Assembly (NCBI GenBank): GCA_002698995.1
Contig: PAAX01000026.1
Coordinates: forward strand, 62,001-126,000
Direction of reading: 5' to 3'
Source of the DNA: Ignavibacteriota bacterium
GTDB taxonomy: Bacteria; Bacteroidota; Ignavibacteria; Ignavibacteriales; Melioribacteraceae
Length of the DNA stretch: 64,000 bases
Translations under genes and position numbers: made by a program
Part shown: positions 1-64,000 of the stretch, in pieces
How the letters are laid out: the number at the start of each line of letters is the position of its first letter
Position numbering within the stretch: position 1 is the first letter of the stretch
Notes under the pieces: generated by a model
Told to the model about the DNA's origin: nothing
The model's database searches: none
What the model saw: only the letters and a program-made list of their open reading frames with translations

Positions 1-234
1 AACATCAACATTATTTTCTTTAATAAAATTATTTAATTGATCATAAGCTGCTTTTCGATCTGTTTTAATAAACTTATTTTCTTTCAAATCATATTCTAAG
101 ATTGCAGTCCTTTTGTCAGGAGCATATTTTAATTTCAATTCGCTTAAAAATTGCTCTAAATTGTTCATCTTGTACTCTTGAGATATTGTTAAAATTGTTA
201 GGAAGAAATAAAATGATATGGAAACTAATTTCAT
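1..234 (-). CDS. exported protein, 3' part outside window
   Basis: The reverse strand is open from an ATG at 234 to the window edge, giving 78 residues. The first ~18 residues form a signal peptide (MKLVSISFYFFLTILTIS) and the rest is a charged segment with the stretch KYAPDKRTAILEYD. That stretch recalls the N-terminal region of exported SH3/NlpC-P60 (C40) cell-wall peptidases of Bacteroidota, but the catalytic domain would lie beyond the edge, so this is only a guess. The gene is divergent from the glutaredoxin gene that starts at 344. I see no convincing Shine-Dalgarno sequence. The open frame and signal peptide are visible; the family is not established. Confidence 0.6.
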   Translation of the reverse strand, partial: MKLVSISFYFFLTILTISQEYKMNNLEQFLSELKLKYAPDKRTAILEYDLKENKFIKTDRKAAYDQLNNFIKENNVDV

Positions 235-332
235 GATTCTCTTATTTTTGTGGATAAAATTTAAGTAAGTGGTAAAGTTAATAAAAATAGAATCTTTTTT
301 GTGAAATAATCATCAAATGTAATTGAAAAATT

Positions 333-338
333 AAGGAG
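333..338 (+). promoter_or_regulatory. ribosome binding site of the glutaredoxin gene
   Basis: AAGGAG lies five bases before the ATG at 344 and fixes that start. Confidence 0.7.
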
Positions 339-343
339 ATTCT

Positions 344-592
344 ATGCAAACTTCTCAACCTAAAGTGATAATGTTTTCCACACCGACTTGCAGTTTTTGC
401 ACTACAGCAAAAAGATACTTCAGAGAAAAAGGTATAAGATTTACAGATGTTGATGTTTCAAAAGATCAAAAAGCAGCTTTAGATATGCAGCGCAGAACTG
501 GACAAACCGGTGTTCCTGTTATATTAATTAATAACAGACCAATAATAGGTTTTGATAAAAACAAAATAAATTCAATGTTAAACATAAGATAA
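344..592 (+). CDS. glutaredoxin-family thiol-disulfide protein
   Basis: A compact 82-residue cytoplasmic thioredoxin-fold protein. The redox motif CSFC lies at residues 17-20 after the first beta strand (VIMFSTPT). The cis-proline segment TGVPVI and the following GFD loop are typical of small glutaredoxins of the NrdH/YruB-like group. It probably reduces protein disulfides or mixed disulfides, but the partner (glutathione, thioredoxin reductase or other) cannot be read from the sequence. A clear AAGGAG site precedes the start. The groES-like gene begins nine bases after its stop, so the two are probably co-transcribed and linked to redox or folding stress. Confidence 0.9.
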   Translation: MQTSQPKVIMFSTPTCSFCTTAKRYFREKGIRFTDVDVSKDQKAALDMQRRTGQTGVPVILINNRPIIGFDKNKINSMLNIR

Positions 593-601
593 GAGGTTAT
601 T

Positions 602-871
602 ATGAAAATTAAACCAATGGACGACAGAGTACTTGTTGAATTTGAAAAAGAGGAAGAAAAAACCCCTTCCGGAATCATTATTCCAGATACAGCAAAAGAA
701 AAACCCAGAATGGGTGTTGTTGCTGCTGTAGGTACTGATGAAGATTTACAAGAAAAAATAAAAGTCGGCAATAAAGTTTTATTTGCAAAATACGGTGGTG
801 AAGATATTGAGTTTGATGGAAAAGAATACAAAATAATTCAACGCTCAGATATTTTAGCCGTAATTGAATAA
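602..871 (+). CDS. groES: GroES-family co-chaperonin (solitary)
   Basis: This 89-residue protein has the GroES core: PMDDRVLVEF at the N-terminus, the mobile loop EKTPSGIIIPDTAKEKP that contacts GroEL, the VGNKVLFAKYGGEDIEFDGKEY strand pair and an ILAVIE terminus. It is a few residues shorter than usual (about 95). GroES forms the heptameric lid of the GroEL chamber. No groEL follows: the next gene is a YiiX-like hydrolase, and a strong hairpin closes the unit at 881-907. I see no CIRCE repeat upstream. It is therefore either a second, stress-specific GroES or the only one with groEL elsewhere. The pairing with a glutaredoxin nine bases upstream is unusual. Confidence 0.93.
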   Translation: MKIKPMDDRVLVEFEKEEEKTPSGIIIPDTAKEKPRMGVVAAVGTDEDLQEKIKVGNKVLFAKYGGEDIEFDGKEYKIIQRSDILAVIE

Positions 872-880
872 TGGTTTTAG

Positions 881-907
881 CTGACCAAGAAATTAGATCT
901 TGGTCAG
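881..907 (+). terminator. hairpin terminator after groES
   Basis: A perfect 10-bp stem (CTGACCAAGA/TCTTGGTCAG) with a 7-base loop lies ten bases after the groES stop. The T-run after it is weak, so termination may be partial. Confidence 0.65.
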
Positions 908-1029
908 TCTCCATTTCTTTAAAGTCCATTCACATTTTGATGTAATCAATATTTTATATAAGTTATAATAAGATTTAGATGTATTTTGTTTTCTCTTTTG
1001 AATGAATACAAATTTATTCTGAGATATAA

Positions 1030-1689
1030 ATGAATTTAATACATTCGCCTTATAAAATAAGGGTGGTGTATGTTATAATATTTTTTTTCATAGCAATATT
1101 TTTTACTCAGGACTATGAATTTACTAACAAATATTTATTAACCAAAAATTCATCCCTTCCAATAAACCAAGAAAATCTTAAATCCTGCGATATCATTTTT
1201 AGAAGAGGCTTAAGTTTAGTAAGTAATTTAGTTTTAAGCGCCGACAGTCATTCCCCTTTTTCACATATTGGAATCATAATAAAAGAGAAGAAAAATATTA
1301 CTGTTGTGCATGTTGTGCCGGATGAATCAGAAACTGGAATTGATATTATAAAGAAAGATGAAATGAACGAATTCCTCAGAAGTGATAGGGCATCAGCTTA
1401 TGCCGTTTACAGATATAAAAGTGAAATAGATTTTTCAAAATTGGAATCATATATAAAATCACAACTTAAAAGAGAAATATTATTTGACGGTGAATTTGAT
1501 TTATCCAGTTCAGATAAACTTTACTGCACTGAATTTGTATATAAATCTTTTTTAGAAGCAGGTATAGATTTAATTGATAATAAATTTGATACGTTACTTA
1601 TTCCAATAGGAAAAAATCCTTTTATACTGCCTGGAAGAATATTAACGTCGTCATATTTAACCAAAATAACAGAATACTTTAATGATTGA
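1030..1689 (+). CDS. YiiX/YebB-like permuted papain-fold cysteine hydrolase
   Basis: A 219-residue protein with one N-terminal membrane or signal segment (residues ~12-26), followed by the layout of the YiiX/YaeF-like (peptidase C92-type) NlpC/P60 relatives. CDIIFRRG is at ~53-60, the catalytic histidine is in FSHIGII (His79) and the nucleophile is in LYCTEFV (Cys166). The circular permutation places His before Cys. Such enzymes are thought to cleave amide bonds in cell-wall or lipid substrates, but the substrate is unknown. The product is probably anchored to the periplasmic face of the inner membrane. The next gene, a lipoprotein, begins 11 bases after the stop, so both are probably in one transcript. 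Confidence 0.82.
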   Translation: MNLIHSPYKIRVVYVIIFFFIAIFFTQDYEFTNKYLLTKNSSLPINQENLKSCDIIFRRGLSLVSNLVLSADSHSPFSHIGIIIKEKKNITVVHVVPDESETGIDIIKKDEMNEFLRSDRASAYAVYRYKSEIDFSKLESYIKSQLKREILFDGEFDLSSSDKLYCTEFVYKSFLEAGIDLIDNKFDTLLIPIGKNPFILPGRILTSSYLTKITEYFND

Positions 1690-1690
1690 T

Positions 1691-1696
1691 GGAGGA
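1691..1696 (+). promoter_or_regulatory. ribosome binding site that selects the lipoprotein start
   Basis: GGAGGA lies four bases before the ATG at 1701. It supports that ATG rather than the in-frame TTG at 1686 or ATG at 1689, both of which would lack a Shine-Dalgarno sequence and extend the signal peptide. Confidence 0.8.
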
Positions 1697-1700
1697 AGTA

Positions 1701-2093
1701 ATGAAGACAAGGATTGGTATTTCACTTTTATTATTTATTGTAATGTTATTTGTTTCCGGCTGCGGCGGTGGATCAAGTGACCCAAAAGATATTGTAATTA
1801 ATTCAATGGAGATGATTGAGAATAATAACGTGTCAGGTGTTTCAGAAATTTTATCAAAAGATGTTAAGAGTTTAGTTGATAGTGAAAAATTAGAAAAAGC
1901 TGTAGCTGAAGAATCAGAAAAAATTAAATCAAAAGGAGGAATAGCAAAAATTGAATTTACCGACGAAAAAGTTGAAGAGAATCAAATCGATTATAAATAT
2001 ACTATTACCTATGGTGATGGATCGACAAAAAATGATAAAGCCAGATTAGTAAAAGAAGATGGAGAATGGAAATTAGGTATGGCAAAGAATTAA
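1701..2093 (+). CDS. small lipoprotein, DUF4878-like
   Basis: A 130-residue lipoprotein. The signal sequence ends in a lipobox, FVSGC, with the lipidated cysteine at residue 21, followed by a Gly/Ser linker. The mature part begins DPKDIVINSMEMIENNN and ends with DGEWKLGMAKN, the layout of the DUF4878 / NTF2-like lipoprotein families of Bacteroidota, in which a helix precedes a curved sheet ending with EW.L. No enzymatic residues are evident and the function is unknown. It sits directly after the YiiX-like hydrolase, which suggests an envelope role. A strong hairpin at 2163-2186 lies downstream. Confidence 0.85.
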   Translation: MKTRIGISLLLFIVMLFVSGCGGGSSDPKDIVINSMEMIENNNVSGVSEILSKDVKSLVDSEKLEKAVAEESEKIKSKGGIAKIEFTDEKVEENQIDYKYTITYGDGSTKNDKARLVKEDGEWKLGMAKN

Positions 2094-2162
2094 TTTATCT
2101 TTTGTATGTAAAACACTCTTCATATTTAAGACATAATTAAAATTTGACCTTTTAAAACAAAA

Positions 2163-2186
2163 CAGCCCGAAAGTAAATTCGGGCTG
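2163..2186. terminator. bidirectional terminator between lipoprotein and small peptide genes
   Basis: The stem CAGCCCGAA/TTCGGGCTG is perfect over 9 bp. It is followed by T-rich sequence on both strands (TAATTTTTAA on plus, TTTTGTTTT on minus). It can end both the lipoprotein transcript and the convergent small gene at 2210-2302. Confidence 0.85.
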
Positions 2187-2209
2187 TAATTTTTAATATC
2201 TATTATTTC

Positions 2210-2302
2210 TTATAATAGGTATGCTGAACAAGCTACTAGAGATAAAACTACTGTTGCAACAAAACCCATCAAGAAAATCGAAAGTCCTATTTTTCTAGCC
2301 AT
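2210..2302 (-). CDS. 30-residue lipobox peptide (copy B)
   Basis: Reads MARKIGLSIFLMGFVATVV followed by LSLVACSAYLL and a stop. It has a basic N-terminus, one hydrophobic helix and a perfect lipobox LVAC with Cys25, leaving only CSAYLL after signal peptidase II cleavage. A good ribosome site (AGGGGTG) stands in front of the ATG. A homologous gene of the same length at 6350-6442 matches at 19 of 30 residues without gaps, and 12 of those identical residues use different synonymous codons, which argues strongly that both are translated. Each copy lies downstream of a giant T9SS repeat protein, separated by a hairpin. Function is unknown. It may be a mini-lipoprotein, a secreted hydrophobic peptide or a one-helix membrane protein. 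Confidence 0.8.
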   Translation of the reverse strand: MARKIGLSIFLMGFVATVVLSLVACSAYLL

Positions 2303-2390
2303 TTTTGTCACCCCTAAAATTTTTTGTGTTGAATATTTTTTATTTATTAAACACCTGGTAAAACTTTAGTAATAAAATCGTTCAAGTAAA

Positions 2391-2414
2391 GGGAAGCAGA
2401 TTAATCTACTTCCC
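2391..2414 (-). terminator. hairpin after the 1187-residue surface protein gene
   Basis: GGGAAG/CTTCCC plus the inner AGATTAATCT form a near-perfect stem 17 bases after the stop codon, followed on the minus strand by TTTACTT. It separates the large gene from the small peptide gene. Confidence 0.6.
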
Positions 2415-2431
2415 AAATTACTCTGATTAAA

Positions 2432-5400
2432 TTACTTCAGTAATACCATCTTTTTAGTTGAGACAAAATCACCTGCACTAATTCTATAAATATATGTACC
2501 GCTGGCTACTTGATTTCCATAATTGTCTTTACCATTCCAAACAACATTGTAAGTACCTTGATTTCTTTGATCGTTAACCAAAGTTCTTACTTCCTGTCCT
2601 AGCATATTATAAATCTTTATGTTTACAAAATGACTTTCAGGTAATGAGAATTTAATTGTAGTAGTCGGGTTAAACGGATTTGGATAATTTTGTTCTAATC
2701 CGAAAACTGTTGGTAAAACTTCCTCTTCCTCTACACTTGTAATTCCGTCTTTCACTTTGAAATTACCGGTAGCTGAGTAACCTGAAATCTCACTATTTGT
2801 TTTTGATCTAACTCTCCAGAAATATTGACCACTTTCCAAGTTAGAAGCTTCAGCTTTTAATTGAGCTAAGTCAGAATAAACTGCTGCATCTGCAAAGTTT
2901 TCATTATCAGCTAATTCAACATCATAAGTTAATTCAGATGAAGAAGCAACTGGGTTAAACCAGGATAATATTGGTGATCCAGTATCAATTGTTACACCAT
3001 TAGCTGGAGAACCTATTCTAGGAACAACCGGAGCTGAACCAGCAACAATTGCAAAACTGTATGTTGTTGACCAAGCAGTTTGTGTAGCTCCATAATTACC
3101 TTGTACCTGCCAGTAATATGTTGCACCTGGAGTTAAACCGGTAACTTCATGGAAATTATTTGTAATTCCATTAATAGTTATTGGATTTCCCATATTTGCT
3201 TGCTGAGAATATCTTAAAGAATAATCAACTAATCCTAAATAAGATCCGCTTAAATACCAATAGAATGTTACATCATTAGAGTAAACCGTAGTATTGTTAG
3301 CTGGAGTTGTTGGAATAACTGTAGAAGTTGAACCACCAACTACAGTAAATGAACCTACTGCAAAATCACCATGAACTGGAGCACCACCGTCAGTTAATGC
3401 TACTGCCCAATAATATGTTGAACCATAATTTAATGCTGAACCAAAAGTATAAATAGTTTGATTGATATCATTTATTGTTGTAGTACCATCATACTGACCT
3501 GGATCTGCCCAATTAGCTGGAGCAGTGTTTGCTTCTACCCATCTAACAACATAACCGGTCCATCCTAAAGTCGATCCCTCTACATACCAGCTTAAAGTTG
3601 GAGTAGCAGAATAAACAGTAGGATTACTTACAGGATAACTTGCGACAGTATGACTTGAACCACCGCCAGCTACTGTAAACTCACCAGTTGCCGACCAGGT
3701 TGATATATTGCCTGGATTTCCATTTTCATATGATCTAACTCTCCAAAAATAAGAAACTCCAGCAGTTAAACCGCTACCTTGATAGAAAAGTCCTGAGATT
3801 CCATTTTGATCTATTACTATATTATTAAAATTAAAATCGGTACTTACTTCTACTTCAAATAATAGATCTGTTGAAACACCACCTACATACCAATATAAGT
3901 ATGGTGAGGTAGTATAAACAGTTGCACCGTCAACAGGATAAGAAGGTGTAGGAACAAAAGCTACAACTCCGGCAATTGCATCTGTTTCAAAAGTTGCAAC
4001 AGCTGAGAAAGTTTCATCTGTGCCATATGTTGTCTTTACCTGCCAGTAATAAACTGTACCTGGATCTAAATCTACAGTAGCTTGAACAAATAAATTAGAA
4101 CCGGCTGAATAAGTTGAAATTGTACCGGCATTCAATTCTCCGGTAACCCCATCAACAGCATTTGACGTTGAAACGATCACTTCAAATGTTGCACTTGGTT
4201 CATATTCAAGTGTGTACCAATAGAAATATGGCTGTAAAGTATAAACTGTTGCACCGCCTGTAGGCCATGATGGAAAAGCTTCTACTGCTCCACCTTTAGT
4301 ATCGAAATAAAATGCATTAGAGAATTTGGCAACTCTGTCATCATAATCAAATGATCCTGCAGAGGATCCATCATCATAGTATGCAACTATTCTCCAAAAA
4401 TATCTGGTACCTCCGGATAATCCGTTTACTGTTCTTGTTAAATCAGTAATATTATCATAATGAGCAAAGTAAAAAGGATTAGGAGTAGCAGTCAAATAAT
4501 TATCAACAGCTTCCGCCCATTCTAATTCAGTTGGAGCTGATGTTTTTTCATAAATCTGTAAAGCAAATTTTAACGTCCCTTGTGCTTGATTAATATACCA
4601 TGAGAATAATAAAGGATCATACAAATAAACAAAAGCATTATCTAATGGATTGCCTGCACTTATAGTTAAATCATTAGTAGTTTTAAAGCTGAATTCTTCA
4701 GATACTTCAGTACCACCATCATAAGTAACTCTCCAAAAGTACCAAGTATTATTTGCTAAAGGAAAATCTGCATGATATTCATTTGCTTGGTATGTAATAG
4801 TTGCACCGGCATCAACGAAATCATTAAAATCATCTGCATCTAATCCATTATCAACAGTAATTGAAATTGGATAGACCCCAGATGTTGTACCTATTTCTAT
4901 GGTATAAGAAGTTTGTGCTTCATCAATCCATTCAAACTTTGGTAAAACAGAAACACCGGTTAATGTATTTAACGGATTAATTAATACAGGGTTTAATGTG
5001 AAGTCCCAAGTACTAGTTGATTGTCTGTTGCTATTTGAAGGAGTTGAACCTGATTGATCTTTAGCAACAACATACCATGAATGATTTCCCGAAGCTAATG
5101 ATGGATCGAAATTAGTTGCACCCAAATTAGTAGCAACTGTTGAACCATCAACATATACATCATAAACAATTCCTATTGCATTCCCAGTAACGGCACTCCA
5201 TGTCAGAGGTGGTTCTGGAATCCAATTATCGTGAGACGAACCATCAGCTGGAGTTGCTAAGTCAAAAGCTCCAATTTCTGTTTTGAACGGGTCTGAAGCT
5301 GTAACATTATTAATACTTGTTGAAGCATCATCAGTTACAGAAACTCTCCAATAATAAACTGTATTGTGAAATAACGCTACAGAATTATCAGTAGAAACAG

Positions 5401-5995
5401 TGACTGGTGCTGCTGGGCCAACTACAGAGCCAAATAAAGCATCGTCATCAATTTCCAAAGTATAACTGTAAGGTGGAAATCCACCAGTTGCATCCGGCCA
5501 ATCAAAAGTTGGAGTTGCGTCAACGTCACCAACATTTGATGGAGTTGCTCCTACCATTGTAAATGCTAAAGGATCTCCTGTAGAAAATCTGTAAGGACCA
5601 GAGATTGCATTAGAAGCATTTACATCTGTTGTTGGATCAGCAAAATCATTGTCCCAAATCGCCCAATAATAAACAGTATTATCCGACAAACTTGCAGGGA
5701 CTGTAGAAATATCAAATGATTCCGTTGTAGCACCACCAAAGACATTTGCTTGGGTTAGAGTTTGTGGAGCAAAAAGGGAAACAGCTGAACCGTTATTAGG
5801 ATCGGCATTTCCACTCCATACAAATATTTTGACTTGATCATCATTTGTAGTCGGTGTAGCGTCTGCAGTTGTCCATTCAAATGTTGTAAATGTAGTATGA
5901 TCTACACTTACAGCATCATCTGAAGGAGTTGGCTGGGCTAAAATTACACTAGTAAACAACATCAAACTAGCTATAAAGTAAAGATATTTTCTCAT
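2432..5995 (-). CDS. giant T9SS-exported fibronectin-like repeat protein (copy B)
   Basis: A 1187-residue surface or secreted protein. A signal peptide (about residues 1-20, ending VILAQ) is followed by many beta-sandwich repeats of roughly 95-100 residues. Typical repeats open with P..G.TVY...P.L.WY and close with G.TYYW.V, as in fibronectin/Ig-like modules. The last ~85 residues form a type A T9SS sorting domain: NYPNPFNP, IYNMLGQEVRTLV, GTYIYRISAG and a terminal STKKMVLLK. It should be secreted by the Por/Spr machinery and attached to the surface or released. The 934-residue protein at 6524-9328 is a tandem paralogue with the same leader. No catalytic domain is seen; adhesion, matrix or S-layer-like roles are possible. 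Confidence 0.93.
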   Translation of the reverse strand: MRKYLYFIASLMLFTSVILAQPTPSDDAVSVDHTTFTTFEWTTADATPTTNDDQVKIFVWSGNADPNNGSAVSLFAPQTLTQANVFGGATTESFDISTVPASLSDNTVYYWAIWDNDFADPTTDVNASNAISGPYRFSTGDPLAFTMVGATPSNVGDVDATPTFDWPDATGGFPPYSYTLEIDDDALFGSVVGPAAPVTVSTDNSVALFHNTVYYWRVSVTDDASTSINNVTASDPFKTEIGAFDLATPADGSSHDNWIPEPPLTWSAVTGNAIGIVYDVYVDGSTVATNLGATNFDPSLASGNHSWYVVAKDQSGSTPSNSNRQSTSTWDFTLNPVLINPLNTLTGVSVLPKFEWIDEAQTSYTIEIGTTSGVYPISITVDNGLDADDFNDFVDAGATITYQANEYHADFPLANNTWYFWRVTYDGGTEVSEEFSFKTTNDLTISAGNPLDNAFVYLYDPLLFSWYINQAQGTLKFALQIYEKTSAPTELEWAEAVDNYLTATPNPFYFAHYDNITDLTRTVNGLSGGTRYFWRIVAYYDDGSSAGSFDYDDRVAKFSNAFYFDTKGGAVEAFPSWPTGGATVYTLQPYFYWYTLEYEPSATFEVIVSTSNAVDGVTGELNAGTISTYSAGSNLFVQATVDLDPGTVYYWQVKTTYGTDETFSAVATFETDAIAGVVAFVPTPSYPVDGATVYTTSPYLYWYVGGVSTDLLFEVEVSTDFNFNNIVIDQNGISGLFYQGSGLTAGVSYFWRVRSYENGNPGNISTWSATGEFTVAGGGSSHTVASYPVSNPTVYSATPTLSWYVEGSTLGWTGYVVRWVEANTAPANWADPGQYDGTTTINDINQTIYTFGSALNYGSTYYWAVALTDGGAPVHGDFAVGSFTVVGGSTSTVIPTTPANNTTVYSNDVTFYWYLSGSYLGLVDYSLRYSQQANMGNPITINGITNNFHEVTGLTPGATYYWQVQGNYGATQTAWSTTYSFAIVAGSAPVVPRIGSPANGVTIDTGSPILSWFNPVASSSELTYDVELADNENFADAAVYSDLAQLKAEASNLESGQYFWRVRSKTNSEISGYSATGNFKVKDGITSVEEEEVLPTVFGLEQNYPNPFNPTTTIKFSLPESHFVNIKIYNMLGQEVRTLVNDQRNQGTYNVVWNGKDNYGNQVASGTYIYRISAGDFVSTKKMVLLK

Positions 5996-6009
5996 GAGTG
6001 CACCCTCAT
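5994..6009 (-). promoter_or_regulatory. start-codon hairpin of surface protein copy B
   Basis: On the minus strand ATGAG-GGTGCA-CTCAT can fold into a 5-bp stem. It holds the Shine-Dalgarno GAGGG partly in the 5' arm and loop, and the A and U of the start codon in the 3' arm. The same structure with one loop change occurs at 9327-9342. Confidence 0.55.
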
Positions 6010-6180
6010 ATTTTGTTATTGATTCTTTCTAAACTTTGGCTGGTTTTGAAAGATCATTCTTTTCAAAAAACATACGCCTAAACCTAAGGCGGTAAAACTT
6101 TTTTACCTTATTAAATGAAATAAAAAGACCTTTATTGTCTATTTATTTCGATAATAAGTATTATTTTTTTGGCTGGTGAT
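6000..6180 (-). promoter_or_regulatory. long structured 5' leader of surface protein copy B
   Basis: About 180 bases separate the predicted transcription start (near 6176) from the ATG. They contain two stacked hairpins on the minus strand, GGTAAAAAAGTTTTACC and CGCCTTAGGTTTAGGCG, then the conserved box and the start-codon hairpin. An AAAGGTCTT at 6125-6133 is the exact inverse of AAGACCTTT at 6198-6206 in the promoter spacer. No known riboswitch class is recognised. Confidence 0.45.
6035..6047 (-). promoter_or_regulatory. conserved leader box AAAACCAGCCAAA (copy B)
   Basis: AAAACCAGCCAAA on the minus strand ends exactly 40 bases before the start codon, the same distance as in the paralogous gene. 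A related CACCAGCCAAA also occurs farther up this leader, at 6169-6179. The binder, protein or RNA, is unknown. Confidence 0.5.
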
Positions 6181-6182
6181 GA

Positions 6183-6211
6183 AAGATATGAGTTATGAAA
6201 GGTCTTGTCAA
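6183..6211 (-). promoter_or_regulatory. promoter of surface protein copy B
   Basis: Minus-strand TTGACA (6211-6206), a 17-base spacer and TATCTT (6188-6183). The -10 reads on as TATCTTTC, close to the TAnnTTTG of Bacteroidota promoters. Confidence 0.75.
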
Positions 6212-6301
6212 GAGAAATAATATATTAAATCCTAATAAAAAAGAATTATGTGATATATTTCACAATCCTTATTAAAGATAATGTTGATTGAGGAAATAAA
6301 G

Positions 6302-6332
6302 CTGCTGCTAAGAAATCAAATCAAAGCAGCAG
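6302..6332 (-). terminator. hairpin after small peptide gene copy A
   Basis: CTGCTGCT/AGCAGCAG stem with a 15-base loop, 18 bases after the stop of the 30-residue gene. It is followed on the minus strand by a short T-rich stretch (CTTTATTT), so termination is moderate at best. Confidence 0.45.
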
Positions 6333-6349
6333 TTAAAATTCAATTTAAC

Positions 6350-6442
6350 TTATAAAAAATATGTACTGCACGCAACCAAGGATAAAACGATGGTTGATAT
6401 AAATGCCAGTAAGTAAAGTGACAGTCCAATTTTTTTTATCAT
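6350..6442 (-). CDS. 30-residue lipobox peptide (copy A)
   Basis: Reads MIKKIGLSLYLLAFISTIV followed by LSLVACSTYFL and a stop. The ATG is preceded by a near-ideal AGGAGGT. It is collinear with the peptide at 2210-2302, and the heptapeptide LSLVACS is identical in both although six of its seven codons differ. The hydrophobic core and LVAC lipobox would give a mature lipid-anchored hexapeptide CSTYFL if processed by Lgt and Lsp. The released signal-peptide tail would resemble hydrophobic peptide pheromones made from lipoprotein signal sequences in Enterococcus, but that comparison is speculative. It lies 81 bases after the 934-residue surface protein gene, behind a hairpin. Confidence 0.82.
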   Translation of the reverse strand: MIKKIGLSLYLLAFISTIVLSLVACSTYFL

Positions 6443-6494
6443 TTCTTTACCTCCTAATGATTTTAAAATAATTTTATTTTTCTAAAAAGAAATA

Positions 6495-6516
6495 AAGCCC
6501 CAATAAATTGAGGCTT
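6495..6516 (-). terminator. terminator after the 934-residue surface protein gene
   Basis: AAGCCTCAA/TTGGGGCTT stem with one mismatch and a TAAA-type loop on the minus strand, followed by TATTTCTTTTT. It begins seven bases after the stop codon. Confidence 0.75.
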
Positions 6517-6523
6517 AATAAAA

Positions 6524-9328
6524 TTATTTGAGTAAAATCATTTTCTTTGTTGAGGTAAAGTCCCCTGCTTTTATTCTATATATGTAAGTTCCGCTTGCTA
6601 ATTGATTTCCGCTGTTATCCTTTCCGTTCCAAATAATAGAATGATTACCTTCATTTCTTTGTTCATTAACCAAAGTTCTTACTTCTTGACCAAGCATATT
6701 GTAAATCTTTATGCTTACAAAATGACTTTCAGGTAATGAGAATTTAATTGTAGTTGTCGGGTTAAATGGATTTGGATAATTTTGTTCTAAAGAATAAACA
6801 ATTGGTTGTATTTCATTATCGTCAACTTCAACAATTCCGTCAACATTAAATTTGGCGCTTGATGAATAAATTGATTCTTCAGTTCCATTAGAAGATTTCA
6901 CTCTCCAGTAATATTCACCGGGTGCTAGATTTGTAGTTTCAAATTGAAGTTCATTTAAGTTGTTAAATGATGATGGATTTGTAAAATCAGGATTATCTGA
7001 AACTTCTACGGTATAAGATAATTGCGACTCAGATTGAACCGGTATATACCATGATAATATTGTATTATTTTCATTAACTACTACTCCATCAACAGGTGAA
7101 CCAACTATAGGAACAACCGGACTTGTTCCTGCCGGAGTATGAAATACATACGTTGCGCTTTGGGTTTCATAGGTTGTACCGTCATAACTTACTTCTACTT
7201 TCCACCTGTAAGTTGAACCAGGAACTAAATCATTTGTAATTTCGAAATAAGAATCACTTGTAATCTCCACTTCTGTCACCAAAGGATCAAAGTTTTCAGC
7301 TCTACTGTAGGTTAATCTAAAATGGTTAACAGAAGATGCATTTCCGGTTAAATACCATCTGAAAGTTGGAGTATATCCTACAATAGTTGAATTATTAGCA
7401 GGAGATGATAAATGTAAAACAGCATTGCTGTTTCCAATAATGGTGAAAGATCCTTCATACCAAGATGAAACTATGGAACCACTATTATATGTTGCAACTG
7501 CCCATTTATATGATTTGCCATAATCTAATTCAGAAGTAAAAGTATATGAAGTTTGATAAATATCGTTAATTGTCTCTAATATTGGAACTGAACTCCATGC
7601 TGTATTGTCCGATGCCTCTTTTATTTTCAATACATAACTGTCAAATCCTTGATAAGCTCCATATACATACCAGCCTAATGAAGGAGTTGTTGTATAAAGT
7701 AATGGATTATTTTTTGGGAAAGTAATTACAATACTATTAGATGTTCCGCCCGCAGTTTTAAAAGTTCCTTCTTCTGAATACTTTTCTTCTGTAGTAATAG
7801 AATTATAAGCTTTTACTTTCCATTTATATGTTTTACCTGCTTCTAATGGAGTATTCCAATCATAGTATAAGTCGGTTGTAGTAGCATCTACAACATTATC
7901 AAAAGGTTCTTCATAAACATAAAGGTCATACTCAACAACACCATCCCATAGACCATTAATATACCAGCTGAACCTTGGAGTTAAAGTATAAAGTGTTACT
8001 CCTGAAGTTGGATATGATACTGTAGGTTTATAAACTGAACCTTCACCTTTAGTTTTAAATGAAGTTGTACCAGACCAAACAGATTCTGTCCCGTTATAAA
8101 CAGAACGAACATGCCAGTAATATGTTTGATCAGGAAGTAAGTCGGTTGTAATTTGATAGTAAAGATCAGTAATTCCCGAAGCAGTACCTTTATTTTGAGT
8201 AAAGGCAGCATCAGTTGCATATTCAATTTCAAATTCAACACCGGTTGTTGAAGTCATTGTGTACCAGTAAAGTGCAGGCTGTAAAGAATAGACAGTAGTT
8301 CCGCTTGTAGGAAAAGATGGAATCGGTTGAACTGCTCCACCTGATGTAGTAAAATTTTTAACTGCTGAGATTTTCACAACCTCATTATTATATTTTGCTA
8401 CAAGTCTCCAATAATACTTAGTTCCACCGGATAAGGTTACTGAATAAAATAAAGCATTTCCAGCATCAAAACTATAATCCGGGGATGACCAATCAGCTGG
8501 GATTGTTGTACTTTCTATAATTTCTAAATGGAAATTTAATTGACTATTAAATGATCCTGTTCCCCAAGTAAACATTATATTTTCATTTGAAAAAACAGTT
8601 GTTCCGTTTGCCGGATTATATAATGTTAAGTTTACATTTGAGAATGTCTTAAACTTCCAAACGGCAGATTCATCTGTAGTTGAATTATTACTTACAACTT
8701 TCCAGTAATATTCCTTATTATTGAGAAGCGGTAAATCGTCATTAACCTCTGACATTGTGTATGTCAACACATTACCAACAGATTTTGTAAATATGGTACT
8801 GCCTGTTGCACCAGAAGTAAATTGATTATCTGTAGCAATATAAAGAGTATAAGTTAAACCAGGATCCCCTTCCCACTCAAAAGTCGGAAGAATAGAAACA
8901 CCTGTAATTGTGTTAATTGGAGAAACAAGTTTGTGAGATACTGTTGTGAAAGAATATTTAACTAATTCTGCATCACCGTTATTAATGTTATCAACTTGTC
9001 TCCAAACTCCCCAATAATATTCTTTATTGAATTCCAGAGGCAAATTAGCATTTGAAATTGTGATTGAGTTGGAACCGTCAACTTCAGTTATATTAATTTG
9101 CTGTTCAATAGTTGTTGATGAACCTGAATTCGATGGATCTGAATCATCTGTCCAAAGTCTGACTTTTACATCTCCCAGACCTAGAATTTGATCTTCCCAT
9201 GTTAAAGTTAAAGGAGCATAAGGACTGACCCCAGTTTCTCCATCACTAGGTATGGGTAAGGGTTGAGCAAATATTAGATTAGTAAAAAATAGTAAGCTAA
9301 CCAGAATGGTTAAGATTTTTTGTTTCAT
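6524..9328 (-). CDS. giant T9SS-exported fibronectin-like repeat protein (copy A)
   Basis: A 934-residue paralogue of the protein at 2432-5995. It has a signal peptide (ending NLIFAQ) and a first module with YYWGVW, then repeats with openings such as TTVYSLQPALYWY, VTLYTLTPRFSWY and PLLYTTTPSLGWY, each closed by a TYYW/TYKW strand. The C-terminal ~85 residues are a T9SS type A domain nearly identical to that of copy B, with IYNMLGQEVRTLVN and GTYIYRIKAG. It has about two fewer repeats than copy B. Promoter, leader box and start-codon hairpin match those of copy B, so the two are probably co-regulated. The role is unknown; the architecture suits an extracellular adhesin or matrix protein. Confidence 0.93.
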   Translation of the reverse strand: MKQKILTILVSLLFFTNLIFAQPLPIPSDGETGVSPYAPLTLTWEDQILGLGDVKVRLWTDDSDPSNSGSSTTIEQQINITEVDGSNSITISNANLPLEFNKEYYWGVWRQVDNINNGDAELVKYSFTTVSHKLVSPINTITGVSILPTFEWEGDPGLTYTLYIATDNQFTSGATGSTIFTKSVGNVLTYTMSEVNDDLPLLNNKEYYWKVVSNNSTTDESAVWKFKTFSNVNLTLYNPANGTTVFSNENIMFTWGTGSFNSQLNFHLEIIESTTIPADWSSPDYSFDAGNALFYSVTLSGGTKYYWRLVAKYNNEVVKISAVKNFTTSGGAVQPIPSFPTSGTTVYSLQPALYWYTMTSTTGVEFEIEYATDAAFTQNKGTASGITDLYYQITTDLLPDQTYYWHVRSVYNGTESVWSGTTSFKTKGEGSVYKPTVSYPTSGVTLYTLTPRFSWYINGLWDGVVEYDLYVYEEPFDNVVDATTTDLYYDWNTPLEAGKTYKWKVKAYNSITTEEKYSEEGTFKTAGGTSNSIVITFPKNNPLLYTTTPSLGWYVYGAYQGFDSYVLKIKEASDNTAWSSVPILETINDIYQTSYTFTSELDYGKSYKWAVATYNSGSIVSSWYEGSFTIIGNSNAVLHLSSPANNSTIVGYTPTFRWYLTGNASSVNHFRLTYSRAENFDPLVTEVEITSDSYFEITNDLVPGSTYRWKVEVSYDGTTYETQSATYVFHTPAGTSPVVPIVGSPVDGVVVNENNTILSWYIPVQSESQLSYTVEVSDNPDFTNPSSFNNLNELQFETTNLAPGEYYWRVKSSNGTEESIYSSSAKFNVDGIVEVDDNEIQPIVYSLEQNYPNPFNPTTTIKFSLPESHFVSIKIYNMLGQEVRTLVNEQRNEGNHSIIWNGKDNSGNQLASGTYIYRIKAGDFTSTKKMILLK

Positions 9329-9342
9329 GAGTACACCCTCAT
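9327..9342 (-). promoter_or_regulatory. start-codon hairpin of surface protein copy A
   Basis: ATGAG-GGTGTA-CTCAT on the minus strand forms a 5-bp stem over the ribosome site and the first two bases of the start codon. The loop differs from copy B by a single base. Confidence 0.55.
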
Positions 9343-9367
9343 TTTATTATTAACTATTGTTTTCAAA

Positions 9368-9380
9368 TTTGGCTGGTTTT
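9368..9380 (-). promoter_or_regulatory. conserved leader box AAAACCAGCCAAA (copy A)
   Basis: Same 13-mer and same 40-base distance to the start codon as at 6035-6047, although the rest of the two leaders has diverged. Confidence 0.5.
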
Positions 9381-9479
9381 GCAAACAATAGATATCTTAA
9401 ATTTATTTGTAACAATACATTTCAAGATATACTTAAGATCGAGGGCACGAACTTATGATTTTTTGCTTTTTCGAGGGCT

Positions 9480-9506
9480 GAGAGCAAACATAATATATTT
9501 GCTCTC
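9480..9506 (-). promoter_or_regulatory. operator-like inverted repeat over the -10 box
   Basis: GAGAGCAAA and TTTGCTCTC are perfect 9-bp arms around a 9-base centre. The repeat covers the -10 element and the likely start of transcription of copy A, as expected for a repressor site. It could also fold at the 5' end of the RNA. Copy B lacks it. Confidence 0.55.
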
Positions 9507-9515
9507 TTTTGTCAA
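9487..9515 (-). promoter_or_regulatory. promoter of surface protein copy A
   Basis: Minus-strand TTGACA (9515-9510), a 17-base spacer and TATGTT (9492-9487). The -10 reads on as TATGTTTG, an exact TAnnTTTG. About 150 bases of leader precede the ATG. Confidence 0.78.
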
Positions 9516-9563
9516 GACTTAATTCAAAAAAAATCTGTTAATATTTTTTGCAGTTTGTTGCTT

Positions 9564-10553
9564 CTAGAATAAAGTAAAACTTCCCTCTTCAATTATCCAA
9601 TGCTGATTAGTATTCGTTTCATCTATAACATCAATTTTAACATTGTTATCAGAATTTATAAGTGAATATTTCTTTTCGGGATAAAGCATAATTATAAATG
9701 CAGCGGAATTTTTATCAGGAAATCTCATTTGATATAATATCTGTCCATCCTTATTATACCTATTCTGATTTGCTTGCACTCCTACTTGTGTTTCAGAATT
9801 AGAATTTTTTGGTACGGTCAAAAATTGCTTTGAAATTGAATTCATTATATAATAAAGCCCCGAAACAGTTGGATGATTAATTAAATCCCAATTTGAATGT
9901 GATTCTTTACTGTTTGATGTTAGCTGTAAAGCAGCTCCCGGGAAGAATGCATTTCTCTTTTCAGGAACTATATAATTTCCGTTCTGCACATTTCTAATTT
10001 TTTTCCTTAAAGACATAACCCAAATTTGATTAGCATTTCCATAATCATGTTTCTTCTGAATAATCTGTTTATTTGCTTTATCATACTCTAAAACTAAACC
10101 GCTGTTCTTTGAAACAAAATAAAAGCCATATCTGAAATTGACTGTATCTCTTACAATATGAAATAATTGATCTGCCGCATTTTCATTATATGCAACCGGA
10201 AGAGCTTTTGCATCTTCATTTTTAGAACTGTTTTCAATTCCCAATCCTAATTCGTATGCAGCATTGTAAATTGTATATTCATTTTCATTAACCTTAACAA
10301 TTTTCCAAGTTTGTCCATTTCCCGGCATAAATGGATTCATTGTTATAATAGGATTTTCATTTTTCTTTTCAGTCCCTAATAATTTACCGAATAAATTATC
10401 TACTGCCTTATCTTCCTTTGACATTTTAGTACCCGGAACTAATTCCAGACTTACATAATCACCAAGATTCATTATGTTATTAAAAGTACCTCCATTAAAT
10501 TGAGCCGAAACAACTGAACAAAACAAGCACAATATTAGAATTAAACGAATCAT
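9564..10553 (-). CDS. secreted ricin-type beta-trefoil lectin-like protein
   Basis: I place the start at the ATG at 10553, because AGGGGATGA precedes it and the product then begins with a clean signal peptide (MIRLILILCLFCSVVSAQ). An upstream in-frame ATG would put 18 polar residues in front. The 329-residue product has a triplicated pattern with Q.W signatures (GQTWKIV, NQIWVM, NQHWII) spaced through two beta-trefoil-like lobes, as in RICIN/CBM13 carbohydrate-binding modules. No catalytic domain and no T9SS tail are present, so it is probably periplasmic or surface-associated and binds glycans. It lies directly upstream of the surface-protein cassettes on the same strand but has its own spacing, so co-regulation is not shown. 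Confidence 0.75.
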   Translation of the reverse strand: MIRLILILCLFCSVVSAQFNGGTFNNIMNLGDYVSLELVPGTKMSKEDKAVDNLFGKLLGTEKKNENPIITMNPFMPGNGQTWKIVKVNENEYTIYNAAYELGLGIENSSKNEDAKALPVAYNENAADQLFHIVRDTVNFRYGFYFVSKNSGLVLEYDKANKQIIQKKHDYGNANQIWVMSLRKKIRNVQNGNYIVPEKRNAFFPGAALQLTSNSKESHSNWDLINHPTVSGLYYIMNSISKQFLTVPKNSNSETQVGVQANQNRYNKDGQILYQMRFPDKNSAAFIIMLYPEKKYSLINSDNNVKIDVIDETNTNQHWIIEEGSFTLF

Positions 10554-10673
10554 TTCATCCCCTAATTTTATTTTTGAAGAAATTAATAAGCCTGCATAAA
10601 CAATCATTTTACAATTGTACTAAGATATTGAAATCTGATTTCATAAAAAAGACTTTGATGTAATTTGATAATT

Positions 10674-10705
10674 ATTTTAGGTCTAATATAAATTTTACCT
10701 AAAAT
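10674..10705. promoter_or_regulatory. inverted repeat between divergent genes
   Basis: ATTTTAGGT/ACCTAAAAT, perfect 9-bp arms with a 14-base spacer, in the intergenic region between the lectin gene and the NSS transporter gene. Possibly an operator or RNA hairpin; nothing identifies the binder. Confidence 0.35.
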
Positions 10706-10811
10706 TTGTAAAAAAAATTATCACCTTTCTTAAACTATAGCTTGATAATCACTCTCTATTCTTTCATATTTGTAAAATTTTTAATTTACTAATCATCTAG
10801 TGAGTTTAAAT

Positions 10812-12182
10812 ATGTCCGCACAAAATCAACGAGAGCAGTGGGGTTCCAAAATTGGATTTATTTTAGCCGCTGCCGGATCTGCTATTGGTCTGGGAAATAT
10901 TTGGAAATTCCCTTATGTAGCCGGCGAAAATGGTGGAGCAGCATTTGTTTTAATTTATCTAATTTGTACAGCATTAATCGGACTTCCGGTTCTTATCGGT
11001 GAAATTTTAATTGGAAGATCAACCAGTAAAGATCCTGTTGGTGCATTTAAGTCTTTAAGCGGATCAAAATTTTGGGCTTCTGTTGGAGGAATGGGAGTAA
11101 TAGCCGGATTTATAATTCTTTCATTTTATGCAGTTGTTGCCGGTTGGTCGTTAGGATATATTTATGAAGCAGTAACCGGTAAATTCCACGCATTCCCAGA
11201 ACCTTCTCAAGCTGCAAATCACTTTGGTGATTTAATAGGAAATGTATATTGGATAGTTGGTTACTTTGCACTATTTATGATAATTACAATGTTTGTTGTT
11301 GTTGCCGGTGTTCAAAAAGGTATTGAACGCGGTAGCAAAATTATGATGCCGATTTTATTTGCTCTTATTATTATACTGGTTATTAGAGGTGTTACTCTTG
11401 AAGGAGCCGAAGCCGGTATTGCATTTTTATTAAAACCCGATTGGAGTCTGATAACCGGCAAATCGATTCTGGAAGCTCTCGGCCAATCATTTTTTACTTT
11501 AAGTATGGGTATGGGGGCAATGCTTACTTATGGAAGTTATATGTCGAAAAAAGATAACATTCCAACCTCTGCTGTAAATATTGTTATTCTTGATACTTCA
11601 ATTGCACTTTTAGCCGGTTTAGCAATTTTTTCTTCTGTATTTGCTACCGGACTCGATCCAACCGCGGGACCTGGTTTAATTTTCCATACACTTCCGGTTG
11701 TATTTACTAAAATGCCGGGTGGTTATATTTTCTCAATAGTATTTTTTATCCTGCTTTCTATTGCAGCATTAACTTCAGCAATTTCACTCCTTGAAGTTAT
11801 TACCGCTTATTTTGTTGATGAAAAAAATTGGAGCAGAAAAAAAGCTGTAATGGTTTTCGGCGGAATAACTTTTCTAATTGGTATTCCAAGTGCTTTATCT
11901 TTTAATGTTTTATCTAACTTTTCAATATTTGGCTTAAGCTTTTTTGATTTTGCAGATTATATAACTTCCAATATAATGCTTCCTCTGGGTGGATTATTAA
12001 TCTCTGTTTTTATTGCATATAGATGGGGATTTGGTAATGCTCTAGCAAATCTTAGAAACGGTGCTGAAAATCTAATTGATAATTACCCGGTTTTGGTCAC
12101 CATATGGAAGATTTCTGTAAAATATTTATCACCTGTACTAATTTTCTTAGTATTTCTTTATTCAATAGGAATCTTTAACTAA
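10812..12182 (+). CDS. sodium-dependent transporter, NSS/SNF family
   Basis: About 456 residues with some 11-12 membrane helices and the LeuT-fold hallmarks. The N-terminus has WGSKIGFILAAAGSAIGLGNIWKFPY, the unwound TM1 that forms the Na+ and substrate sites, followed by GENGGAAF and the LPVLIGEI stretch of TM2. Bacterial members of this length import amino acids with Na+. An in-frame GTG at 10800 would add four residues; I prefer the ATG because neither has a good ribosome site. It is followed after 28 bases by an AGCS symporter and then a phosphofructokinase, with one terminator at 15101, so the three probably form an operon. Substrate is not predictable here. Confidence 0.93.
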   Translation: MSAQNQREQWGSKIGFILAAAGSAIGLGNIWKFPYVAGENGGAAFVLIYLICTALIGLPVLIGEILIGRSTSKDPVGAFKSLSGSKFWASVGGMGVIAGFIILSFYAVVAGWSLGYIYEAVTGKFHAFPEPSQAANHFGDLIGNVYWIVGYFALFMIITMFVVVAGVQKGIERGSKIMMPILFALIIILVIRGVTLEGAEAGIAFLLKPDWSLITGKSILEALGQSFFTLSMGMGAMLTYGSYMSKKDNIPTSAVNIVILDTSIALLAGLAIFSSVFATGLDPTAGPGLIFHTLPVVFTKMPGGYIFSIVFFILLSIAALTSAISLLEVITAYFVDEKNWSRKKAVMVFGGITFLIGIPSALSFNVLSNFSIFGLSFFDFADYITSNIMLPLGGLLISVFIAYRWGFGNALANLRNGAENLIDNYPVLVTIWKISVKYLSPVLIFLVFLYSIGIFN

Positions 12183-12210
12183 AATTTTTTAACAAAAAAT
12201 AAAGTTGATC

Positions 12211-13845
12211 ATGAAAAAATCTACTTCAGCATTAATTACGTACGGAATAATATTTTTAATTCTACTAATATGGGGAGTACCATTTTTTGAAGATGTATGG
12301 TCGTTCCCCGGTAACTTTGAAATTATTAAAAACTTTCCATCAAAAGATTTTCCTCTCGGTTCAATTCCTTTCATGGTTATTGCTCTTTTAGGAACGGGAA
12401 TTTTTATTTCTATTAAATTAGGATTTCCACAGTTAAGAAGAGTTTGGCATGGAATAAAAGTTACGATGGGAAAATATGATAATCCCGATGATGAAGGAGA
12501 TTTAAACCATTTTAGAGCATTAACAACTGCTTTAAGTGCAACCGTCGGAATTGGAAATATTGCGGGTGTTGCTACCGCACTTTATTATGGAGGTCCCGGA
12601 GCTTTATTCTGGATGTGGGTAACTGCATTTTTTGGTACAGCTTTAAAGTATAGCGAGTGTACACTCGCATTGAAATACAGACAATTCGATTCAAATGGAA
12701 ATGTTGCCGGCGGACCGATGTACACAATTGAAAGAGGACTTGGTCCAAAATGGCACTGGCTTGCCGTAGCGTTTGCAAGTTTTGCTGTAATCTGCTCCTT
12801 TGCAACAGGCAATGCTATCCAGGCTTTTACTGTGTCAGATCAAGTCTATTCGGAAGTTGTTCAAATTGTTGGACCGGATCATTTCTTAACTGCAAAGTTT
12901 GCTCTTTTTTCCGGTTTTGATTTATCAGTTCAGCAAATTATAAATGGATTGGTTTTAGTAATTATTGTTGGTGCTGTTATTATCGGCGGAATAAAAAGAA
13001 TCGGAAACGTAACTGGTATTTTAGCTCCGGTTATGGCTGCTATATATGTAATTGGTGCTTTATTAATTTTATTCTCTAACTTTACTGAATTAGATCATGC
13101 AATTAGAATGGTATTTAATATGGCTTTTAATCCCCCATCACAAGTTGCCGGAGTTGGAGGAGGAACTTTTCTAATTTTCTTAAATACATTAATGTGGGGA
13201 ATAAAAAGGGGTCTTTATTCAAATGAAGCAGGACAAGGAAGTGCTGCAATAGCTCACTCGGCAGCAAAGACTGAATATTCGGTTAGAGAAGGTTCTGTTG
13301 CACTTTTAGAACCTTTTATTGATACAATAGTTATTTGTACTATGACAGGTTTAGTAATTATATCAACCGGGGCTTGGCATCATACTGAATTTTACGTTAC
13401 ATATATTGATCCTAATTTTACCGGGGAATTGATGAACAGCAGTATTTTAACATCCTATGCATTTAAAAAAGGACTAAGTTGGCTCTTTGATTATGGTGAT
13501 AAAATTGTTACAATTGGAGTTGCATTATTTGCGATTTCGACTGCAATAAGCTGGTCTTATTATGGTGATAGAGCAGCAGATTATTTATTCGGTTCGAAAT
13601 CAATTATTTATTATAAATATGTTTTCTTGTTATTTGTTTTTGTTGGAGCTGTAGCGCAGTTAGAAGCAGTTTGGGGATTTGGTGATGCTGCTTTAGGTTT
13701 TATGACTTTCCCTAATTTATTAGCAATTATTCTTTTATCTAGTAAGTTAAAGAAAATGTCTAACGATTATTTTTCTATTGATCATAAAACATATAAAGAG
13801 CAATTAGAAGAAAAAGAAAAATTTAAAAGAGTTAACAAACTATAA
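12211..13845 (+). CDS. sodium:alanine/glycine symporter, AGCS family
   Basis: A 544-residue inner-membrane carrier. Diagnostic stretches are ALTTALSATVGIGNIAG, GGPGALFWMW (the AGCS signature region), FFGTALKYSEC and the GLYSNEAGQGSA motif near residue 330. It should co-transport alanine, glycine or a related small amino acid with Na+. It is longer than AgcS/DagA at its N-terminus, where one extra hydrophobic segment and a polar loop (to about residue 50) precede the core. The ATG at 12211 is preferred to a TTG two codons earlier. It sits between the NSS carrier and the phosphofructokinase gene with gaps of 27-28 bases. Confidence 0.94.
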   Translation: MKKSTSALITYGIIFLILLIWGVPFFEDVWSFPGNFEIIKNFPSKDFPLGSIPFMVIALLGTGIFISIKLGFPQLRRVWHGIKVTMGKYDNPDDEGDLNHFRALTTALSATVGIGNIAGVATALYYGGPGALFWMWVTAFFGTALKYSECTLALKYRQFDSNGNVAGGPMYTIERGLGPKWHWLAVAFASFAVICSFATGNAIQAFTVSDQVYSEVVQIVGPDHFLTAKFALFSGFDLSVQQIINGLVLVIIVGAVIIGGIKRIGNVTGILAPVMAAIYVIGALLILFSNFTELDHAIRMVFNMAFNPPSQVAGVGGGTFLIFLNTLMWGIKRGLYSNEAGQGSAAIAHSAAKTEYSVREGSVALLEPFIDTIVICTMTGLVIISTGAWHHTEFYVTYIDPNFTGELMNSSILTSYAFKKGLSWLFDYGDKIVTIGVALFAISTAISWSYYGDRAADYLFGSKSIIYYKYVFLLFVFVGAVAQLEAVWGFGDAALGFMTFPNLLAIILLSSKLKKMSNDYFSIDHKTYKEQLEEKEKFKRVNKL

Positions 13846-13872
13846 GAAACTAAAAATGTAAAGGAAGTAAAA

Positions 13873-15078
13873 ATGGCGAATATTAATTCAAAAAAAGGTG
13901 TTATTGGTATACTTACCGGAGGCGGTGATGTGCCAGGCTTAAACCCCGCCATTAGAGCAGTTACTATCAGAGCAATTAGAGAAGGCTATGATGTGATTGG
14001 TATAAGACGCGGCTGGGGCGGCATGATTAGTATTGTAAGAGATAAGGATTATGACAATTCCGAAAACTTTATCCATCTTAATGAACAGATTGTTAATAGA
14101 ATAGGAAGAACAGGCGGTACATTTCTTCATTCTTCAAGAACAAGAGCTAGCCATGTTCCTAAAGTAAATGTTCCGGAACATTTAAAAGCAGAATACAATC
14201 AAGAGGTTAATGATCTTACTCCAGAAGTAATTAAAAATCTTGAATGGCTTGGAATTGACTATCTTATTCCAATTGGCGGTGATGATACTTTAAGTTACGG
14301 TGTGCATCTACACAAGCAAGGCGTAAAAGTTATTGCAATTCCAAAAACTATGGATAATGATGTACCTGGTACTGATTACTGTATCGGTTTTTCTACCTGT
14401 GTAACTAGAACTTTGGAAATGACTCATAACCTTAGAACTTCTGCCGGATCACATGAAAGATTTTTGGTTATCGAAGTTTTCGGAAGATACGCTGGATTTT
14501 CAGCTCTCCTCCCTACTATGGCCGGTGCAGCTAACAGATGCGTTATCCCTGAACATAAATTCGATATAGAAAGATTGACCGAATTAATGGTTCAGGATAG
14601 ATTTACAAATCCAAGTAAATATTCTGTTGTTCTTGTTTCTGAAGGCGCTATGATGGATCAACACAGCGAAATGATTTTTGAAAATCAAGAAGCTGATATG
14701 TTTGGTCATAAAAAACTTGGTGGTATTGGTGATATTGTTGCTCAAAGACTAAAAGAACTTTCACCAAAATACAATAACGGTAAAAGAATCAATGTAATAA
14801 ATCAAAGATTAGGTTACCTTGTCAGATCAGGTGCACCAGATGCATTAGATTCAATTGTTCCTATGGCTTATGGAAATCTAGCTTTAGATTTAGTTTTAGA
14901 AGGGACAAGCGGCAGACTGGTAACATTGAAAAATGGCCGTTATGATAATGAACATTTAGAAGTTGTTACAAGCTATAAAAAAGTAGTTGATGTTAACAAA
15001 TATTACAATGTAGATAGACTAAGACCTATTTACAGTAAGTTTGAGACTAAACCTTTATTCATTATGGCTAGTGACTAG
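13873..15078 (+). CDS. pfp: 6-phosphofructokinase, probably pyrophosphate-dependent
   Basis: A 401-residue PfkA-superfamily enzyme that phosphorylates fructose 6-phosphate in the cytoplasm. The phosphoryl-donor loop reads GGDD (135-138), with Asp138 where ATP enzymes have Gly, and the next motif is PKTMDND (157-163), with Lys158 where ATP enzymes usually have Gly. This Asp/Lys pair marks PPi-dependent enzymes, which work reversibly and save ATP. GILTGGGDVPGLN starts the fold, and SAGSHERFLVIEVFGRYAGF covers the sugar-phosphate site. It is the last gene of a probable three-gene unit behind two Na+ symporters and is closed by a strong terminator. The ATG follows the ribosome site AAAGGAAG. Confidence 0.92.
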   Translation: MANINSKKGVIGILTGGGDVPGLNPAIRAVTIRAIREGYDVIGIRRGWGGMISIVRDKDYDNSENFIHLNEQIVNRIGRTGGTFLHSSRTRASHVPKVNVPEHLKAEYNQEVNDLTPEVIKNLEWLGIDYLIPIGGDDTLSYGVHLHKQGVKVIAIPKTMDNDVPGTDYCIGFSTCVTRTLEMTHNLRTSAGSHERFLVIEVFGRYAGFSALLPTMAGAANRCVIPEHKFDIERLTELMVQDRFTNPSKYSVVLVSEGAMMDQHSEMIFENQEADMFGHKKLGGIGDIVAQRLKELSPKYNNGKRINVINQRLGYLVRSGAPDALDSIVPMAYGNLALDLVLEGTSGRLVTLKNGRYDNEHLEVVTSYKKVVDVNKYYNVDRLRPIYSKFETKPLFIMASD

Positions 15079-15100
15079 AAATTAGTTGTTAAAATACTTC

Positions 15101-15134
15101 AAAAAAGCCCGACAATTCTGTTGGGCTTTTTTTT
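15101..15134 (+). terminator. intrinsic terminator after phosphofructokinase
   Basis: AAGCCCGACA/TGTTGGGCTT stem with an ATTC loop, followed by eight T residues. It begins about 25 bases after the stop codon. Confidence 0.93.
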
Positions 15135-15220
15135 ACAATTTTCTAAAAACATATCCTTTAAAATAAAAATAGCAGCCAAAAATTAATCTGACTGCTATTG
15201 AAAAAATAACGCTAATTACT

Positions 15221-17395
15221 CTATACTAATTTAAGATTAGCAAATTTTGTTAACAGATGTTTTGTACCGTGATCTTCAAAATTAACGGATATTTTCTGCA
15301 TATCTCCGTTTCCTGTAATCTGTAAAATTTTACCTTCACCAAAAACTTCGTGAGTTACTCTGCTTCCCACTCTGAACGATCTATGTTCTTGATTGAAATC
15401 ATCATAATCTTCTTGATACAAAGCATCATAATATGATTTACGTTTTCTTCCGGCTTTTTTTGTACCACCGCCGTTAATTTCATTATACGTAGCTTCGTCA
15501 AGTTCATCTAAAAATCTTGAACGATTTTGATAAGCAACTTCACCAAATCTATATCTTGATCTAGAATAACTTAAGTAAACTTTCTTCTTTGCTCTTGTAA
15601 CTGCAACATAAAATAATCTTCTTTCCTCTTCGGTATTCGAATCGGAATCGAATTTTGGATTGAGAGGAAATATATCTTCTTCGCATCCGGTAACAAATAC
15701 TACAGGAAATTCTAATCCTTTAGCTGAGTGAATAGTCATAAGAGTTACAGAATTATCTGATACTTCCATTTGATCAATTCCGGCAATTAAAGAAGCTTCA
15801 GCAAGAAAATCATCAATAGTTGCTTCGGGATAATCTCTAGCAAATTCATTAATTGCATTTAATAACTCTTGAATATTATCATAACGCACCATTGATTCTT
15901 GTGTGTTTTCTTCTTTGTACATTTTAAGAAGACCAAGTTCTTCAACCAAAGCTGAGGTCAATTCGGGTAATGACAATTTTTCTTTCAGATCAATATACTT
16001 ATCTAAAAATACCTTGAACTGTTTTACATTTTTCTGAATTCTTTCTTTTACTTCAATTACTTCAAAAACTCTAGACATTGTTGTAAAAAGACTTATCTCT
16101 AATTTTCTTGCAAAAGAAATCATCTTAGAGATTGATGTATTTCCAATTCCTCTTTGAGGATAGTTCATAATTCTTAATAAACTCTCTTCATCCTCTTGGT
16201 TTGCTAGAATTCTTAAATAAGCGACTAAATCTTTTACTTCTTTTCTTCTATAAAATTCAACGCCGCCAACAATTTTATACGGAATTTTTTCTCTTCTTAA
16301 TGATTCTTCAAGACTTCTTGATAAAGAATTTATTCTATACAAAATTGCAATATCATTTAATGATAACTTACGTGTTGTAATTTCTTTTTTAATTAATTTA
16401 GAAATTTGGTATGCTTCATCCTTTTCATCGGCACATCTAATTAAAGAAAGTTTATCCCCTTCTTCATTTTCAGTCCAAAGTTCTTTCTTTATTCTGTCTT
16501 TGTTATTGGCAATTACAGAATCAGATGCTTTTAATATAGTTTTAGTTGATCTGTAATTCTGCTGAAGTCTAAATATCTCCGATTTAGGAAAATCTTTTTC
16601 AAAATCGAGCATATTGCTTAGTTCTGCACCGCGCCAGCCGTATATACTTTGGGCATCGTCACCAACTACACAAACTTTAGTTCTGCCGGCACCAAGTATT
16701 TTGATAATTTCGTACTGAGCTTTATTTGTATCTTGATATTCATCAACTAAGATATACTTGAATTGAGATCTGTACTTTTTAATAACATTCGGATGATGAT
16801 TAAACAATTCGATTGGTTTTAGAAGCAGATCATCAAAATCCATAGAATTGTTTTCGAACAATCTAATTTGATATTCTTTATAAACTTCACCAATTCTTTT
16901 TTCAATTGCAGTTTTAGCAAAATCATTTAGATAATCTTCAACAGTTATCATATGATTTTTATAATAACTAATTTTATGCTGAAGATTGTTAGGTGTCAAA
17001 TTATCGAAAGAAAGATTTAACTCCGTTAAAATATTTCCAACCAGAGATACAGAATCTTCTCTATCATAAATCGAGAAATTAGGTTTATAATTTAATCGGT
17101 GAGCTTCACTTCTTAAAATTCTTGCAAAAATTGAATGGAACGTACCCATCCAAAGATTTTGAGCTTTATCACCAATCAATTCAGCAATTCTTTCTTTCAT
17201 CTCTTTTGCTGCTTTGTTGGTGAAAGTTAAAGCTAAGATATTTTCCGGTTCAAGCCCTTCATCAATTATATAAGCTATTTTATAGGTGAGAACTCTGGTT
17301 TTACCGGAACCTGCTCCGGCTACAATCATGTGCGGACCAGCATTATATTCAACTGCCTCGCGCTGTTCCTTATTCAAAGATTTTAATAGTTCCAT
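15221..17395 (-). CDS. pcrA: ATP-dependent DNA helicase, PcrA/UvrD/Rep type
   Basis: A 724-residue superfamily 1A 3'-5' helicase for repair and replication-fork maintenance. Seen in order: LNKEQREAV (Q motif), AGAGSGKT (Walker A, about 27-34), LALTFTNKAAKEM (Ia), ILVDEYQDTN (II), GDDAQSIYGWRGA (III), LQQNYRS (IV), VTLMTIHSAKGLEFPVVFV (V) and EERRLFYVAVTRAK (VI). The C-terminal VTHEVFGEGKILQI is the Tudor-like RNA-polymerase-binding tail of PcrA proteins. I use the ATG at 17395, which has GAGG five bases upstream; a TTG three codons earlier is the alternative. It is separate from the upstream operon by about 105 bases. Confidence 0.96.
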   Translation of the reverse strand: MELLKSLNKEQREAVEYNAGPHMIVAGAGSGKTRVLTYKIAYIIDEGLEPENILALTFTNKAAKEMKERIAELIGDKAQNLWMGTFHSIFARILRSEAHRLNYKPNFSIYDREDSVSLVGNILTELNLSFDNLTPNNLQHKISYYKNHMITVEDYLNDFAKTAIEKRIGEVYKEYQIRLFENNSMDFDDLLLKPIELFNHHPNVIKKYRSQFKYILVDEYQDTNKAQYEIIKILGAGRTKVCVVGDDAQSIYGWRGAELSNMLDFEKDFPKSEIFRLQQNYRSTKTILKASDSVIANNKDRIKKELWTENEEGDKLSLIRCADEKDEAYQISKLIKKEITTRKLSLNDIAILYRINSLSRSLEESLRREKIPYKIVGGVEFYRRKEVKDLVAYLRILANQEDEESLLRIMNYPQRGIGNTSISKMISFARKLEISLFTTMSRVFEVIEVKERIQKNVKQFKVFLDKYIDLKEKLSLPELTSALVEELGLLKMYKEENTQESMVRYDNIQELLNAINEFARDYPEATIDDFLAEASLIAGIDQMEVSDNSVTLMTIHSAKGLEFPVVFVTGCEEDIFPLNPKFDSDSNTEEERRLFYVAVTRAKKKVYLSYSRSRYRFGEVAYQNRSRFLDELDEATYNEINGGGTKKAGRKRKSYYDALYQEDYDDFNQEHRSFRVGSRVTHEVFGEGKILQITGNGDMQKISVNFEDHGTKHLLTKFANLKLV

Positions 17396-17500
17396 AAGCC
17401 TCAATTATTTTTGAGGCACAAATTTACAAAAAACTCTTGCGATTTACAAAAAATGATGCAATATTAGAAGTTTGTATGCTTTCCCACACAAATAATAGAG

Positions 17501-18466
17501 TTATTTTACCAAAAGTTTCCCGTTTTTCATTACTTCCTTACCGTCAAAATATAAAGTGGGCTTTTTAATTACTCCATCCAAATGAATTGGAACATTAACC
17601 GAGCCTCCCATAGTAACGTTATTTCCTAAAGCAATATGAACGGTTCCCTTTACTTTTTCATCCTCTAAAATTAGTCCGCTTAATTTCGCTTTATCATTCG
17701 TTCCGATTCCTAATTCAGCAATATTTCTTGCTTTTTTGCCGACTTTATCAAGCATCGTTTCTAATTTTTTGGCTTCTTTTCCACCGGATATTTTTACAGC
17801 CATTCCTTTTTTAACTTCAATTGTAATTGTAGATTTTTCTAAAACTCCAATTCCAGCCATCGATCCATCAACAACAAACACTCCTTCGGCAGAACCTTCA
17901 ACCGGTGCGCAGAAAGCTTCCCCTGTTGGTAAATTCCCACTTTCCCCTTTTTTGTGAAATAAGCCTTTTGAAGGGATGATTTTCTGCTTAGAAATATCCA
18001 TAGTAATATCAGTACCGTTTGGTGCTGTTACTCTAACAATCTTTGTTTTCTCCATTAATTTTTTCAGTTTTGATGTTAGAGCAGCAATTTTTTTGTAATC
18101 TGCATTCAATCCTCTCACTAAAACATCTTCAGTTATACCCGGGAAAGTTGCAATCCTAACTCCCAAAGCAGAAGCCTCTCTTCTGGCATCGGTGTGAGTT
18201 AAAGATTTTGTTGTTGGGCATAGAACAACATCAAATTTTTTCATTAATTCAGCTACATTTTTCGGAGGCTCTTCACCATTTATTTCTCTTGCTTTCATTT
18301 CAACAAGCAATGTTTCATGTCCAAGTTTAAGCGCATTATGATACATGGCATAACCAATCTCTCTTTTATTTTCATCGGTTACAATTAGAACACTTTCTTT
18401 CTTTTTAGCACCCATACAATCTTTAATTGCGGTGACACATGCTTTATCTAATTTAGTTATTGCCAT
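17501..18466 (-). CDS. aminopeptidase T-like (M29 family-related) metallopeptidase
   Basis: A 321-residue protein of the COG2309 leucyl aminopeptidase type. The N-terminal half is a Rossmann-like domain (ESVLIVTDENKREIG, GHETLLVEM). The second half holds the candidate metal ligands in NLPTGE, IAELGIGTN, KGTVHIALG and PIHLDGV, as in M29-like enzymes. It is shorter than true AmpS/AmpT (about 410 residues), so it belongs to the compact branch whose peptidase activity is not always shown. Predicted cytoplasmic. It is the last gene of a probable operon that starts at pdxJ and lies 17 bases after a beta-barrel protein gene. Confidence 0.85.
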   Translation of the reverse strand: MAITKLDKACVTAIKDCMGAKKKESVLIVTDENKREIGYAMYHNALKLGHETLLVEMKAREINGEEPPKNVAELMKKFDVVLCPTTKSLTHTDARREASALGVRIATFPGITEDVLVRGLNADYKKIAALTSKLKKLMEKTKIVRVTAPNGTDITMDISKQKIIPSKGLFHKKGESGNLPTGEAFCAPVEGSAEGVFVVDGSMAGIGVLEKSTITIEVKKGMAVKISGGKEAKKLETMLDKVGKKARNIAELGIGTNDKAKLSGLILEDEKVKGTVHIALGNNVTMGGSVNVPIHLDGVIKKPTLYFDGKEVMKNGKLLVK

Positions 18467-18483
18467 AGTAATCTCCGTTTAAT

Positions 18484-19239
18484 TTAAAATGGAAAACCAA
18501 TATTAAGTTGAACTGTTGCACCAAATCCACCAGAAGAAATAGTTTTTTGATCCTGAGGCAATAATCCGGCAACCGAACCAGAAATTGTTTCTCTGGATAA
18601 ATTATTAATATCATAAATAGAATAAAATGCTGTTCCTTCAATGCTTACATAATCTTGAATTAGATGGATGATTAAACCGGTTCCCACGTAATAACCAATT
18701 TTAAGTTTGTCATTTGTGTATTTTAAAGAAGTTTCATTTATGGAAACTGCGTCATCTTTTAATGTTGTAGTTACTCTAAATTCTGCATCATGAAATGTTA
18801 ATCCCCCTTCAACAAGTTTTAAGCTTATGAGATTAACAATGTCAAACCCGAAATCCAATCCAAATCCGAAATAATTAGAACTGAATTCATATTTTTCGTT
18901 ATCTACAAATTGAGTATTGACTTCGACTTGATAATTTTCTTCAAGAAATTGATAAAATCCTTTAGCAGAAATAAAAAATCCGTCAAATTTAGCTCTAAAA
19001 ATATTTGCTCCGACTTTAAATCCGGTTCCCTGCCCATAATCCGGAGATTCAATATCATCAGATAATTGGGATTTTACAAAATCAGTTAAGTTTTTTGCAT
19101 CATAATTTTGAACAGTATAGCCGCCATAAATTCCGCTTAAACCTAAACAGCCAAATCCGCATGATTGTGCTGAAATATTTATAGAATAAGTTCCGCTTAA
19201 AAATAAAACCAAAATAAGATATTTAATTACTTTATTCAT
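18484..19239 (-). CDS. outer-membrane beta-barrel-like protein
   Basis: A 251-residue exported protein with a signal peptide (cleavage after INISAQ) and a short Cys/Gly-rich segment SCGFGCLGLSG. The rest is alternating hydrophobic strands ending in GFGATVQLNIGFPF, with a terminal aromatic residue as expected for BAM-inserted barrels. About 8-10 strands are plausible. I do not recognise a family. It lies between a PqqD-like gene and the M29-like peptidase with short gaps and is probably co-transcribed with them. Confidence 0.65.
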   Translation of the reverse strand: MNKVIKYLILVLFLSGTYSINISAQSCGFGCLGLSGIYGGYTVQNYDAKNLTDFVKSQLSDDIESPDYGQGTGFKVGANIFRAKFDGFFISAKGFYQFLEENYQVEVNTQFVDNEKYEFSSNYFGFGLDFGFDIVNLISLKLVEGGLTFHDAEFRVTTTLKDDAVSINETSLKYTNDKLKIGYYVGTGLIIHLIQDYVSIEGTAFYSIYDINNLSRETISGSVAGLLPQDQKTISSGGFGATVQLNIGFPF

Positions 19240-19265
19240 TTATCACTTTAAAATGGACATCTAAG

Positions 19266-19637
19266 TTAACTATTTATTGATTTATTTTCTTCTTTTTTAA
19301 AGAGAATAATTAGGTGATTATCATTCATCTGTTTTAAGAACAATTTAACTCTTTGATCAACCGGTTCAACTTTTTCCCCAAATTTTTCTGAAGTAAAATT
19401 AATTAGTGAATTAACTGATTTTTTACCGTCAATTAAAAGCCAAATAAATGAACCTATTTCATCTAAATCTATTTTATAAGTCACCTCTTTCTTGTTCTTA
19501 AAAAATAATTTATCAATAAAACCCTTTTTGCTGTTCTTAAATTTTAGGACAACAAAGTTATTGATAATCTCATGCTGAACTTTTCTAACCGGAATTAAAT
19601 CATCAGAAATTAATTCAAGCAAATTAAGCTGAGGCAT
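19266..19637 (-). CDS. PqqD-family small protein
   Basis: A 123-residue winged-helix protein resembling PqqD. The central LDEIGSFIWLLIDGKKSVNSLI followed by EKFGEKVEP and a closing FLKQMNDNHLI is the PqqD signature. PqqD proteins present peptide substrates to radical-SAM enzymes, but no radical-SAM gene or precursor peptide is nearby. In Bacteroidota relatives, such proteins often sit beside MFS carriers, as here: its start overlaps the end of the MFS gene by 14 bases, so translation is probably coupled. The role is therefore uncertain, perhaps accessory to the transporter. Confidence 0.78.
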   Translation of the reverse strand: MPQLNLLELISDDLIPVRKVQHEIINNFVVLKFKNSKKGFIDKLFFKNKKEVTYKIDLDEIGSFIWLLIDGKKSVNSLINFTSEKFGEKVEPVDQRVKLFLKQMNDNHLIILFKKEENKSINS

Positions 19638-20904
19638 TTTCTAAACCGTGTCCTTTTGGTCCGGTTTCGGTTTTTCTTAACATAAATGCGAAGAAAAATC
19701 CTAAGAAACCTAGAACAGAGAAAATCCACATTCCTAATTCATATCCGGCTGGATTTGCTGCAGAAGCACCGGAATAATCATTTGCTGCACCAATCATCCA
19801 GTTAAATCCGGCTACACCAATCTGTTGAATTAATCCCATTAAAGCATAAGCAGTTCCAAGTTTTTTCTCATCAACAATGTATGCAACTGAGGGCCACATA
19901 ATTGCTGGAATTAAGGAGAAAGAAATTCCCATTAAAACTATCGGTACATAAAGACTTATATCAGTATAAACCATCATTAAATAAACCGGAAGCAATAGAA
20001 TTGATCCGACCATCATTAATAACGATCTCTTTCCTATTTTATCTACTAATAATCCAAATATTGGAGTAGCAATCATTGCCGATAAAGGTAGAACACTATT
20101 GAGGAATCCGGCAAATTCTCTTGAACTTCCATGAGCTTCTATAAAGAATTTAATTGCAAAACTTCTGAACGGAAATATTGCAGAGTAAAAAGTAACACAA
20201 AGTGCAACAATCAACCAAAATGATCTGCTGAATCCAAATAATTGCTTGAATACGAATTTATCCGTTTCACCCGCTTTACCTAAATCATATTTCTTTTCGG
20301 CAAAAGATTCTAAAACCCAGTATAAAACTCCACCAATAACGCATGCTAACCCAATAATTACTGCAAGAAATAATGGATCCTGCCAGTTGGTATAAAATGT
20401 ACTACCCCAGCTTGGAGAATTGTCTGCTGCAACTGAACCTAATCTTGCAATAGTAAGATTAATACCAAAAGCAAAACTCAATTCTTTTCCTTTAAACCAT
20501 TTTGCTAATGCTGTTGTAATTGCAACAATTAGCGGTTCTGCACCAATACCTAATAAAATTCTTCCGGCAAGCATAATATTTAGATCATCAGTTGCCCAAG
20601 TTAAAACTGCAGCAATTGAGCATAAAGTACCGAAGAATAAAGTTGATTTTTTTGTTCCATACTTATCAACTATAATTCCACCCAAAAGTAAAACAATAAC
20701 TGCAGCAATACTGTAAACAGAATAAAGCTGACCAATATTTTCGTCTGAGAAATTAAGACTCTCTTTAAGCATATCTGCAATTGGGGCAATACTATCATAA
20801 ACATAATAATTTCCGAACATTGCAAGACTAATAACAACAAGAACCATCCATCTAAAAAATGGTGAAGGCTGAGGTTTTGAATTAACTGCTGATGTACTCT
20901 CCAT
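19624..20904 (-). CDS. MFS transporter
   Basis: A 426-residue, 12-helix inner-membrane carrier of the major facilitator superfamily. The loop between helices 2 and 3 reads GGIIVDKYGTKKS (motif A) and is echoed by GLLVDKIGKRSLL in the second half. GRILLGIGAEPLIVAITTALAKWF is the helix 4-5 region. Substrate is not evident; the layout resembles organic-anion or sugar-phosphate type carriers. Its 3' end overlaps the PqqD-like gene by 14 bases and its start lies 14 bases after the DUF2400 gene, placing it in the middle of the pdxJ operon. Confidence 0.92.
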   Translation of the reverse strand: MESTSAVNSKPQPSPFFRWMVLVVISLAMFGNYYVYDSIAPIADMLKESLNFSDENIGQLYSVYSIAAVIVLLLGGIIVDKYGTKKSTLFFGTLCSIAAVLTWATDDLNIMLAGRILLGIGAEPLIVAITTALAKWFKGKELSFAFGINLTIARLGSVAADNSPSWGSTFYTNWQDPLFLAVIIGLACVIGGVLYWVLESFAEKKYDLGKAGETDKFVFKQLFGFSRSFWLIVALCVTFYSAIFPFRSFAIKFFIEAHGSSREFAGFLNSVLPLSAMIATPIFGLLVDKIGKRSLLMMVGSILLLPVYLMMVYTDISLYVPIVLMGISFSLIPAIMWPSVAYIVDEKKLGTAYALMGLIQQIGVAGFNWMIGAANDYSGASAANPAGYELGMWIFSVLGFLGFFFAFMLRKTETGPKGHGLENASA

Positions 20905-20918
20905 AATTCTCCCTATTT

Positions 20919-21701
20919 TTAGAATTTAAGTTTTAGCATACCAATGTGGCATATAGAAAAATCGTACTTAACTGGATCAATCGCATTAAATTTTTTAAGA
21001 TTATTTGTAATTTCTTCTGCCATTTTCCATGATACATTTTTCAATTTTGTAAGTCTTAGTTCTTTACAAATTTTTGCAACATGTGTATCAACCGGAATAA
21101 TCAAATCAGAAGTAGGAATTTCATTCCATAAGCCAAAATCAATTTTATCTTTTCTTACCATCCATCTCAAAAATAAATTCATCCTTTTAGCCGCACTCCC
21201 TTTTAACGGATCCGGAAACATAAATTTAATTCCGTTGCTAACTATTTTTTCTTCTGATGAATATTCAACTAAACTTGCACTGAAGTGATGAATTGAATCT
21301 TTTATTGATTCATTCTTTTTATAAATTGAATAGAAGTGATCTCTAAGTGATCCTTCTTTCTTTAAAACTTTTGATAAAGTATAAAATAGTTTTGTAATAT
21401 CATCTGTTGAATAAAAACGGTGCTTTAAATCTTTGAAAAATTTTGAATCTCTTTTTTGATTATATGAAGAAACAAAATCATAAGGATTTTTCCCCATAAT
21501 TAAATGGAGTTTATCTAATGATATTTTAATTTGTTTGATGCCGCCGTAAGCAAAAACTGAAGAAATAAATGCACTTAATTCAATATCATTACGATTACTA
21601 AAACGATGAGGAAATTCTATAGGATCGGGAGTTCCGTTCATTATATTAAATCGTTCATAATGATTTTCTAATTTTTCATGTAATGAAGAATTATATCGCA
21701 T
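20919..21701 (-). CDS. TIGR02757/DUF2400 family protein (HhH-GPD-like)
   Basis: 260 residues from the ATG at 21701; a TTG four codons earlier would extend it. The protein matches the DUF2400 pattern: PIEFPHRFSNRNDIELSAFISSVFAYG, then FMFPDPLKGSAAKRMNLFLRWMVRKD and IPVDTHVAKICKELRLTK. The last motif, with the invariant Asp, is shared with HhH-GPD DNA glycosylases, to which the family is distantly related. The biochemical role is unproved; DNA base repair is a reasonable inference. It follows pdxJ by 28 bases on the same strand. Confidence 0.88.
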   Translation of the reverse strand: MRYNSSLHEKLENHYERFNIMNGTPDPIEFPHRFSNRNDIELSAFISSVFAYGGIKQIKISLDKLHLIMGKNPYDFVSSYNQKRDSKFFKDLKHRFYSTDDITKLFYTLSKVLKKEGSLRDHFYSIYKKNESIKDSIHHFSASLVEYSSEEKIVSNGIKFMFPDPLKGSAAKRMNLFLRWMVRKDKIDFGLWNEIPTSDLIIPVDTHVAKICKELRLTKLKNVSWKMAEEITNNLKKFNAIDPVKYDFSICHIGMLKLKF

Positions 21702-21729
21702 ATTTTTCGTCAAGTTTCAGAATAATTAC

Positions 21730-22446
21730 TTATGCTCTTTTAACTAAATCTATCATTTCTTTTACAGCTTGTTCAACTCCTACAAATATTGATCTTGCAA
21801 TAACAGCCTGACCAATACTTACTTCATCAACATCTTTCAATTGAATAAATTCTTTCATGTTTAGGTAGTTTAGACCATGACCGGCATTAACTCCAAGTCC
21901 CAGTTTTTTAGCATGTTTAGCAGCTTGTCTTATTCTTTCAAGTTCATCAAAGCTTTCTTCTTCGGAAGATGCATTTGCATAAACACCGGTATGAATCTCA
22001 ATAAAATCAGCATTAATTTCTGCAGCTGCATCAATTTGATTTAAATCCGGTTCGATAAAGAGAGAAACCGCAATATCAGATTCTTGAAGTCTCTCAATAG
22101 TATTTTTATAAAGTTCGATATTATCGATAACGTTTAAGCCTCCTTCTGTAGTAAGCTCTTGACGTTTTTCGGGAACTAAAGTGACAAGCTCGGGCTGAAC
22201 ATCTTTTGCAATTTCAATGATCTCATTTACGGCTGCCATTTCCAAATCTAATTTTGTTGTGATTAACTCACGGAGTAATCTTAAATCTCTTTCATTTATG
22301 TGTCTTCTATCTTCTCTAAGATGAACAACAATTCCATCAACTCCAAACTGCTCTGCCATTAGCGCATAAGTAACCGGATCAGGTTGTACTTCACCTCTTG
22401 CATTTCTTAATGTTGCAACATGATCTACATTTATACTGAATTTCAT
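21730..22446 (-). CDS. pdxJ: pyridoxine 5'-phosphate synthase
   Basis: A 238-residue TIM-barrel enzyme that condenses 1-deoxyxylulose 5-phosphate with aminoacetone 3-phosphate, the last ring-forming step of DXP-dependent vitamin B6 synthesis. The N-terminal NVDHVATLRNAR and the DGIVVHLREDRRHI motif (active-site His and Arg) are diagnostic, as are TLVPEKR and GLGVNAGHGLNY for the phosphate site. Length is normal. The gene is the first of a probable six-gene minus-strand run (pdxJ, DUF2400, MFS, PqqD-like, barrel, M29-like). A GGAGGATT ribosome site lies just before the ATG. Confidence 0.97.
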   Translation of the reverse strand: MKFSINVDHVATLRNARGEVQPDPVTYALMAEQFGVDGIVVHLREDRRHINERDLRLLRELITTKLDLEMAAVNEIIEIAKDVQPELVTLVPEKRQELTTEGGLNVIDNIELYKNTIERLQESDIAVSLFIEPDLNQIDAAAEINADFIEIHTGVYANASSEEESFDELERIRQAAKHAKKLGLGVNAGHGLNYLNMKEFIQLKDVDEVSIGQAVIARSIFVGVEQAVKEMIDLVKRA

Positions 22447-22583
22447 ATTAATCCTCCAAAGAGTACATAATTAAATGATTGCAAAATATAATAAAATGGA
22501 TATTTAGAATGGATTTTGTTTTAGAAAATTTAGAGGATTATGAAAATAAATAATGAATAGAAGCTGGGAGATAAACTAACTAA

Positions 22584-22832
22584 TTAGATTTTACACGAAC
22601 CAATGTTTTCAATATCATTTAGCTTATGAATGAAATCCAATCTAACACTGCATCCATCTGCTAATTTTACAAATTCTGCTTTATCTCTGGAATATATATC
22701 AAGTAAAATTCCTTCATACTTTTCCATGGATTGATTTTCATTTAAATATTCGAATAATACTTTTTCTTTAATTACAATTGCATTTTCAAGCTGATCATAA
22801 AAGCTGCAATTTATCGGGCTGTAATTCTGCAT
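22584..22832 (-). CDS. rof: Rof/YaeO-like Rho-binding antiterminator
   Basis: 82 residues from the ATG at 22832. An upstream TTG at 22880 would add 16 residues that the family lacks. YSPINCSFYDQLENA matches the Rof start (PINC..YD.LE.A); LDIYSRDKAEFVKL and VRLDFIHKL match the later SR..E and RLD.I positions. Rof binds Rho termination factor and blocks its RNA loading, thereby suppressing Rho-dependent termination in the cytoplasm. The match is from memory of the E. coli protein and covers nearly the full length. It stands alone between the pdxJ operon and the BNR-protein terminator. Confidence 0.72.
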   Translation of the reverse strand: MQNYSPINCSFYDQLENAIVIKEKVLFEYLNENQSMEKYEGILLDIYSRDKAEFVKLADGCSVRLDFIHKLNDIENIGSCKI

Positions 22833-22906
22833 AAAACTAAACCATTTTTTATTCGTTTTTAAGATGCTTGCTATTTTCAAAAGATTCTGGATGAAACTAA
22901 AAAATT

Positions 22907-22940
22907 AAAATCCGGTTCCATGCAGACGGAACCGGATTTT
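22907..22940 (-). terminator. terminator after the BNR/sortilin-type gene
   Basis: AAAATCCGGTTCC/GGAACCGGATTTT is a perfect 13-bp stem with an 8-base loop, seven bases after the stop of the gene at 22948-26220. The T-run follows on the minus strand, and the hairpin may also work for plus transcription. Confidence 0.9.
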
Positions 22941-22947
22941 ACTAATA

Positions 22948-25900
22948 CTAATTTATTTCAAGATTTGGAAATCTTCCCGGAGTATAAGGTGCACCGCTTT
23001 CTTTCAGCTTAATCTCAATTTCTTTTATTCTATCGGTTATAGTATTCAATTCATTTAATAGATTATTAAACTCTCCTGCTGCAGATTCATAAGCTTTCTT
23101 AAAAGTTGTAGTTGGAGCTGAAGTAGTTGACCACAATCCGTAAGTTACTAACTCAACTCTGCTTCTAATTGAAGTTGGAACTCCTCCTTCGTAAGCATTC
23201 TTTAAGTAATCCCCATTGAACTTTTTATTTAATTCTTTTAGATCGATTTCAGCTTTCAAGATATCATTATATAATTCCAAAGGAGCATTGCTGGTCTCGA
23301 ACACTGCTTTTTTCAAATAATCTATTTTCTTAACAAGTTCATTTCTATGAGCATCAGCTCCGGTAATAGTTCTAGTTAACTCAGCTACCTTTTTATTGAA
23401 TTTATCTAACTCAATTTTATCCTCAACTGGAATGGAAGATAAATTTAATGGTTTGCAGATAAATTCTTTAGGTTCAACAAGCTGTGTAAACTGACCATTT
23501 TCAAATTTTGAAAGAGAAACAAAATATTTACCCGGTGCAGCCATATATCCTTTATCAGGTTCGTTCCAAGGAACAGAATCATCAAAAGGAGTAAGTGAAA
23601 TTGGAGAAAAAACATTATAACGGAAATCCCATACAATTCTGTTAACTCCTTTACTGATGCCCGATTTAATTTTTCTTATAGTATTTCCTTCTTCATCTGC
23701 TATGGTAAATAAAAGAAATGCTTCAGGCTCCTGCTGTTCTGCTTTTAATTGTTCATAAGAAGGATATTCTAAATCTTCACCTTTTTTCTGTTTCTTCTTT
23801 TCTTCTTCTCTTCTTTTTTCTTTAAGTGATTTAACTTCATCTTTTATGAAATAAGTAAATACTGCACCTACTTCGGGATTTGGTTCGGAATAAAAACTGC
23901 TTCCCATAAATCCAATTCCAGGAAATCCAAATGGAGTTGAAGGAATAAACATCAATGCATCTTTAATTGGGAATATTTCTGCATCTTTGGATAGAGTTGA
24001 TTCATCCAAAAATCTTAATGGTGAGTAATCATCAAGAATAAAAACACTTCTGCCATAAGTAGATACAACCAAATCATTTTCTCTTGGTTGTATTGCAAGA
24101 CTCATAACAGCAATTGTTGGTAATCCATTCTTCAATTGTATCCATTCTTTACCCCCATTCTTACTGAAGAATAAACCAAATTGAGTTCCAGTAAACAATA
24201 AATTCTTATCAATATGATCTTCAAGAATTGTGTATGTACTTCCAAAGTTTGGTAAGTTATTGCTTATTAAAAACCAAGTCTCTCCACCATCTTCCGTCTT
24301 ATAAATGTAAGGTTTGTAATCCCCGCCAATAAAATTATGACAAGCAGCATACGCTATATTTTTATCAAAATGAGATGCTGCAATATGATGCACTCTTGAA
24401 TAATCCGGTAATCCTTTTAAGGTTTCTGATTTATTCCAAGTATTACCGCCATCTTTTGTGTAATGAATTAATCCGTCTCCGGAACCGACAATTAAATAAT
24501 TTTCATCAAGCGGAGATTCTGCAATAGCAGTTATATAGCCCATATTCCCTTTTGTTGACAGCTCATCAATACTCCAGCTTCTCCCCATTAATTTTTGAAA
24601 ATTTTTGGGAACTCCTCTGGTTAAATCCGGACTAATAACCTGCCATGTACTTCCTTGATCATCAGTTCTGAAAAGTTTATTACCGCCAAAGTATAATCGT
24701 TTGTTATCGAACTTTGATATAAGAAGCGGAGAATCCCAATCAAATCTGTATGCAGTATCACCTAGTTCTTCGATAGGTTTTATGTATAATTTTTCGCCGC
24801 TCTTCTTATCAACTCTTGTTAAACCACCGTTTTGTGATTGAGCATAAACAATATTAGGATTTTTCCAATCGACTTGAGATTGGAATCCATCACCGGATAA
24901 TGTGAATTCCCAATCTTGATTTGTAATTCCACCGGAACTTATTGTTCTTGATGGTCCTGTTAAGCTATTGTTATCTTGAGTTCCTAAATAAACATTATAG
25001 AAAGGTTCGTCATAATCAATCGCAATTTTATAAATCTCTGCAATTGGAATATTGCTCTTAAAATCCCAGTTCTTTCCTTGATCATAAGATTCATAAACAC
25101 CTCCGTCACATCCTACAATTAAATGTTTATTGTTTTTGGGATTTATCCACATTCCATGATTATCGACATGCTTATGTTTTTCTCCCAAATTATTAAATGT
25201 TTTTCCACCATCTTCAGTAACTTGAAGAAAAACATCCATACTGTAAACTCTATCAATATCTTCTACATCACAAAATATTTTTTGGAAATAAAATTTGTAA
25301 GAAGATACATAAGAACTCTGCTTTGTCCAGCTGGCTCCTCTGTTGGTGCTCTTATAAAATCCTTCTCCACTTTTTGCTTCAATAACTGCATAAAGATAAT
25401 CCGGATTAACAGGAGAAATATCAATTCCTATTCTTCCAACATCTCCGGCTGGAAGACCACCAGATAATTTTTCCCAAGTCTTTCCGGAATCTGTTGATTT
25501 ATAAATCCCGCTTTCCGGTCCTCCGCTTACTCCAGTGTATTGATGTCTCATTCTTTGATGAGCAACAGCATAAAGAATATTTGAAAATCTAGGATCCATA
25601 TGTACTTCATAAAATCCGGTGAATTCGCTTACTGAAAGAATATTTTCCCAAGTTTTTCCACCGTCTATTGATTTAAATATTCCTCTATCACCTCCGGATT
25701 TTCTCAACGAACCCATTGCAGCAGCATAAATTATATTTGGATCGTTTGGATCAATAGCTATTCCGCCGATATGCTCAGAGGTTTTTAAACCCATATTTTT
25801 CCAACTCAATCCGCCATCTTCCGATTTATAAATCCCATCACCGTAAGCAACATTATTATGATTACTATTTTCTCCTGTTCCAACCCAAACTACATTTGGA

Positions 25901-26220
25901 TTAATCGGATCAATTTCAACAGAACCAATTGCATAAACTTTTTCTCTCTCAAAAACCGGAGAAAAAGTTGTTCCGTTGTTAGTTGTTTTCCATAATGAAC
26001 CGCTGCCGGAAGCGATATAATATTCAGAGTAATTAAAAGGATTTACCGCAATATGACGAACTCTTCCGCCGGTTAGTGCCGGTCCTATCGGTCTGAATTT
26101 CAATCCGCTTAAAGATATGTTTTTAAGTGAATCTGCTTTTGATTTGTTTGTCTGCCCATTTAATGGTACGAAGGTAAGAATTAGAAATAAAATAATGAAT
26201 AACTTGAATTGATTTTTCAT
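22948..26220 (-). CDS. exported VPS10/sortilin-type BNR propeller protein
   Basis: A 1090-residue secreted or periplasmic protein with a signal peptide ending VPLNGQ. The body (about 35-760) is a string of Asp-box/BNR repeats such as SEDGGLSWKN, SIDGGKTWEN, STDSGKTWEK, TEDGGETWFL and SKNGGKEWIQ, which form one large or two 10-blade-like propellers of the sortilin N-terminal type. The C-terminal third has a charged KEKRREEEKKKQKKGE segment, a FlgD/Ig-like module (ISKGVNRIVWDFRYN) and a helical end. No T9SS sorting domain is present, so surface export by that route is not indicated. Proteins of this layout are common in Bacteroidota and remain functionally uncharacterised; peptide or glycan binding is likely. 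Confidence 0.88.
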   Translation of the reverse strand: MKNQFKLFIILFLILTFVPLNGQTNKSKADSLKNISLSGLKFRPIGPALTGGRVRHIAVNPFNYSEYYIASGSGSLWKTTNNGTTFSPVFEREKVYAIGSVEIDPINPNVVWVGTGENSNHNNVAYGDGIYKSEDGGLSWKNMGLKTSEHIGGIAIDPNDPNIIYAAAMGSLRKSGGDRGIFKSIDGGKTWENILSVSEFTGFYEVHMDPRFSNILYAVAHQRMRHQYTGVSGGPESGIYKSTDSGKTWEKLSGGLPAGDVGRIGIDISPVNPDYLYAVIEAKSGEGFYKSTNRGASWTKQSSYVSSYKFYFQKIFCDVEDIDRVYSMDVFLQVTEDGGKTFNNLGEKHKHVDNHGMWINPKNNKHLIVGCDGGVYESYDQGKNWDFKSNIPIAEIYKIAIDYDEPFYNVYLGTQDNNSLTGPSRTISSGGITNQDWEFTLSGDGFQSQVDWKNPNIVYAQSQNGGLTRVDKKSGEKLYIKPIEELGDTAYRFDWDSPLLISKFDNKRLYFGGNKLFRTDDQGSTWQVISPDLTRGVPKNFQKLMGRSWSIDELSTKGNMGYITAIAESPLDENYLIVGSGDGLIHYTKDGGNTWNKSETLKGLPDYSRVHHIAASHFDKNIAYAACHNFIGGDYKPYIYKTEDGGETWFLISNNLPNFGSTYTILEDHIDKNLLFTGTQFGLFFSKNGGKEWIQLKNGLPTIAVMSLAIQPRENDLVVSTYGRSVFILDDYSPLRFLDESTLSKDAEIFPIKDALMFIPSTPFGFPGIGFMGSSFYSEPNPEVGAVFTYFIKDEVKSLKEKRREEEKKKQKKGEDLEYPSYEQLKAEQQEPEAFLLFTIADEEGNTIRKIKSGISKGVNRIVWDFRYNVFSPISLTPFDDSVPWNEPDKGYMAAPGKYFVSLSKFENGQFTQLVEPKEFICKPLNLSSIPVEDKIELDKFNKKVAELTRTITGADAHRNELVKKIDYLKKAVFETSNAPLELYNDILKAEIDLKELNKKFNGDYLKNAYEGGVPTSIRSRVELVTYGLWSTTSAPTTTFKKAYESAAGEFNNLLNELNTITDRIKEIEIKLKESGAPYTPGRFPNLEIN

Positions 26221-26377
26221 TGAAATGATTTCTCACATTGTTTAATAAATTGTGAATTGATTCATAATAAATAAAAATACCAAAATTACATTACATTTTT
26301 ATAAATGAATATTTGGACGAACTATTAAAAGATTGGTTTTGTAAAAGAGGCTGTTTTGAAAGGAAAAATTTATTTCA

Positions 26378-26405
26378 GTGCGGGAATAATTTAATACTCC
26401 CGCAC
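26378..26405 (-). terminator. terminator after the DUF4097-like gene
   Basis: GTGCGGGA/TCCCGCAC stem (8 bp) with a 12-base loop, followed on the minus strand by a T-rich stretch, 14 bases after the stop codon. Confidence 0.7.
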
Positions 26406-26419
26406 ATCAAGTTTATAAA

Positions 26420-27328
26420 CTAATTAACTTCAACATCACCACCGGTAGTTTTAGCTTTTATCAAACTTCCGCCTCCGTTAACAGTTCCTTCCAAGTAATT
26501 AGATTTCATTTCTTTAATTTTTAAGCCGGATAAACCGCATTTAACTTTACCCCCGGTAGTATATAAATCTAAATCAGCTTTAACAGTGCCGGAAAATTTA
26601 ATTTCAATATCTCCACCGTTTGAATATAATTCCATGCCGTTGTTTTCACCATTGTGATATACTTTAATATCTCCACCGCTGGTTTTTGCATTAACCTTTC
26701 CATTAGTTTTATTTAATTCAATGTCACCGCCGGAAGTTGCAGCTTCAACATTTCCCAAAGTTCCGGTTACTTTAATATCGCCGCCGGAAGTTGACAGATC
26801 TACATCACCTTTAAGATTAGAAATAGTAACATCACCACCGCTGGTTTTAGCATCGAGATTTCCGGATGCATCAAAAATTTCAATATCACCACCGCTGGTT
26901 TTTACTAATTTTTTACCATCAATCTTTTCAACTTTTATATCACCGCCGGAGGTCTTTAAATCTAATAAAAACTCTTTAGGTGCTTTAATTTCGTATTTTG
27001 TAGAAATGTTATTCCATCCCCATGATAAAGAACCTTTCTTTTCAGATTTAATAAATACTCCATCCGAAGTTTTTTCTAAAGTGAAATCTAATTTTTCCTG
27101 AGCATTATCATTTGCATAAACTTTAACGTGAACTTCATTTTTATCCCAAGCTGCAATGAGTATATCTCCCCCCAGAACTTCCATTCTCAGCGTTTCACCG
27201 CTATTTACATTGAAAGTTTTTTCTTTATATAACTCTTGACTTGCAGCTTGAATGGTTGTTAATCCCAATAATATTAATGAGATAATTAATGCTAGCTTAA
27301 ATCCGCCTCTTGATATTTCGTTTTTCAT
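26420..27328 (-). CDS. DUF4097-like beta-helix protein with GGDI repeats
   Basis: A 302-residue exported protein with a hydrophobic N-terminal segment (residues ~12-30). Its core repeats the motif (T)SGGDI.V about eight times at intervals of roughly 15-18 residues (TSGGDIKVEK, TSGGDIEIFD, TSGGDVTISN, TSGGDIKVTG), ending with TTGGDVEVN. This is the pattern of DUF4097/DUF4098-type single-stranded beta-helix adhesin-like proteins. The first 90 residues contain a strand-rich module with WDKNEVHVKVY. It probably sits in the periplasm or at the surface. Binding partner is unknown. It is divergent from crcB. Confidence 0.85.
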   Translation of the reverse strand: MKNEISRGGFKLALIISLILLGLTTIQAASQELYKEKTFNVNSGETLRMEVLGGDILIAAWDKNEVHVKVYANDNAQEKLDFTLEKTSDGVFIKSEKKGSLSWGWNNISTKYEIKAPKEFLLDLKTSGGDIKVEKIDGKKLVKTSGGDIEIFDASGNLDAKTSGGDVTISNLKGDVDLSTSGGDIKVTGTLGNVEAATSGGDIELNKTNGKVNAKTSGGDIKVYHNGENNGMELYSNGGDIEIKFSGTVKADLDLYTTGGKVKCGLSGLKIKEMKSNYLEGTVNGGGSLIKAKTTGGDVEVN

Positions 27329-27437
27329 TTTCCCTCCTAAAGGTTAAAACACTTTTCTATTTTAGATACTATTTATTTCAAAATAGTTACAAATGATTAG
27401 ACTTTGTTAAAGAAAAAAAGTTGTATAAATTTATTTC

Positions 27438-27812
27438 ATGAAATTGATTTCTTTTATTTATGTTTTTATCGGTGCCGGATTTGGAGGGAGTTTTAGATAT
27501 TTTCTATCCAATTTTTTAGCAGAAAAAATTTCCGTTCTTTTTCCTTACGGAACTTTAGCCGCTAATTTTATAGGAAGTTTAATTATTGGGCTTTTCATTT
27601 TTAATTTTGCCGAAAAAGAACTTGTATCAAACAATTTAAGGTTATTAATTGCAATTGGTTTTTGCGGCGGATTAACAACTTTCTCCTCTTTTTCAATTGA
27701 AACTTTAAACTTATTCAGAGATTCTCAATATTTACTTGGATTTGTTAATATTGCTTTAAATCTTTTACTCAGTTTTATTGGTGTTTTATTAGGTTTCTTA
27801 ATAGCTAAGTGA
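27438..27812 (+). CDS. crcB: fluoride channel/exporter CrcB (FluC)
   Basis: A 124-residue, four-helix Fluc channel. Characteristic features are GAGFGGSFRYFLS near the N-terminus, the polar helix GTLAANFIGS with the conserved Asn, and GFCGGLTTFSSFSIE, which holds the Na+-binding TM3 break and the Phe box residues. Fluc proteins form antiparallel dimers in the inner membrane and let cytoplasmic fluoride leave. I looked for the fluoride riboswitch core upstream and did not find it. A DUF190 gene starts four bases after the stop, an arrangement common for crcB, and a PAP2 phosphatase gene follows. Confidence 0.95.
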   Translation: MKLISFIYVFIGAGFGGSFRYFLSNFLAEKISVLFPYGTLAANFIGSLIIGLFIFNFAEKELVSNNLRLLIAIGFCGGLTTFSSFSIETLNLFRDSQYLLGFVNIALNLLLSFIGVLLGFLIAK

Positions 27813-27816
27813 TACT

Positions 27817-28170
27817 ATGAAAATAAAAACTGATGCAAAATTATTAAGAATTTTTGTCGGTGAATCCGATAAAATAAATGCAATTCCGGTTTATGAAAAA
27901 ATTGTTTTATTAGCTAAAAAAGAAGGACTTGCCGGTGCTTCAGTTTTTAAGGGAATTATGGGATTTGGCGGAAACAGCAGAATTCATTCCTCAAAAATAT
28001 TGGCAATATCCGAAGACCTTCCCATTTTAATTGAAATTGTAGATAATGAAGAAAAAATAAAGATGTTCATTCCAAAAATTGAAGAAATCTTTGATAAATC
28101 TAAATCCGGTGGATTAATAACCTTAGAAAAAGCAGAAATTATAAAATACAGTTATTCAAAAAAGGATTAG
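27817..28170 (+). CDS. DUF190 family protein
   Basis: A 117-residue cytoplasmic alpha/beta protein of the DUF190 family (PII-like fold). Seen are AKLLRIFVGESDK, YEKIVLLAKKEGLAGASVFKGIMGFG and the closing GGLITLEKAEII. DUF190 genes are often adjacent to crcB; a regulatory or nucleotide-binding role is suspected but unproved. Only four bases separate it from crcB. The next gene begins within two bases of its stop. Confidence 0.93.
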   Translation: MKIKTDAKLLRIFVGESDKINAIPVYEKIVLLAKKEGLAGASVFKGIMGFGGNSRIHSSKILAISEDLPILIEIVDNEEKIKMFIPKIEEIFDKSKSGGLITLEKAEIIKYSYSKKD

Positions 28171-28172
28171 TT

Positions 28173-28943
28173 CTGAAAACTCGTTTATTAATTACCATAA
28201 TAATTTTTTCACTGTCAATTTTTAGTCAAGTAAAATATGACTTCAATAGAATTTTAAATGAATCGGATGATTTTCTAACTGCACCTAAAAACTGGGAAGG
28301 AAAAGATTTTTTAACTTTCGGAATTGTTCTTGCCGGTACTTATGCTTTGTTGAATGTTGATGAAGATATAAAAGATTATTCACAATCAATAAATAATCCG
28401 ATTTTAGATGTTCCTATGTTTATGGGTACATTATTTGGTGAACCATACACTCCTTTAATAATTGGGGGCGGATTAATTTTAAGCGGTAATTCGGGAAATC
28501 AAAAAAACAAAAGAATCGGTTTTGAAATTTTACAGGCAAATCTTTATTCAGTTACAATTACTCAATTAAGTAAAATGTTATTAGGAAGAAGCAGACCATA
28601 CAAAAATGAAGGTGCAGATAACTTCACTTTTTTTAGTTTGTTGGATGATGATTTTTGGTCAATGCCGTCAGGACATACAACAGTAGCATTTGCAACTTTT
28701 ACTACTTTATCAGTTAATAGTGAAAATAAGGTGAATCAAGTTTTATATATGATACCAGCATTTTTAACCGGAATATCTAGAATTTATCACGATAAACATT
28801 GGTCATCTGATGTTTTTCTTGGAGCAGCAATTGGTTATTTTACGGCTAGATTTGTAAATAATCTTCACGATAATTTAGAAGTAAAAAATAATTTTGTCCA
28901 ACCTCAAACCTCAAATATTTTCAAGATTTCACTTCCTTTATAA
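28173..28943 (+). CDS. PAP2-type phosphatase, probable CTG start
   Basis: The reading frame is open well upstream of the first TTG (28347). From the CTG at 28173 it gives 256 residues beginning with a good signal peptide (KTRLLITIIIFSLSIFSQ), and AAAGGA stands six bases before that CTG. No ATG, GTG or TTG lies in frame between them. The catalytic motifs are complete: K..(6)..RP at ~134-142 (KMLLGRSRP), PSGH at 165-168 and SR..(5)..H..D at 202-213 (SRIYHDKHWSSD). The enzyme would hydrolyse phosphate monoesters such as phosphatidate, prenyl diphosphates or lipid A phosphate on the periplasmic side. It is the third gene of the crcB unit. Confidence 0.88.
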   Translation: MKTRLLITIIIFSLSIFSQVKYDFNRILNESDDFLTAPKNWEGKDFLTFGIVLAGTYALLNVDEDIKDYSQSINNPILDVPMFMGTLFGEPYTPLIIGGGLILSGNSGNQKNKRIGFEILQANLYSVTITQLSKMLLGRSRPYKNEGADNFTFFSLLDDDFWSMPSGHTTVAFATFTTLSVNSENKVNQVLYMIPAFLTGISRIYHDKHWSSDVFLGAAIGYFTARFVNNLHDNLEVKNNFVQPQTSNIFKISLPL

Positions 28944-28990
28944 ATAAAATCTCGCTTTAATTTATCTACTTTATTAAAATTTTTCATTTT

Positions 28991-29302
28991 CTAAAGTTGT
29001 TTAACTGATGCTTTTCTTAATACAATTGCCTTTATTTCTTTGTTTGAATCAATGTAACCGTGAATTTTATATTTTCCGGAATTAGTCATAATTTTTATTT
29101 CCTTTTCATTTAATCTCTTCCCCAATTCATTATAAAAAGGAATAGTTTTACCATCCAATGGAATTTGGTTTTCTAAAACAAAATTTTTATCCTTTACCAA
29201 AGTTAACCCATCAAGTCTTTCTGCTAATGGTATTGGTTTCTCATAAGAGTTACATCCTATACAAAGAATAAATAAGAAAGTATAAAATATTTTCCTAATC
29301 AT
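28991..29302 (-). CDS. small putative lipoprotein, unknown family
   Basis: 103 residues with a signal sequence MIRKIFYTFLFILCIGC, where Cys17 after I-G fits a lipobox. The mature part is a charged alpha/beta segment (LAERLDGLTLVKDKNFVLENQIPLD..., then KYKIHGYIDSNKEIKAIVLRK). I recognise no family. The plus-strand PAP2 gene converges with it 48 bases away. The upstream DUF1330 gene on the same strand is about 65 bases away, so co-transcription is possible. Confidence 0.6.
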   Translation of the reverse strand: MIRKIFYTFLFILCIGCNSYEKPIPLAERLDGLTLVKDKNFVLENQIPLDGKTIPFYNELGKRLNEKEIKIMTNSGKYKIHGYIDSNKEIKAIVLRKASVKQL

Positions 29303-29368
29303 TTTATTTGATATTTTTTTTTGGAAGAAATCGATAGCGGTACAAAAGATTTTATTAAGATAAAAAAT

Positions 29369-29656
29369 TTACTTTCCTTTAACTAAAATAGTATCACAAT
29401 CAGCTGCATTAATTCTGAACTTAAATATTCTTTGATATTCATCAGAATAATACCAATCATCAAAATCGGATTTATTTTGGAACTCAATAATTACTGTTCT
29501 TGAATAATTCCAATCCCCTTCTAAAATCAATGGATTCTTATCCAAAGCTAAATATCTGCCGTTGAATTTATCGAATACGTTATCCACTTCATCTAAATAT
29601 TTTTGATATTCAGATTCATTGTTGATTTTAATATTTGCTATAAAATAATAACTCAT
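29369..29656 (-). CDS. DUF1330 (dimeric alpha/beta barrel) protein
   Basis: 95 residues with the ferredoxin-like DUF1330 pattern: YYFIANIKINNESEYQKYL at the N-terminus, GRYLALDKNPLILEGDW in the middle and VIIEFQNKSDFDDWYYSDEYQ near the end. Such proteins are small dimers of unknown activity related to antibiotic-biosynthesis monooxygenase folds. It begins nine bases after the aguA stop, so it is probably in the polyamine operon, though no functional link is known. Confidence 0.85.
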   Translation of the reverse strand: MSYYFIANIKINNESEYQKYLDEVDNVFDKFNGRYLALDKNPLILEGDWNYSRTVIIEFQNKSDFDDWYYSDEYQRIFKFRINAADCDTILVKGK

Positions 29657-29665
29657 ATATATAAA

Positions 29666-30703
29666 CTAAGCAGGTTCTTCATGACTCAAACAATGCAGAG
29701 TTCCTAAACCCCAAACTAAATCTACAGAATGAATTCCAATCACTTTTCTATCTGTAAATAATTCACTCAAAATATTTAAGGCAATTCTATCGTTCGGATC
29801 ATTAAAAGTAGGAACTAATACAGCGTTGTTGCAGATATAGAAATTTGCATAACTTGCAGGTAATCTCATTCCCTCAAAGTAAACCGGACTTGGCATTGGA
29901 AGCGGAATTACTTCAAGTTTCTTCCCGCCGGGCATTTTTACATCTTGAAGTCTTTCAAAATTTTCTTCCAGATTTTTATAGTTTTCATCTTTGATGTTTT
30001 CTTCTTTACAAAGTACAACTGTATTCTGATTTACAAATCTGCATAAATCATCTACATGTCCATGAGTATCATCACCGGTAATTCCTTTATTCAGCCAAAT
30101 TGTATTTTTGATTCCAAAATATTCTTTGAAAACTTTTTCATAATCTTTTTTTGTAAATCCGGGATTTCTAGTTTGAACTTTGTCATCAAGTAAACATTCT
30201 TCTGTTGTTAACAAAGAGCCTTTACCGTTATAATCAATTGCTCCTCCCTCTAAAACAACCGGTTTACTATTGTATTTTGCTTCAACCAATTCAACTTCTG
30301 CTGCATTTGCAATTACTTTAGGAATATGCTGATCTTTCTTCCAATTATCATATTTTGCCCAGCCGTTAAATTTGAATTTAACTGCTTGAACTTTATTTCC
30401 AACTTTAACAAATGCCGGAGAAGAATCACGCATCCAGCCTCTATCGGTTTCTTTTACTATAAAAGTAATATTTTTTAGATCAACATGAGCTCTGCTCAAA
30501 TAATTTTTTACTTTCTGAATATCACTTTTTGATTGAACGATAATTCTAACTAATTCGCCCGGAACTATATTTTTTACAATTTCCGTATAGACCCAAGTAA
30601 TAGGAGAAAATTTGTTAGGCCAATCTTCTTTTTGATGGGGCCAGCAAAGAATTGTTGATTTATGTTTTTCCCACTCAGCTGGAATTCTAATTTCACCACT
30701 CAT
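29666..30703 (-). CDS. aguA: agmatine deiminase
   Basis: A 345-residue pentein-fold hydrolase that converts agmatine to N-carbamoylputrescine and ammonia in the cytoplasm. Seen are WEKHKSTILCWP, GWMRDSSPAF (substrate Asp), VVLEGGAIDYNGKGSLLTTEECLL, GDDTHGHVDDLCRF with catalytic His and Asp near 214-219, and the nucleophile in the terminal GTLHCLSHEEPA (Cys338). Length matches the family. Its ATG overlaps the aguB stop by one base, so both are translated in coupling. Together they make putrescine from agmatine. No arginine decarboxylase gene is in the window. Confidence 0.97.
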   Translation of the reverse strand: MSGEIRIPAEWEKHKSTILCWPHQKEDWPNKFSPITWVYTEIVKNIVPGELVRIIVQSKSDIQKVKNYLSRAHVDLKNITFIVKETDRGWMRDSSPAFVKVGNKVQAVKFKFNGWAKYDNWKKDQHIPKVIANAAEVELVEAKYNSKPVVLEGGAIDYNGKGSLLTTEECLLDDKVQTRNPGFTKKDYEKVFKEYFGIKNTIWLNKGITGDDTHGHVDDLCRFVNQNTVVLCKEENIKDENYKNLEENFERLQDVKMPGGKKLEVIPLPMPSPVYFEGMRLPASYANFYICNNAVLVPTFNDPNDRIALNILSELFTDRKVIGIHSVDLVWGLGTLHCLSHEEPA

Positions 30704-31596
30704 TAATTTTCATCCCTAAATCTTTTTGTAATATCACCATAAGCATCAATTCTTCTATCTCTTAAGAAAGGCCAATTTCTTCTTATTGTTTCTATTTGAT
30801 TTGTATCAATCTCTGCCAAAAGAATTTCTTCTTTATCTTCCGAAGCCTGTGCTAAAAAAACACCTTGCGGATCACAAATAAATGAAGAACCCCAAAATAT
30901 TATTCCATCTTGTTCTTCAACAGTTTTTTCAAAACCGGTTCTATTAACAGAAGCAACATAAACTCCGTTTGCAATTGCATGAGAACGTTGAATTGTAATC
31001 CATGAATCCTGCTGAGCTTTACCATATCTTTCTTTTTCTGATGGATGCCATCCGATAGCAGTAGGATAAAATAAAACTTCAGCCCCTTTTAAAGCTGTTA
31101 ATCTTGCTCCTTCAGGGTACCATTGATCCCAGCAGATTAAAGTACCGATTGTACCGAATTTTGTATCAAAAGATTTGAATCCTAGGTCACCGGGAGTAAA
31201 GTAATATTTTTCATAAAAAGCAGGATCATCTGGAATATGCATCTTTCTATAAGTACCTAAAATTTTCCCATCAGGATCTATTATTGCTGCACTGTTGTGA
31301 TAAAGACCAAGCGCTCGCTTTTCAAATAATGGAACTACAATTGCTACATTATTTTTTTGAGCTGCTTTTTGAAACGCCTCAGTTGAAGGTCCAGGTATAG
31401 TTTCAGCAAGATCAAATAATTTTGAATCCTCTTTTTGACAAAAATACTGTGATCTGTATAGTTCTGGGAGACAAATAACATTAGCACCTTGTTTAGCAGC
31501 CTTTTCAACCCAATCAACAGTCTTCTTAGTATTCTCTTCTGCATCAGCAGTAAAAGCTAATTGCAGTAATCCTACATTAAATTTATGATTACTCAT
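30703..31596 (-). CDS. aguB: N-carbamoylputrescine amidase
   Basis: A 297-residue nitrilase-superfamily enzyme that hydrolyses N-carbamoylputrescine to putrescine, CO2 and ammonia. The catalytic triad is visible: Glu45 in CLPELY, Lys118 in TYRKMHIPDD and Cys155 in LICWDQWYPE. The following KGAEVLFYPTAIGW and RSHAIANGVYVASVNR are characteristic of AguB rather than of general nitrilases. It is the first gene of the aguB-aguA-DUF1330 unit. The gene before it on this strand is about 95 bases away and encodes a membrane transporter. Confidence 0.96.
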   Translation of the reverse strand: MSNHKFNVGLLQLAFTADAEENTKKTVDWVEKAAKQGANVICLPELYRSQYFCQKEDSKLFDLAETIPGPSTEAFQKAAQKNNVAIVVPLFEKRALGLYHNSAAIIDPDGKILGTYRKMHIPDDPAFYEKYYFTPGDLGFKSFDTKFGTIGTLICWDQWYPEGARLTALKGAEVLFYPTAIGWHPSEKERYGKAQQDSWITIQRSHAIANGVYVASVNRTGFEKTVEEQDGIIFWGSSFICDPQGVFLAQASEDKEEILLAEIDTNQIETIRRNWPFLRDRRIDAYGDITKRFRDEN

Positions 31597-31691
31597 TTAT
31601 TTTCACCTTTCATTTCATCGTTATTCTGAAATATAAAAATTCATTAAACCAATTAGAAATTTTGCAGTAACATCTATACAAATAAATTTCA

Positions 31692-32888
31692 CTATTTATA
31701 TTTCTTTTCAATTTCCTCAACTTTGTTTCTGCTGAAATCCGAAACTCCTACCATTAATCCGGCAGTAACTACAACAGCTCCAATAATTTGTGGAATAGTA
31801 ACCTCCTTTCCGAAGAAGATCATTATAATCGGCAGAAATGCCAGCCACAAATTTGTATAAGGAACCCATAAATGAGCTGCATATTTAGAAAGTTTAAAGA
31901 AACCGAAACTATAAATGTATCCAGTTAAACCTGCTGCAACAACAAACAAAATAGGAATCCAGTTATCGGGAAATAAGTTCCCTGAAAAGAGTGTAAAGAA
32001 TCTGTTGTATTCTGTTTTAGAAATTACTGTTTCTACTTTCTCTAATGTTTCTTCAGGTAAGTTAGATTTAATTACATACTCATTACCGGTTCTATCAAAG
32101 TTGTTCAACAAGAATTCTTTATCTGCATCATTTGTTTTTGCAAGAACTCTTTGTTCAAACTTAACAATTTCAACACTATCGGGAAGATTAGCTTTTGTTA
32201 CTTGAGCAATAAACGGGAAAATTATTAACGCCAAAGAGATGAAAGTCATTTTCCAAATTTCTCTCCAAAATACCAAAGCATTTGGACCAACTCCCGGCAA
32301 TGCTGTTTGAACAGTTTTGTTATTAAGTACTTGTTGAGAACAAAGACAGCAGTTAATGATTAATATCCAGATAATAGCATTTAAGTCTAATATTGTTTTA
32401 GGATCAGTATTATGCCCAAACATATAAGGCAAGTGTGGAACTGCAAGACCAATAACAACAAGAAATACACCAATCCAATGTTCTTTTCTCAAAGTAGAAT
32501 TAAATAAAAACTTTCCGAAGAAAGGAAGAAAAGCCAAATAAATATTAACATAAGGAGCATAGATATGAGGAGAATAAAATCTTGGTAAATAAAAAAATCC
32601 GATGTTTTCAATCACACCAGTAAAAGCACATATTACAATTGTAATCATTGAGAGATAACCGGGATTAAAAAACTTCAGTTCTTTCCCCTTTTTAATCTCA
32701 ACAGAAATTGCAATAGTAGCCCATAAAAGTTTAGAAATTTCTCTCCACCAAGTCATAACACCGGCAGAGACGCCAATCTGTTGATCACCAACATATTTGG
32801 GTTGATTACCCATCCAGTTTAAAATGTATTGACCACTTAAACCGCCGTTGATTATTGAAATCCACAATACTAATAGTAACCATTCCAT
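31692..32888 (-). CDS. DMT-like membrane permease with an extracytoplasmic insert
   Basis: 398 residues with about ten membrane helices in two similar halves, the layout of EamA/DMT permeases. The halves mirror each other: VIENIGFFYLPRFYSPHIYAPYVNIYLAFLPFFGKFLF in the first and GYIYSFGFFKLSKYAAHLWVPYTNLWLAFLPIIMIFFG in the second. Between them lies an unusual polar insert at about residues 228-288 (VTKANLPDSVEIVKFEQRVLAK...), which should face one side of the membrane. Substrate is unknown. Its closeness to aguB, about 95 bases, makes polyamine or arginine-related transport a weak suggestion only. Confidence 0.7.
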   Translation of the reverse strand: MEWLLLVLWISIINGGLSGQYILNWMGNQPKYVGDQQIGVSAGVMTWWREISKLLWATIAISVEIKKGKELKFFNPGYLSMITIVICAFTGVIENIGFFYLPRFYSPHIYAPYVNIYLAFLPFFGKFLFNSTLRKEHWIGVFLVVIGLAVPHLPYMFGHNTDPKTILDLNAIIWILIINCCLCSQQVLNNKTVQTALPGVGPNALVFWREIWKMTFISLALIIFPFIAQVTKANLPDSVEIVKFEQRVLAKTNDADKEFLLNNFDRTGNEYVIKSNLPEETLEKVETVISKTEYNRFFTLFSGNLFPDNWIPILFVVAAGLTGYIYSFGFFKLSKYAAHLWVPYTNLWLAFLPIIMIFFGKEVTIPQIIGAVVVTAGLMVGVSDFSRNKVEEIEKKYK

Positions 32889-33093
32889 ATCAGTTCCAAT
32901 AATTGTTAAAAATTTTAAATCAGAAGTTCAACTAACAAACAATGGACAAAAGTGTCAATATATTTATTTTATTTTTTAGATAAATCTAACTTGGGAAATA
33001 ATGTAGTTTAGTTATTTGAGAGCCTTAATACTTATTGAATGCTCAAGTTATTGTTTGTAATTTTATCTTTACTTTTAATTAATTCTGAACGCA

Positions 33094-33714
33094 ATGGAAA
33101 AGATCAAACTATTCTTTAAAACAACTTTACTTGGTGGAATATTAGTAATTCTACCAATATTCATTTTAATATTAGTCTTTAATTGGATATACAAATTTGT
33201 AATTGAACAAGTACGTCCATTAGTAGAAATGCTGGTTGAAACTGTAAGGCTTCATGAATTTGTTGCATCTATTCTTGCAATTGTAATCACTTTACTAGTC
33301 TGTTTTGCTGTTGGTTTAATTGTAAAAACCCGACTTGGGAAATTTACTTTTGAAATCTTCGAAAAGAATTTTTTACATAAACTACCGTTTTATAAAATTA
33401 TTAAAGAGACAGTAATTCAATTAGTCGGCAGCGATAAAAACATATTTAAATCCGTAGCACTAGTAAATCTGTTTGGAAACGAAACTTTAGTAACTGCTTT
33501 TGTAACTGAAGAACATAAAGATGGATCTTTTACGATTTTTGTTCCTTCAGGTCCAGCACCAACAGCAGGATTTATCTATCATTTGAAAAAAGAATATGTA
33601 CACGTACTTGATTATCCTGTAGAAAAAGGAATGAAGATAATATTTAGTCTGGGAGCCGGTTCCGATGAGCTTCTTACACTTTATAAAAACAGCAAAGTTA
33701 AAGGAAATGAATAA
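33094..33714 (+). CDS. DUF502 family membrane protein
   Basis: A 206-residue protein with two N-terminal membrane helices (about 8-35 and 55-80) and a soluble C-terminal domain. The pattern TTLLGGILVILPI...LVFNWIYK, ETVIQLVGSDKNIFKSVALVNLFGNE and FVPSGPAPTAGFIYHLKKEYVHVLD is the DUF502 signature. Family function is unknown. The gene is on the plus strand and converges with the thioester-protein gene; a shared hairpin at 33718-33737 lies between them. Confidence 0.9.
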   Translation: MEKIKLFFKTTLLGGILVILPIFILILVFNWIYKFVIEQVRPLVEMLVETVRLHEFVASILAIVITLLVCFAVGLIVKTRLGKFTFEIFEKNFLHKLPFYKIIKETVIQLVGSDKNIFKSVALVNLFGNETLVTAFVTEEHKDGSFTIFVPSGPAPTAGFIYHLKKEYVHVLDYPVEKGMKIIFSLGAGSDELLTLYKNSKVKGNE

Positions 33715-33717
33715 GGA

Positions 33718-33737
33718 CGCAGTAATTAAATACTGCG
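33718..33737. terminator. hairpin between convergent genes
   Basis: CGCAGTA/TACTGCG stem with a 6-base loop, four bases after the DUF502 stop and 19 bases before the end of the thioester-protein gene. T-runs on both sides are short, so it is a moderate terminator for either strand. Confidence 0.55.
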
Positions 33738-33755
33738 CCCATAATTTGTTTTAAT

Positions 33756-36700
33756 TTATTTGATTAATACCATTTTTTTGGTGCTTACAAATTTACCTGC
33801 TTCAATTCTATATAAATAAACACCGCTTGATAAATTATAATTATCGGTAGATAATTGATAACTATGGTTACCAGCTTCTTTTGTTTCGCTTACTAACAGT
33901 GCAATCTGATTACCAAGAATATCATACAGTTTTATTTTTACGAATTCAGCACTTGGCAGCGAATATTTAATAATTGTCGAAGGATTAAACGGATTCGGGT
34001 AATTCTGTTCAAGACCAAATTCAAGAGGAAGTTCAACTTTATTTTCAACAGAAGTAGTTCCGTCTCCCTTTTTAAATACTTGACCATTAGTTGTACCGGC
34101 AAATAAATCTGATGTAACATGATTTACAAGAAGTGTACTTACACCAAATCCATCCATACCAATAGATTCCCAAAGTAAGGATTGAATTTGATTACCTCCG
34201 TTTTTAACATTTGAATCAGTACCGGAACCAGCAAGTTTTTTAACTCCTCCATTCCAAGTTGTTAAATAAACATTATCACTTTGATCAATTGCAATAGAAT
34301 AAACATAAAGATTCGGGAGATCATTACTTATATTGAACCAAGTCTCACCTAAATCATAACTTAACCAAGCCCCTTCTCCATAAGAACCGGCAAATAAATC
34401 TCCTTCGGAAGTTACACCCAAAGCCCAAATATGTTTTGCCTGGATATTTGTTGAAGTCCATTCAGAAGTACCGTTTAATAACTTGAAAACTCCACCTCCA
34501 AAAGTGCCGGCAAAGAGATCACCATTTTGATTAATTGCCAATGAATGAACTGCGTTAAATGTCAGACCATCATTAACTTCAGTAAATTCTTCATTGCCAT
34601 TTAATTTTTGAAATACTCCGCCGCCCCAAACTCCGGCATAAATATGATCGTTACCAGCAACGGTTACTGCTCTTACATCTGAATCGGCAAGAGCTTCTAA
34701 AGTCCAACTATCGCCATTATTTTCAGAGGCAAAAAGACCTTTTTCAGTTGCTGCCCAAATTTTATTGTTAGAATTATCAATGGCAATTGACCAAATAAAT
34801 CCAACTCCCATTCCATCATTTATCTTATTCCACTCTTCACCATTATTAGTAGAACTATAAATATTTCCACCCCAAGTTCCGGCGTACATAGTTCCATTAT
34901 TAGCAGTTGCCATTGCCCAGATAATCTCATTTGAAGCAAAACTTCCTGATGCAATCCAGTCATCTTCTGTTGTTCCGGGATCACCGGCAGGATCATTGGT
35001 TACTTCTATTGTTAATTGTGCAAATGAATTGTTATTATCTGCATTGTTATCTAAAGAACTGCTTTCTAAAATTTCAGCAATATTATTGATTGTAGTTTTA
35101 GCTGGAATATTTCCGATAAATAAATTGTTGTTAATTTGTCCGGCTCCGGTCATACTTTTTGCAATTAATTGTCCACTGATTAAACCGGAAGGAAAATCAA
35201 CATCAGCTTTTGGAGCTAATATTGATCCTCTAACATCAATATCACTTATTTTTAATTTTGTTGATTGATAAAAATTGTACAGAATATTGGTTTTATCGGT
35301 ACCAATTATTTCTAATCCGCCGCTCCAATGAATATTATTTCCGTCAATATTTATTAAAGCAACCGAACCGTTTGGCACGTTGACAATAACTTCAACTGCT
35401 TCATCTAATTTAAGTCCATCAATCTTAAATACATTTAAGTATGGACCGGTTCCGTTTAAGAAAATTCTTAATCCATCATAAGTTACATCTGAAGTCTCAT
35501 TTACCTCATATTCAGAAAGAGTAACAGACAGTGCATTTAAGTATGTAGCAGCATTTTCAAAATTAATTGGATAATCTTTTCTCAATTCCCCATCAATCGA
35601 TGCTTGAGAAACTGGTAAATTGGTAGATCCGCCATAAGCAACATTACCATAATAAATTCTGCCGCTGGTAAAATAGAGGTCTCTTCCAACTACAAGAACA
35701 TCTTGATTTGAGAAACTTTCATTAAGTACAAATCCAACTGAGTAATTGCTAATCGACATATCTCTGCCGACTGCAGCTTTCCCTTCAACATCTGAGGAAG
35801 GAGCTGTAAAATCTTTTAGGACAAACAGATTAAATTCTTTTGCAATTCCCAAATCAAATGTACTTACTTCACTTTTTGATGAGTTTACTTTTACATCAAT
35901 TGTTAGTTGTTTGGATTGACCATTTGATAAATCACCTACATTCCATATTCCGGTTTCTGCATTATAAGCATTACTTGGATTTGAAGATACGTAATCTAAA
36001 CCATCAACCAAAACATCAATAACTTTTACGTTGGAGGCTGCATCCGGTCCATCGTTGGTAATAGTAATAGAATAGGTTACAACATCTCCGTCATTTGGAT
36101 TTTGATTGTTCACTGTTTTGGATATTCTTAAATCGCTGTTTCTTATAATTTCGATAATTCCGGCATCCCAAGTCAAATCAGTTTCTCCGGCCGATAATGT
36201 AGTACAGATAGTTCTTCCGGTTTCAGGATCAACATCAGAATCATTTTCCGAATTACCGGCATTTTTAATCGTAAATTCAAATCCTTCGGGGACTACAAAC
36301 TCAAGTTTATAATCACCCGGAATTAATTCTGTAAATAAATAATTACCATTTTCATCTGTTGTTTGTACTGCAACGTAATTATTATCACAGTCAAACAATT
36401 TTATATTAACTCCCGCAACACCAGCTTCACCATCATCTTGAATACCATTTTTATTTTCATCAAGCCATACTTTATTACCAATCTCTGCAGGATCTTCACA
36501 AATAATTGTAGTGGACCAAGATGAAGTTTCAACGATCTCATCAAGTTCTTCACCATTTGCTAATTTTGGATATGCTGAGACAGAAGCTGTATTATTTATA
36601 ACTTGATCACAAATCGGTTCATCTGGCTGAAAAGCAAATTCAAATGTCCATTCTTCTCCGGGCAGCAAGTTATCTTTGCTTCTAATTATATTATCACCTT

Positions 36701-38558
36701 GATTATTAATCAATGGATCAGACACAGAAACGCCATTTTCAAAAGGAACATCCCCTTCGTTTTTAACAACAAAACTATAAACTATATCTTCACCTTGTAC
36801 TACAGATTCTGGACCCGATTTTTCAAATGAAACTCCAGTTTTATAAAATCCGAAATCAATTGATAAATCATCACCGCAATCAACAACAACTGCAGACGAA
36901 TAATTTTCATCACCGTTGCTGTCAATATTTTCATCTGTACCGGAACTCTTTGTTGTTAAATTCCATCTAGTCTTGGTTGGATTTGCTGAATAAAATACTC
37001 CATTTTCGGCAAAGTTTTCATCCGAAATTTTTACTGTATAAGTTCCATTTGGAACTGCACTAAATTGATATAATCCGTTTTCATCAGTCACATCCGAAGC
37101 AATAATAGTACTGTTTTGATCTATCAATTCTACAATTACACCTTCAATTCCGGATTCACCATTATTTTGAATTCCATCTGCAGAGTTGTTATCATGCCAT
37201 ATAAAATTGCCAATTTTATTTTCACAATCTTGTCCGCCAAATTCACAGCTAGGACCATTGATTGTACAGTAAAAATTATTTGTACTTGCTTTAAATACAA
37301 GCTCAACCGGAACGGTATCGTAATGTCCATTAAGAGTGAAAATAAAAGTTTTACTGTCACCGTTTTTACCAACACCTACGTCAAACTTTAATCCATATAC
37401 TCCTGTTCTCGGATCGGTATTAACTTCCCATTTATTATTCGGATAATTTGTACTTAAAACTTCATGCTCTTCACAAAGCGCAATTACCCAATGTGATAAA
37501 TCTCTTGGAGCACCTTTTCCGGTTACTTTGTATTCCCAAGTTGATGTATTGTTACTATTAAGCGAAACACTTACTAATTCAAATTCGTATCCATCAAATA
37601 AAGAAATATTATTGTTCCCGTCTCCGTCACAATCTTCAGTATCCGAACCCCAATTTACATTTGCTTCTGCAAAAGCTTCTGCATTTGCCGGTGTTGCTAA
37701 AACTAACTGCTGACTGCCGGTCGGATCGTTATTTTTTACAAATCTGGTTCCTTGGGGAATTGCAATATCTGAATAAGCAGTTACAGTTGAAACACCGCCG
37801 CTGCTGCTGGTTAAACTAAACTGTGCAATCCCGTTTGAGTTTGTTGTTACAATATTACTGCTTAAATTTCCATTTGTTGTAGATAATCTAACTGCAGTAT
37901 TTGGAACCGGATCACCATTTAAATCAAGAATTTCAACTTGGAATTGTGCAGTTTGATTTGTTTCTAAATTTTGAAAAGCCGGAGTAATTGTTATAGTTGA
38001 TGGAGCTTGAAATCCACCGGCATTTTCTTCAGCATCAAGAATAATTTCTTCCGCTCTCTCTCTTATTTTTTTGTATTTGTTTGGAAGCGTATTGAAATCA
38101 ACACCATCTGAAAAGTACCAAATTGCCATTTGTACTGCAGCCGGTTCTTCTTTCTCTTTTAATGAACCTTCATAAGGTAATTCATTGTAAGGATAGTAAT
38201 TATTTAGAATATAAGTTATTTCCTCTGAGGTTGGTCCATAACTGGTATATGTAACATTCCAATCTAAATTTGTATAAACATCAATGCAGTAAAAATCAGC
38301 ATCATCATCATCAAATTCACCATTTAAAGTTCCGGCAAAACCGCTGATTGATTCTCCGTTTGGGAGATAAAAACTTAAACTTGTTCCTTTACCGGTTCCG
38401 GAAATTTCAACGAAACTTCCGCCGTCTCTATTAACGGAATTTTCAATAACATATCTACCGATATTTTTCCCGTTTTGGGTTTGTGCATTGTAATTTCGAT
38501 TTGCTAATGAAAGGACTAGAAGTAACAAGGTTAAAAAAGGTATAAGTTTTTTTTCCAT
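33756..38558 (-). CDS. 1600-residue T9SS surface protein with Cys-Gln thioester domain
   Basis: Exported multidomain protein with a signal peptide (about 1-25). Residues ~30-180 match a thioester (TED/TQXA) domain: Cys91 in DFYCIDVY, ITYILNNYYP, and Gln143 in VQMAIWYFSDG, the pair that forms an internal thioester in Gram-positive adhesins. Next come a Big-1-like domain (~187-265), an undefined module (~310-430), an SdrD-B-like domain (~447-570), a DUF11/CARDB-like stalk (~575-685), a second SdrD-B-like domain (~690-800), another DUF11 (~805-895), a choice-of-anchor-A-like domain (~897-1150), BNR-like repeats (~1200-1500) and a T9SS type A sorting domain (NYPNPFNPSTIIKYSLP...STKKMVLIK). If the thioester forms, the protein could attach covalently to amines on a host, a partner cell or a surface. 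No sortase signal is present. Confidence 0.9.
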   Translation of the reverse strand: MEKKLIPFLTLLLLVLSLANRNYNAQTQNGKNIGRYVIENSVNRDGGSFVEISGTGKGTSLSFYLPNGESISGFAGTLNGEFDDDDADFYCIDVYTNLDWNVTYTSYGPTSEEITYILNNYYPYNELPYEGSLKEKEEPAAVQMAIWYFSDGVDFNTLPNKYKKIRERAEEIILDAEENAGGFQAPSTITITPAFQNLETNQTAQFQVEILDLNGDPVPNTAVRLSTTNGNLSSNIVTTNSNGIAQFSLTSSSGGVSTVTAYSDIAIPQGTRFVKNNDPTGSQQLVLATPANAEAFAEANVNWGSDTEDCDGDGNNNISLFDGYEFELVSVSLNSNNTSTWEYKVTGKGAPRDLSHWVIALCEEHEVLSTNYPNNKWEVNTDPRTGVYGLKFDVGVGKNGDSKTFIFTLNGHYDTVPVELVFKASTNNFYCTINGPSCEFGGQDCENKIGNFIWHDNNSADGIQNNGESGIEGVIVELIDQNSTIIASDVTDENGLYQFSAVPNGTYTVKISDENFAENGVFYSANPTKTRWNLTTKSSGTDENIDSNGDENYSSAVVVDCGDDLSIDFGFYKTGVSFEKSGPESVVQGEDIVYSFVVKNEGDVPFENGVSVSDPLINNQGDNIIRSKDNLLPGEEWTFEFAFQPDEPICDQVINNTASVSAYPKLANGEELDEIVETSSWSTTIICEDPAEIGNKVWLDENKNGIQDDGEAGVAGVNIKLFDCDNNYVAVQTTDENGNYLFTELIPGDYKLEFVVPEGFEFTIKNAGNSENDSDVDPETGRTICTTLSAGETDLTWDAGIIEIIRNSDLRISKTVNNQNPNDGDVVTYSITITNDGPDAASNVKVIDVLVDGLDYVSSNPSNAYNAETGIWNVGDLSNGQSKQLTIDVKVNSSKSEVSTFDLGIAKEFNLFVLKDFTAPSSDVEGKAAVGRDMSISNYSVGFVLNESFSNQDVLVVGRDLYFTSGRIYYGNVAYGGSTNLPVSQASIDGELRKDYPINFENAATYLNALSVTLSEYEVNETSDVTYDGLRIFLNGTGPYLNVFKIDGLKLDEAVEVIVNVPNGSVALINIDGNNIHWSGGLEIIGTDKTNILYNFYQSTKLKISDIDVRGSILAPKADVDFPSGLISGQLIAKSMTGAGQINNNLFIGNIPAKTTINNIAEILESSSLDNNADNNNSFAQLTIEVTNDPAGDPGTTEDDWIASGSFASNEIIWAMATANNGTMYAGTWGGNIYSSTNNGEEWNKINDGMGVGFIWSIAIDNSNNKIWAATEKGLFASENNGDSWTLEALADSDVRAVTVAGNDHIYAGVWGGGVFQKLNGNEEFTEVNDGLTFNAVHSLAINQNGDLFAGTFGGGVFKLLNGTSEWTSTNIQAKHIWALGVTSEGDLFAGSYGEGAWLSYDLGETWFNISNDLPNLYVYSIAIDQSDNVYLTTWNGGVKKLAGSGTDSNVKNGGNQIQSLLWESIGMDGFGVSTLLVNHVTSDLFAGTTNGQVFKKGDGTTSVENKVELPLEFGLEQNYPNPFNPSTIIKYSLPSAEFVKIKLYDILGNQIALLVSETKEAGNHSYQLSTDNYNLSSGVYLYRIEAGKFVSTKKMVLIK

Positions 38559-38726
38559 TTATTCACCTTTTTATGAATTTTTATGATTTATGAAATACAG
38601 CAGTTTATTATCGAATTATTTTTAGATTTTTTAACAAGATAATTAAACATTAGATGTAATTTAATCTTTTTATTTTTCAGAAAGTGCATAAATGTGCAGA
38701 ATTTATACAAATTTAATCACAGTTTA

Positions 38727-38755
38727 ATATTGAAGATATTTTTGAGCTTCAATAT
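38727..38755 (+). promoter_or_regulatory. inverted repeat upstream of the LMW phosphatase gene
   Basis: ATATTGAAG/CTTCAATAT, perfect 9-bp arms with an 11-base spacer, ending 30 bases before the ATG at 38786. Could be an operator or a 5'-UTR hairpin. Confidence 0.35.
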
Positions 38756-38785
38756 ATTCATTATTCAAAAATTTAAAGAAATGAA

Positions 38786-39274
38786 ATGGTAAAAGTAATT
38801 TTTGTTTGTTTGGGAAATATCTGCCGATCCCCCAGCGGAGAAGCTGTAATGAATTCTTTAATTAAAAAAGAAGGACTTAAAGATAAAATAATTTGTGATT
38901 CAGCCGGAACAATTGCTTATCATGCCGGTGAAAAAGCCGATCCAAGAATGAGAAAACATGCTTCCAAAAGAGGTTATGATTTAACAAGTATTGCCCGAAA
39001 ATTTACAACTGATGACTTTGAAGAGTTCGATTACATAATTGCTATGGATAAAAGTAATTATTCTGATTTACTTGCTTTAGATAAGGAAGGAATTTTTGTT
39101 GATAAAGTAAGTATGATGACTTCCTATTGTTCAATTTTTGATGATGAAGAAGTTCCCGATCCTTATTATGGCGGACCGCAAGGATTTGAACATGTTCTTG
39201 ATTTACTTGAAGATGCATGTAATGGTTTATTACAAAAAATTAAGAATGAAAATCCGGAATTAAATAATAAGTGA
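38786..39274 (+). CDS. low-molecular-weight protein tyrosine phosphatase-type phosphatase
   Basis: A 162-residue enzyme with the P-loop VCLGNICRSP: nucleophile Cys8 and Arg14. The acid Asp125 lies in DPYYGG. It hydrolyses phosphate monoesters on protein tyrosine or small substrates. Its stop overlaps the GTG start of the next gene (GTGA), which encodes a fructosamine-kinase-type protein. Published work on bacterial LMW-PTP-A enzymes clustered with such kinases found activity on ribulosamine 5-phosphate, so it may serve protein deglycation rather than tyrosine signalling. That assignment is inferred from context. Confidence 0.93.
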   Translation: MVKVIFVCLGNICRSPSGEAVMNSLIKKEGLKDKIICDSAGTIAYHAGEKADPRMRKHASKRGYDLTSIARKFTTDDFEEFDYIIAMDKSNYSDLLALDKEGIFVDKVSMMTSYCSIFDDEEVPDPYYGGPQGFEHVLDLLEDACNGLLQKIKNENPELNNK

Positions 39275-40113
39275 AAAATTTAGAAGAAACATTAAATGAA
39301 AAAGTAACTTCTAATTCATTTTTGGGAGGAGGTTCAATTGCCGATTCACAAAAAATAAGGACTTCTTCCGGTAAAGAATATTTTGTCAAATCTTATTCTC
39401 AATCAAAAAGTAATATTCTTAAAAATGAAGTAAATGGGTTAATTGAAATTCAAAAATCCAAATCGATTAGAACACCGCAAATTATTTACTATGATGACAA
39501 TATTTTAATTCTGGAATTCATAAAATCCGGAAGAAAAAACAAAAATTTTTCTGAATTGTTCGGTATTCAACTGACTGAAATGCACAGATTAAAATCTGAT
39601 AAATTTGGATTTAATGAAAACAATTACATCGGTTCTAATCACCAGATTAATTTACCACTTTATTCAAATTGGACTGATTTTTACTGGGAGAATAGACTCC
39701 TTTACCAATTTAAACTTGCAGAAAAACATGGTTATGTTAATTCAGATTTCAGAAAATTGTTTAATCAATTTGAATCTGTTTACAGAAATATTATTGAAGG
39801 AACAGAAGAAGAACCAAGTCTGATACATGGTGATTTATGGGGAGGAAATTATTTAGTGGATGAATCTGGAAATCCCGTATTAATTGATCCAGCAGTATAT
39901 TATGGACACAGAGAAGCAGAACTTGGAATGACAATCTTATTCGGCGGTTTTGATTCAGAGTTTTATTCTTCTTATAACGAAGCTTATCCCCTTTTTGACG
40001 GCTGGAAAGAGAGATTAGATATTTATAAACTTTATCATGTAATGAATCATTTAAATTTATTTGGAACAGGATACTTAAATCAAACCCTATCTATCATAAA
40101 AAGTTATTTATAA
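39271..40113 (+). CDS. fructosamine/ribulosamine 3-kinase family protein
   Basis: A 280-residue aminoglycoside-phosphotransferase-like kinase of the fructosamine kinase family. It shows EYFVKSYS (ATP-site lysine), FGIQLTEMHRL, the catalytic loop LIHGDLWGGNYLVDE and the metal-binding LIDPAVYYGHREAELGM. Such kinases phosphorylate ketoamine adducts on proteins (fructosamines, ribulosamines, erythrulosamines) and thereby make them unstable, which reverses early glycation. The GTG start overlaps the phosphatase stop by four bases, so the two are translationally coupled. It acts in the cytoplasm. The exact sugar is not predictable. Confidence 0.92.
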   Translation: MKNLEETLNEKVTSNSFLGGGSIADSQKIRTSSGKEYFVKSYSQSKSNILKNEVNGLIEIQKSKSIRTPQIIYYDDNILILEFIKSGRKNKNFSELFGIQLTEMHRLKSDKFGFNENNYIGSNHQINLPLYSNWTDFYWENRLLYQFKLAEKHGYVNSDFRKLFNQFESVYRNIIEGTEEEPSLIHGDLWGGNYLVDESGNPVLIDPAVYYGHREAELGMTILFGGFDSEFYSSYNEAYPLFDGWKERLDIYKLYHVMNHLNLFGTGYLNQTLSIIKSYL

Positions 40114-40228
40114 AACTTGCGTAGAAACTTACCTTATTTAACAAACCATTTTTATTTTTATACATCTAAATGAACGATAATTTAACATTGATTTCTTATC
40201 TTTACATTCTGTTAAATAAAGGAAAGCA

Positions 40229-40687
40229 ATGGAAGTAAATATAGAACCTAAAAAAGATTATAATCCTGAGATGCATACTACCGAACATATATTAAATCAA
40301 ACTATGGTTAGAATGTTTAATTGCGGCAGATCATTTAATGCACATATTGAGACAAAAAAATCAAAATGCGATTATAGATTGAATAGAGATTTAACAGAAG
40401 ATGAAGTTACCGAAATTGAAAACCGAGTAAACAATGTTATTAATTCCAAGTTAGATGTTACAGAAGAATTTTATTCAATTGAAGAAGCGGATAAATTATT
40501 TGATACTTCAAAACTTCCTCATGATTCAGGTACAAAAATAAGAGTAATTAAAGTCGGCGATTATGATGCTTGCCCATGCAGAGGTTTTCATGTTTCCAAC
40601 ACAAATGAAATAGAAAAATTTAAAATCATCTCACACAATTTTAACGGTGAGTTTTTGAGAATAAGATTCAAATTAATATCAGATTAA
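40229..40687 (+). CDS. AlaX-type alanyl-tRNA editing protein (stand-alone SAD domain)
   Basis: A 152-residue trans-editing protein related to the second additional domain of AlaRS/ThrRS. The zinc-site residues are visible as HTTEH (His16 and His20) and CRGFH (Cys117 and His121). It should hydrolyse mischarged tRNA(Ala), for example Ser-tRNA(Ala), in the cytoplasm. The N-terminal beta-barrel of long AlaX forms is absent, making it the short type. A GGAAAGC ribosome site precedes the ATG. A phosphatase gene starts two bases after the stop, so the two may be co-transcribed, although no functional link is known. Confidence 0.88.
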   Translation: MEVNIEPKKDYNPEMHTTEHILNQTMVRMFNCGRSFNAHIETKKSKCDYRLNRDLTEDEVTEIENRVNNVINSKLDVTEEFYSIEEADKLFDTSKLPHDSGTKIRVIKVGDYDACPCRGFHVSNTNEIEKFKIISHNFNGEFLRIRFKLISD

Positions 40688-40689
40688 AT

Positions 40690-43146
40690 ATGAACAAATC
40701 CAAATTTTTACTTATTACATTATCGGTATTGGTTTTATCATTAATTGTTATAGTATTACTGTATGAAAAAACTGATCCCGCTGCTTCTTTAAAATATAAG
40801 TTAAATGCTGAACAAATTAGACTAAGAGCAATTGAGCTGGCACCAGAGTTTGGAATTACAACTGAAAATTATGATATAATTCCAACCTTAAAAATTAATA
40901 AGGATTTGATTAAGACTGCACAAACAAAATTTGGAATTGAAAAATCGAATGAAGTGCTTGCAGATTATCCATTCGCTTATACTTGGGAAGTTAAATGGAT
41001 AAAAATTGATGAACATATTGAAGAACGAAAAGGTCCTATTGTTGAGATTGATAACTCTAATAGAATTGCTGTTACATTTGATTTAAAAGGAAACCTAATC
41101 GGTTTAGAGAACAACAAAATTGACACGACGGAAATTTCTGCCCTATCCGAAAACGAAGGAATTGAACTCGTCAATAATTTTATTAATAAATATACTCCGA
41201 TTAATGAAGCTAGAAGAGACTCATTATTCAAATCTGATAAAAGTGTAAGAAAAACAATTTCATTTAGTTTTAACAACGGCAATGCCAAATTAAATGAAAT
41301 AGACAAAGATAATTCCGAAACCAGTTTTGATTACAGATTTGCTTTCTCTTTTACGGATTCGCTTTTAGGCAATAAGGGAAATATTAATGTTAATCTTTAC
41401 GGCAACAGAATTGCTAAATTGACCATTGATATTGATATTCCCGAAGAAGAAAAGGTATCTGGTTATGATTTAATAACAAAAATATCAACAACAGTAATCA
41501 TCGGATTTCTGATTTTATTTATAGCAGTAATTAGTTTTAAACGTATTAGAAATTATGAAGTAAATTTTAAAACATATATTCCCATTGCGGTAATTTCGGC
41601 AGTTGCATTAGGTTTGGAAATTTATCTTAGCTCAAATATTAGATTTAGATGGGAGCTTTTAATACCTATAATAATTGCACCGATTTTTTATTTCCTTTTT
41701 ATGCTCTTTATTTGGCCCGTTAGTGATTCTTATATGCGTGAATACTGGAAAGATAAATCCATTACATTCGATCTGATAAGAAAAGGATTTACAGACCATA
41801 GTTTAGTTGCAAAATCAGTTTTAAGTGGAATTGCGGGAGGATTTACAATTCTAGCTTTTCACTCAATTTCTATTTTTGTTTTCGATAAATTTTTAGATAT
41901 ATATTCATTTCCGTTTGATTCAGATAATCCAATTATTAATTCCAGATACCCGGTTTTTCACTTATTTGCGAATACAACTTATGGTTTGTTAACTACTATT
42001 CCCTTAGTCTTATTAACTCTTCCTTCAATAATTAAAAGTAGAATAAACAATCAATGGCTGATTTTTGCTCTATTTGTTTTTGTTGGATTATTCGCAAAAG
42101 AAACAAAATTTTTCCCTTTTGAATTTGGAATAATTGTTAACCTATTAAGTTTTGCCGTACTCGGATTTTTATTCTTAAAGATTGATTTTCTTTCAGCATC
42201 AGCAGCACTTTTTACTTCTGCTTTTTTTGCTTCATTAATTGATTTGTACTTTATTGAAAATGCAAATCTTTTCGGAATTTACTTTTTCTTTGGACTCTTC
42301 TTTATCACCATAATGGCATTTTCTGTTACTTTATTTACAAAAGATAAATTAAGTGACTTTGATAAAATTTCTCCAACGTTCGTTAAGTATATTACTGAAA
42401 GACAAAGACTTCAGGGAGAACTTGAAGTTGCACGAAAAGTTCAAATGTCGTTTCTTCCTGCAGAAAATCCTAAATCAGAATATCTTGACATTGCTTCCAA
42501 TTGTATTCCCGCTTTGGAAGTGGGCGGAGATTATTATGATTTTATAAAATTCTCCGAAAACAAACTTGGTGTTGTTATTGGCGATGTTAGTGGTAAAGGG
42601 ACTAAGGCTGCTTTTTATATGACACTTACTAAAGGATTTTTGAAAGCTGTTTCTAAACACAGAGATGAACCATCAGAAATTCTTAATGAAATTAATGAAG
42701 TCTTTTACGAAAATGTTGAAAGAGGAAATTTCATTTCGATGGCATTTGCTCTTTTTGATATGGAAAACAAGATTGTTAAAATTGCAAGAGCCGGACACAA
42801 TCCAATTTTAATTTTTGATTCTTCTTCAAATTCCATAAAACATATTCAATCTAAAGGAATTGCGATTGGTTTGGAAAAAGGAGAAGTTTTTGCTAAATCA
42901 ATTAGAACAGAAGAACTAAAATATAATTCTAATGATATCTTTATTTTTTATACCGATGGTATACCGGAGGCAATGAATAAGAATAAAGCAGAATACGGAA
43001 TGAAAAAATTTGAATCGGTGATTTTACAAAACAGCAATTTAAATTCTGTTGATCTTTCAAACAGCATTTATAAAGATGTAAGATCATTTACCAAAAACGT
43101 ACCTCAAAGTGATGATATGACAAGTGTAATAGTAAGAATCAAATAA
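40690..43146 (+). CDS. membrane-anchored SpoIIE/RsbU-type PP2C phosphatase
   Basis: 818 residues. The N-terminus has one membrane helix and a ~230-residue extracytoplasmic region (to about 255), then seven to nine further helices to ~555, a short coiled-coil-like linker (ERQRLQGELEVARKVQMSFLP) and a C-terminal PP2C domain. Metal ligands and signatures are GGDYYDFI (~613), GDVSGKGTKAAFYM, AGHNPILIF, FYTDGIPEAMN (~754) and SDDMTSVIVRI (~807). The architecture suggests a sensor that dephosphorylates an anti-sigma-factor antagonist. No anti-sigma kinase or STAS gene is adjacent. It begins two bases after the AlaX gene. Confidence 0.92.
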   Translation: MNKSKFLLITLSVLVLSLIVIVLLYEKTDPAASLKYKLNAEQIRLRAIELAPEFGITTENYDIIPTLKINKDLIKTAQTKFGIEKSNEVLADYPFAYTWEVKWIKIDEHIEERKGPIVEIDNSNRIAVTFDLKGNLIGLENNKIDTTEISALSENEGIELVNNFINKYTPINEARRDSLFKSDKSVRKTISFSFNNGNAKLNEIDKDNSETSFDYRFAFSFTDSLLGNKGNINVNLYGNRIAKLTIDIDIPEEEKVSGYDLITKISTTVIIGFLILFIAVISFKRIRNYEVNFKTYIPIAVISAVALGLEIYLSSNIRFRWELLIPIIIAPIFYFLFMLFIWPVSDSYMREYWKDKSITFDLIRKGFTDHSLVAKSVLSGIAGGFTILAFHSISIFVFDKFLDIYSFPFDSDNPIINSRYPVFHLFANTTYGLLTTIPLVLLTLPSIIKSRINNQWLIFALFVFVGLFAKETKFFPFEFGIIVNLLSFAVLGFLFLKIDFLSASAALFTSAFFASLIDLYFIENANLFGIYFFFGLFFITIMAFSVTLFTKDKLSDFDKISPTFVKYITERQRLQGELEVARKVQMSFLPAENPKSEYLDIASNCIPALEVGGDYYDFIKFSENKLGVVIGDVSGKGTKAAFYMTLTKGFLKAVSKHRDEPSEILNEINEVFYENVERGNFISMAFALFDMENKIVKIARAGHNPILIFDSSSNSIKHIQSKGIAIGLEKGEVFAKSIRTEELKYNSNDIFIFYTDGIPEAMNKNKAEYGMKKFESVILQNSNLNSVDLSNSIYKDVRSFTKNVPQSDDMTSVIVRIK

Positions 43147-43159
43147 GAGATTTTATAAA

Positions 43160-43555
43160 TTATTTTTTTTCTCTTTTGAAATATTCTGAACCATACTTTT
43201 TAAGATGAATTACACCCAGTGAAACTGCGGCTGCAGCTCCAACTCCGGCTAATACAGATTGAAATATTTGATTCCCTTTATTGCTGTTATACTTAAAGTT
43301 ATACTGCTGATTAAGCGCATAATTTAAGTCAGATAATGATTCCGTTCCAATTTCTTTATTTTCTAAAATCATTAAATTGAGACTGCTGTTAAAATTTACC
43401 GGGATTATAAATTCTCTTAACTTGTAATCCAAATATGTAGTTGATTCAAATTTATAATCGGTAATATTTTTTAGTGAATCATTTTCCACCTGAGCAGACA
43501 AACTTGAAAAAGTAAATATGATACTTATTACCGCAAAAAATATTTTATTAATCAT
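43160..43555 (-). CDS. small exported protein of unknown function
   Basis: 131 residues with a signal peptide ending SLSAQ, a polar middle with LNYALNQQYNFKY and a C-terminal membrane segment (SVLAGVGAAAAVSLGVIHL) followed by a basic tail KKYGSEYFKREKK. It therefore looks anchored at its C-terminus in the inner membrane. I do not recognise a family. It converges with the phosphatase gene 13 bases away. Confidence 0.6.
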   Translation of the reverse strand: MINKIFFAVISIIFTFSSLSAQVENDSLKNITDYKFESTTYLDYKLREFIIPVNFNSSLNLMILENKEIGTESLSDLNYALNQQYNFKYNSNKGNQIFQSVLAGVGAAAAVSLGVIHLKKYGSEYFKREKK

Positions 43556-43602
43556 GGTTTTATTAAATCAATTAGATTAAAAAAGCAATATACATTAAAA
43601 AA

Positions 43603-44049
43603 TTATTCTCTTCTTGTAGCCTTAATCCTAACATCAAATTTATTTGTAGTTTTATTAAGCGAAGTATTTACCTCCATTTTTACCTTAACAGTGTGAACAC
43701 AATATGAATCAGTATTTAATGTATCAGAAGTATATCCCTCTTCTTTACAATTTCTAATCAAATTGGAAATTAATTTTTCAGCTCCTTGTTTACTTTCAAG
43801 TGAAAGGCATGCTTCAGCTTGAAAAACCCCTTTATCGTTAGAAACAAAAGCATAACGCGAATCCTGAGTTTTATAAAAAGTACAAATCATTGAAGGATTG
43901 GAATTATCTTGATAAGCTGGTTTTCCCATTCGTGCAGTAATTTCTTTAACAGAAAAACCGATAAAAGAATGCATATTAATTTCTTGCGCAATTATAGGTA
44001 AGCAAAATATTAATTGCAAAACAGCAAGAAGTTTGATGAAAGTTTTCAT
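43603..44049 (-). CDS. small exported protein of unknown function
   Basis: 148 residues with a signal peptide ending LPIIAQ. The mature part begins EINMHSFIGFSVKEITARMGKPAYQDN, a pattern (a conserved G-P-loop-like turn after a short helix) also seen in BamE/SmpA-like small envelope proteins, but the match is too weak to name. Two cysteines near residues ~60 and ~75 and a third pair later could form disulfides. It lies upstream of the 131-residue exported protein gene with a gap of about 47 bases. Confidence 0.6.
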   Translation of the reverse strand: MKTFIKLLAVLQLIFCLPIIAQEINMHSFIGFSVKEITARMGKPAYQDNSNPSMICTFYKTQDSRYAFVSNDKGVFQAEACLSLESKQGAEKLISNLIRNCKEEGYTSDTLNTDSYCVHTVKVKMEVNTSLNKTTNKFDVRIKATRRE

Positions 44050-44197
44050 GTCACTTCTCCTCTTTTACTTTATAAATTATCTATGTGAAAAAATTTATAA
44101 ACAGCTTAAAGAGGAAAATGAATAAAAGTATTAACAACAAAAAAATATCTGATAAGTATGTTTTAAATATGCAATTGTAAATAAGATTTGTCAAACT

Positions 44198-44234
44198 AAA
44201 AAAGGGACTCTTTACTAATTGAGTCCCTTTTTTT
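44198..44234 (-). terminator. terminator after ferredoxin gene
   Basis: AAAGGGACTC/GAGTCCCTTT stem of 10 bp with a 10-base loop and runs of A/T on both flanks; about 25 bases after the ferredoxin stop on the minus strand. It could also act on plus-strand transcripts. Confidence 0.9.
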
Positions 44235-44254
44235 AACACATCAGCTTATAAAAA

Positions 44255-44554
44255 TTATCTTCCTATTTCATCTAATTTTTCTTTTTTAGCCATTAATTCT
44301 TCTTGAGTTTCTTGGTTATTTTCATCTTGAATAATAGCTTCAGTAGGACAAGCAGCAATACACTGTGGTTCATCATAAAAACCAACACATTCAGTACATT
44401 TTTCAGGTACTATATATGTGTGTTCATCATTTAAAGTATCTTTTTCTTCACCGCCGTAATTATAAGTTTCGCCGGCACCGTAAATTGCATTATTTGGGCA
44501 TTCAGCTTCGCAAGCATTGCAAGAAATGCAATCTTCTGTAATTATAACAGCCAT
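44255..44554 (-). CDS. 2[4Fe-4S] ferredoxin, Alvin type
   Basis: A 99-residue cytoplasmic electron carrier. The first cluster uses C9..C12..C15..C19 (EDCISCNACEAECP). The second has C53..C56, a longer gap to C65, then C69 (CTECVGFYDEPQCIAACP). This eight-residue insertion and the C-terminal extension are hallmarks of Alvin-type ferredoxins with very low-potential clusters, found in phototrophs and many Bacteroidota/Chlorobi relatives. It may serve PFOR/OGOR-type or reductive biosynthetic enzymes. The gene is single, with a strong terminator; the ~360 bases upstream hold no other gene. Confidence 0.95.
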   Translation of the reverse strand: MAVIITEDCISCNACEAECPNNAIYGAGETYNYGGEEKDTLNDEHTYIVPEKCTECVGFYDEPQCIAACPTEAIIQDENNQETQEELMAKKEKLDEIGR

Positions 44555-44917
44555 TTTTATTACCTCTAGTATTTTTTGAATAATTAAAAGATTTATTCAC
44601 TGTATGCAAATTAAATACCGAACTATTTTTTAGAGGTATATTTTTACAAATCCGCTAAACTATTTTTTACTAATTCTTTCAAGTCGACTATTAAAATACT
44701 TTAGTATGTAAAAGATTCTTTGAATATCGTTAATTTTTGATGATTTTTAATTCAATTGAATTTTAGGATATCGCCTCTATATTTTTTCTTTACTTAGAAA
44801 TATTTTGAAAAAATTGAATAACCATTTACTTTATCAGCAAATAATTGAATCGGAAAACGAATAACAATTTCAAAAATGAGAAAAGTATCCGAAATAATAT
44901 CAATTTTTAGATTTTAT
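44555..44917. other. gene-free interval, nothing identified
   Basis: 363 AT-rich bases between the ferredoxin start and the YfcC-transporter stop. I see no ORF, tRNA-like fold or convincing terminator. The ferredoxin promoter presumably lies here, but no clear -35/-10 pair stands out. Confidence 0.6.
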
Positions 44918-46318
44918 TTAATGCCAGCCGATAAAAAATGGCGGAATTAGTAAAATTAGACTAAGCGTAAAAAAAATTATTTCGAGTGGTATAATCCATT
45001 TTGCCCATTTTTCCCAAGGAATTTCAGCTAAAGTTAAAACACCCATTGTAACGGCAGAAGTTGGAATTATTAAGTTTGTAAATCCATCACCAAATTGAAA
45101 TGCTAAAACAGCAGTTTGTCTTGATACTCCAACTAAATCACTTAATGGTGCCATAATCGGCATTGTTAAAGCAGCCTGTCCGCTTCCGGAAGGAACAAAA
45201 AAGTTAATTAATGTCTGAACAACAAGCATTGTTTGAGAAGAAACAATCGGATGAAATTCATCAACCATTGATGAAAGTGAAAATAAAATTGTATCAATTA
45301 TTTTTCCATCGGTTGCAACAATTAAAATTGCTCTAGCTAAAGCAATTACCAGCGCAGTACCAATTAAATCTTTTGCACCGTTTACAAATGCATCGGTTAT
45401 TTCTTGTACAGATAATTTTCCTAAAATTCCTACTACTATACCGGTTATTAGAAATACAGCACAAATTTCCTGAACAAACCATTGGTATTTTAAAACTCCA
45501 AAAACCAATACAATTAAGCCCAATAAAAATGCACCAAGCACAAGTTTATGCTGTTCATCAATTCCATCAAATTTTTCTAGTTTTTCTAAATGTAGATTCT
45601 TTCTTTTTAATTCATCTTTGGCAAAAGTAGGACTCAATTTGGGATTTGATTTTACCCTCTTAGCATATCTTGTAACAAATAAAATTGCTGTAGTAGTTAT
45701 TATAAGCCAAACAACGATGCGATATTCAATACCGGAAAATAAAGGAACTTCTGCAATTCCTTGTGCAATTCCAATTGTAAAAGGATTTAAGAACGCTCCG
45801 GCAAAACCCGCACCAGCTCCAATAAAAGGAATAGCTACGCCGGTAATTGTATCATAACCCAGCATTAATGCCATCGGAACAAATACTAATATAAAAGGGA
45901 TTATTTCTTCGCTCATTCCAAAGACTGCTCCCGCTAAAGAAAATAATGTCATAAAAATAGGAATTAAAAGAAGTCTTACAACCGAAGAACTTTTATGAGC
46001 TTTGGCAATTGCCAAAATTCCGGAATCAACAGCTTCGGTTTTTTGAAAAATTGAAAATGCTCCTCCAACTATTAAAACGAATCCAATTATTTCTGCAGCT
46101 GCAATAAATCCTCTAATTGGTGACATTAAAATATCGCCGAATCCTTGCGGGTTACTTTGTACATAAGAAAAAGTCTCAGGATCAACTATGCTTCTTCCGT
46201 TTTTTACGATTCTAATATATTCTCCGGAAGGCAGTATCCATGTTAATATTGCAACTACTACAACTAAAGATCCCATTATTAAAAAAGTATTTGGTGATTT
46301 TAATTTTTTAAGAAGCAT
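44918..46318 (-). CDS. YfcC-family membrane transporter
   Basis: A 466-residue inner-membrane carrier with about 11-12 helices of the YfcC/DcuC-like (ion transporter superfamily) group. Characteristic are TWILPSGEY near the N-terminus, FGMSEEIIPFILVFVPMALMLGYD and QTLINFFVPSGSGQAALTMPIMAPLSDLVGVSRQTAVLAFQFGDGF. Relatives transport basic amino acids, peptides or C4-dicarboxylates; the substrate here is unknown. It is a single gene, divergent from the subtilase at 46452. Confidence 0.92.
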   Translation of the reverse strand: MLLKKLKSPNTFLIMGSLVVVVAILTWILPSGEYIRIVKNGRSIVDPETFSYVQSNPQGFGDILMSPIRGFIAAAEIIGFVLIVGGAFSIFQKTEAVDSGILAIAKAHKSSSVVRLLLIPIFMTLFSLAGAVFGMSEEIIPFILVFVPMALMLGYDTITGVAIPFIGAGAGFAGAFLNPFTIGIAQGIAEVPLFSGIEYRIVVWLIITTTAILFVTRYAKRVKSNPKLSPTFAKDELKRKNLHLEKLEKFDGIDEQHKLVLGAFLLGLIVLVFGVLKYQWFVQEICAVFLITGIVVGILGKLSVQEITDAFVNGAKDLIGTALVIALARAILIVATDGKIIDTILFSLSSMVDEFHPIVSSQTMLVVQTLINFFVPSGSGQAALTMPIMAPLSDLVGVSRQTAVLAFQFGDGFTNLIIPTSAVTMGVLTLAEIPWEKWAKWIIPLEIIFFTLSLILLIPPFFIGWH

Positions 46319-46451
46319 AATAATTCCTTTTTGTAGAAAGTAAAAATTAACAATTCTTTTGCTAAGGTGTAAAATTTAGATTTAATTTTTATGTAAAAAA
46401 GTATATTTTCATTTTTTTTATATAGGAACTAAATAAAAAGGAAAAACAAAA

Positions 46452-49325
46452 ATGAAGTACTTTTTAATACTTTTCTCTCTATTGGTTATAAGTGTCAATT
46501 CACAGGTAAAAAGTAACAAGACAAATTTAATAAACCTTTCTAAAGAAAAATCACATGAATTTAAGCTGAATAAGATGAAAGCTGATTCAATTGCAAATGC
46601 GCAGGGATTCTTCACAAAAAAAACTCTTTCTGATGGAACAGAATTAGAGTTGATGAGATTTGAAAATGGACTTCCAATTTTTTATTCTACTGATAACATA
46701 ACTGCTGCCGCAACTTCTTCAACTGATAAAGTATGGGAAAATGGAGCAGGCGGTTACAATTTAAGCGGAGAAGGTATTAAACTAGCAGTATGGGACGGTG
46801 GAAATGTGAGAACTACTCATCAAGAATTTCAAGGACGTGCAGTTCAAAGAGACGGAAATAATGCATTAAGCGGTCATGCTACTCACGTTGCCGGAACAGT
46901 TGCTGCCGGCGGTATAAATCCTAGCGCTAAGGGTATGTCTTATAAAGCCGACTTAGATACTTACACTTGGAGCAATGATGAATCCGAAATGGCAAATGCC
47001 GCTGTTGCCGGATTACAGATTTCTAATCATTCATACGGAATTCCTTTGGGATGGGAATATAATTATTTTGATGATAATAGATGGGCATGGTTAGGCGATA
47101 CTACTGTTAGTCAGACTGAAGATTATAGATTCGGATTATATTCTAACCAAACAAAAACTTGGGATCAAATTGCATACAATGCTCCATATTATTTAATAAA
47201 CAGAAGTGCTGGAAATGAAAGAACTGAAACAGGTCCAGCAAATCCTAATACCGAATCTTATTGGATTTATAGTGGAAGCAGTTGGGCATTAACAACCGGT
47301 TATAGAATTCCGGATGGTGGTCAACTTGGATTCGATTGTATTCAAGAAGATAAAGTCGGTAAAAATATTTTAACCGTTGGTGCTGTTAATGACGCTCCGA
47401 ATGGTTATTTAGATCCGAGCAGTGTAAGTATGACTACATTCAGCAGCTGGGGACCTACTGATGATGGAAGAATTAAACCTGATGTAGTTGCTAACGGTGC
47501 AGGATTAACTTCTACTTATTCAGGCTCAGATAATAATTACGAATCCTTGAGCGGAACTTCAATGTCAACTCCTGCTACAACAGGTTCATTAGGATTAGTT
47601 CTAGAACATTACAGAAATACTTATAGTCAAAATCCATTAGCCTCTACATTAAAAGGACTTGCAATTCATACTGCTGATGAAGCCGGAAATTCTGATGGTC
47701 CTGATTATATTTATGGCTGGGGATTGCTTAATACTTATAAGGCAGTTCAGCTTATCTCATATGATAATGCAATGGGACAAAATAATTTTATTAAGGAAGA
47801 TAAAATTGATAATGGACAAGAATTAGAGTATTCTTTTGAAAGTAATGGCAACGAACCAATAAAAGTTACAATAGTTTGGACAGATGTACCGGGTGAACCT
47901 ATTTCAAATCCGGGATTAAACAATAGAACTCCAATGCTGGTAAATGATCTTGATCTGAGAGTATTCTCTTCTACAAATGAAGAATTTATGCCATGGATTC
48001 TTGATCCGGATAATCCAACACAAGCTGCATCAAAAGGAGATAATATTAGAGATAATGTTGAACAAGTTTATATTTCTCAACCATCTGCCGGAACATATAC
48101 GATAAAAGTAAATCATAAAAATAGTATTACCAATGATGAACAATACTTTTCTCTATTAATTTCAGGTGCAGCACTAAACGAGCCATTAGCATCAAACTTA
48201 GTTTCTCCAACTAATAATGAAGTTGATGTTGAATATATCAACTCAGTTTTTGAATGGGAAAGATCAGAACTTGCTCAAAACTATGTAATTCAGATTGCAT
48301 CCGATGATCAATTCAATAATATAATTCTTGAAAATACTGTTGCATCAGTAAAAACAATAATAACAGAATTACCGGACTTCATAGAATTATTCTGGCGAGT
48401 GAAATCCAAGAATAACGGTGGAGAAAGTGGTTGGTCTGATGTTTATAAATTCAGAACTAAAATTGCTTTACCAAAAAATGTTGAATTAGTTAGTCCGGAA
48501 AGCAATGAAGAGAATATTCCATTAAATCAAGAATTCAAATGGAAAAAAGAATCAAGATCAGAAACATATACGATTGAAATAGCTAAAAATCTGTTATTTC
48601 TATCAACTTTAGAATCTGCTGATAATATTGTTGATACAACATTCAGTGCTAGTAACTTGCCGGATGGATCAAGATTATATTGGAGAGTAAGAGGAGTAAA
48701 CTCTACCGGTGAAGGAAATAATAGTGTTGGAATTTTCTTTACAATGCTTCCAGCTCCCGATAACATAAATGCAGTTGAACAAACCGGTGATGTTTTGTTA
48801 ACTTGGAAAGATAATAGTCAGAATGAAACTCAATTTGTAATTGAAAGAAAAGAAGGAAACGGAAGTTTTATTCCTATTGATACTGTTGCCAAGAATAGTG
48901 TTGAATATTTGGATACAAAAAGTTTTACGGATCCAAATTTAACATATAGAATATATGCTTCAAGTAATTATGCTCAGTCTGAATATAGTTCCGAAATCTC
49001 AATTGTTGTAACATCTGTTGAGAATGAAACCTCTTTACCAAAGCAGTATTCATTGATGCAGAACTATCCAAATCCGTTTAATCCATCAACAATAATAAAA
49101 TACAATTTACCTAAAGAAAGTAATGTTTCTATTAAGATATACAATATTCTTGGTGAAGTTACAGCTAGGCTTGTTAATAACGAAGTAAAATCTATGGGTA
49201 ATTATGAAGTCAATTTTAATGCAAAGAATTTGTCATCTGGAATTTATTTTTATGAGATAAATGCTTCTGCTGTTGATGGTTCAGAGAATTTTAATTCAAT
49301 AAAAAAGATGTTGTTGATTAAGTAA
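46452..49325 (+). CDS. T9SS-exported subtilisin-like serine protease (S8)
   Basis: 957 residues. A signal peptide (to ~17) and a short propeptide precede an S8 catalytic domain with Asp115 (LAVWDGG), His142 (GHATHVAGT), oxyanion Asn255 (RSAGNE) and Ser370 (LSGTSMSTP). A proprotein-type beta-sandwich (~440-575) follows, with VTIVWTDVPGEP. Two fibronectin-like modules (~580-760), one more (~765-860) and a T9SS type A sorting domain (NYPNPFNPSTIIKYNLP, terminal KKMLLIK) complete it. It should degrade proteins outside the cell or process surface proteins. The gene has its own terminator at 49356-49390. All catalytic residues are intact. Confidence 0.95.
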   Translation: MKYFLILFSLLVISVNSQVKSNKTNLINLSKEKSHEFKLNKMKADSIANAQGFFTKKTLSDGTELELMRFENGLPIFYSTDNITAAATSSTDKVWENGAGGYNLSGEGIKLAVWDGGNVRTTHQEFQGRAVQRDGNNALSGHATHVAGTVAAGGINPSAKGMSYKADLDTYTWSNDESEMANAAVAGLQISNHSYGIPLGWEYNYFDDNRWAWLGDTTVSQTEDYRFGLYSNQTKTWDQIAYNAPYYLINRSAGNERTETGPANPNTESYWIYSGSSWALTTGYRIPDGGQLGFDCIQEDKVGKNILTVGAVNDAPNGYLDPSSVSMTTFSSWGPTDDGRIKPDVVANGAGLTSTYSGSDNNYESLSGTSMSTPATTGSLGLVLEHYRNTYSQNPLASTLKGLAIHTADEAGNSDGPDYIYGWGLLNTYKAVQLISYDNAMGQNNFIKEDKIDNGQELEYSFESNGNEPIKVTIVWTDVPGEPISNPGLNNRTPMLVNDLDLRVFSSTNEEFMPWILDPDNPTQAASKGDNIRDNVEQVYISQPSAGTYTIKVNHKNSITNDEQYFSLLISGAALNEPLASNLVSPTNNEVDVEYINSVFEWERSELAQNYVIQIASDDQFNNIILENTVASVKTIITELPDFIELFWRVKSKNNGGESGWSDVYKFRTKIALPKNVELVSPESNEENIPLNQEFKWKKESRSETYTIEIAKNLLFLSTLESADNIVDTTFSASNLPDGSRLYWRVRGVNSTGEGNNSVGIFFTMLPAPDNINAVEQTGDVLLTWKDNSQNETQFVIERKEGNGSFIPIDTVAKNSVEYLDTKSFTDPNLTYRIYASSNYAQSEYSSEISIVVTSVENETSLPKQYSLMQNYPNPFNPSTIIKYNLPKESNVSIKIYNILGEVTARLVNNEVKSMGNYEVNFNAKNLSSGIYFYEINASAVDGSENFNSIKKMLLIK

Positions 49326-49355
49326 ACTATCACTTATAAGTAAAGTAGATTAGTT

Positions 49356-49390
49356 AAAGACTGATTAGTAAATTAATCAGTCTTTTTTTT
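49356..49390 (+). terminator. intrinsic terminator after the subtilase gene
   Basis: AAAGACTGATTA/TAATCAGTCTTT stem with a short loop and a run of T residues, about 30 bases after the stop codon. Confidence 0.92.
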
Positions 49391-49481
49391 ATTCAAATTA
49401 AATGACATTTTATTCTTAATAAGAGATAACTTCACTAATTTTATTGTATAATTTTTTTTGAATTTTCAGAAAGACATTTTA

Positions 49482-50390
49482 ATGTTTAAAAAGTTTGCAC
49501 CATTTTTTGTAATAACTGCTGCAGTATTATGGGGAATAGATGGAATTGTTCTCCGTCCTACTTTATTTACTTTACCGGTAACACTTGTTGTATTTATTGA
49601 AAGTGCAATTGTGGCTTTAATCCTCTCCCCTTTTTTCATAAAGAAATTGAATGAAATAAAAATCCTTAGTAAAAAGGATTTGTTAGCATTCATTGGAGTT
49701 GCGCTCTTTGGAGGTGCAATCGGAACAATGGCAATTACTAAAGCATTGTTTTACGTCAACTTTGTAAATCTTTCAATCGTAATTTTAATTCAAAAATTGC
49801 AGCCGGTTTTTGCAATATTATTTGCATCAATTTTACTTAAGGAAAAGCTTACCACAAGATTCTTACTTTGGGCTGTGACTGCAATTTTAGGCGCTTTCAT
49901 ATTAACATTTGGATTTAATCTTCCAATTATAAATTCAGAAGATAAAACAGCACTTGCTGCATTTTTTGCAATTCTTGCATCTGTAAGTTTTGCTCTTTCA
50001 ACAGTATTAAGCAAAAGAGCTTTAAGAAATGTAACTTTTGAAACCGGAACTTACCTTAGATTTTTAACTACTAGTATTATTATGTTGGTTTTTGTTTTAG
50101 TAAATTCAAGTTACAGCGAATTTAGTTCTATTAGTCATACCCAAATTATAATATTTTTAATTATTGCTTTTACAACCGGAGGTCCGGCAATCTTTCTTTA
50201 TTACTATGGATTAAAGGAAGTTTCTGCATCGCACTCAACTATTTATGAATTGGCATTTCCTTTATCAGCTGTAATTTTGGAATATTTTATTCATGATAAT
50301 ATCTTGAATCTGGAACAATGGTTTGGAGCAATTATTTTAATGGTTAGTATTTTAAAGGTTACAACGTTTGACGAGAAGAGTTCTTCTTAA
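49482..50390 (+). CDS. EamA-type DMT permease
   Basis: A 302-residue, ten-helix inner-membrane protein with two EamA halves (GIDGIVLRPTLF..., LQPVFAILFASILLKEKLT in the first; LAFFAILASVSFALSTVLSKRAL and YYYGLKEVSASHSTIYELAFPLSAVILEYF in the second). I use the ATG at 49482; a TTG eight codons earlier would add residues without membrane character. Substrate is unknown; such carriers export or import metabolites. Its last 32 bases overlap the convergent membrane-protein gene at 50359-50868. Confidence 0.9.
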   Translation: MFKKFAPFFVITAAVLWGIDGIVLRPTLFTLPVTLVVFIESAIVALILSPFFIKKLNEIKILSKKDLLAFIGVALFGGAIGTMAITKALFYVNFVNLSIVILIQKLQPVFAILFASILLKEKLTTRFLLWAVTAILGAFILTFGFNLPIINSEDKTALAAFFAILASVSFALSTVLSKRALRNVTFETGTYLRFLTTSIIMLVFVLVNSSYSEFSSISHTQIIIFLIIAFTTGGPAIFLYYYGLKEVSASHSTIYELAFPLSAVILEYFIHDNILNLEQWFGAIILMVSILKVTTFDEKSSS

Positions 50391-50868
50391 AAATTAATTC
50401 GTACATAGTTATAAAGCTCATCAGATAAAAAGAAAAATATAGCAATACTGCAGAAATGATTGTAAGGTATACAAAGTTTTCATGCACAAATCTGACCAGC
50501 CAGAGCGAACCAAATGTTACAGAGGTTGAAATAAATGGTTCAATAATAAAGAACATTTTAAGCTTTCCATTAATAATGGAATTGAAATAGAAAATCAATC
50601 CAAGTAAAATGAAAATAAATGAAAATCCGATTATGTGATTATGAGTTGTTAAAAGAAGTTCACCAATTGATTTAGGATAATTTTCGGGTATTTCAAATTC
50701 CTCTTCCGCTATATCTCCTTTATATCTTGAAACAGTTCCATCCGGAGTTAATTTTGTAGTTACTTGCAAATAAAAAACTCCAACTGTAACACCAACAGTT
50801 AAAGTGAATACAAATAAGAAAAGTATTTTCTTCAAATCATTATTCAGCTGATATAGTTTGTTATTCAT
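50359..50868 (-). CDS. four-helix membrane protein with conserved-looking histidines
   Basis: 169 residues with about four membrane helices (15-35, 78-97, 105-125, 132-155). His76 and His78 at the start of helix 2 (LTTHNHIIGFSF) and His129 (RFVHENF) could bind heme b or a metal, but this is a guess. The extracytoplasmic loop at 40-65 is acidic. I do not recognise a family. Its ATG overlaps the FMN-binding gene's stop by four bases (ATGA), and a porin gene precedes that one, so the three form a tight unit. It overlaps the DMT permease gene tail to tail by 32 bases. Confidence 0.78.
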   Translation of the reverse strand: MNNKLYQLNNDLKKILFLFVFTLTVGVTVGVFYLQVTTKLTPDGTVSRYKGDIAEEEFEIPENYPKSIGELLLTTHNHIIGFSFIFILLGLIFYFNSIINGKLKMFFIIEPFISTSVTFGSLWLVRFVHENFVYLTIISAVLLYFSFYLMSFITMYELIFKKNSSRQTL

Positions 50869-51398
50869 AAATCATTTTTTATATGACTAAATAATATAGC
50901 AAGTTTTTTAATTCCCATAGAAACAGAATTTACAGAAATTGTTGCTCCTGAAATTGCAGAAATTTCATCACCTACTGAGTAACTTGATTTGTAATTTTTT
51001 CCTTTAAACTGACTTTGCCAATCCTCCGACGAAACAGCACCACCGTAAGGTTCTCTATACTTAAGAATTGCAGAAGATTTTATATCACCTTTCTTATCGA
51101 AAATTACCATAAAAGTAATTGGCATACTTTTGCCAAGAACATTATCTATAAATGCAAAACCTTCTTCCTTATCATCAATTTTAATTTTGTATACATAGAT
51201 GTAATCTTGATAAAATCTCTGTCTTACTTCCAATTCAATTTTTTCTTTAAGCGATTTATTTAACTGGAATTTTTCAATTTCAATTTTAGGCGAATTATAG
51301 TTTTTATTAATAATTTCAAATGCTCTATCCTTAATGCCTGATGCATAAAGCAAACAGGCAAAAAGGAATAGAGAAAAAATAATTTTATTTTTATTCAA
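50865..51398 (-). CDS. extracytoplasmic FMN-binding domain protein
   Basis: 177 residues with a signal or anchor sequence (about 6-20). The C-terminal half is an FMN_bind domain: GFAFIDNVLGKSMPITFMVIF, ILKYREPYGGAV and SAISGATISVNSV. In NqrC/RnfG-type proteins, the threonine of SGAT (here Thr153) carries FMN through a phosphoester bond made by ApbE. It should be a periplasmic flavoprotein that passes electrons. ApbE is not encoded in the window. It lies 15 bases after the porin gene and is translationally coupled to the membrane protein after it. Confidence 0.88.
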   Translation of the reverse strand: MNKNKIIFSLFLFACLLYASGIKDRAFEIINKNYNSPKIEIEKFQLNKSLKEKIELEVRQRFYQDYIYVYKIKIDDKEEGFAFIDNVLGKSMPITFMVIFDKKGDIKSSAILKYREPYGGAVSSEDWQSQFKGKNYKSSYSVGDEISAISGATISVNSVSMGIKKLAILFSHIKNDL

Positions 51399-51413
51399 TT
51401 TTCTTCCCTTTTA

Positions 51414-52481
51414 TTAATAGAAGAAATAACCAAACCCAATATTCCAATAAGTATTTTTAACACTTGTAAGTTTATTTTTCTCTTGAGCGTAATCAAATTT
51501 TACAACAATTTCATCAAGAGGTTTAACTGATAAACCTACCATCCATTTGTTAAAATTGTATGCATCTTTGGCAACAAGATTATTTTTTACTGAAGCTGCA
51601 GTATTATAATTTGTATATCTTACAAAAGGAATAACTTTAGTTTCCCAGTCAAGTAATGAAGCGACATTATAGCCTAAATCAAAATAGTATCCGAATGATC
51701 TTTCCAGATCAATATCGCTGTATGAGATATTACCGATTTCAAATACTGAATAAATATTGTGTGCTTCATACTTAGCATGAAACTCTAAAAGATTCCAAGG
51801 AACAACAGTTGAATCTCCTCTTGCATTATTAAATGTAGCTGAAGCGCCGAATAATAATCCAGGTACATTACTGTAATCTAATCTAATATTATACATTAAA
51901 TTATGACCGTCGCCATAATGACCATTATATCTTGCTCCTCTAATTCCGCTTTTAGCAGTTATACCATCGGCATCCATCCCTTCTAAAACAGAGAATTTAT
52001 AATTCAATCCTTTATACATACCATAGATTCCAACGCCGTTTGCAGACCAAGTTGTAGGAATTATTAAGCTGTGATAAGTCGGTCTTTCAACGCCAAAAAA
52101 TGTTGGTGGTTCATGAATTTCATTTACAATTCCGGCTGGAGTTAAAAGAATACCGGCTTGAAATCCTAGCCAGTCAGCATAATGAAAATTTATATAAGCT
52201 TGCTCTAAAGCTACTTTACCTTTATTTCCTTCTACAACATTATGTTCAACTTCAAACTCAGATTTAAAAGACCATTTATCATTCCATTGAAATCCGTAAA
52301 AAATTACAAATCTATGAAAATCAAATTTTTTGGTAGTTTGTCCGTTTTGCGGTTCAACAACGTTATAATGTAATTCACCATAACCTGATAAAGTTGATTT
52401 TCTTACAAAATCAAATTCATCTTGAGCGTTAACTTTCAATGAAAACAAAATAATAATAGACATTATAAGGATCTTACACAT
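51414..52481 (-). CDS. outer-membrane porin (OprO/OprP-like phosphate-selective family)
   Basis: A 355-residue beta-barrel protein with a signal peptide ending LKVNAQ. The mature part has the repeated strand pattern of the OprO/P family: SGYGELHYNVVEPQNG, FVIFYGFQWNDKWSFKSEFEVEHN, VALEQAYINFHYADWLGFQAGILLTPAGIVNEIHEPPTFFGVERP, and it ends GFGYFFY with a terminal aromatic residue. It probably makes a trimeric pore for anions or small solutes; selectivity is unknown. It is the first gene of a unit with an FMN-binding protein and a four-helix membrane protein, which hints at an extracytoplasmic redox function rather than phosphate uptake. Confidence 0.86.
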   Translation of the reverse strand: MCKILIMSIIILFSLKVNAQDEFDFVRKSTLSGYGELHYNVVEPQNGQTTKKFDFHRFVIFYGFQWNDKWSFKSEFEVEHNVVEGNKGKVALEQAYINFHYADWLGFQAGILLTPAGIVNEIHEPPTFFGVERPTYHSLIIPTTWSANGVGIYGMYKGLNYKFSVLEGMDADGITAKSGIRGARYNGHYGDGHNLMYNIRLDYSNVPGLLFGASATFNNARGDSTVVPWNLLEFHAKYEAHNIYSVFEIGNISYSDIDLERSFGYYFDLGYNVASLLDWETKVIPFVRYTNYNTAASVKNNLVAKDAYNFNKWMVGLSVKPLDEIVVKFDYAQEKNKLTSVKNTYWNIGFGYFFY

Positions 52482-52591
52482 ATTTATTTCACTCCAATTT
52501 AGTTTTTATGTGTTTCTATTTTTATTTAGACTAAATATAAATAAGATCATTAAAACTAACAAGTCTTTTTATCATTTTTAAATGAAGAAAT

Positions 52592-52629
52592 CAAAAAAAA
52601 AGACATCTATTTAAACTGTCTTAGATGTC
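52592..52629 (-). terminator. terminator after msrB
   Basis: GACATCT/AGATGTC stem (7 bp) with a 14-base loop followed on the minus strand by a run of T residues, about 33 bases after the msrB stop. Confidence 0.82.
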
Positions 52630-52662
52630 CTTAATGAATTACTTGGTAAAAATTATAATTTA

Positions 52663-53199
52663 TTATTTGATTTCTGCTTTAGGAATAAAATTTAATGAAG
52701 CTGAATTTATGCAATATCTTAAGCCGGTAGGTTTGGGCCCGTCTGTAAAAACATGACCTAAATGACCACTGCAATTCGAACATAAAACTTCTGTTCTTAT
52801 CATACCGTATGAAGTATCCCGTTCGTAAGCAATAGCTTCTTTATTAATTGGTTGAAAATAACTAGGCCAGCCGCTTCCGGAGTCATACTTGGTTTCTGAA
52901 GAAAAAAGATGTGAATTACAAGCTGCACAGGTATAAATCCCTTCTTCATGATGATCATAATACTTTCCGGTAAATGCTCTTTCGGTTCCTTTTTCAAACA
53001 TGATACAATACTGCTCTTTTGATAATTCTTTTTTCCATTCTTCTTCTGTTTTATTAAGCTTTGTTAAGATTTTTTTCTTCTCAACATTTGCCGAATCTTG
53101 GTCGGAAGGTTTGTTATTAATCATACTGCTTCCCCTTTCAGAAAGATATAACGATGATATCAAAAATATTATAACAATAAATAAAAACGTAATTCTCAT
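52663..53199 (-). CDS. msrB: peptide methionine-R-sulfoxide reductase MsrB, exported form
   Basis: 178 residues. An N-terminal hydrophobic segment (about 4-20) makes it an exported or membrane-anchored MsrB. The zinc site is CAAC (91/94) and CSNC (140/143), and the catalytic cysteine is Cys163 in RYCINSASL. Cys65 (EQYCIMF) is a candidate resolving residue. [11 protein letters not shown] and GHLGHVF complete the signature. It repairs methionine-R-sulfoxide in envelope proteins. It lies 34 bases after the SPOR-domain gene and a terminator follows. Confidence 0.94.
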
Positions 53200-53233
53200 T
53201 TAAGTAAGACAAAAGGTCTGCTATTTTAGTTCC

Positions 53234-54325
53234 CTACTTAATTTTTCTTTCAGCCTCTTGAGCTTCACTTAAAGAACTAAAAAAACCAACTCTTACTCGG
53301 TTATAATTTGCCTTTTTGGAGGGAATATAAACTTCATGGATAAATGCATTAAATCCTTTATTGATCAGTTTTTGTACCTCATTTTTTGCTACAGAAGAAG
53401 TCTTCCATGAAGATATTTGCACTAAAAATAAATTTCCGTCAGTAAATATTGTATTAGTAACATTTTGTTCATTATCAATATTATATGTTTTTTCTTCCAA
53501 GGTTTGTTTGGGAGTTAGATCTGAAATACTTTCTTGCTGATTTTCACTTACTGGTACTTCAATCGGTTTTTCATCAATTACAGGTTCTGTATACGATTCA
53601 GGCTGTACTTCAGTAACTGAAGAAATTTGTTCCTTATTAATATTAACAGAATCATCTTTTGAATCTTCATCGGTTTCAAATTTTATTTCTGTTTTATCTT
53701 CAATCGAATTATCATATATTGAAGCGATGTCAGGAGGACTTGTATAAACAACCTTTCCGCTTTTGTTTATTCTATAAAAATCATTTCCCTTTTCTTGTTC
53801 TGAATCATTTACCAAAGTTTTCGAGCTATCCGGGTTACTAGTCTTTTCTGTCTGAGTGGTTGGTTTCTGCATAGAAGAAAAATCAACTTGTGAAGGACTG
53901 GATGTAATTTTTCCGTTATTAAGATATTCTTGAGCTTTCTCTAAAACAATTTCCATTCCGGATACATCATCTACATCAGATTGAAAATTACCGATTCCAA
54001 ATCTGCTGTTTGAAGATTCGCTTACCATCGCTCCTTTATCATCATAATATATTGAACCAATTACCTGAAATTTTCTTGTAACCGGATTTATTAAAAACTG
54101 TGATTTAACACTTCTCGCTTTTGGTTGAAAAGGACTTAATTCTATTGGTTCACGATAGTAAATATTGGTCCAAGCAGAAATCTGATTATTCATCATTTTC
54201 AAAGTTGAAGTATCTAAGTAAACTATTCTATCATCTATATCCTGAATAATTACCCATTTTTTGTCAATTGTCTGCGACTGAAGAATTACTGTTAAAAGAA
54301 CTATAAAGACTAATTTTATTTTCAT
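53234..54325 (-). CDS. exported protein with adhesin-E-like and SPOR domains
   Basis: 363 residues. A signal peptide (to ~17) is followed by a domain of the Adhesin_E-like type (about 20-130: KKWVIIQDIDDRIVYLDTSTLKMM, then SVKSQFLINPVTRKFQVIGSIYY). A long, Ser/Thr/Glu-rich disordered linker (about 135-285) leads to a C-terminal SPOR domain (about 290-363: LFLVQISSWKTSSVAKNEVQKLINKGFNAFIHEV, ending RVRVGFFSSLSEAQEAERKI). SPOR domains bind denuded septal peptidoglycan, so the protein probably works at division sites. msrB follows on the same strand. Confidence 0.85.
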   Translation of the reverse strand: MKIKLVFIVLLTVILQSQTIDKKWVIIQDIDDRIVYLDTSTLKMMNNQISAWTNIYYREPIELSPFQPKARSVKSQFLINPVTRKFQVIGSIYYDDKGAMVSESSNSRFGIGNFQSDVDDVSGMEIVLEKAQEYLNNGKITSSPSQVDFSSMQKPTTQTEKTSNPDSSKTLVNDSEQEKGNDFYRINKSGKVVYTSPPDIASIYDNSIEDKTEIKFETDEDSKDDSVNINKEQISSVTEVQPESYTEPVIDEKPIEVPVSENQQESISDLTPKQTLEEKTYNIDNEQNVTNTIFTDGNLFLVQISSWKTSSVAKNEVQKLINKGFNAFIHEVYIPSKKANYNRVRVGFFSSLSEAQEAERKIK

Positions 54326-54602
54326 AAGAATTTTATTTTCTGATTTTTATTTTGAAGTTTTAGTTAATAATAAATTCTACTGATTTAGAAACATTATCTA
54401 TTCTAATTTATTAAAATAAAAACTAAGGTTAAAGGAATGATAAAAATCCTTTTTCAGAATTGTAATTTTATCAATGTGTTTAATAAGGATTGCTGCACTA
54501 TTTCAGTATGGATTATTATTAAATCCGTTCTATGAGTTTAAAATTAGTTCATTATTCGTATTTATTATCTATTATGATTTTAGAAATAATAAAACCGCTA
54601 TT
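54326..54602. other. intergenic interval, nothing identified
   Basis: About 280 AT-rich bases between the divergent SPOR-protein and MprF-like genes. No tRNA, hairpin terminator or supported small gene. The promoters of both genes presumably lie here. Confidence 0.5.
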
Positions 54603-54607
54603 AGGAG
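54603..54607 (+). promoter_or_regulatory. ribosome binding site supporting a TTG start
   Basis: AGGAG six bases before the TTG at 54614. No in-frame ATG lies nearby; the ATG at 54574 is out of frame. Confidence 0.65.
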
Positions 54608-54613
54608 TTTTAC

Positions 54614-55495
54614 TTGATTGATTTATTACCTTTAAGCTGGATTTATAATAGTGAGTCAAATCATACTCAAAAGATACAAATAAAAGATAATCTCTTTTGG
54701 ATAACCTTTGCTGAGATTAATAACATCAAAGAATTTTTACATGAATTCTCAAACAGTTCCTATTCTTTTTTAATTAGAGGATGCGATCAAGAACAGTTTA
54801 ATGACTTTAAAGACATTCTGCCTTATAAATTTTTCACCGGAAGCGAAGCACTTCTTAAAACTTCGTATCATCATTTTGAGAAAAAATCATTGAAAGAATT
54901 AATCAAACGAGGAAAGAAGAAATTAGATTTCATAGAAATTGATTTTGATAATGATTTCGGAATAAAATTAAAAACTTTTTTAAGCAAAACAAGAAATGGA
55001 AATAAACCTCAGCTTAAAAATTTGTTTAGAACCGAACCGGATTCTTCCCAGAGAATTTTTACAGCGATTGATAAAAATAGTAATTGGCAAGGACTTATAA
55101 CTTTAACTAAAAATTCAGTGTGTAAATATCATTGTGAACTTTTGCTTAAAAATAAAAATGCCCCGCAAGGAACAATGGAATTTCTGCTCAAATCTATTTT
55201 TGATAAGTTATCACAAGAAGGAATAAGAGAATTAAGTTTAGGGGAAGTTCCTTTTTTCAACATTAATTCAGTAAATCTACATTCTCTTGAAAAGATTTTT
55301 CTTTTTGGGGGCAGAACAATAAACTTCGCATATAACTCCAAAGGATTGTATAATTTCAAAAATAAGTTTAATCCTTTTTGGAATGATTTATATATGATAT
55401 CCAATAAAAGAATTCGATTAAATGATCTCTATCATTTAATGAGATTAACTAATTTAGATTCGCTTATAAAATGGCAGTTATTAAATATTTACTAA
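54614..55495 (+). CDS. stand-alone MprF-synthase-like (DUF2156) protein
   Basis: 293 residues starting with TTG behind AGGAG. It resembles the soluble lysyl/alanyl-phosphatidylglycerol synthase domain (DUF2156, tandem GNAT fold): residues ~165-285 show LLLKNKNAPQGTMEFLLKSIFD, LSLGEVPFFN and FAYNSKGLYNFKNKFNPFW...LYMISNKR. The N-terminal flippase helices of full MprF are absent, so it may use aminoacyl-tRNA to modify a lipid or another acceptor in the cytoplasm, or have another acyltransferase role. It overlaps the end of fmt by four bases, tail to tail. Confidence 0.75.
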   Translation: MIDLLPLSWIYNSESNHTQKIQIKDNLFWITFAEINNIKEFLHEFSNSSYSFLIRGCDQEQFNDFKDILPYKFFTGSEALLKTSYHHFEKKSLKELIKRGKKKLDFIEIDFDNDFGIKLKTFLSKTRNGNKPQLKNLFRTEPDSSQRIFTAIDKNSNWQGLITLTKNSVCKYHCELLLKNKNAPQGTMEFLLKSIFDKLSQEGIRELSLGEVPFFNINSVNLHSLEKIFLFGGRTINFAYNSKGLYNFKNKFNPFWNDLYMISNKRIRLNDLYHLMRLTNLDSLIKWQLLNIY

Positions 55496-56391
55496 AAAGA
55501 ATAACCTCTTAAAAATTCTTCGGTAGTCATTCTTTTTCTACCTTCCGGCTGAATTTCAAGAATTTTAATTGATGTATCAGAACATCCTATAAATATTTCT
55601 TTATTTGTCTGTTTAATTTCACCCGGATTTAGTTTCACATCTAAAGATATTTCAGTTTTATATACTTTGTAAAGTTTTTCATTATGGATAAAATATGCTC
55701 CGGGAAAAGGAGATAATCCTCTTACTAAATTGTGAACCTTAACAGCTTCAATATTCCAATTAATCTTGCAAATTTCTTTTGTTATTTTGGGAGCCGGTGT
55801 TGCAAGTGATTCATCCTGTTGAAAAGTATTAACCTCGCCGGAACTTATTAGATCAACTGTTTTGAGAACTAAATCGGCGCCGATTAAACTCATTCTATCA
55901 TGAAGAGTTCCTAAATTATCGGCATCATTAATTTTCAATTTTTCCTGCAGAATCATATTTCCGGTATCTACTTTTTCTTGAAGGAAAAAAGTAGTTAGTC
56001 CCGTCTCTTTATCACCATTAATTAATGCCCATTGTATTGGAGCCGCTCCCCTATATTTGGGCAAAAGAGAACCGTGTAAATTAAATGAACCTAATTTCGG
56101 AATAGTAAAAACTGATTTTGGTAATATTCTGAAAGCGACTATAATAAATAAATCTGCGTTATAATTTTTAAGTTGCTCTTCAAATGTAATATCTTTCAGA
56201 CTATCAGGTTGAAGAACGGGAATATTATTATCTATAGCATAATTTTTTACTGCAGTAAAACTAACTTTTCTTCCCCGCCCTCTTTCTTTATCGGGCGCAG
56301 TTACAACTGCTGCAATTTGATAATTGGATTTAACAAGTTTGTCTAATGCCGGAACTGCAAAATCGGGTGTACCAAAAAATATTATTTTCAT
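55492..56391 (-). CDS. fmt: methionyl-tRNA formyltransferase
   Basis: A 299-residue enzyme that formylates initiator Met-tRNA with 10-formyl-tetrahydrofolate. It shows IIFFGTPDFAVPAL, ERGRGRKVSFTAVKNYA, and the formyl-transfer site LHGSLLPKYRGAAPIQWALINGDKETG, then the C-terminal OB-like domain (SPFPGAYF). Length is normal. It follows def by one base, and both belong to a minus-strand unit headed by an M1 peptidase gene. Its last four bases overlap the convergent DUF2156 gene. Confidence 0.97.
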   Translation of the reverse strand: MKIIFFGTPDFAVPALDKLVKSNYQIAAVVTAPDKERGRGRKVSFTAVKNYAIDNNIPVLQPDSLKDITFEEQLKNYNADLFIIVAFRILPKSVFTIPKLGSFNLHGSLLPKYRGAAPIQWALINGDKETGLTTFFLQEKVDTGNMILQEKLKINDADNLGTLHDRMSLIGADLVLKTVDLISSGEVNTFQQDESLATPAPKITKEICKINWNIEAVKVHNLVRGLSPFPGAYFIHNEKLYKVYKTEISLDVKLNPGEIKQTNKEIFIGCSDTSIKILEIQPEGRKRMTTEEFLRGYSF

Positions 56392-56392
56392 T

Positions 56393-56938
56393 TTATTTAT
56401 CAGTAATGGGATATGAAATATTCAAATCTCGGTTTAAAATTTTCTTCAAATGGCTCTGCAATTTTTTCTTTTCTTTATCATCAACTCTATCCGGAATCAT
56501 TTTTCCAATTAAATGATCGTACTCATGCTGAATTACTCTGGCAAAAAAATCATCAGATTCAAAAATCTGTTCTTGTTCATTTGCATCAAGATATTTAATC
56601 CTTATGTATTCCGGTCTTTCAACATCTGCAGTTAATAATGGGAGACTAAGACAACCTTCTTCATAAAAAACTTGTTCATCAGATAATTCAACAAACTCCG
56701 GATTAATCATAACAAGCGGTTTAGTATCCTTAAAATCTTCCACCATTCTTAAATCAACAATAAATAATGATTTATCACTTCCAACTTGATTAGCAGCCAA
56801 ACCAACACCATTAGCATTTTCCATGGTTTCAAACATATCTCTAATTAAAGTAATCAGTTTATCATCAACTTTGTCAACCTTTTTGGTTGTTTCCCTTAAG
56901 ATTTTATCACCCCAAACAGTGATTGGTAATATTGACAT
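56393..56938 (-). CDS. def: peptide deformylase
   Basis: A 181-residue metalloenzyme that removes the N-formyl group from nascent proteins. The three motifs are complete: GVGLAANQVG (motif 1), EEGCLSLP (motif 2, Cys96) and QHEYDHLIG (motif 3, His138, Glu139, His142). It is placed between a membrane-protein gene (no gap) and fmt (one-base gap), the usual def-fmt pairing. Confidence 0.97.
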   Translation of the reverse strand: MSILPITVWGDKILRETTKKVDKVDDKLITLIRDMFETMENANGVGLAANQVGSDKSLFIVDLRMVEDFKDTKPLVMINPEFVELSDEQVFYEEGCLSLPLLTADVERPEYIRIKYLDANEQEQIFESDDFFARVIQHEYDHLIGKMIPDRVDDKEKKKLQSHLKKILNRDLNISYPITDK

Positions 56939-57850
56939 TTATACTCCGATATTTTCTTCTTTTACATTTGGAGAAATTTCTTCTGCGCTTAAATCTTTGT
57001 AAACATTCACTTCAGAGGCAAAGAAAAGCATCCTAATTAATAGTCTAAAAATAATAAGGGTTTGCTGAAGAATAAAGGAAAGAATTAGAAAATAAAATGG
57101 TGCTTTGGGTATAGTTCCACTAACAATATTATAAATAACAGCACCAATTGCCCCAATTGAACCAACAATCAAAAATACTATTAGTACTTTAGAAAAATTG
57201 TTTTTTATAAAGATTATTGTCTGGCCGATTTTCTTAAAAGCTTGAGTATTATCATCTACGGCTAAGGTAACTTTAGAGTAATCGGAAATTATTATTATTA
57301 TAAGGATTAAGAAGAGTAGAATAAAATATCGGATTGATCTTAAAACAAAATCCCACATAACATTTTCCGTTCCTTCAAATCCCCAAGTAATTAAATCTCC
57401 CAAAAGGTCATTAAAAAAAATCGCTATCGTAAAAAACAAAAGTGAAACAAGAAGAACTTTAGTAAATCTGAACCAATATTTAACACCGCCATAAAAGAAA
57501 TCAACAGTATGATTTTTTTTTGGAGAATTAAAAATTGTAATTAATCCGCCGCTGAAAAAGGTTTGAATTAGTAAATAAATACCAACTACAATGTAAAACA
57601 TATAAGGAAGTTCACCGATTGTAACTTGATTCATATTAAGGAATTGAATAAACCAAATATGATCGAAAATGAGTGATACCTTTTCTCCCAGCATTGAATC
57701 ATTTAATTGTTTGCTTAAGAGATAGTAAATCGGCATACTTAAAACAAGTGAAGAAATAAAATTTAATCCCCACAGCAGAATAACAAATTTAAAATTGTAA
57801 AAAACTTGTCTGAATGATTCAGTTAATATGAGTTTTACATCTTTCATCAT
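56939..57850 (-). CDS. polytopic membrane protein of unknown function
   Basis: 303 residues from the ATG at 57850, which overlaps the stop of the M1 peptidase gene (ATGA); a longer frame starting farther up would not look like a membrane protein N-terminus. It has about six helices. The motif KNNFSKVLIVFLIVGSIGAIGAV lies near the C-terminus, and the last 30 residues are polar. I recognise no family. Its tight fit between the M1 peptidase and def suggests co-translation. No catalytic residues are evident. Confidence 0.78.
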   Translation of the reverse strand: MMKDVKLILTESFRQVFYNFKFVILLWGLNFISSLVLSMPIYYLLSKQLNDSMLGEKVSLIFDHIWFIQFLNMNQVTIGELPYMFYIVVGIYLLIQTFFSGGLITIFNSPKKNHTVDFFYGGVKYWFRFTKVLLVSLLFFTIAIFFNDLLGDLITWGFEGTENVMWDFVLRSIRYFILLFLILIIIIISDYSKVTLAVDDNTQAFKKIGQTIIFIKNNFSKVLIVFLIVGSIGAIGAVIYNIVSGTIPKAPFYFLILSFILQQTLIIFRLLIRMLFFASEVNVYKDLSAEEISPNVKEENIGV

Positions 57851-59826
57851 CCTATACTTCCCAAAACCATAAGTGCATTTTGAATCCAGAAAAACCAACG
57901 AATAGATAATGAAAGAGCGGGCCAAATATTAGATGAAACCTTTAAAGAGTTATTTGCATAATTATAATCAAATACATTTTTCCTAAAAGGATCAATTTCT
58001 ACTCCATATAATTGACTTTCTGTTTTTACATCAAGATATTTTGTTCTAGAACTATCCTCCCACTTAAACCATAAAGAATCATTTTCTGTTACGACTAAAA
58101 TATCATTATAAAATATTCCTTCTTCGTTTCTAACTAATTCAATTTTATAATTCAATGAATCGGTTTCTATAATTGACTTAACCGAGTAATCAAATCTCAC
58201 ATCATTATTATAAACACCATCAAAAAACCAATCCAATTTTTCGCTGCTATTCGACTTGATTAAATCAATTAAATCTCTTCCCTTTGGATGTTTGAACTTA
58301 TACCTATTATAAAATTCACTTATTATTTGTAGAAATTCTCTTTCACCGATAATTCTTTCAAGACTTATAAACATTAATTCCGGTTTAGAATAATTAGTAT
58401 TTCTGTATACTATTTTGGAATCGTGGATAAATGAAGAATCACTAATTTTTCCTTGAATTGGATTTGAATAGTAATTTATATATTGTCGATAAGCCGGTGC
58501 TTGTTTATACTTATCAATTGAATAGATCAATGGAATTTCATTATAGTTAAGAAGTTGAATACCAAAAACCGGGAAATAGCTTGCTAGTCTGAAGTTTATC
58601 AAAAGATCGGGATAATATTCTTCCATTATTTTGGTAGCAAAATAAGAAGCCAATCCTTCATCAATCCATCCTTCGTAAGTTTCATTATTGGCAATTATAC
58701 CATGAAAATATTGATGAGCAAATTCATGTGCTACAAGTTTTTCTGGATAACCGACTTCAACCGGAGAAAATAAATCGGCACTAACGGTAAATAAAGTTGG
58801 ATACTCCATTCCCCCGCTTTTTGAAGTTCTCGGAACATCAACTAAAGTCACCTTTTCATAAGGATATTCACCTACATACTTTTCAAAATACTCTAAACAA
58901 TTTTTAACTGCGTTTGAATATCTGCTTAAATACTCTTCTCTTTCAGGCTGAATGAATAATTCTATTCTTATTTCTTTATTGCTTGACTTATAATAATCAG
59001 TTTCAGTTAAAATTGAATCAACTGCGAACCATGCGAAATCATGAATCCCTTTTTGAGTAAAGGTAAATGTATTAGTATCTTCACTTTTGCTTGATGATTC
59101 AAAGACTCCGGATGATCCAACAACAAAATTTTTAGGTACTGTTAACTCTGCATAATAATTTCCGAAATCAGCATAATAATTAGTATATGAATAATAAGGA
59201 TTATTTAACCATTCCTCATTTTCAAAAACTGCTATCTTAGGAAACCACTGAGAAATGAAAAAGAAATTTCTACCTTCCGCATAACCAAATCTCTTTAACG
59301 AAAGCGGCACCTTCGTTTGGAATTCAAAATAAATTTCTATCGAATCATTTGGCATTATTTCAAAATCCAAATCAACACGAATAATAGTGCTGTCTTTAGA
59401 ATTTCTGGATTTACTTATATCATACTCAAATTGATATTCTGTATGATTTATTTTTAGGGTTGAAATTTCAAGTGATGAGAGATGTTCATCTTTAAACTTA
59501 TATCCTTTTGAAAATTCACTGCCTATTTTGTACCCGTTTGGATAAAGATGAAAAAACAATTTGTCAGTTTTGAAATCAGTTCTGTTGAACCATTTAATTT
59601 TTTGAGATGCCTTTATAATCTTCTCATTAATATCTAGTTCAGCATTTATTCTATATGAAGATACTTCTTCGTACGAATTAATAGATTCCTTATTAATTCC
59701 ATCCACATATTGAACAGAATCTTTTTGTTTTGTAATATCTCCTTGAAGTTCAATTAACTCTTCATTTTGAGATAAAACCAACAAAGCAAAAACCAAAAAC
59801 AATACAGATGAAATTATTTTATCCAT
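57847..59826 (-). CDS. M1-family zinc metallopeptidase, exported
   Basis: 659 residues with a signal peptide (to about 20). The gluzincin core is complete: GGMEYP exopeptidase motif (338-343), HEFAH zinc motif (367-371) and the third ligand Glu390 in WIDEGLASYF. N-terminal beta domain (about 55-260) and a C-terminal helical part complete the aminopeptidase N fold; the C-terminal region is short and followed by one hydrophobic segment (LSLSIRWFFWIQNALMVLGSIG) that may anchor it. It should trim peptides in the periplasm or at the surface. Its stop overlaps the start of the next gene by four bases. Confidence 0.92.
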   Translation of the reverse strand: MDKIISSVLFLVFALLVLSQNEELIELQGDITKQKDSVQYVDGINKESINSYEEVSSYRINAELDINEKIIKASQKIKWFNRTDFKTDKLFFHLYPNGYKIGSEFSKGYKFKDEHLSSLEISTLKINHTEYQFEYDISKSRNSKDSTIIRVDLDFEIMPNDSIEIYFEFQTKVPLSLKRFGYAEGRNFFFISQWFPKIAVFENEEWLNNPYYSYTNYYADFGNYYAELTVPKNFVVGSSGVFESSSKSEDTNTFTFTQKGIHDFAWFAVDSILTETDYYKSSNKEIRIELFIQPEREEYLSRYSNAVKNCLEYFEKYVGEYPYEKVTLVDVPRTSKSGGMEYPTLFTVSADLFSPVEVGYPEKLVAHEFAHQYFHGIIANNETYEGWIDEGLASYFATKIMEEYYPDLLINFRLASYFPVFGIQLLNYNEIPLIYSIDKYKQAPAYRQYINYYSNPIQGKISDSSFIHDSKIVYRNTNYSKPELMFISLERIIGEREFLQIISEFYNRYKFKHPKGRDLIDLIKSNSSEKLDWFFDGVYNNDVRFDYSVKSIIETDSLNYKIELVRNEEGIFYNDILVVTENDSLWFKWEDSSRTKYLDVKTESQLYGVEIDPFRKNVFDYNYANNSLKVSSNIWPALSLSIRWFFWIQNALMVLGSIG

Positions 59827-59884
59827 AACATAAATTAATAAATTAATACTTTTTTATCTATTGAATGAAAAACTATAAAACAAA

Positions 59885-59908
59885 AAGCCTCCCGGGAAAA
59901 GGAGGCTT
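59885..59908 (-). terminator. terminator of the dnaK-hsp20 operon
   Basis: AAGCCTCC/GGAGGCTT stem (8 bp) with an 8-base loop and TTTTTG on the minus strand, 27 bases after the hsp20 stop. Confidence 0.88.
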
Positions 59909-59935
59909 AATTGAGTAGGCTATTGAAATCAATTA

Positions 59936-60337
59936 CTATTGAATTTCAATACTTTTGGGTTTAATTCCACTCTGTTTTGGGAGTAAAACTAATAACTGAC
60001 CATTAGTTAGTTGTGCATCTATTTTGTCCAGATCAATTCCTTTTGAAAGTTTTAATTTTCTATAATAGTTTCCTATTTCAGATTCTTTCAACACATAATT
60101 TTTATTAATCAAATTATCATAATCGATTCTACCCATAATTACCAAATTTCCATCCTCAAGTTTTATTTTGAGATTTTCCCTTTCAACACCGGGCATTTTT
60201 GCAATTACAGTAAAATTATCATCAGATTCAAAAATGTCAATCGTCGGAGTTATCCATGTTTCATGCTCTAAAGCATAATCCCAACTATTAACTTTTTCAT
60301 CGTCAGCACTTTTTAGATCAGTCATAAATTTCCCCAT
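59936..60337 (-). CDS. small heat shock protein, Hsp20/alpha-crystallin
   Basis: 133 residues with the alpha-crystallin domain: SWDYALEHETWITPTIDIFESDDNFTVIAKMPGVERENLKIKLEDG, then GNYYRKLKLSKGID and a C-terminal KSIEIQ that supplies the I-x-I anchor. It binds unfolding proteins to hold them for refolding. The start codon overlaps the dnaK stop by one base (TAATG), so it is translationally coupled. An internal Met at residue 5 is an alternative start. grpE and dnaJ are not here. Confidence 0.92.
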   Translation of the reverse strand: MGKFMTDLKSADDEKVNSWDYALEHETWITPTIDIFESDDNFTVIAKMPGVERENLKIKLEDGNLVIMGRIDYDNLINKNYVLKESEIGNYYRKLKLSKGIDLDKIDAQLTNGQLLVLLPKQSGIKPKSIEIQ

Positions 60338-62268
60338 TATTTATCTTTATCATCATCAACTACTTCGTAACTTGCATCTTCAACATTTTTGTCATCTCCT
60401 TTAGAAGAACCTTCCTGCTTTGGTTCTTGCTGTGCACTTTGAGGTTCGTTTGTAGTTCCTTGAGCACCGGGTTGACTATAAATGTTCTGCGCTACGTCAT
60501 TCCATGCTTTAGTTAAACTATCAGTTGCTGATTTAATTTTATCAGTATCGTTTGTTGATAAAGCATCTTCAACTTTTTTCATCTCACCTTCAATTCTACT
60601 CTTTGCATCTGCCGGAACTTTATCTTTAAGTTCTTCAAGCTGTTTTTTGGTTTGGAAAACTAAATTTTCAGCTTGATTTCTTGCATCAACTGCTTCTTTA
60701 CGTTTTTTATCTTCTGCTGCATGAGATTTAGCATCATTTTTCATCTTTTCAATTTCTTGTTCACTCAATCCGCTTGAAGAAGTAATTCTGATATTCTGTT
60801 CTTTATTAGTCGCTTTATCTTTTGCTGATACATTCATAATACCATTAGCATCAATATCAAAAGTTACTTCAATTTGAGGAACTCCTCTTGGTGCTGGTGG
60901 AATTCCGTCTAAGTGAAATTTACCTAATGTTCTGTTATCAGCAGCCATTGGTCTTTCACCCTGTAGAACATGAATTTCAACAGAAGGCTGATTATCGGCA
61001 GCAGTTGAAAATACTTCACTCTTTTTGGTTGGAATAGTTGTATTGGCAGAAATTAATGTTGTCATTACACCGCCTAATGTTTCTATTCCTAATGATAAAG
61101 GAGTAACATCAAGAAGAAGTACATCTTTAACATCACCAGCTAAAACACCGCCTTGAATTGCAGCACCGATTGCTACAACTTCATCAGGATTAACACCTTT
61201 ATGAGGTTCTTTTCCAAAAATTTGTTTTACTTTTTCTTGAACTTTTGGAACTCTTGTAGAGCCGCCGACTAAAATAACTTCATCAATTTGTGAAGGACTT
61301 ACACCGGCTTCTTTAATTGCTGTTTCACAAGGTCTAACTGTTCTTTCAATTAAATCATCAATTAACTGCTCAAATTTTGAACGCGAAACGGTAATATTCA
61401 AATGTTTAGGTCCATCTTGAGTTGCAGTAATGAATGGTAGATTTACATCAGTAGATGAAGAAGATGATAATTCTATCTTAGCTTTTTCTGCAGCTTCCTT
61501 CAATCTTTGCAGAGCCATAGGATCTTTTCTTAAATCGATACTTTCCTGCTTTTTAAATTCATCAGCCAAATAATCAATTAATCTTTGATCAAAATCATCA
61601 CCACCAAGATGACCATCACCATTTGAAGATTTTACTTCAAACACTCCATCACCTAATTGCAGAATAGAAATATCAAAAGTACCACCACCTAAGTCATAAA
61701 CCGCAACAATCTGTTCTTTAGATTTTTTATCCAATCCATAAGCCAAAGCGGCTGCAGTCGGTTCATTAATAATTCTTTTAACTGTTAATCCCGCAATTTC
61801 ACCTGCATCTTTTGTTGCTTGTCTTTGTGCATCATTAAAATAAGCCGGGACAGTAATAACCGCTTCTGTTACTTCTTGACCAAGATAATCTTCTGCTGTT
61901 TTTTTCATTTTTTGAAGAATCATTGCACTAACTTCTGGTGGAGAGTATAATCTATCTTCTATTTTAACTCTTGCAGAATTGTTGTCACCTCTTGTAACTT
62001 CGTAAGGAACTTCATTAATTTCTGTACTAACTTCATCAATTAAACGTCCCATAAATCTTTTTACAGAGAAAACTGTATTTTTAGGATTAGTTACAGCTTG
62101 TCTTTTTGCCGGCTGACCAACTAATCTTTCTCCGCTTTTTGTAAAACCAACTACGGATGGAGTTGTTCTTCCACCTTCTGAATTGGGAATTACAACAGGT
62201 TCATTTCCTTCCATCACAGCTACACAAGAATTGGTAGTACCTAAGTCAATTCCAATTATTTTACCCAT
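60337..62268 (-). CDS. dnaK: chaperone DnaK (Hsp70)
   Basis: A 643-residue Hsp70. Phosphate-1 motif [13 protein letters not shown], phosphate-2 [14 protein letters not shown] and adenosine motif [16 protein letters not shown] are all intact. The substrate-binding domain (about 385-505) and lid follow, with an acidic Gln/Gly-rich tail ending EVVDDDKDK. It forms an operon with hsp20, an arrangement different from the usual grpE-dnaK-dnaJ. The intergenic region with birA contains TGTCA-type repeats but no CIRCE element. Confidence 0.98.
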
Positions 62269-62601
62269 TTCTTACCTCCTACTAATTTATTTTCTTTATT
62301 AATTCAAAAATTCTTTTACTTTATTTCAACAAATGATTCACTGAAATATTTTAATGCTTTTAACTATATTTGCAATTACAATTTTACTAATTACTTCGAT
62401 TTTTTTGTCAGTATACATAATTACAATGATTATGCCATTAAAAATGATTTACGCTAAGTTGTTTGATTATAATACTTTACACTAATTTTGATATTAAAGA
62501 GTTTTTAGTTGCTGTCATATTTTACGTCATTGTGACTTATATTGAAATTTTTTCATTATCAGTATGACATTTTTACATAATTATATAAAAGGAAGAGCAA
62601 A
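62269..62601. other. divergent dnaK-birA intergenic region
   Basis: About 330 AT-rich bases between dnaK (minus) and birA (plus) with no ORF that I can support. It holds a GTCA-TTG-TGAC dyad at 62526-62536 flanked by TGTCATA (62513-62519) and TATGACA (62563-62569). I see no HrcA-type CIRCE repeat. Confidence 0.55.
62513..62569. promoter_or_regulatory. cluster of TGTCA/TGACA elements near dnaK-birA
   Basis: TGTCATA and its exact inverse TATGACA bracket a third dyad GTCA-TTG-TGAC. The spacing and symmetry suggest an operator of a dimeric regulator. It lies 33-89 bases before the birA start and about 245-300 bases from dnaK. Confidence 0.4.
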
Positions 62602-63369
62602 GTGTTTAACATTGAGGAATTTGATATAAAACTTGATACAGATTATTTAGGTAGAAATTTCGTTTATGTAGAGGAAGTTGATTCTACAAATAAATTTTTA
62701 CTGCAAACTAAAGAGTATCAAGAGAATGGAACAGTTTTACTTGCCGAAAATCAAACTGATGGACGAGGCAGATTAAACAGAACTTGGCTTAGCAATAAAG
62801 AGCAAAATCTAACTTTTTCTATTCTATTAAATGAAGGGATAAATCCATCATTAATAAACATTATTAATTTAGCTTCTTCTTTGGCAGTAGCTCAATCAAT
62901 TGAAAATCTTTATCAATTACATGTAGAATTAAAATGGCCGAACGACGTATTAATAAATAAGAAGAAAACAGCCGGAATTTTACTTGAGTCTTCTTCTAAA
63001 GGGAATAAAATTGAAAGAGTAGTAATTGGTATAGGACTAAATGTTAATCAGCCAAACTTTACAGGTAAATATAATATTCCTCCAACTTCAATCAGATTAG
63101 AATTTAAAAAGGTTGTGAGTAGAGAAAGATTATTAAGCGAACTATTAAATAATTTGGAAGAGTTATTTACAGCAGTGGAGCATGCTCCGGATAAAGTACT
63201 AAATGATTGGAAGAATCGCTGCAAATTGATTGGTGAAAAAATTAAAATAATTTCCGGAGAAGAAACTAAATTTGGAATTTTTGAAGATATTGATGAAAAT
63301 GGCTTCCTAATTCTAAAAACCCAAAGTACAAAAGAAAAAATTCATTTTGGTGATGTGAGTTTAAGATAA
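62602..63369 (+). CDS. birA: biotin-[acetyl-CoA-carboxylase] ligase, class I
   Basis: A 255-residue ligase that makes biotinyl-5'-AMP and attaches biotin to carrier domains. Motifs include ENQTDGRGRLNRTWLS (the disordered biotin loop), ELKWPNDVLINKKKTAGILLES and VIGIGLNVNQPNF. There is no N-terminal winged helix, so it cannot act as a bio-operon repressor. It uses a GTG start behind AAAGGAAG. coaX follows at once (TAAATG, no gap). Confidence 0.95.
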   Translation: MFNIEEFDIKLDTDYLGRNFVYVEEVDSTNKFLLQTKEYQENGTVLLAENQTDGRGRLNRTWLSNKEQNLTFSILLNEGINPSLINIINLASSLAVAQSIENLYQLHVELKWPNDVLINKKKTAGILLESSSKGNKIERVVIGIGLNVNQPNFTGKYNIPPTSIRLEFKKVVSRERLLSELLNNLEELFTAVEHAPDKVLNDWKNRCKLIGEKIKIISGEETKFGIFEDIDENGFLILKTQSTKEKIHFGDVSLR

Positions 63370-64000
63370 ATGTTTGCAGCTTTAGATATCGGTAATAGTT
63401 ATATTAAAATACAACTATTTAGCGCGGATAAATTAATAAACTACTATAAATTTTCACATGATGAAATTGGCAAAATTTCAGAATTATTTCCAATTTCAAC
63501 TGCTGCTCTTTCATCTGTGGTACCGCATATTACACACAAAGTAATTGAAATTTTCAAAAAAATTAACGTGCTCCCCTTTGTTATTTCTTCCGGGATAAAA
63601 TTAAATTTCAAAAATTTATATAAAACCCCAAATACTTTAGGAGCAGACAGAATTTGTAATATCGCGGGAGCACAGACTATTGGGAGCACGGTAAAACCCA
63701 AATTAGTAATTGATTTTGGTACAGCCACAAATCTCAATTATATTAATGAGAATAATGAGTTTTTAGGAGGTGTTATTTGTCCCGGAATTGCTACCATGAA
63801 ATTTTCTTTATTAGCAAAGACTTCTCAATTAATTGATGTGGAATTTGATAATAGTATTGTTCCTTTAGGTAAATCAACTTCTGAATGTATTCAAAGTGGT
63901 ATAATATATTCACAAAAAGGATTAATTCAAGAATTTATAAAAAGCCTAGGGATAAACTTAAATGACTTGGAAATATTTATCACCGGTGGTTTTTCAAATA
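63370..64000 (+). CDS. coaX: type III pantothenate kinase, 3' end outside window
   Basis: Open to the window edge; 210 residues visible. The first motif is ALDIGNSYIKIQ (Asp6 region), followed by LGADRICNIAGAQ, VIDFGTATNLNYI and the GGVICPGI segment, the signature of the ASKHA-fold CoaX. It phosphorylates pantothenate in the first step of CoA synthesis, without feedback by CoA. The birA-coaX pair is a known arrangement. There is no separate ribosome site, so translation is probably coupled to birA. Confidence 0.95.
   Translation, partial: MFAALDIGNSYIKIQLFSADKLINYYKFSHDEIGKISELFPISTAALSSVVPHITHKVIEIFKKINVLPFVISSGIKLNFKNLYKTPNTLGADRICNIAGAQTIGSTVKPKLVIDFGTATNLNYINENNEFLGGVICPGIATMKFSLLAKTSQLIDVEFDNSIVPLGKSTSECIQSGIIYSQKGLIQEFIKSLGINLNDLEIFITGGFSN

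Follow-up and report, generated by a model that had tools for sequence, protein, structure and literature searches.

Thioester domains (TEDs) form an internal bond between a cysteine on strand C and a glutamine on strand Q, near the domain end (Walden 2015, PMC4450167; Miller 2018, PMC6194298). A glutamine and a tryptophan of the central helix adjoin this bond without being part of it; the helix glutamine hydrogen-bonds the cysteine backbone in known structures, and in Cpa neither residue was essential for the thioester, which still formed when this glutamine was mutated (PMC4450167; PMC6194298). TEDs have been described as found exclusively in Gram-positive bacteria and framed as host-holding tools (Walden 2015, PMC4450167). 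In Class I TEDs (SfbI, Cpa, PnTIE, CpTIE), the Cys-Gln spacing is 129-153 residues, and in Class II TEDs it is 171 in SaTIE, 204 in EfmTIE86, and 188 in the modelled TIEpLS20. The Class II domains contain a seven-stranded Ig-like insertion of ~75 residues at the boundary between helix 3 and strand P (PMC4450167; PMC6194298).

Regarding stalks, DUF11 and DUF7507 are presented in the available part of PMC12617251 as CLIPPER isopeptide domains of fibrillar adhesins, including Gram-negative ones with a Por_Secre_tail; that part mentions no thioester head for the diderm proteins. Our search of the open literature found no paper combining thioester domains with type IX secretion (T9SS), although automatic annotation in protein databases may already place a TED label on such proteins.

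Gene organization and domain architecture

The window, i.e., the whole stretch of 64,000 nucleotides analyzed here, contains an open reading frame (33756-38558) that the initial annotation had proposed to encode a 1600-residue, T9SS-exported thioester adhesin, and both its coordinates and its length were confirmed. The gene stands alone, its neighbors on either side lying on the opposite strand. The features of the protein are collected in Table 1.

Table 1. Features of the TED gene and its product in the window.
Feature	Position	Strand	Basis
CDS, 1600-aa protein	33756..38558	(-)	ATG start; ORF exact
Putative Sec signal peptide, ~residues 1-25	38484..38558	(-)	sequence reading; cleavage probably near NYNA/QTQ
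Class II thioester domain (predicted), residues 27-291	37686..38480	(-)	Pfam TED, AlphaFold, Foldseek
Cys91, predicted thioester cysteine, strand C	38286..38288	(-)	83/83 relatives; 141/149 aligned domains
Gln143, TQxA-type Gln of the helix, next to the predicted bond and outside it	38130..38132	(-)	solved TEDs, domain alignment
Ig-like insertion, Big_1-like, Class II-defining, ~residues 185-266	37761..38006	(-)	Pfam Big_1, AlphaFold strands
Gln283, predicted thioester partner, on or adjacent to strand Q	37710..37712	(-)	motif, conservation
First SdrD_B-like stalk domain, ~residues 446-574	36837..37223	(-)	profile match
DUF7507 (CLIPPER_2) stalk domain, residues 586-665	36564..36803	(-)	profile match
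Second SdrD_B domain, residues 691-801	36156..36488	(-)	Pfam
DUF11 (CLIPPER), first part, residues 809-896	35871..36134	(-)	profile match
Choice-of-anchor-A / pAdhesive_15, inside DUF11, residues 903-1149	35112..35852	(-)	profile match
DUF11, last strands after the insert, ~residues 1150-1186	35001..35111	(-)	profile match, relatives
Propeller-like repeats, ~residues 1215-1500	34059..34916	(-)	weak Reg_prop/Sortilin matches; NF045728
T9SS type A sorting domain, residues 1520-1597	33768..34001	(-)	Pfam; TIGR04183 50.1 bits

The stalk modules read earlier were recovered by profile matches to SdrD_B (198.6 bits, two stretches), DUF11 (90.1 bits), and choice-of-anchor-A (TIGR04215, 192.9 bits; pAdhesive_15, 183.9 bits), and the part taken for BNR repeats matched propeller families weakly (Reg_prop, Sortilin-Vps10). 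Neither the DUF7507 domain nor the Big_1-like module of the N-terminal domain had been listed. A candidate isopeptide triad, Lys580/Asp614/Asn656, can be read by motif in or near DUF7507, and all three residues were found by the same kind of reading in 27 of 42 relatives.

It should also be mentioned that the region 35001-36134 holds an adhesive domain of the choice-of-anchor-A type within an isopeptide-type (CLIPPER) DUF11. Nearly all of the 42 relatives in which both ends were found have the first part of DUF11 before the adhesive domain and its last strands (NxA..D..NN) after it, partly as read by eye. Splicing DUF11 across the insert added 15-19 bits in three relatives, but only 2 bits in the window protein. 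The window protein shares stalk modules and sorting tail with the CLIPPER adhesins of PMC12617251, and differs from them in this inserted domain.

A Class II thioester domain predicted at the N terminus

An N-terminal piece of the protein matched the Pfam TED model (PF08341) with 48.4 bits (cut-off 22) and TQXA with 32.3 bits (cut-off 30.4), the latter score being 29.5, slightly below the cut-off, in the full-length scan; the TED/TQXA membership anticipated by the initial annotation is therefore sustained. The thioester Gln lies beyond the reach of both models, which start at the Cys strand and stop at helix 3. The FYCID motif begins at residue 89, as described, so that its cysteine is Cys91; the YCID segment represents the [YFL]C-Phi-zeta motif of TEDs, present in 83/83 relatives, and Cys91 ends a beta-strand in the AlphaFold model. 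The helix motif was also correctly located, VQMAIW beginning at 142 and giving Gln143.

After helix 3 and the Big_1-like Ig domain, the protein continues as IPQGTRFVKNNDPTGSQQLVLATP, whose counterpart in the relatives is IPQGTRYVHK..P..xQKLVLATP; the glutamine of this motif is residue 283, i.e., 140 residues beyond Gln143 and past the inserted Ig domain (185-266). The SQQLV stretch at 282-286 is a weak PhiQzetaPhiPhi motif, Ser occupying the Phi position in the window protein. The relatives show YQKLV or KQKLV, with the Gln in 80 of 83. The Cys91-Gln283 spacing of 192 residues equals the median for 136 relatives. These data lead us to predict Gln283 as the thioester partner of Cys91. The adjacent Gln284 was also considered and rejected, its column being Lys in 72/83 relatives.

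A phmmer search of the PDB with the N-terminal piece returned only noise and one weak TED (5dcq). A profile built from 23 relatives matched TEDs weakly, its hits to intimin/invasin being due to the Ig insertion. A comparison of folds was therefore needed. AlphaFold modelled residues 27-300 with an 83-sequence alignment at pLDDT 88.8 and pTM 0.79, placing helices at 112-120, 137-151, and 160-179, followed by the Ig strands and then the last strands, in the right order for a Class II TED. A previous model of residues 26-197 without alignment was poor (pLDDT 53.4), excluded strand Q, and was discarded. The first four Foldseek matches in the PDB were the Class II domains 6fwy (EfmTIE86; E 5.5e-12 over 286 alignment columns) and 6fwv (BaTIE; E 3.0e-9). 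Below them came intimin pieces, through the Ig part, and the Class I TEDs 5a0l (E 2.2e-4) and 4c0z (E 6.4e-4). The superposition was loose (TM 0.51, rmsd 8.2 A), perhaps because the lobes hinge or are arranged differently. The Big_1 profile matched residues 200-263 with 52.7 bits, and the corresponding strands were modelled at 186-267. The domain is accordingly predicted to belong to Class II, the "slipknot" type, of the thioester domains.

The domain shares with the Class II TEDs (EfmTIE86, 6FWY; BaTIE, 6FWV; SaTIE; TIEpLS20) the Cys strand, the three helices, of which the second carries Q..W, the Ig insertion after helix 3 followed by strands P and Q bearing the Gln, the Cys-Gln spacing, and the N-terminal position on a stalked surface protein. 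In contrast, sequence identity to them is ~12-15%, the insertion is Big_1/intimin-like in sequence, the helix motif is AVQxAIW instead of TQxxPhiW, and a T9SS tail in a diderm takes the place of LPXTG. With Class I TEDs the protein has in common the TED core, the TQXA-type helix, and the expected chemistry, but those domains lack the Ig insertion, have shorter Cys-Gln spacing, and gave the weaker Foldseek matches.

Probable export by the type IX secretion system

The claim that a T9SS type A tail replaces a sortase signal holds well: the C terminus scored 50.1 bits with TIGR04183 (cut-off 23) and 40.2 bits with Por_Secre_tail (PF18962), and the protein ends in this domain and not in an LPXTG sortase anchor. 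The same genome encodes SprA (839.6 bits, or 1034.5 including a neighboring match), PorU (989.7 bits), and ~138 type A tails above the cut-off. Among 70 complete ORFs of the named relatives, 68 carry a T9SS tail, 59 recognized by a simple pattern and nine by eye, and the seven of these nine that were scanned all pass TIGR04183. The remaining two, from Anaerolineae and Caldilineae, finish with a GEVED part, then a hydrophobic stretch and residues that are mostly basic. Export of the window protein through T9SS is thus well supported. It shares with other type A cargo the putative signal peptide, the C-terminal domain, and the SprA and PorU of its genome, and differs from it in the predicted covalent thioester head, which was not found for such cargo in the literature searched.

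The window contains further type A tails in ORFs 2432-5995, 6524-9328, and 46452-49325. In another genome of the phylum, a TED-like protein of 228 aa (L036; G165:C1:18497-18778) consists of a single domain and ends in a PEP-CTERM-like tail. Four Chloroflexota proteins share the TED (L105, L133, L226, L227), and since L105 and L133 have a GEVED part and a hydrophobic tail, the TED head occurs with very different anchors.

Distribution of the family

Of 391 genomes of the class searched with a profile, 87 contain a match, in a few cases to the Ig part only; within the window's family, 39 out of 47 genomes have the protein. Named relatives belong to Melioribacteraceae, Ignavibacteriaceae, and other Ignavibacteria; no relatives were found in the viral contigs searched. 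The source genome encodes a second TED-T9SS protein of 1611 aa (L028:7267-12099; G000:C17), alike in its propeller-like part and tail and different in the module following the TED. This second protein, together with the relatives in the 87 genomes, allowed us to dismiss a chance origin. Contamination was also rejected, since the source genome is clean (99.99% completeness, 0.1% contamination), the family genomes widely share the protein, and two TED proteins occur in Stygiobacter electus 09-Me, a named strain with a record that bears no metagenome-assembly mark. Judged from these sequences, the T9SS-fitted TED family is real, widespread, and a new variant, its thioester being predicted.

Proposed function and alternatives

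The fold, the Class II anatomy, the conservation, and the T9SS tail with its machinery are computational observations, and the proposal that a diderm carries a thioester adhesin ending in a T9SS domain agrees with the TED/TQXA matches, the fold, and the type A domain. We consider with good confidence that the protein is an adhesin of the thioester-isopeptide-ester (TIE) kind, with a Class II head, rebuilt for a diderm envelope. The Sec pathway would deliver it to the periplasm, T9SS would export it through its type A domain, and PorU probably removes this domain and anchors the protein at the surface. The stalk, formed by SdrD_B, DUF7507, SdrD_B, and DUF11 interrupted by choice-of-anchor-A, would hold the N-terminal domain outward, where Cys91 and Gln283, having condensed with loss of ammonia, would present an internal thioester. 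A target amine would open it, leaving a covalent Gln283-target bond. The long surface protein of this free-living diderm is very probably tipped by a reactive thioester of its own making.

The target would more likely be another cell, biofilm matrix, or a particle than an animal host. The host amines suggested by the initial annotation find no support, since record titles place the relatives mostly in groundwater, springs, sediments, and (bio)reactors, which makes a host unlikely. A variant that differs in the target only, to which we give about an even chance, is that the thioester links cells of one kind with each other or with extracellular matrix, as in biofilm, aggregates, or mating pairs, instead of with a host or a food particle. 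These environmental origins are in line with it, and so is the Class II TED protein encoded by plasmid pLS20, which functions between bacteria during conjugation and requires its Cys (PMC8092201).

An alternative that we regard as unlikely is that the TED fold lacks a functional thioester, or uses it for stability only, binding being non-covalent through the TED surface or choice-of-anchor-A. The relatives bear on it in both directions. Genome contigs were scanned with two helix patterns, so the conservation of the helix Gln and Trp, which lie in these patterns, is partly selected; Cys91 and Gln283 lie outside them. Two of 149 unique domains are cut at the site, and 140 of the remaining 147 have the Cys. 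The strand-Q Gln accompanies it in 137 of these 140 (ten one-residue aligner slips corrected by eye, using the printed tails), many just 30-46% identical to the window protein, and three have the Cys without a Gln at that place. This joint conservation, and the fact that characterized TEDs make and use the bond, argue against a thioester-free role. Two distant Chloroflexota domains also retain both residues (read by eye).

The seven domains without the Cys (FYSYD, FYSID, LYSYD, FYSLD, FYSVS, FYFLD) all lack the strand-Q Gln too, having CPK, CRK, or NPR in place of xQK, and keep the helix Gln and Trp. In five of them a Cys pair was gained, three residues before the lost Cys (CFYS/CLYS) and one before the lost Gln (CPK), which probably forms a disulfide replacing the thioester; this replacement would demand that strands C and Q adjoin, as in a TED. 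A tree built without the Cys/Gln columns gave two changes for the Cys. The joint loss, which speaks for Cys91 and Gln283 as thioester partners, is therefore one or two evolutionary events, logically strong and statistically weak, a number with which a sign test cannot reach significance. Such pair-less relatives keep an open gene, indicating that the scaffold works without a thioester, and they are what speaks for the non-covalent alternative.

Other arrangements were also observed. Genomes of one family (f15; L130, L146-L155) have tandem arrays of up to six TED-T9SS genes of ~470 aa, in which copies without Cys and Gln, and with the new Cys pair, stand beside intact ones. In four loci (L127, L121, L126, L131) a choice-of-anchor-A domain precedes the TED, and L121 and L126 have Asp in place of the strand-Q Gln.

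Finally, a bond of Cys91 with Gln143, as the initial annotation had it, is most improbable, since, although Gln143 is kept in 149/149 aligned domains (part of its motif being in the search pattern), known TEDs bond through the strand-Q Gln with the helix Gln dispensable in Cpa, the 52-residue spacing falls outside every characterized TED cited, and the Cys-less domains retain precisely this Gln while losing that of strand Q. The Cys91-Gln143 distance proposed as a check might pass wrongly, due to the hydrogen bond of the helix Gln to the Cys backbone in known structures.

Implications for the family

Returning to the covalent adhesin with Gln283 as partner, we tentatively extend it, at rather less than even odds, to a clade-wide set of T9SS-exported covalent adhesins of diderms that act between cells or within biofilm, with some of the tandem paralogs having swapped the thioester for a disulfide located where it had been in the fold, so that their once reactive head would now be inert. 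The natural variants that lost Cys and Gln and gained a Cys pair offer a means to test the mechanism. Given the predicted chemistry, it also has to be asked how a reactive thioester would cross the periplasm and the T9SS channel. A TED head on T9SS in many environmental diderm genomes would separate thioester chemistry from sortases and pathogenesis, and the combination of such a head with a T9SS tag in a diderm suggests that the reported distribution of covalent attachment among bacteria is probably too narrow.
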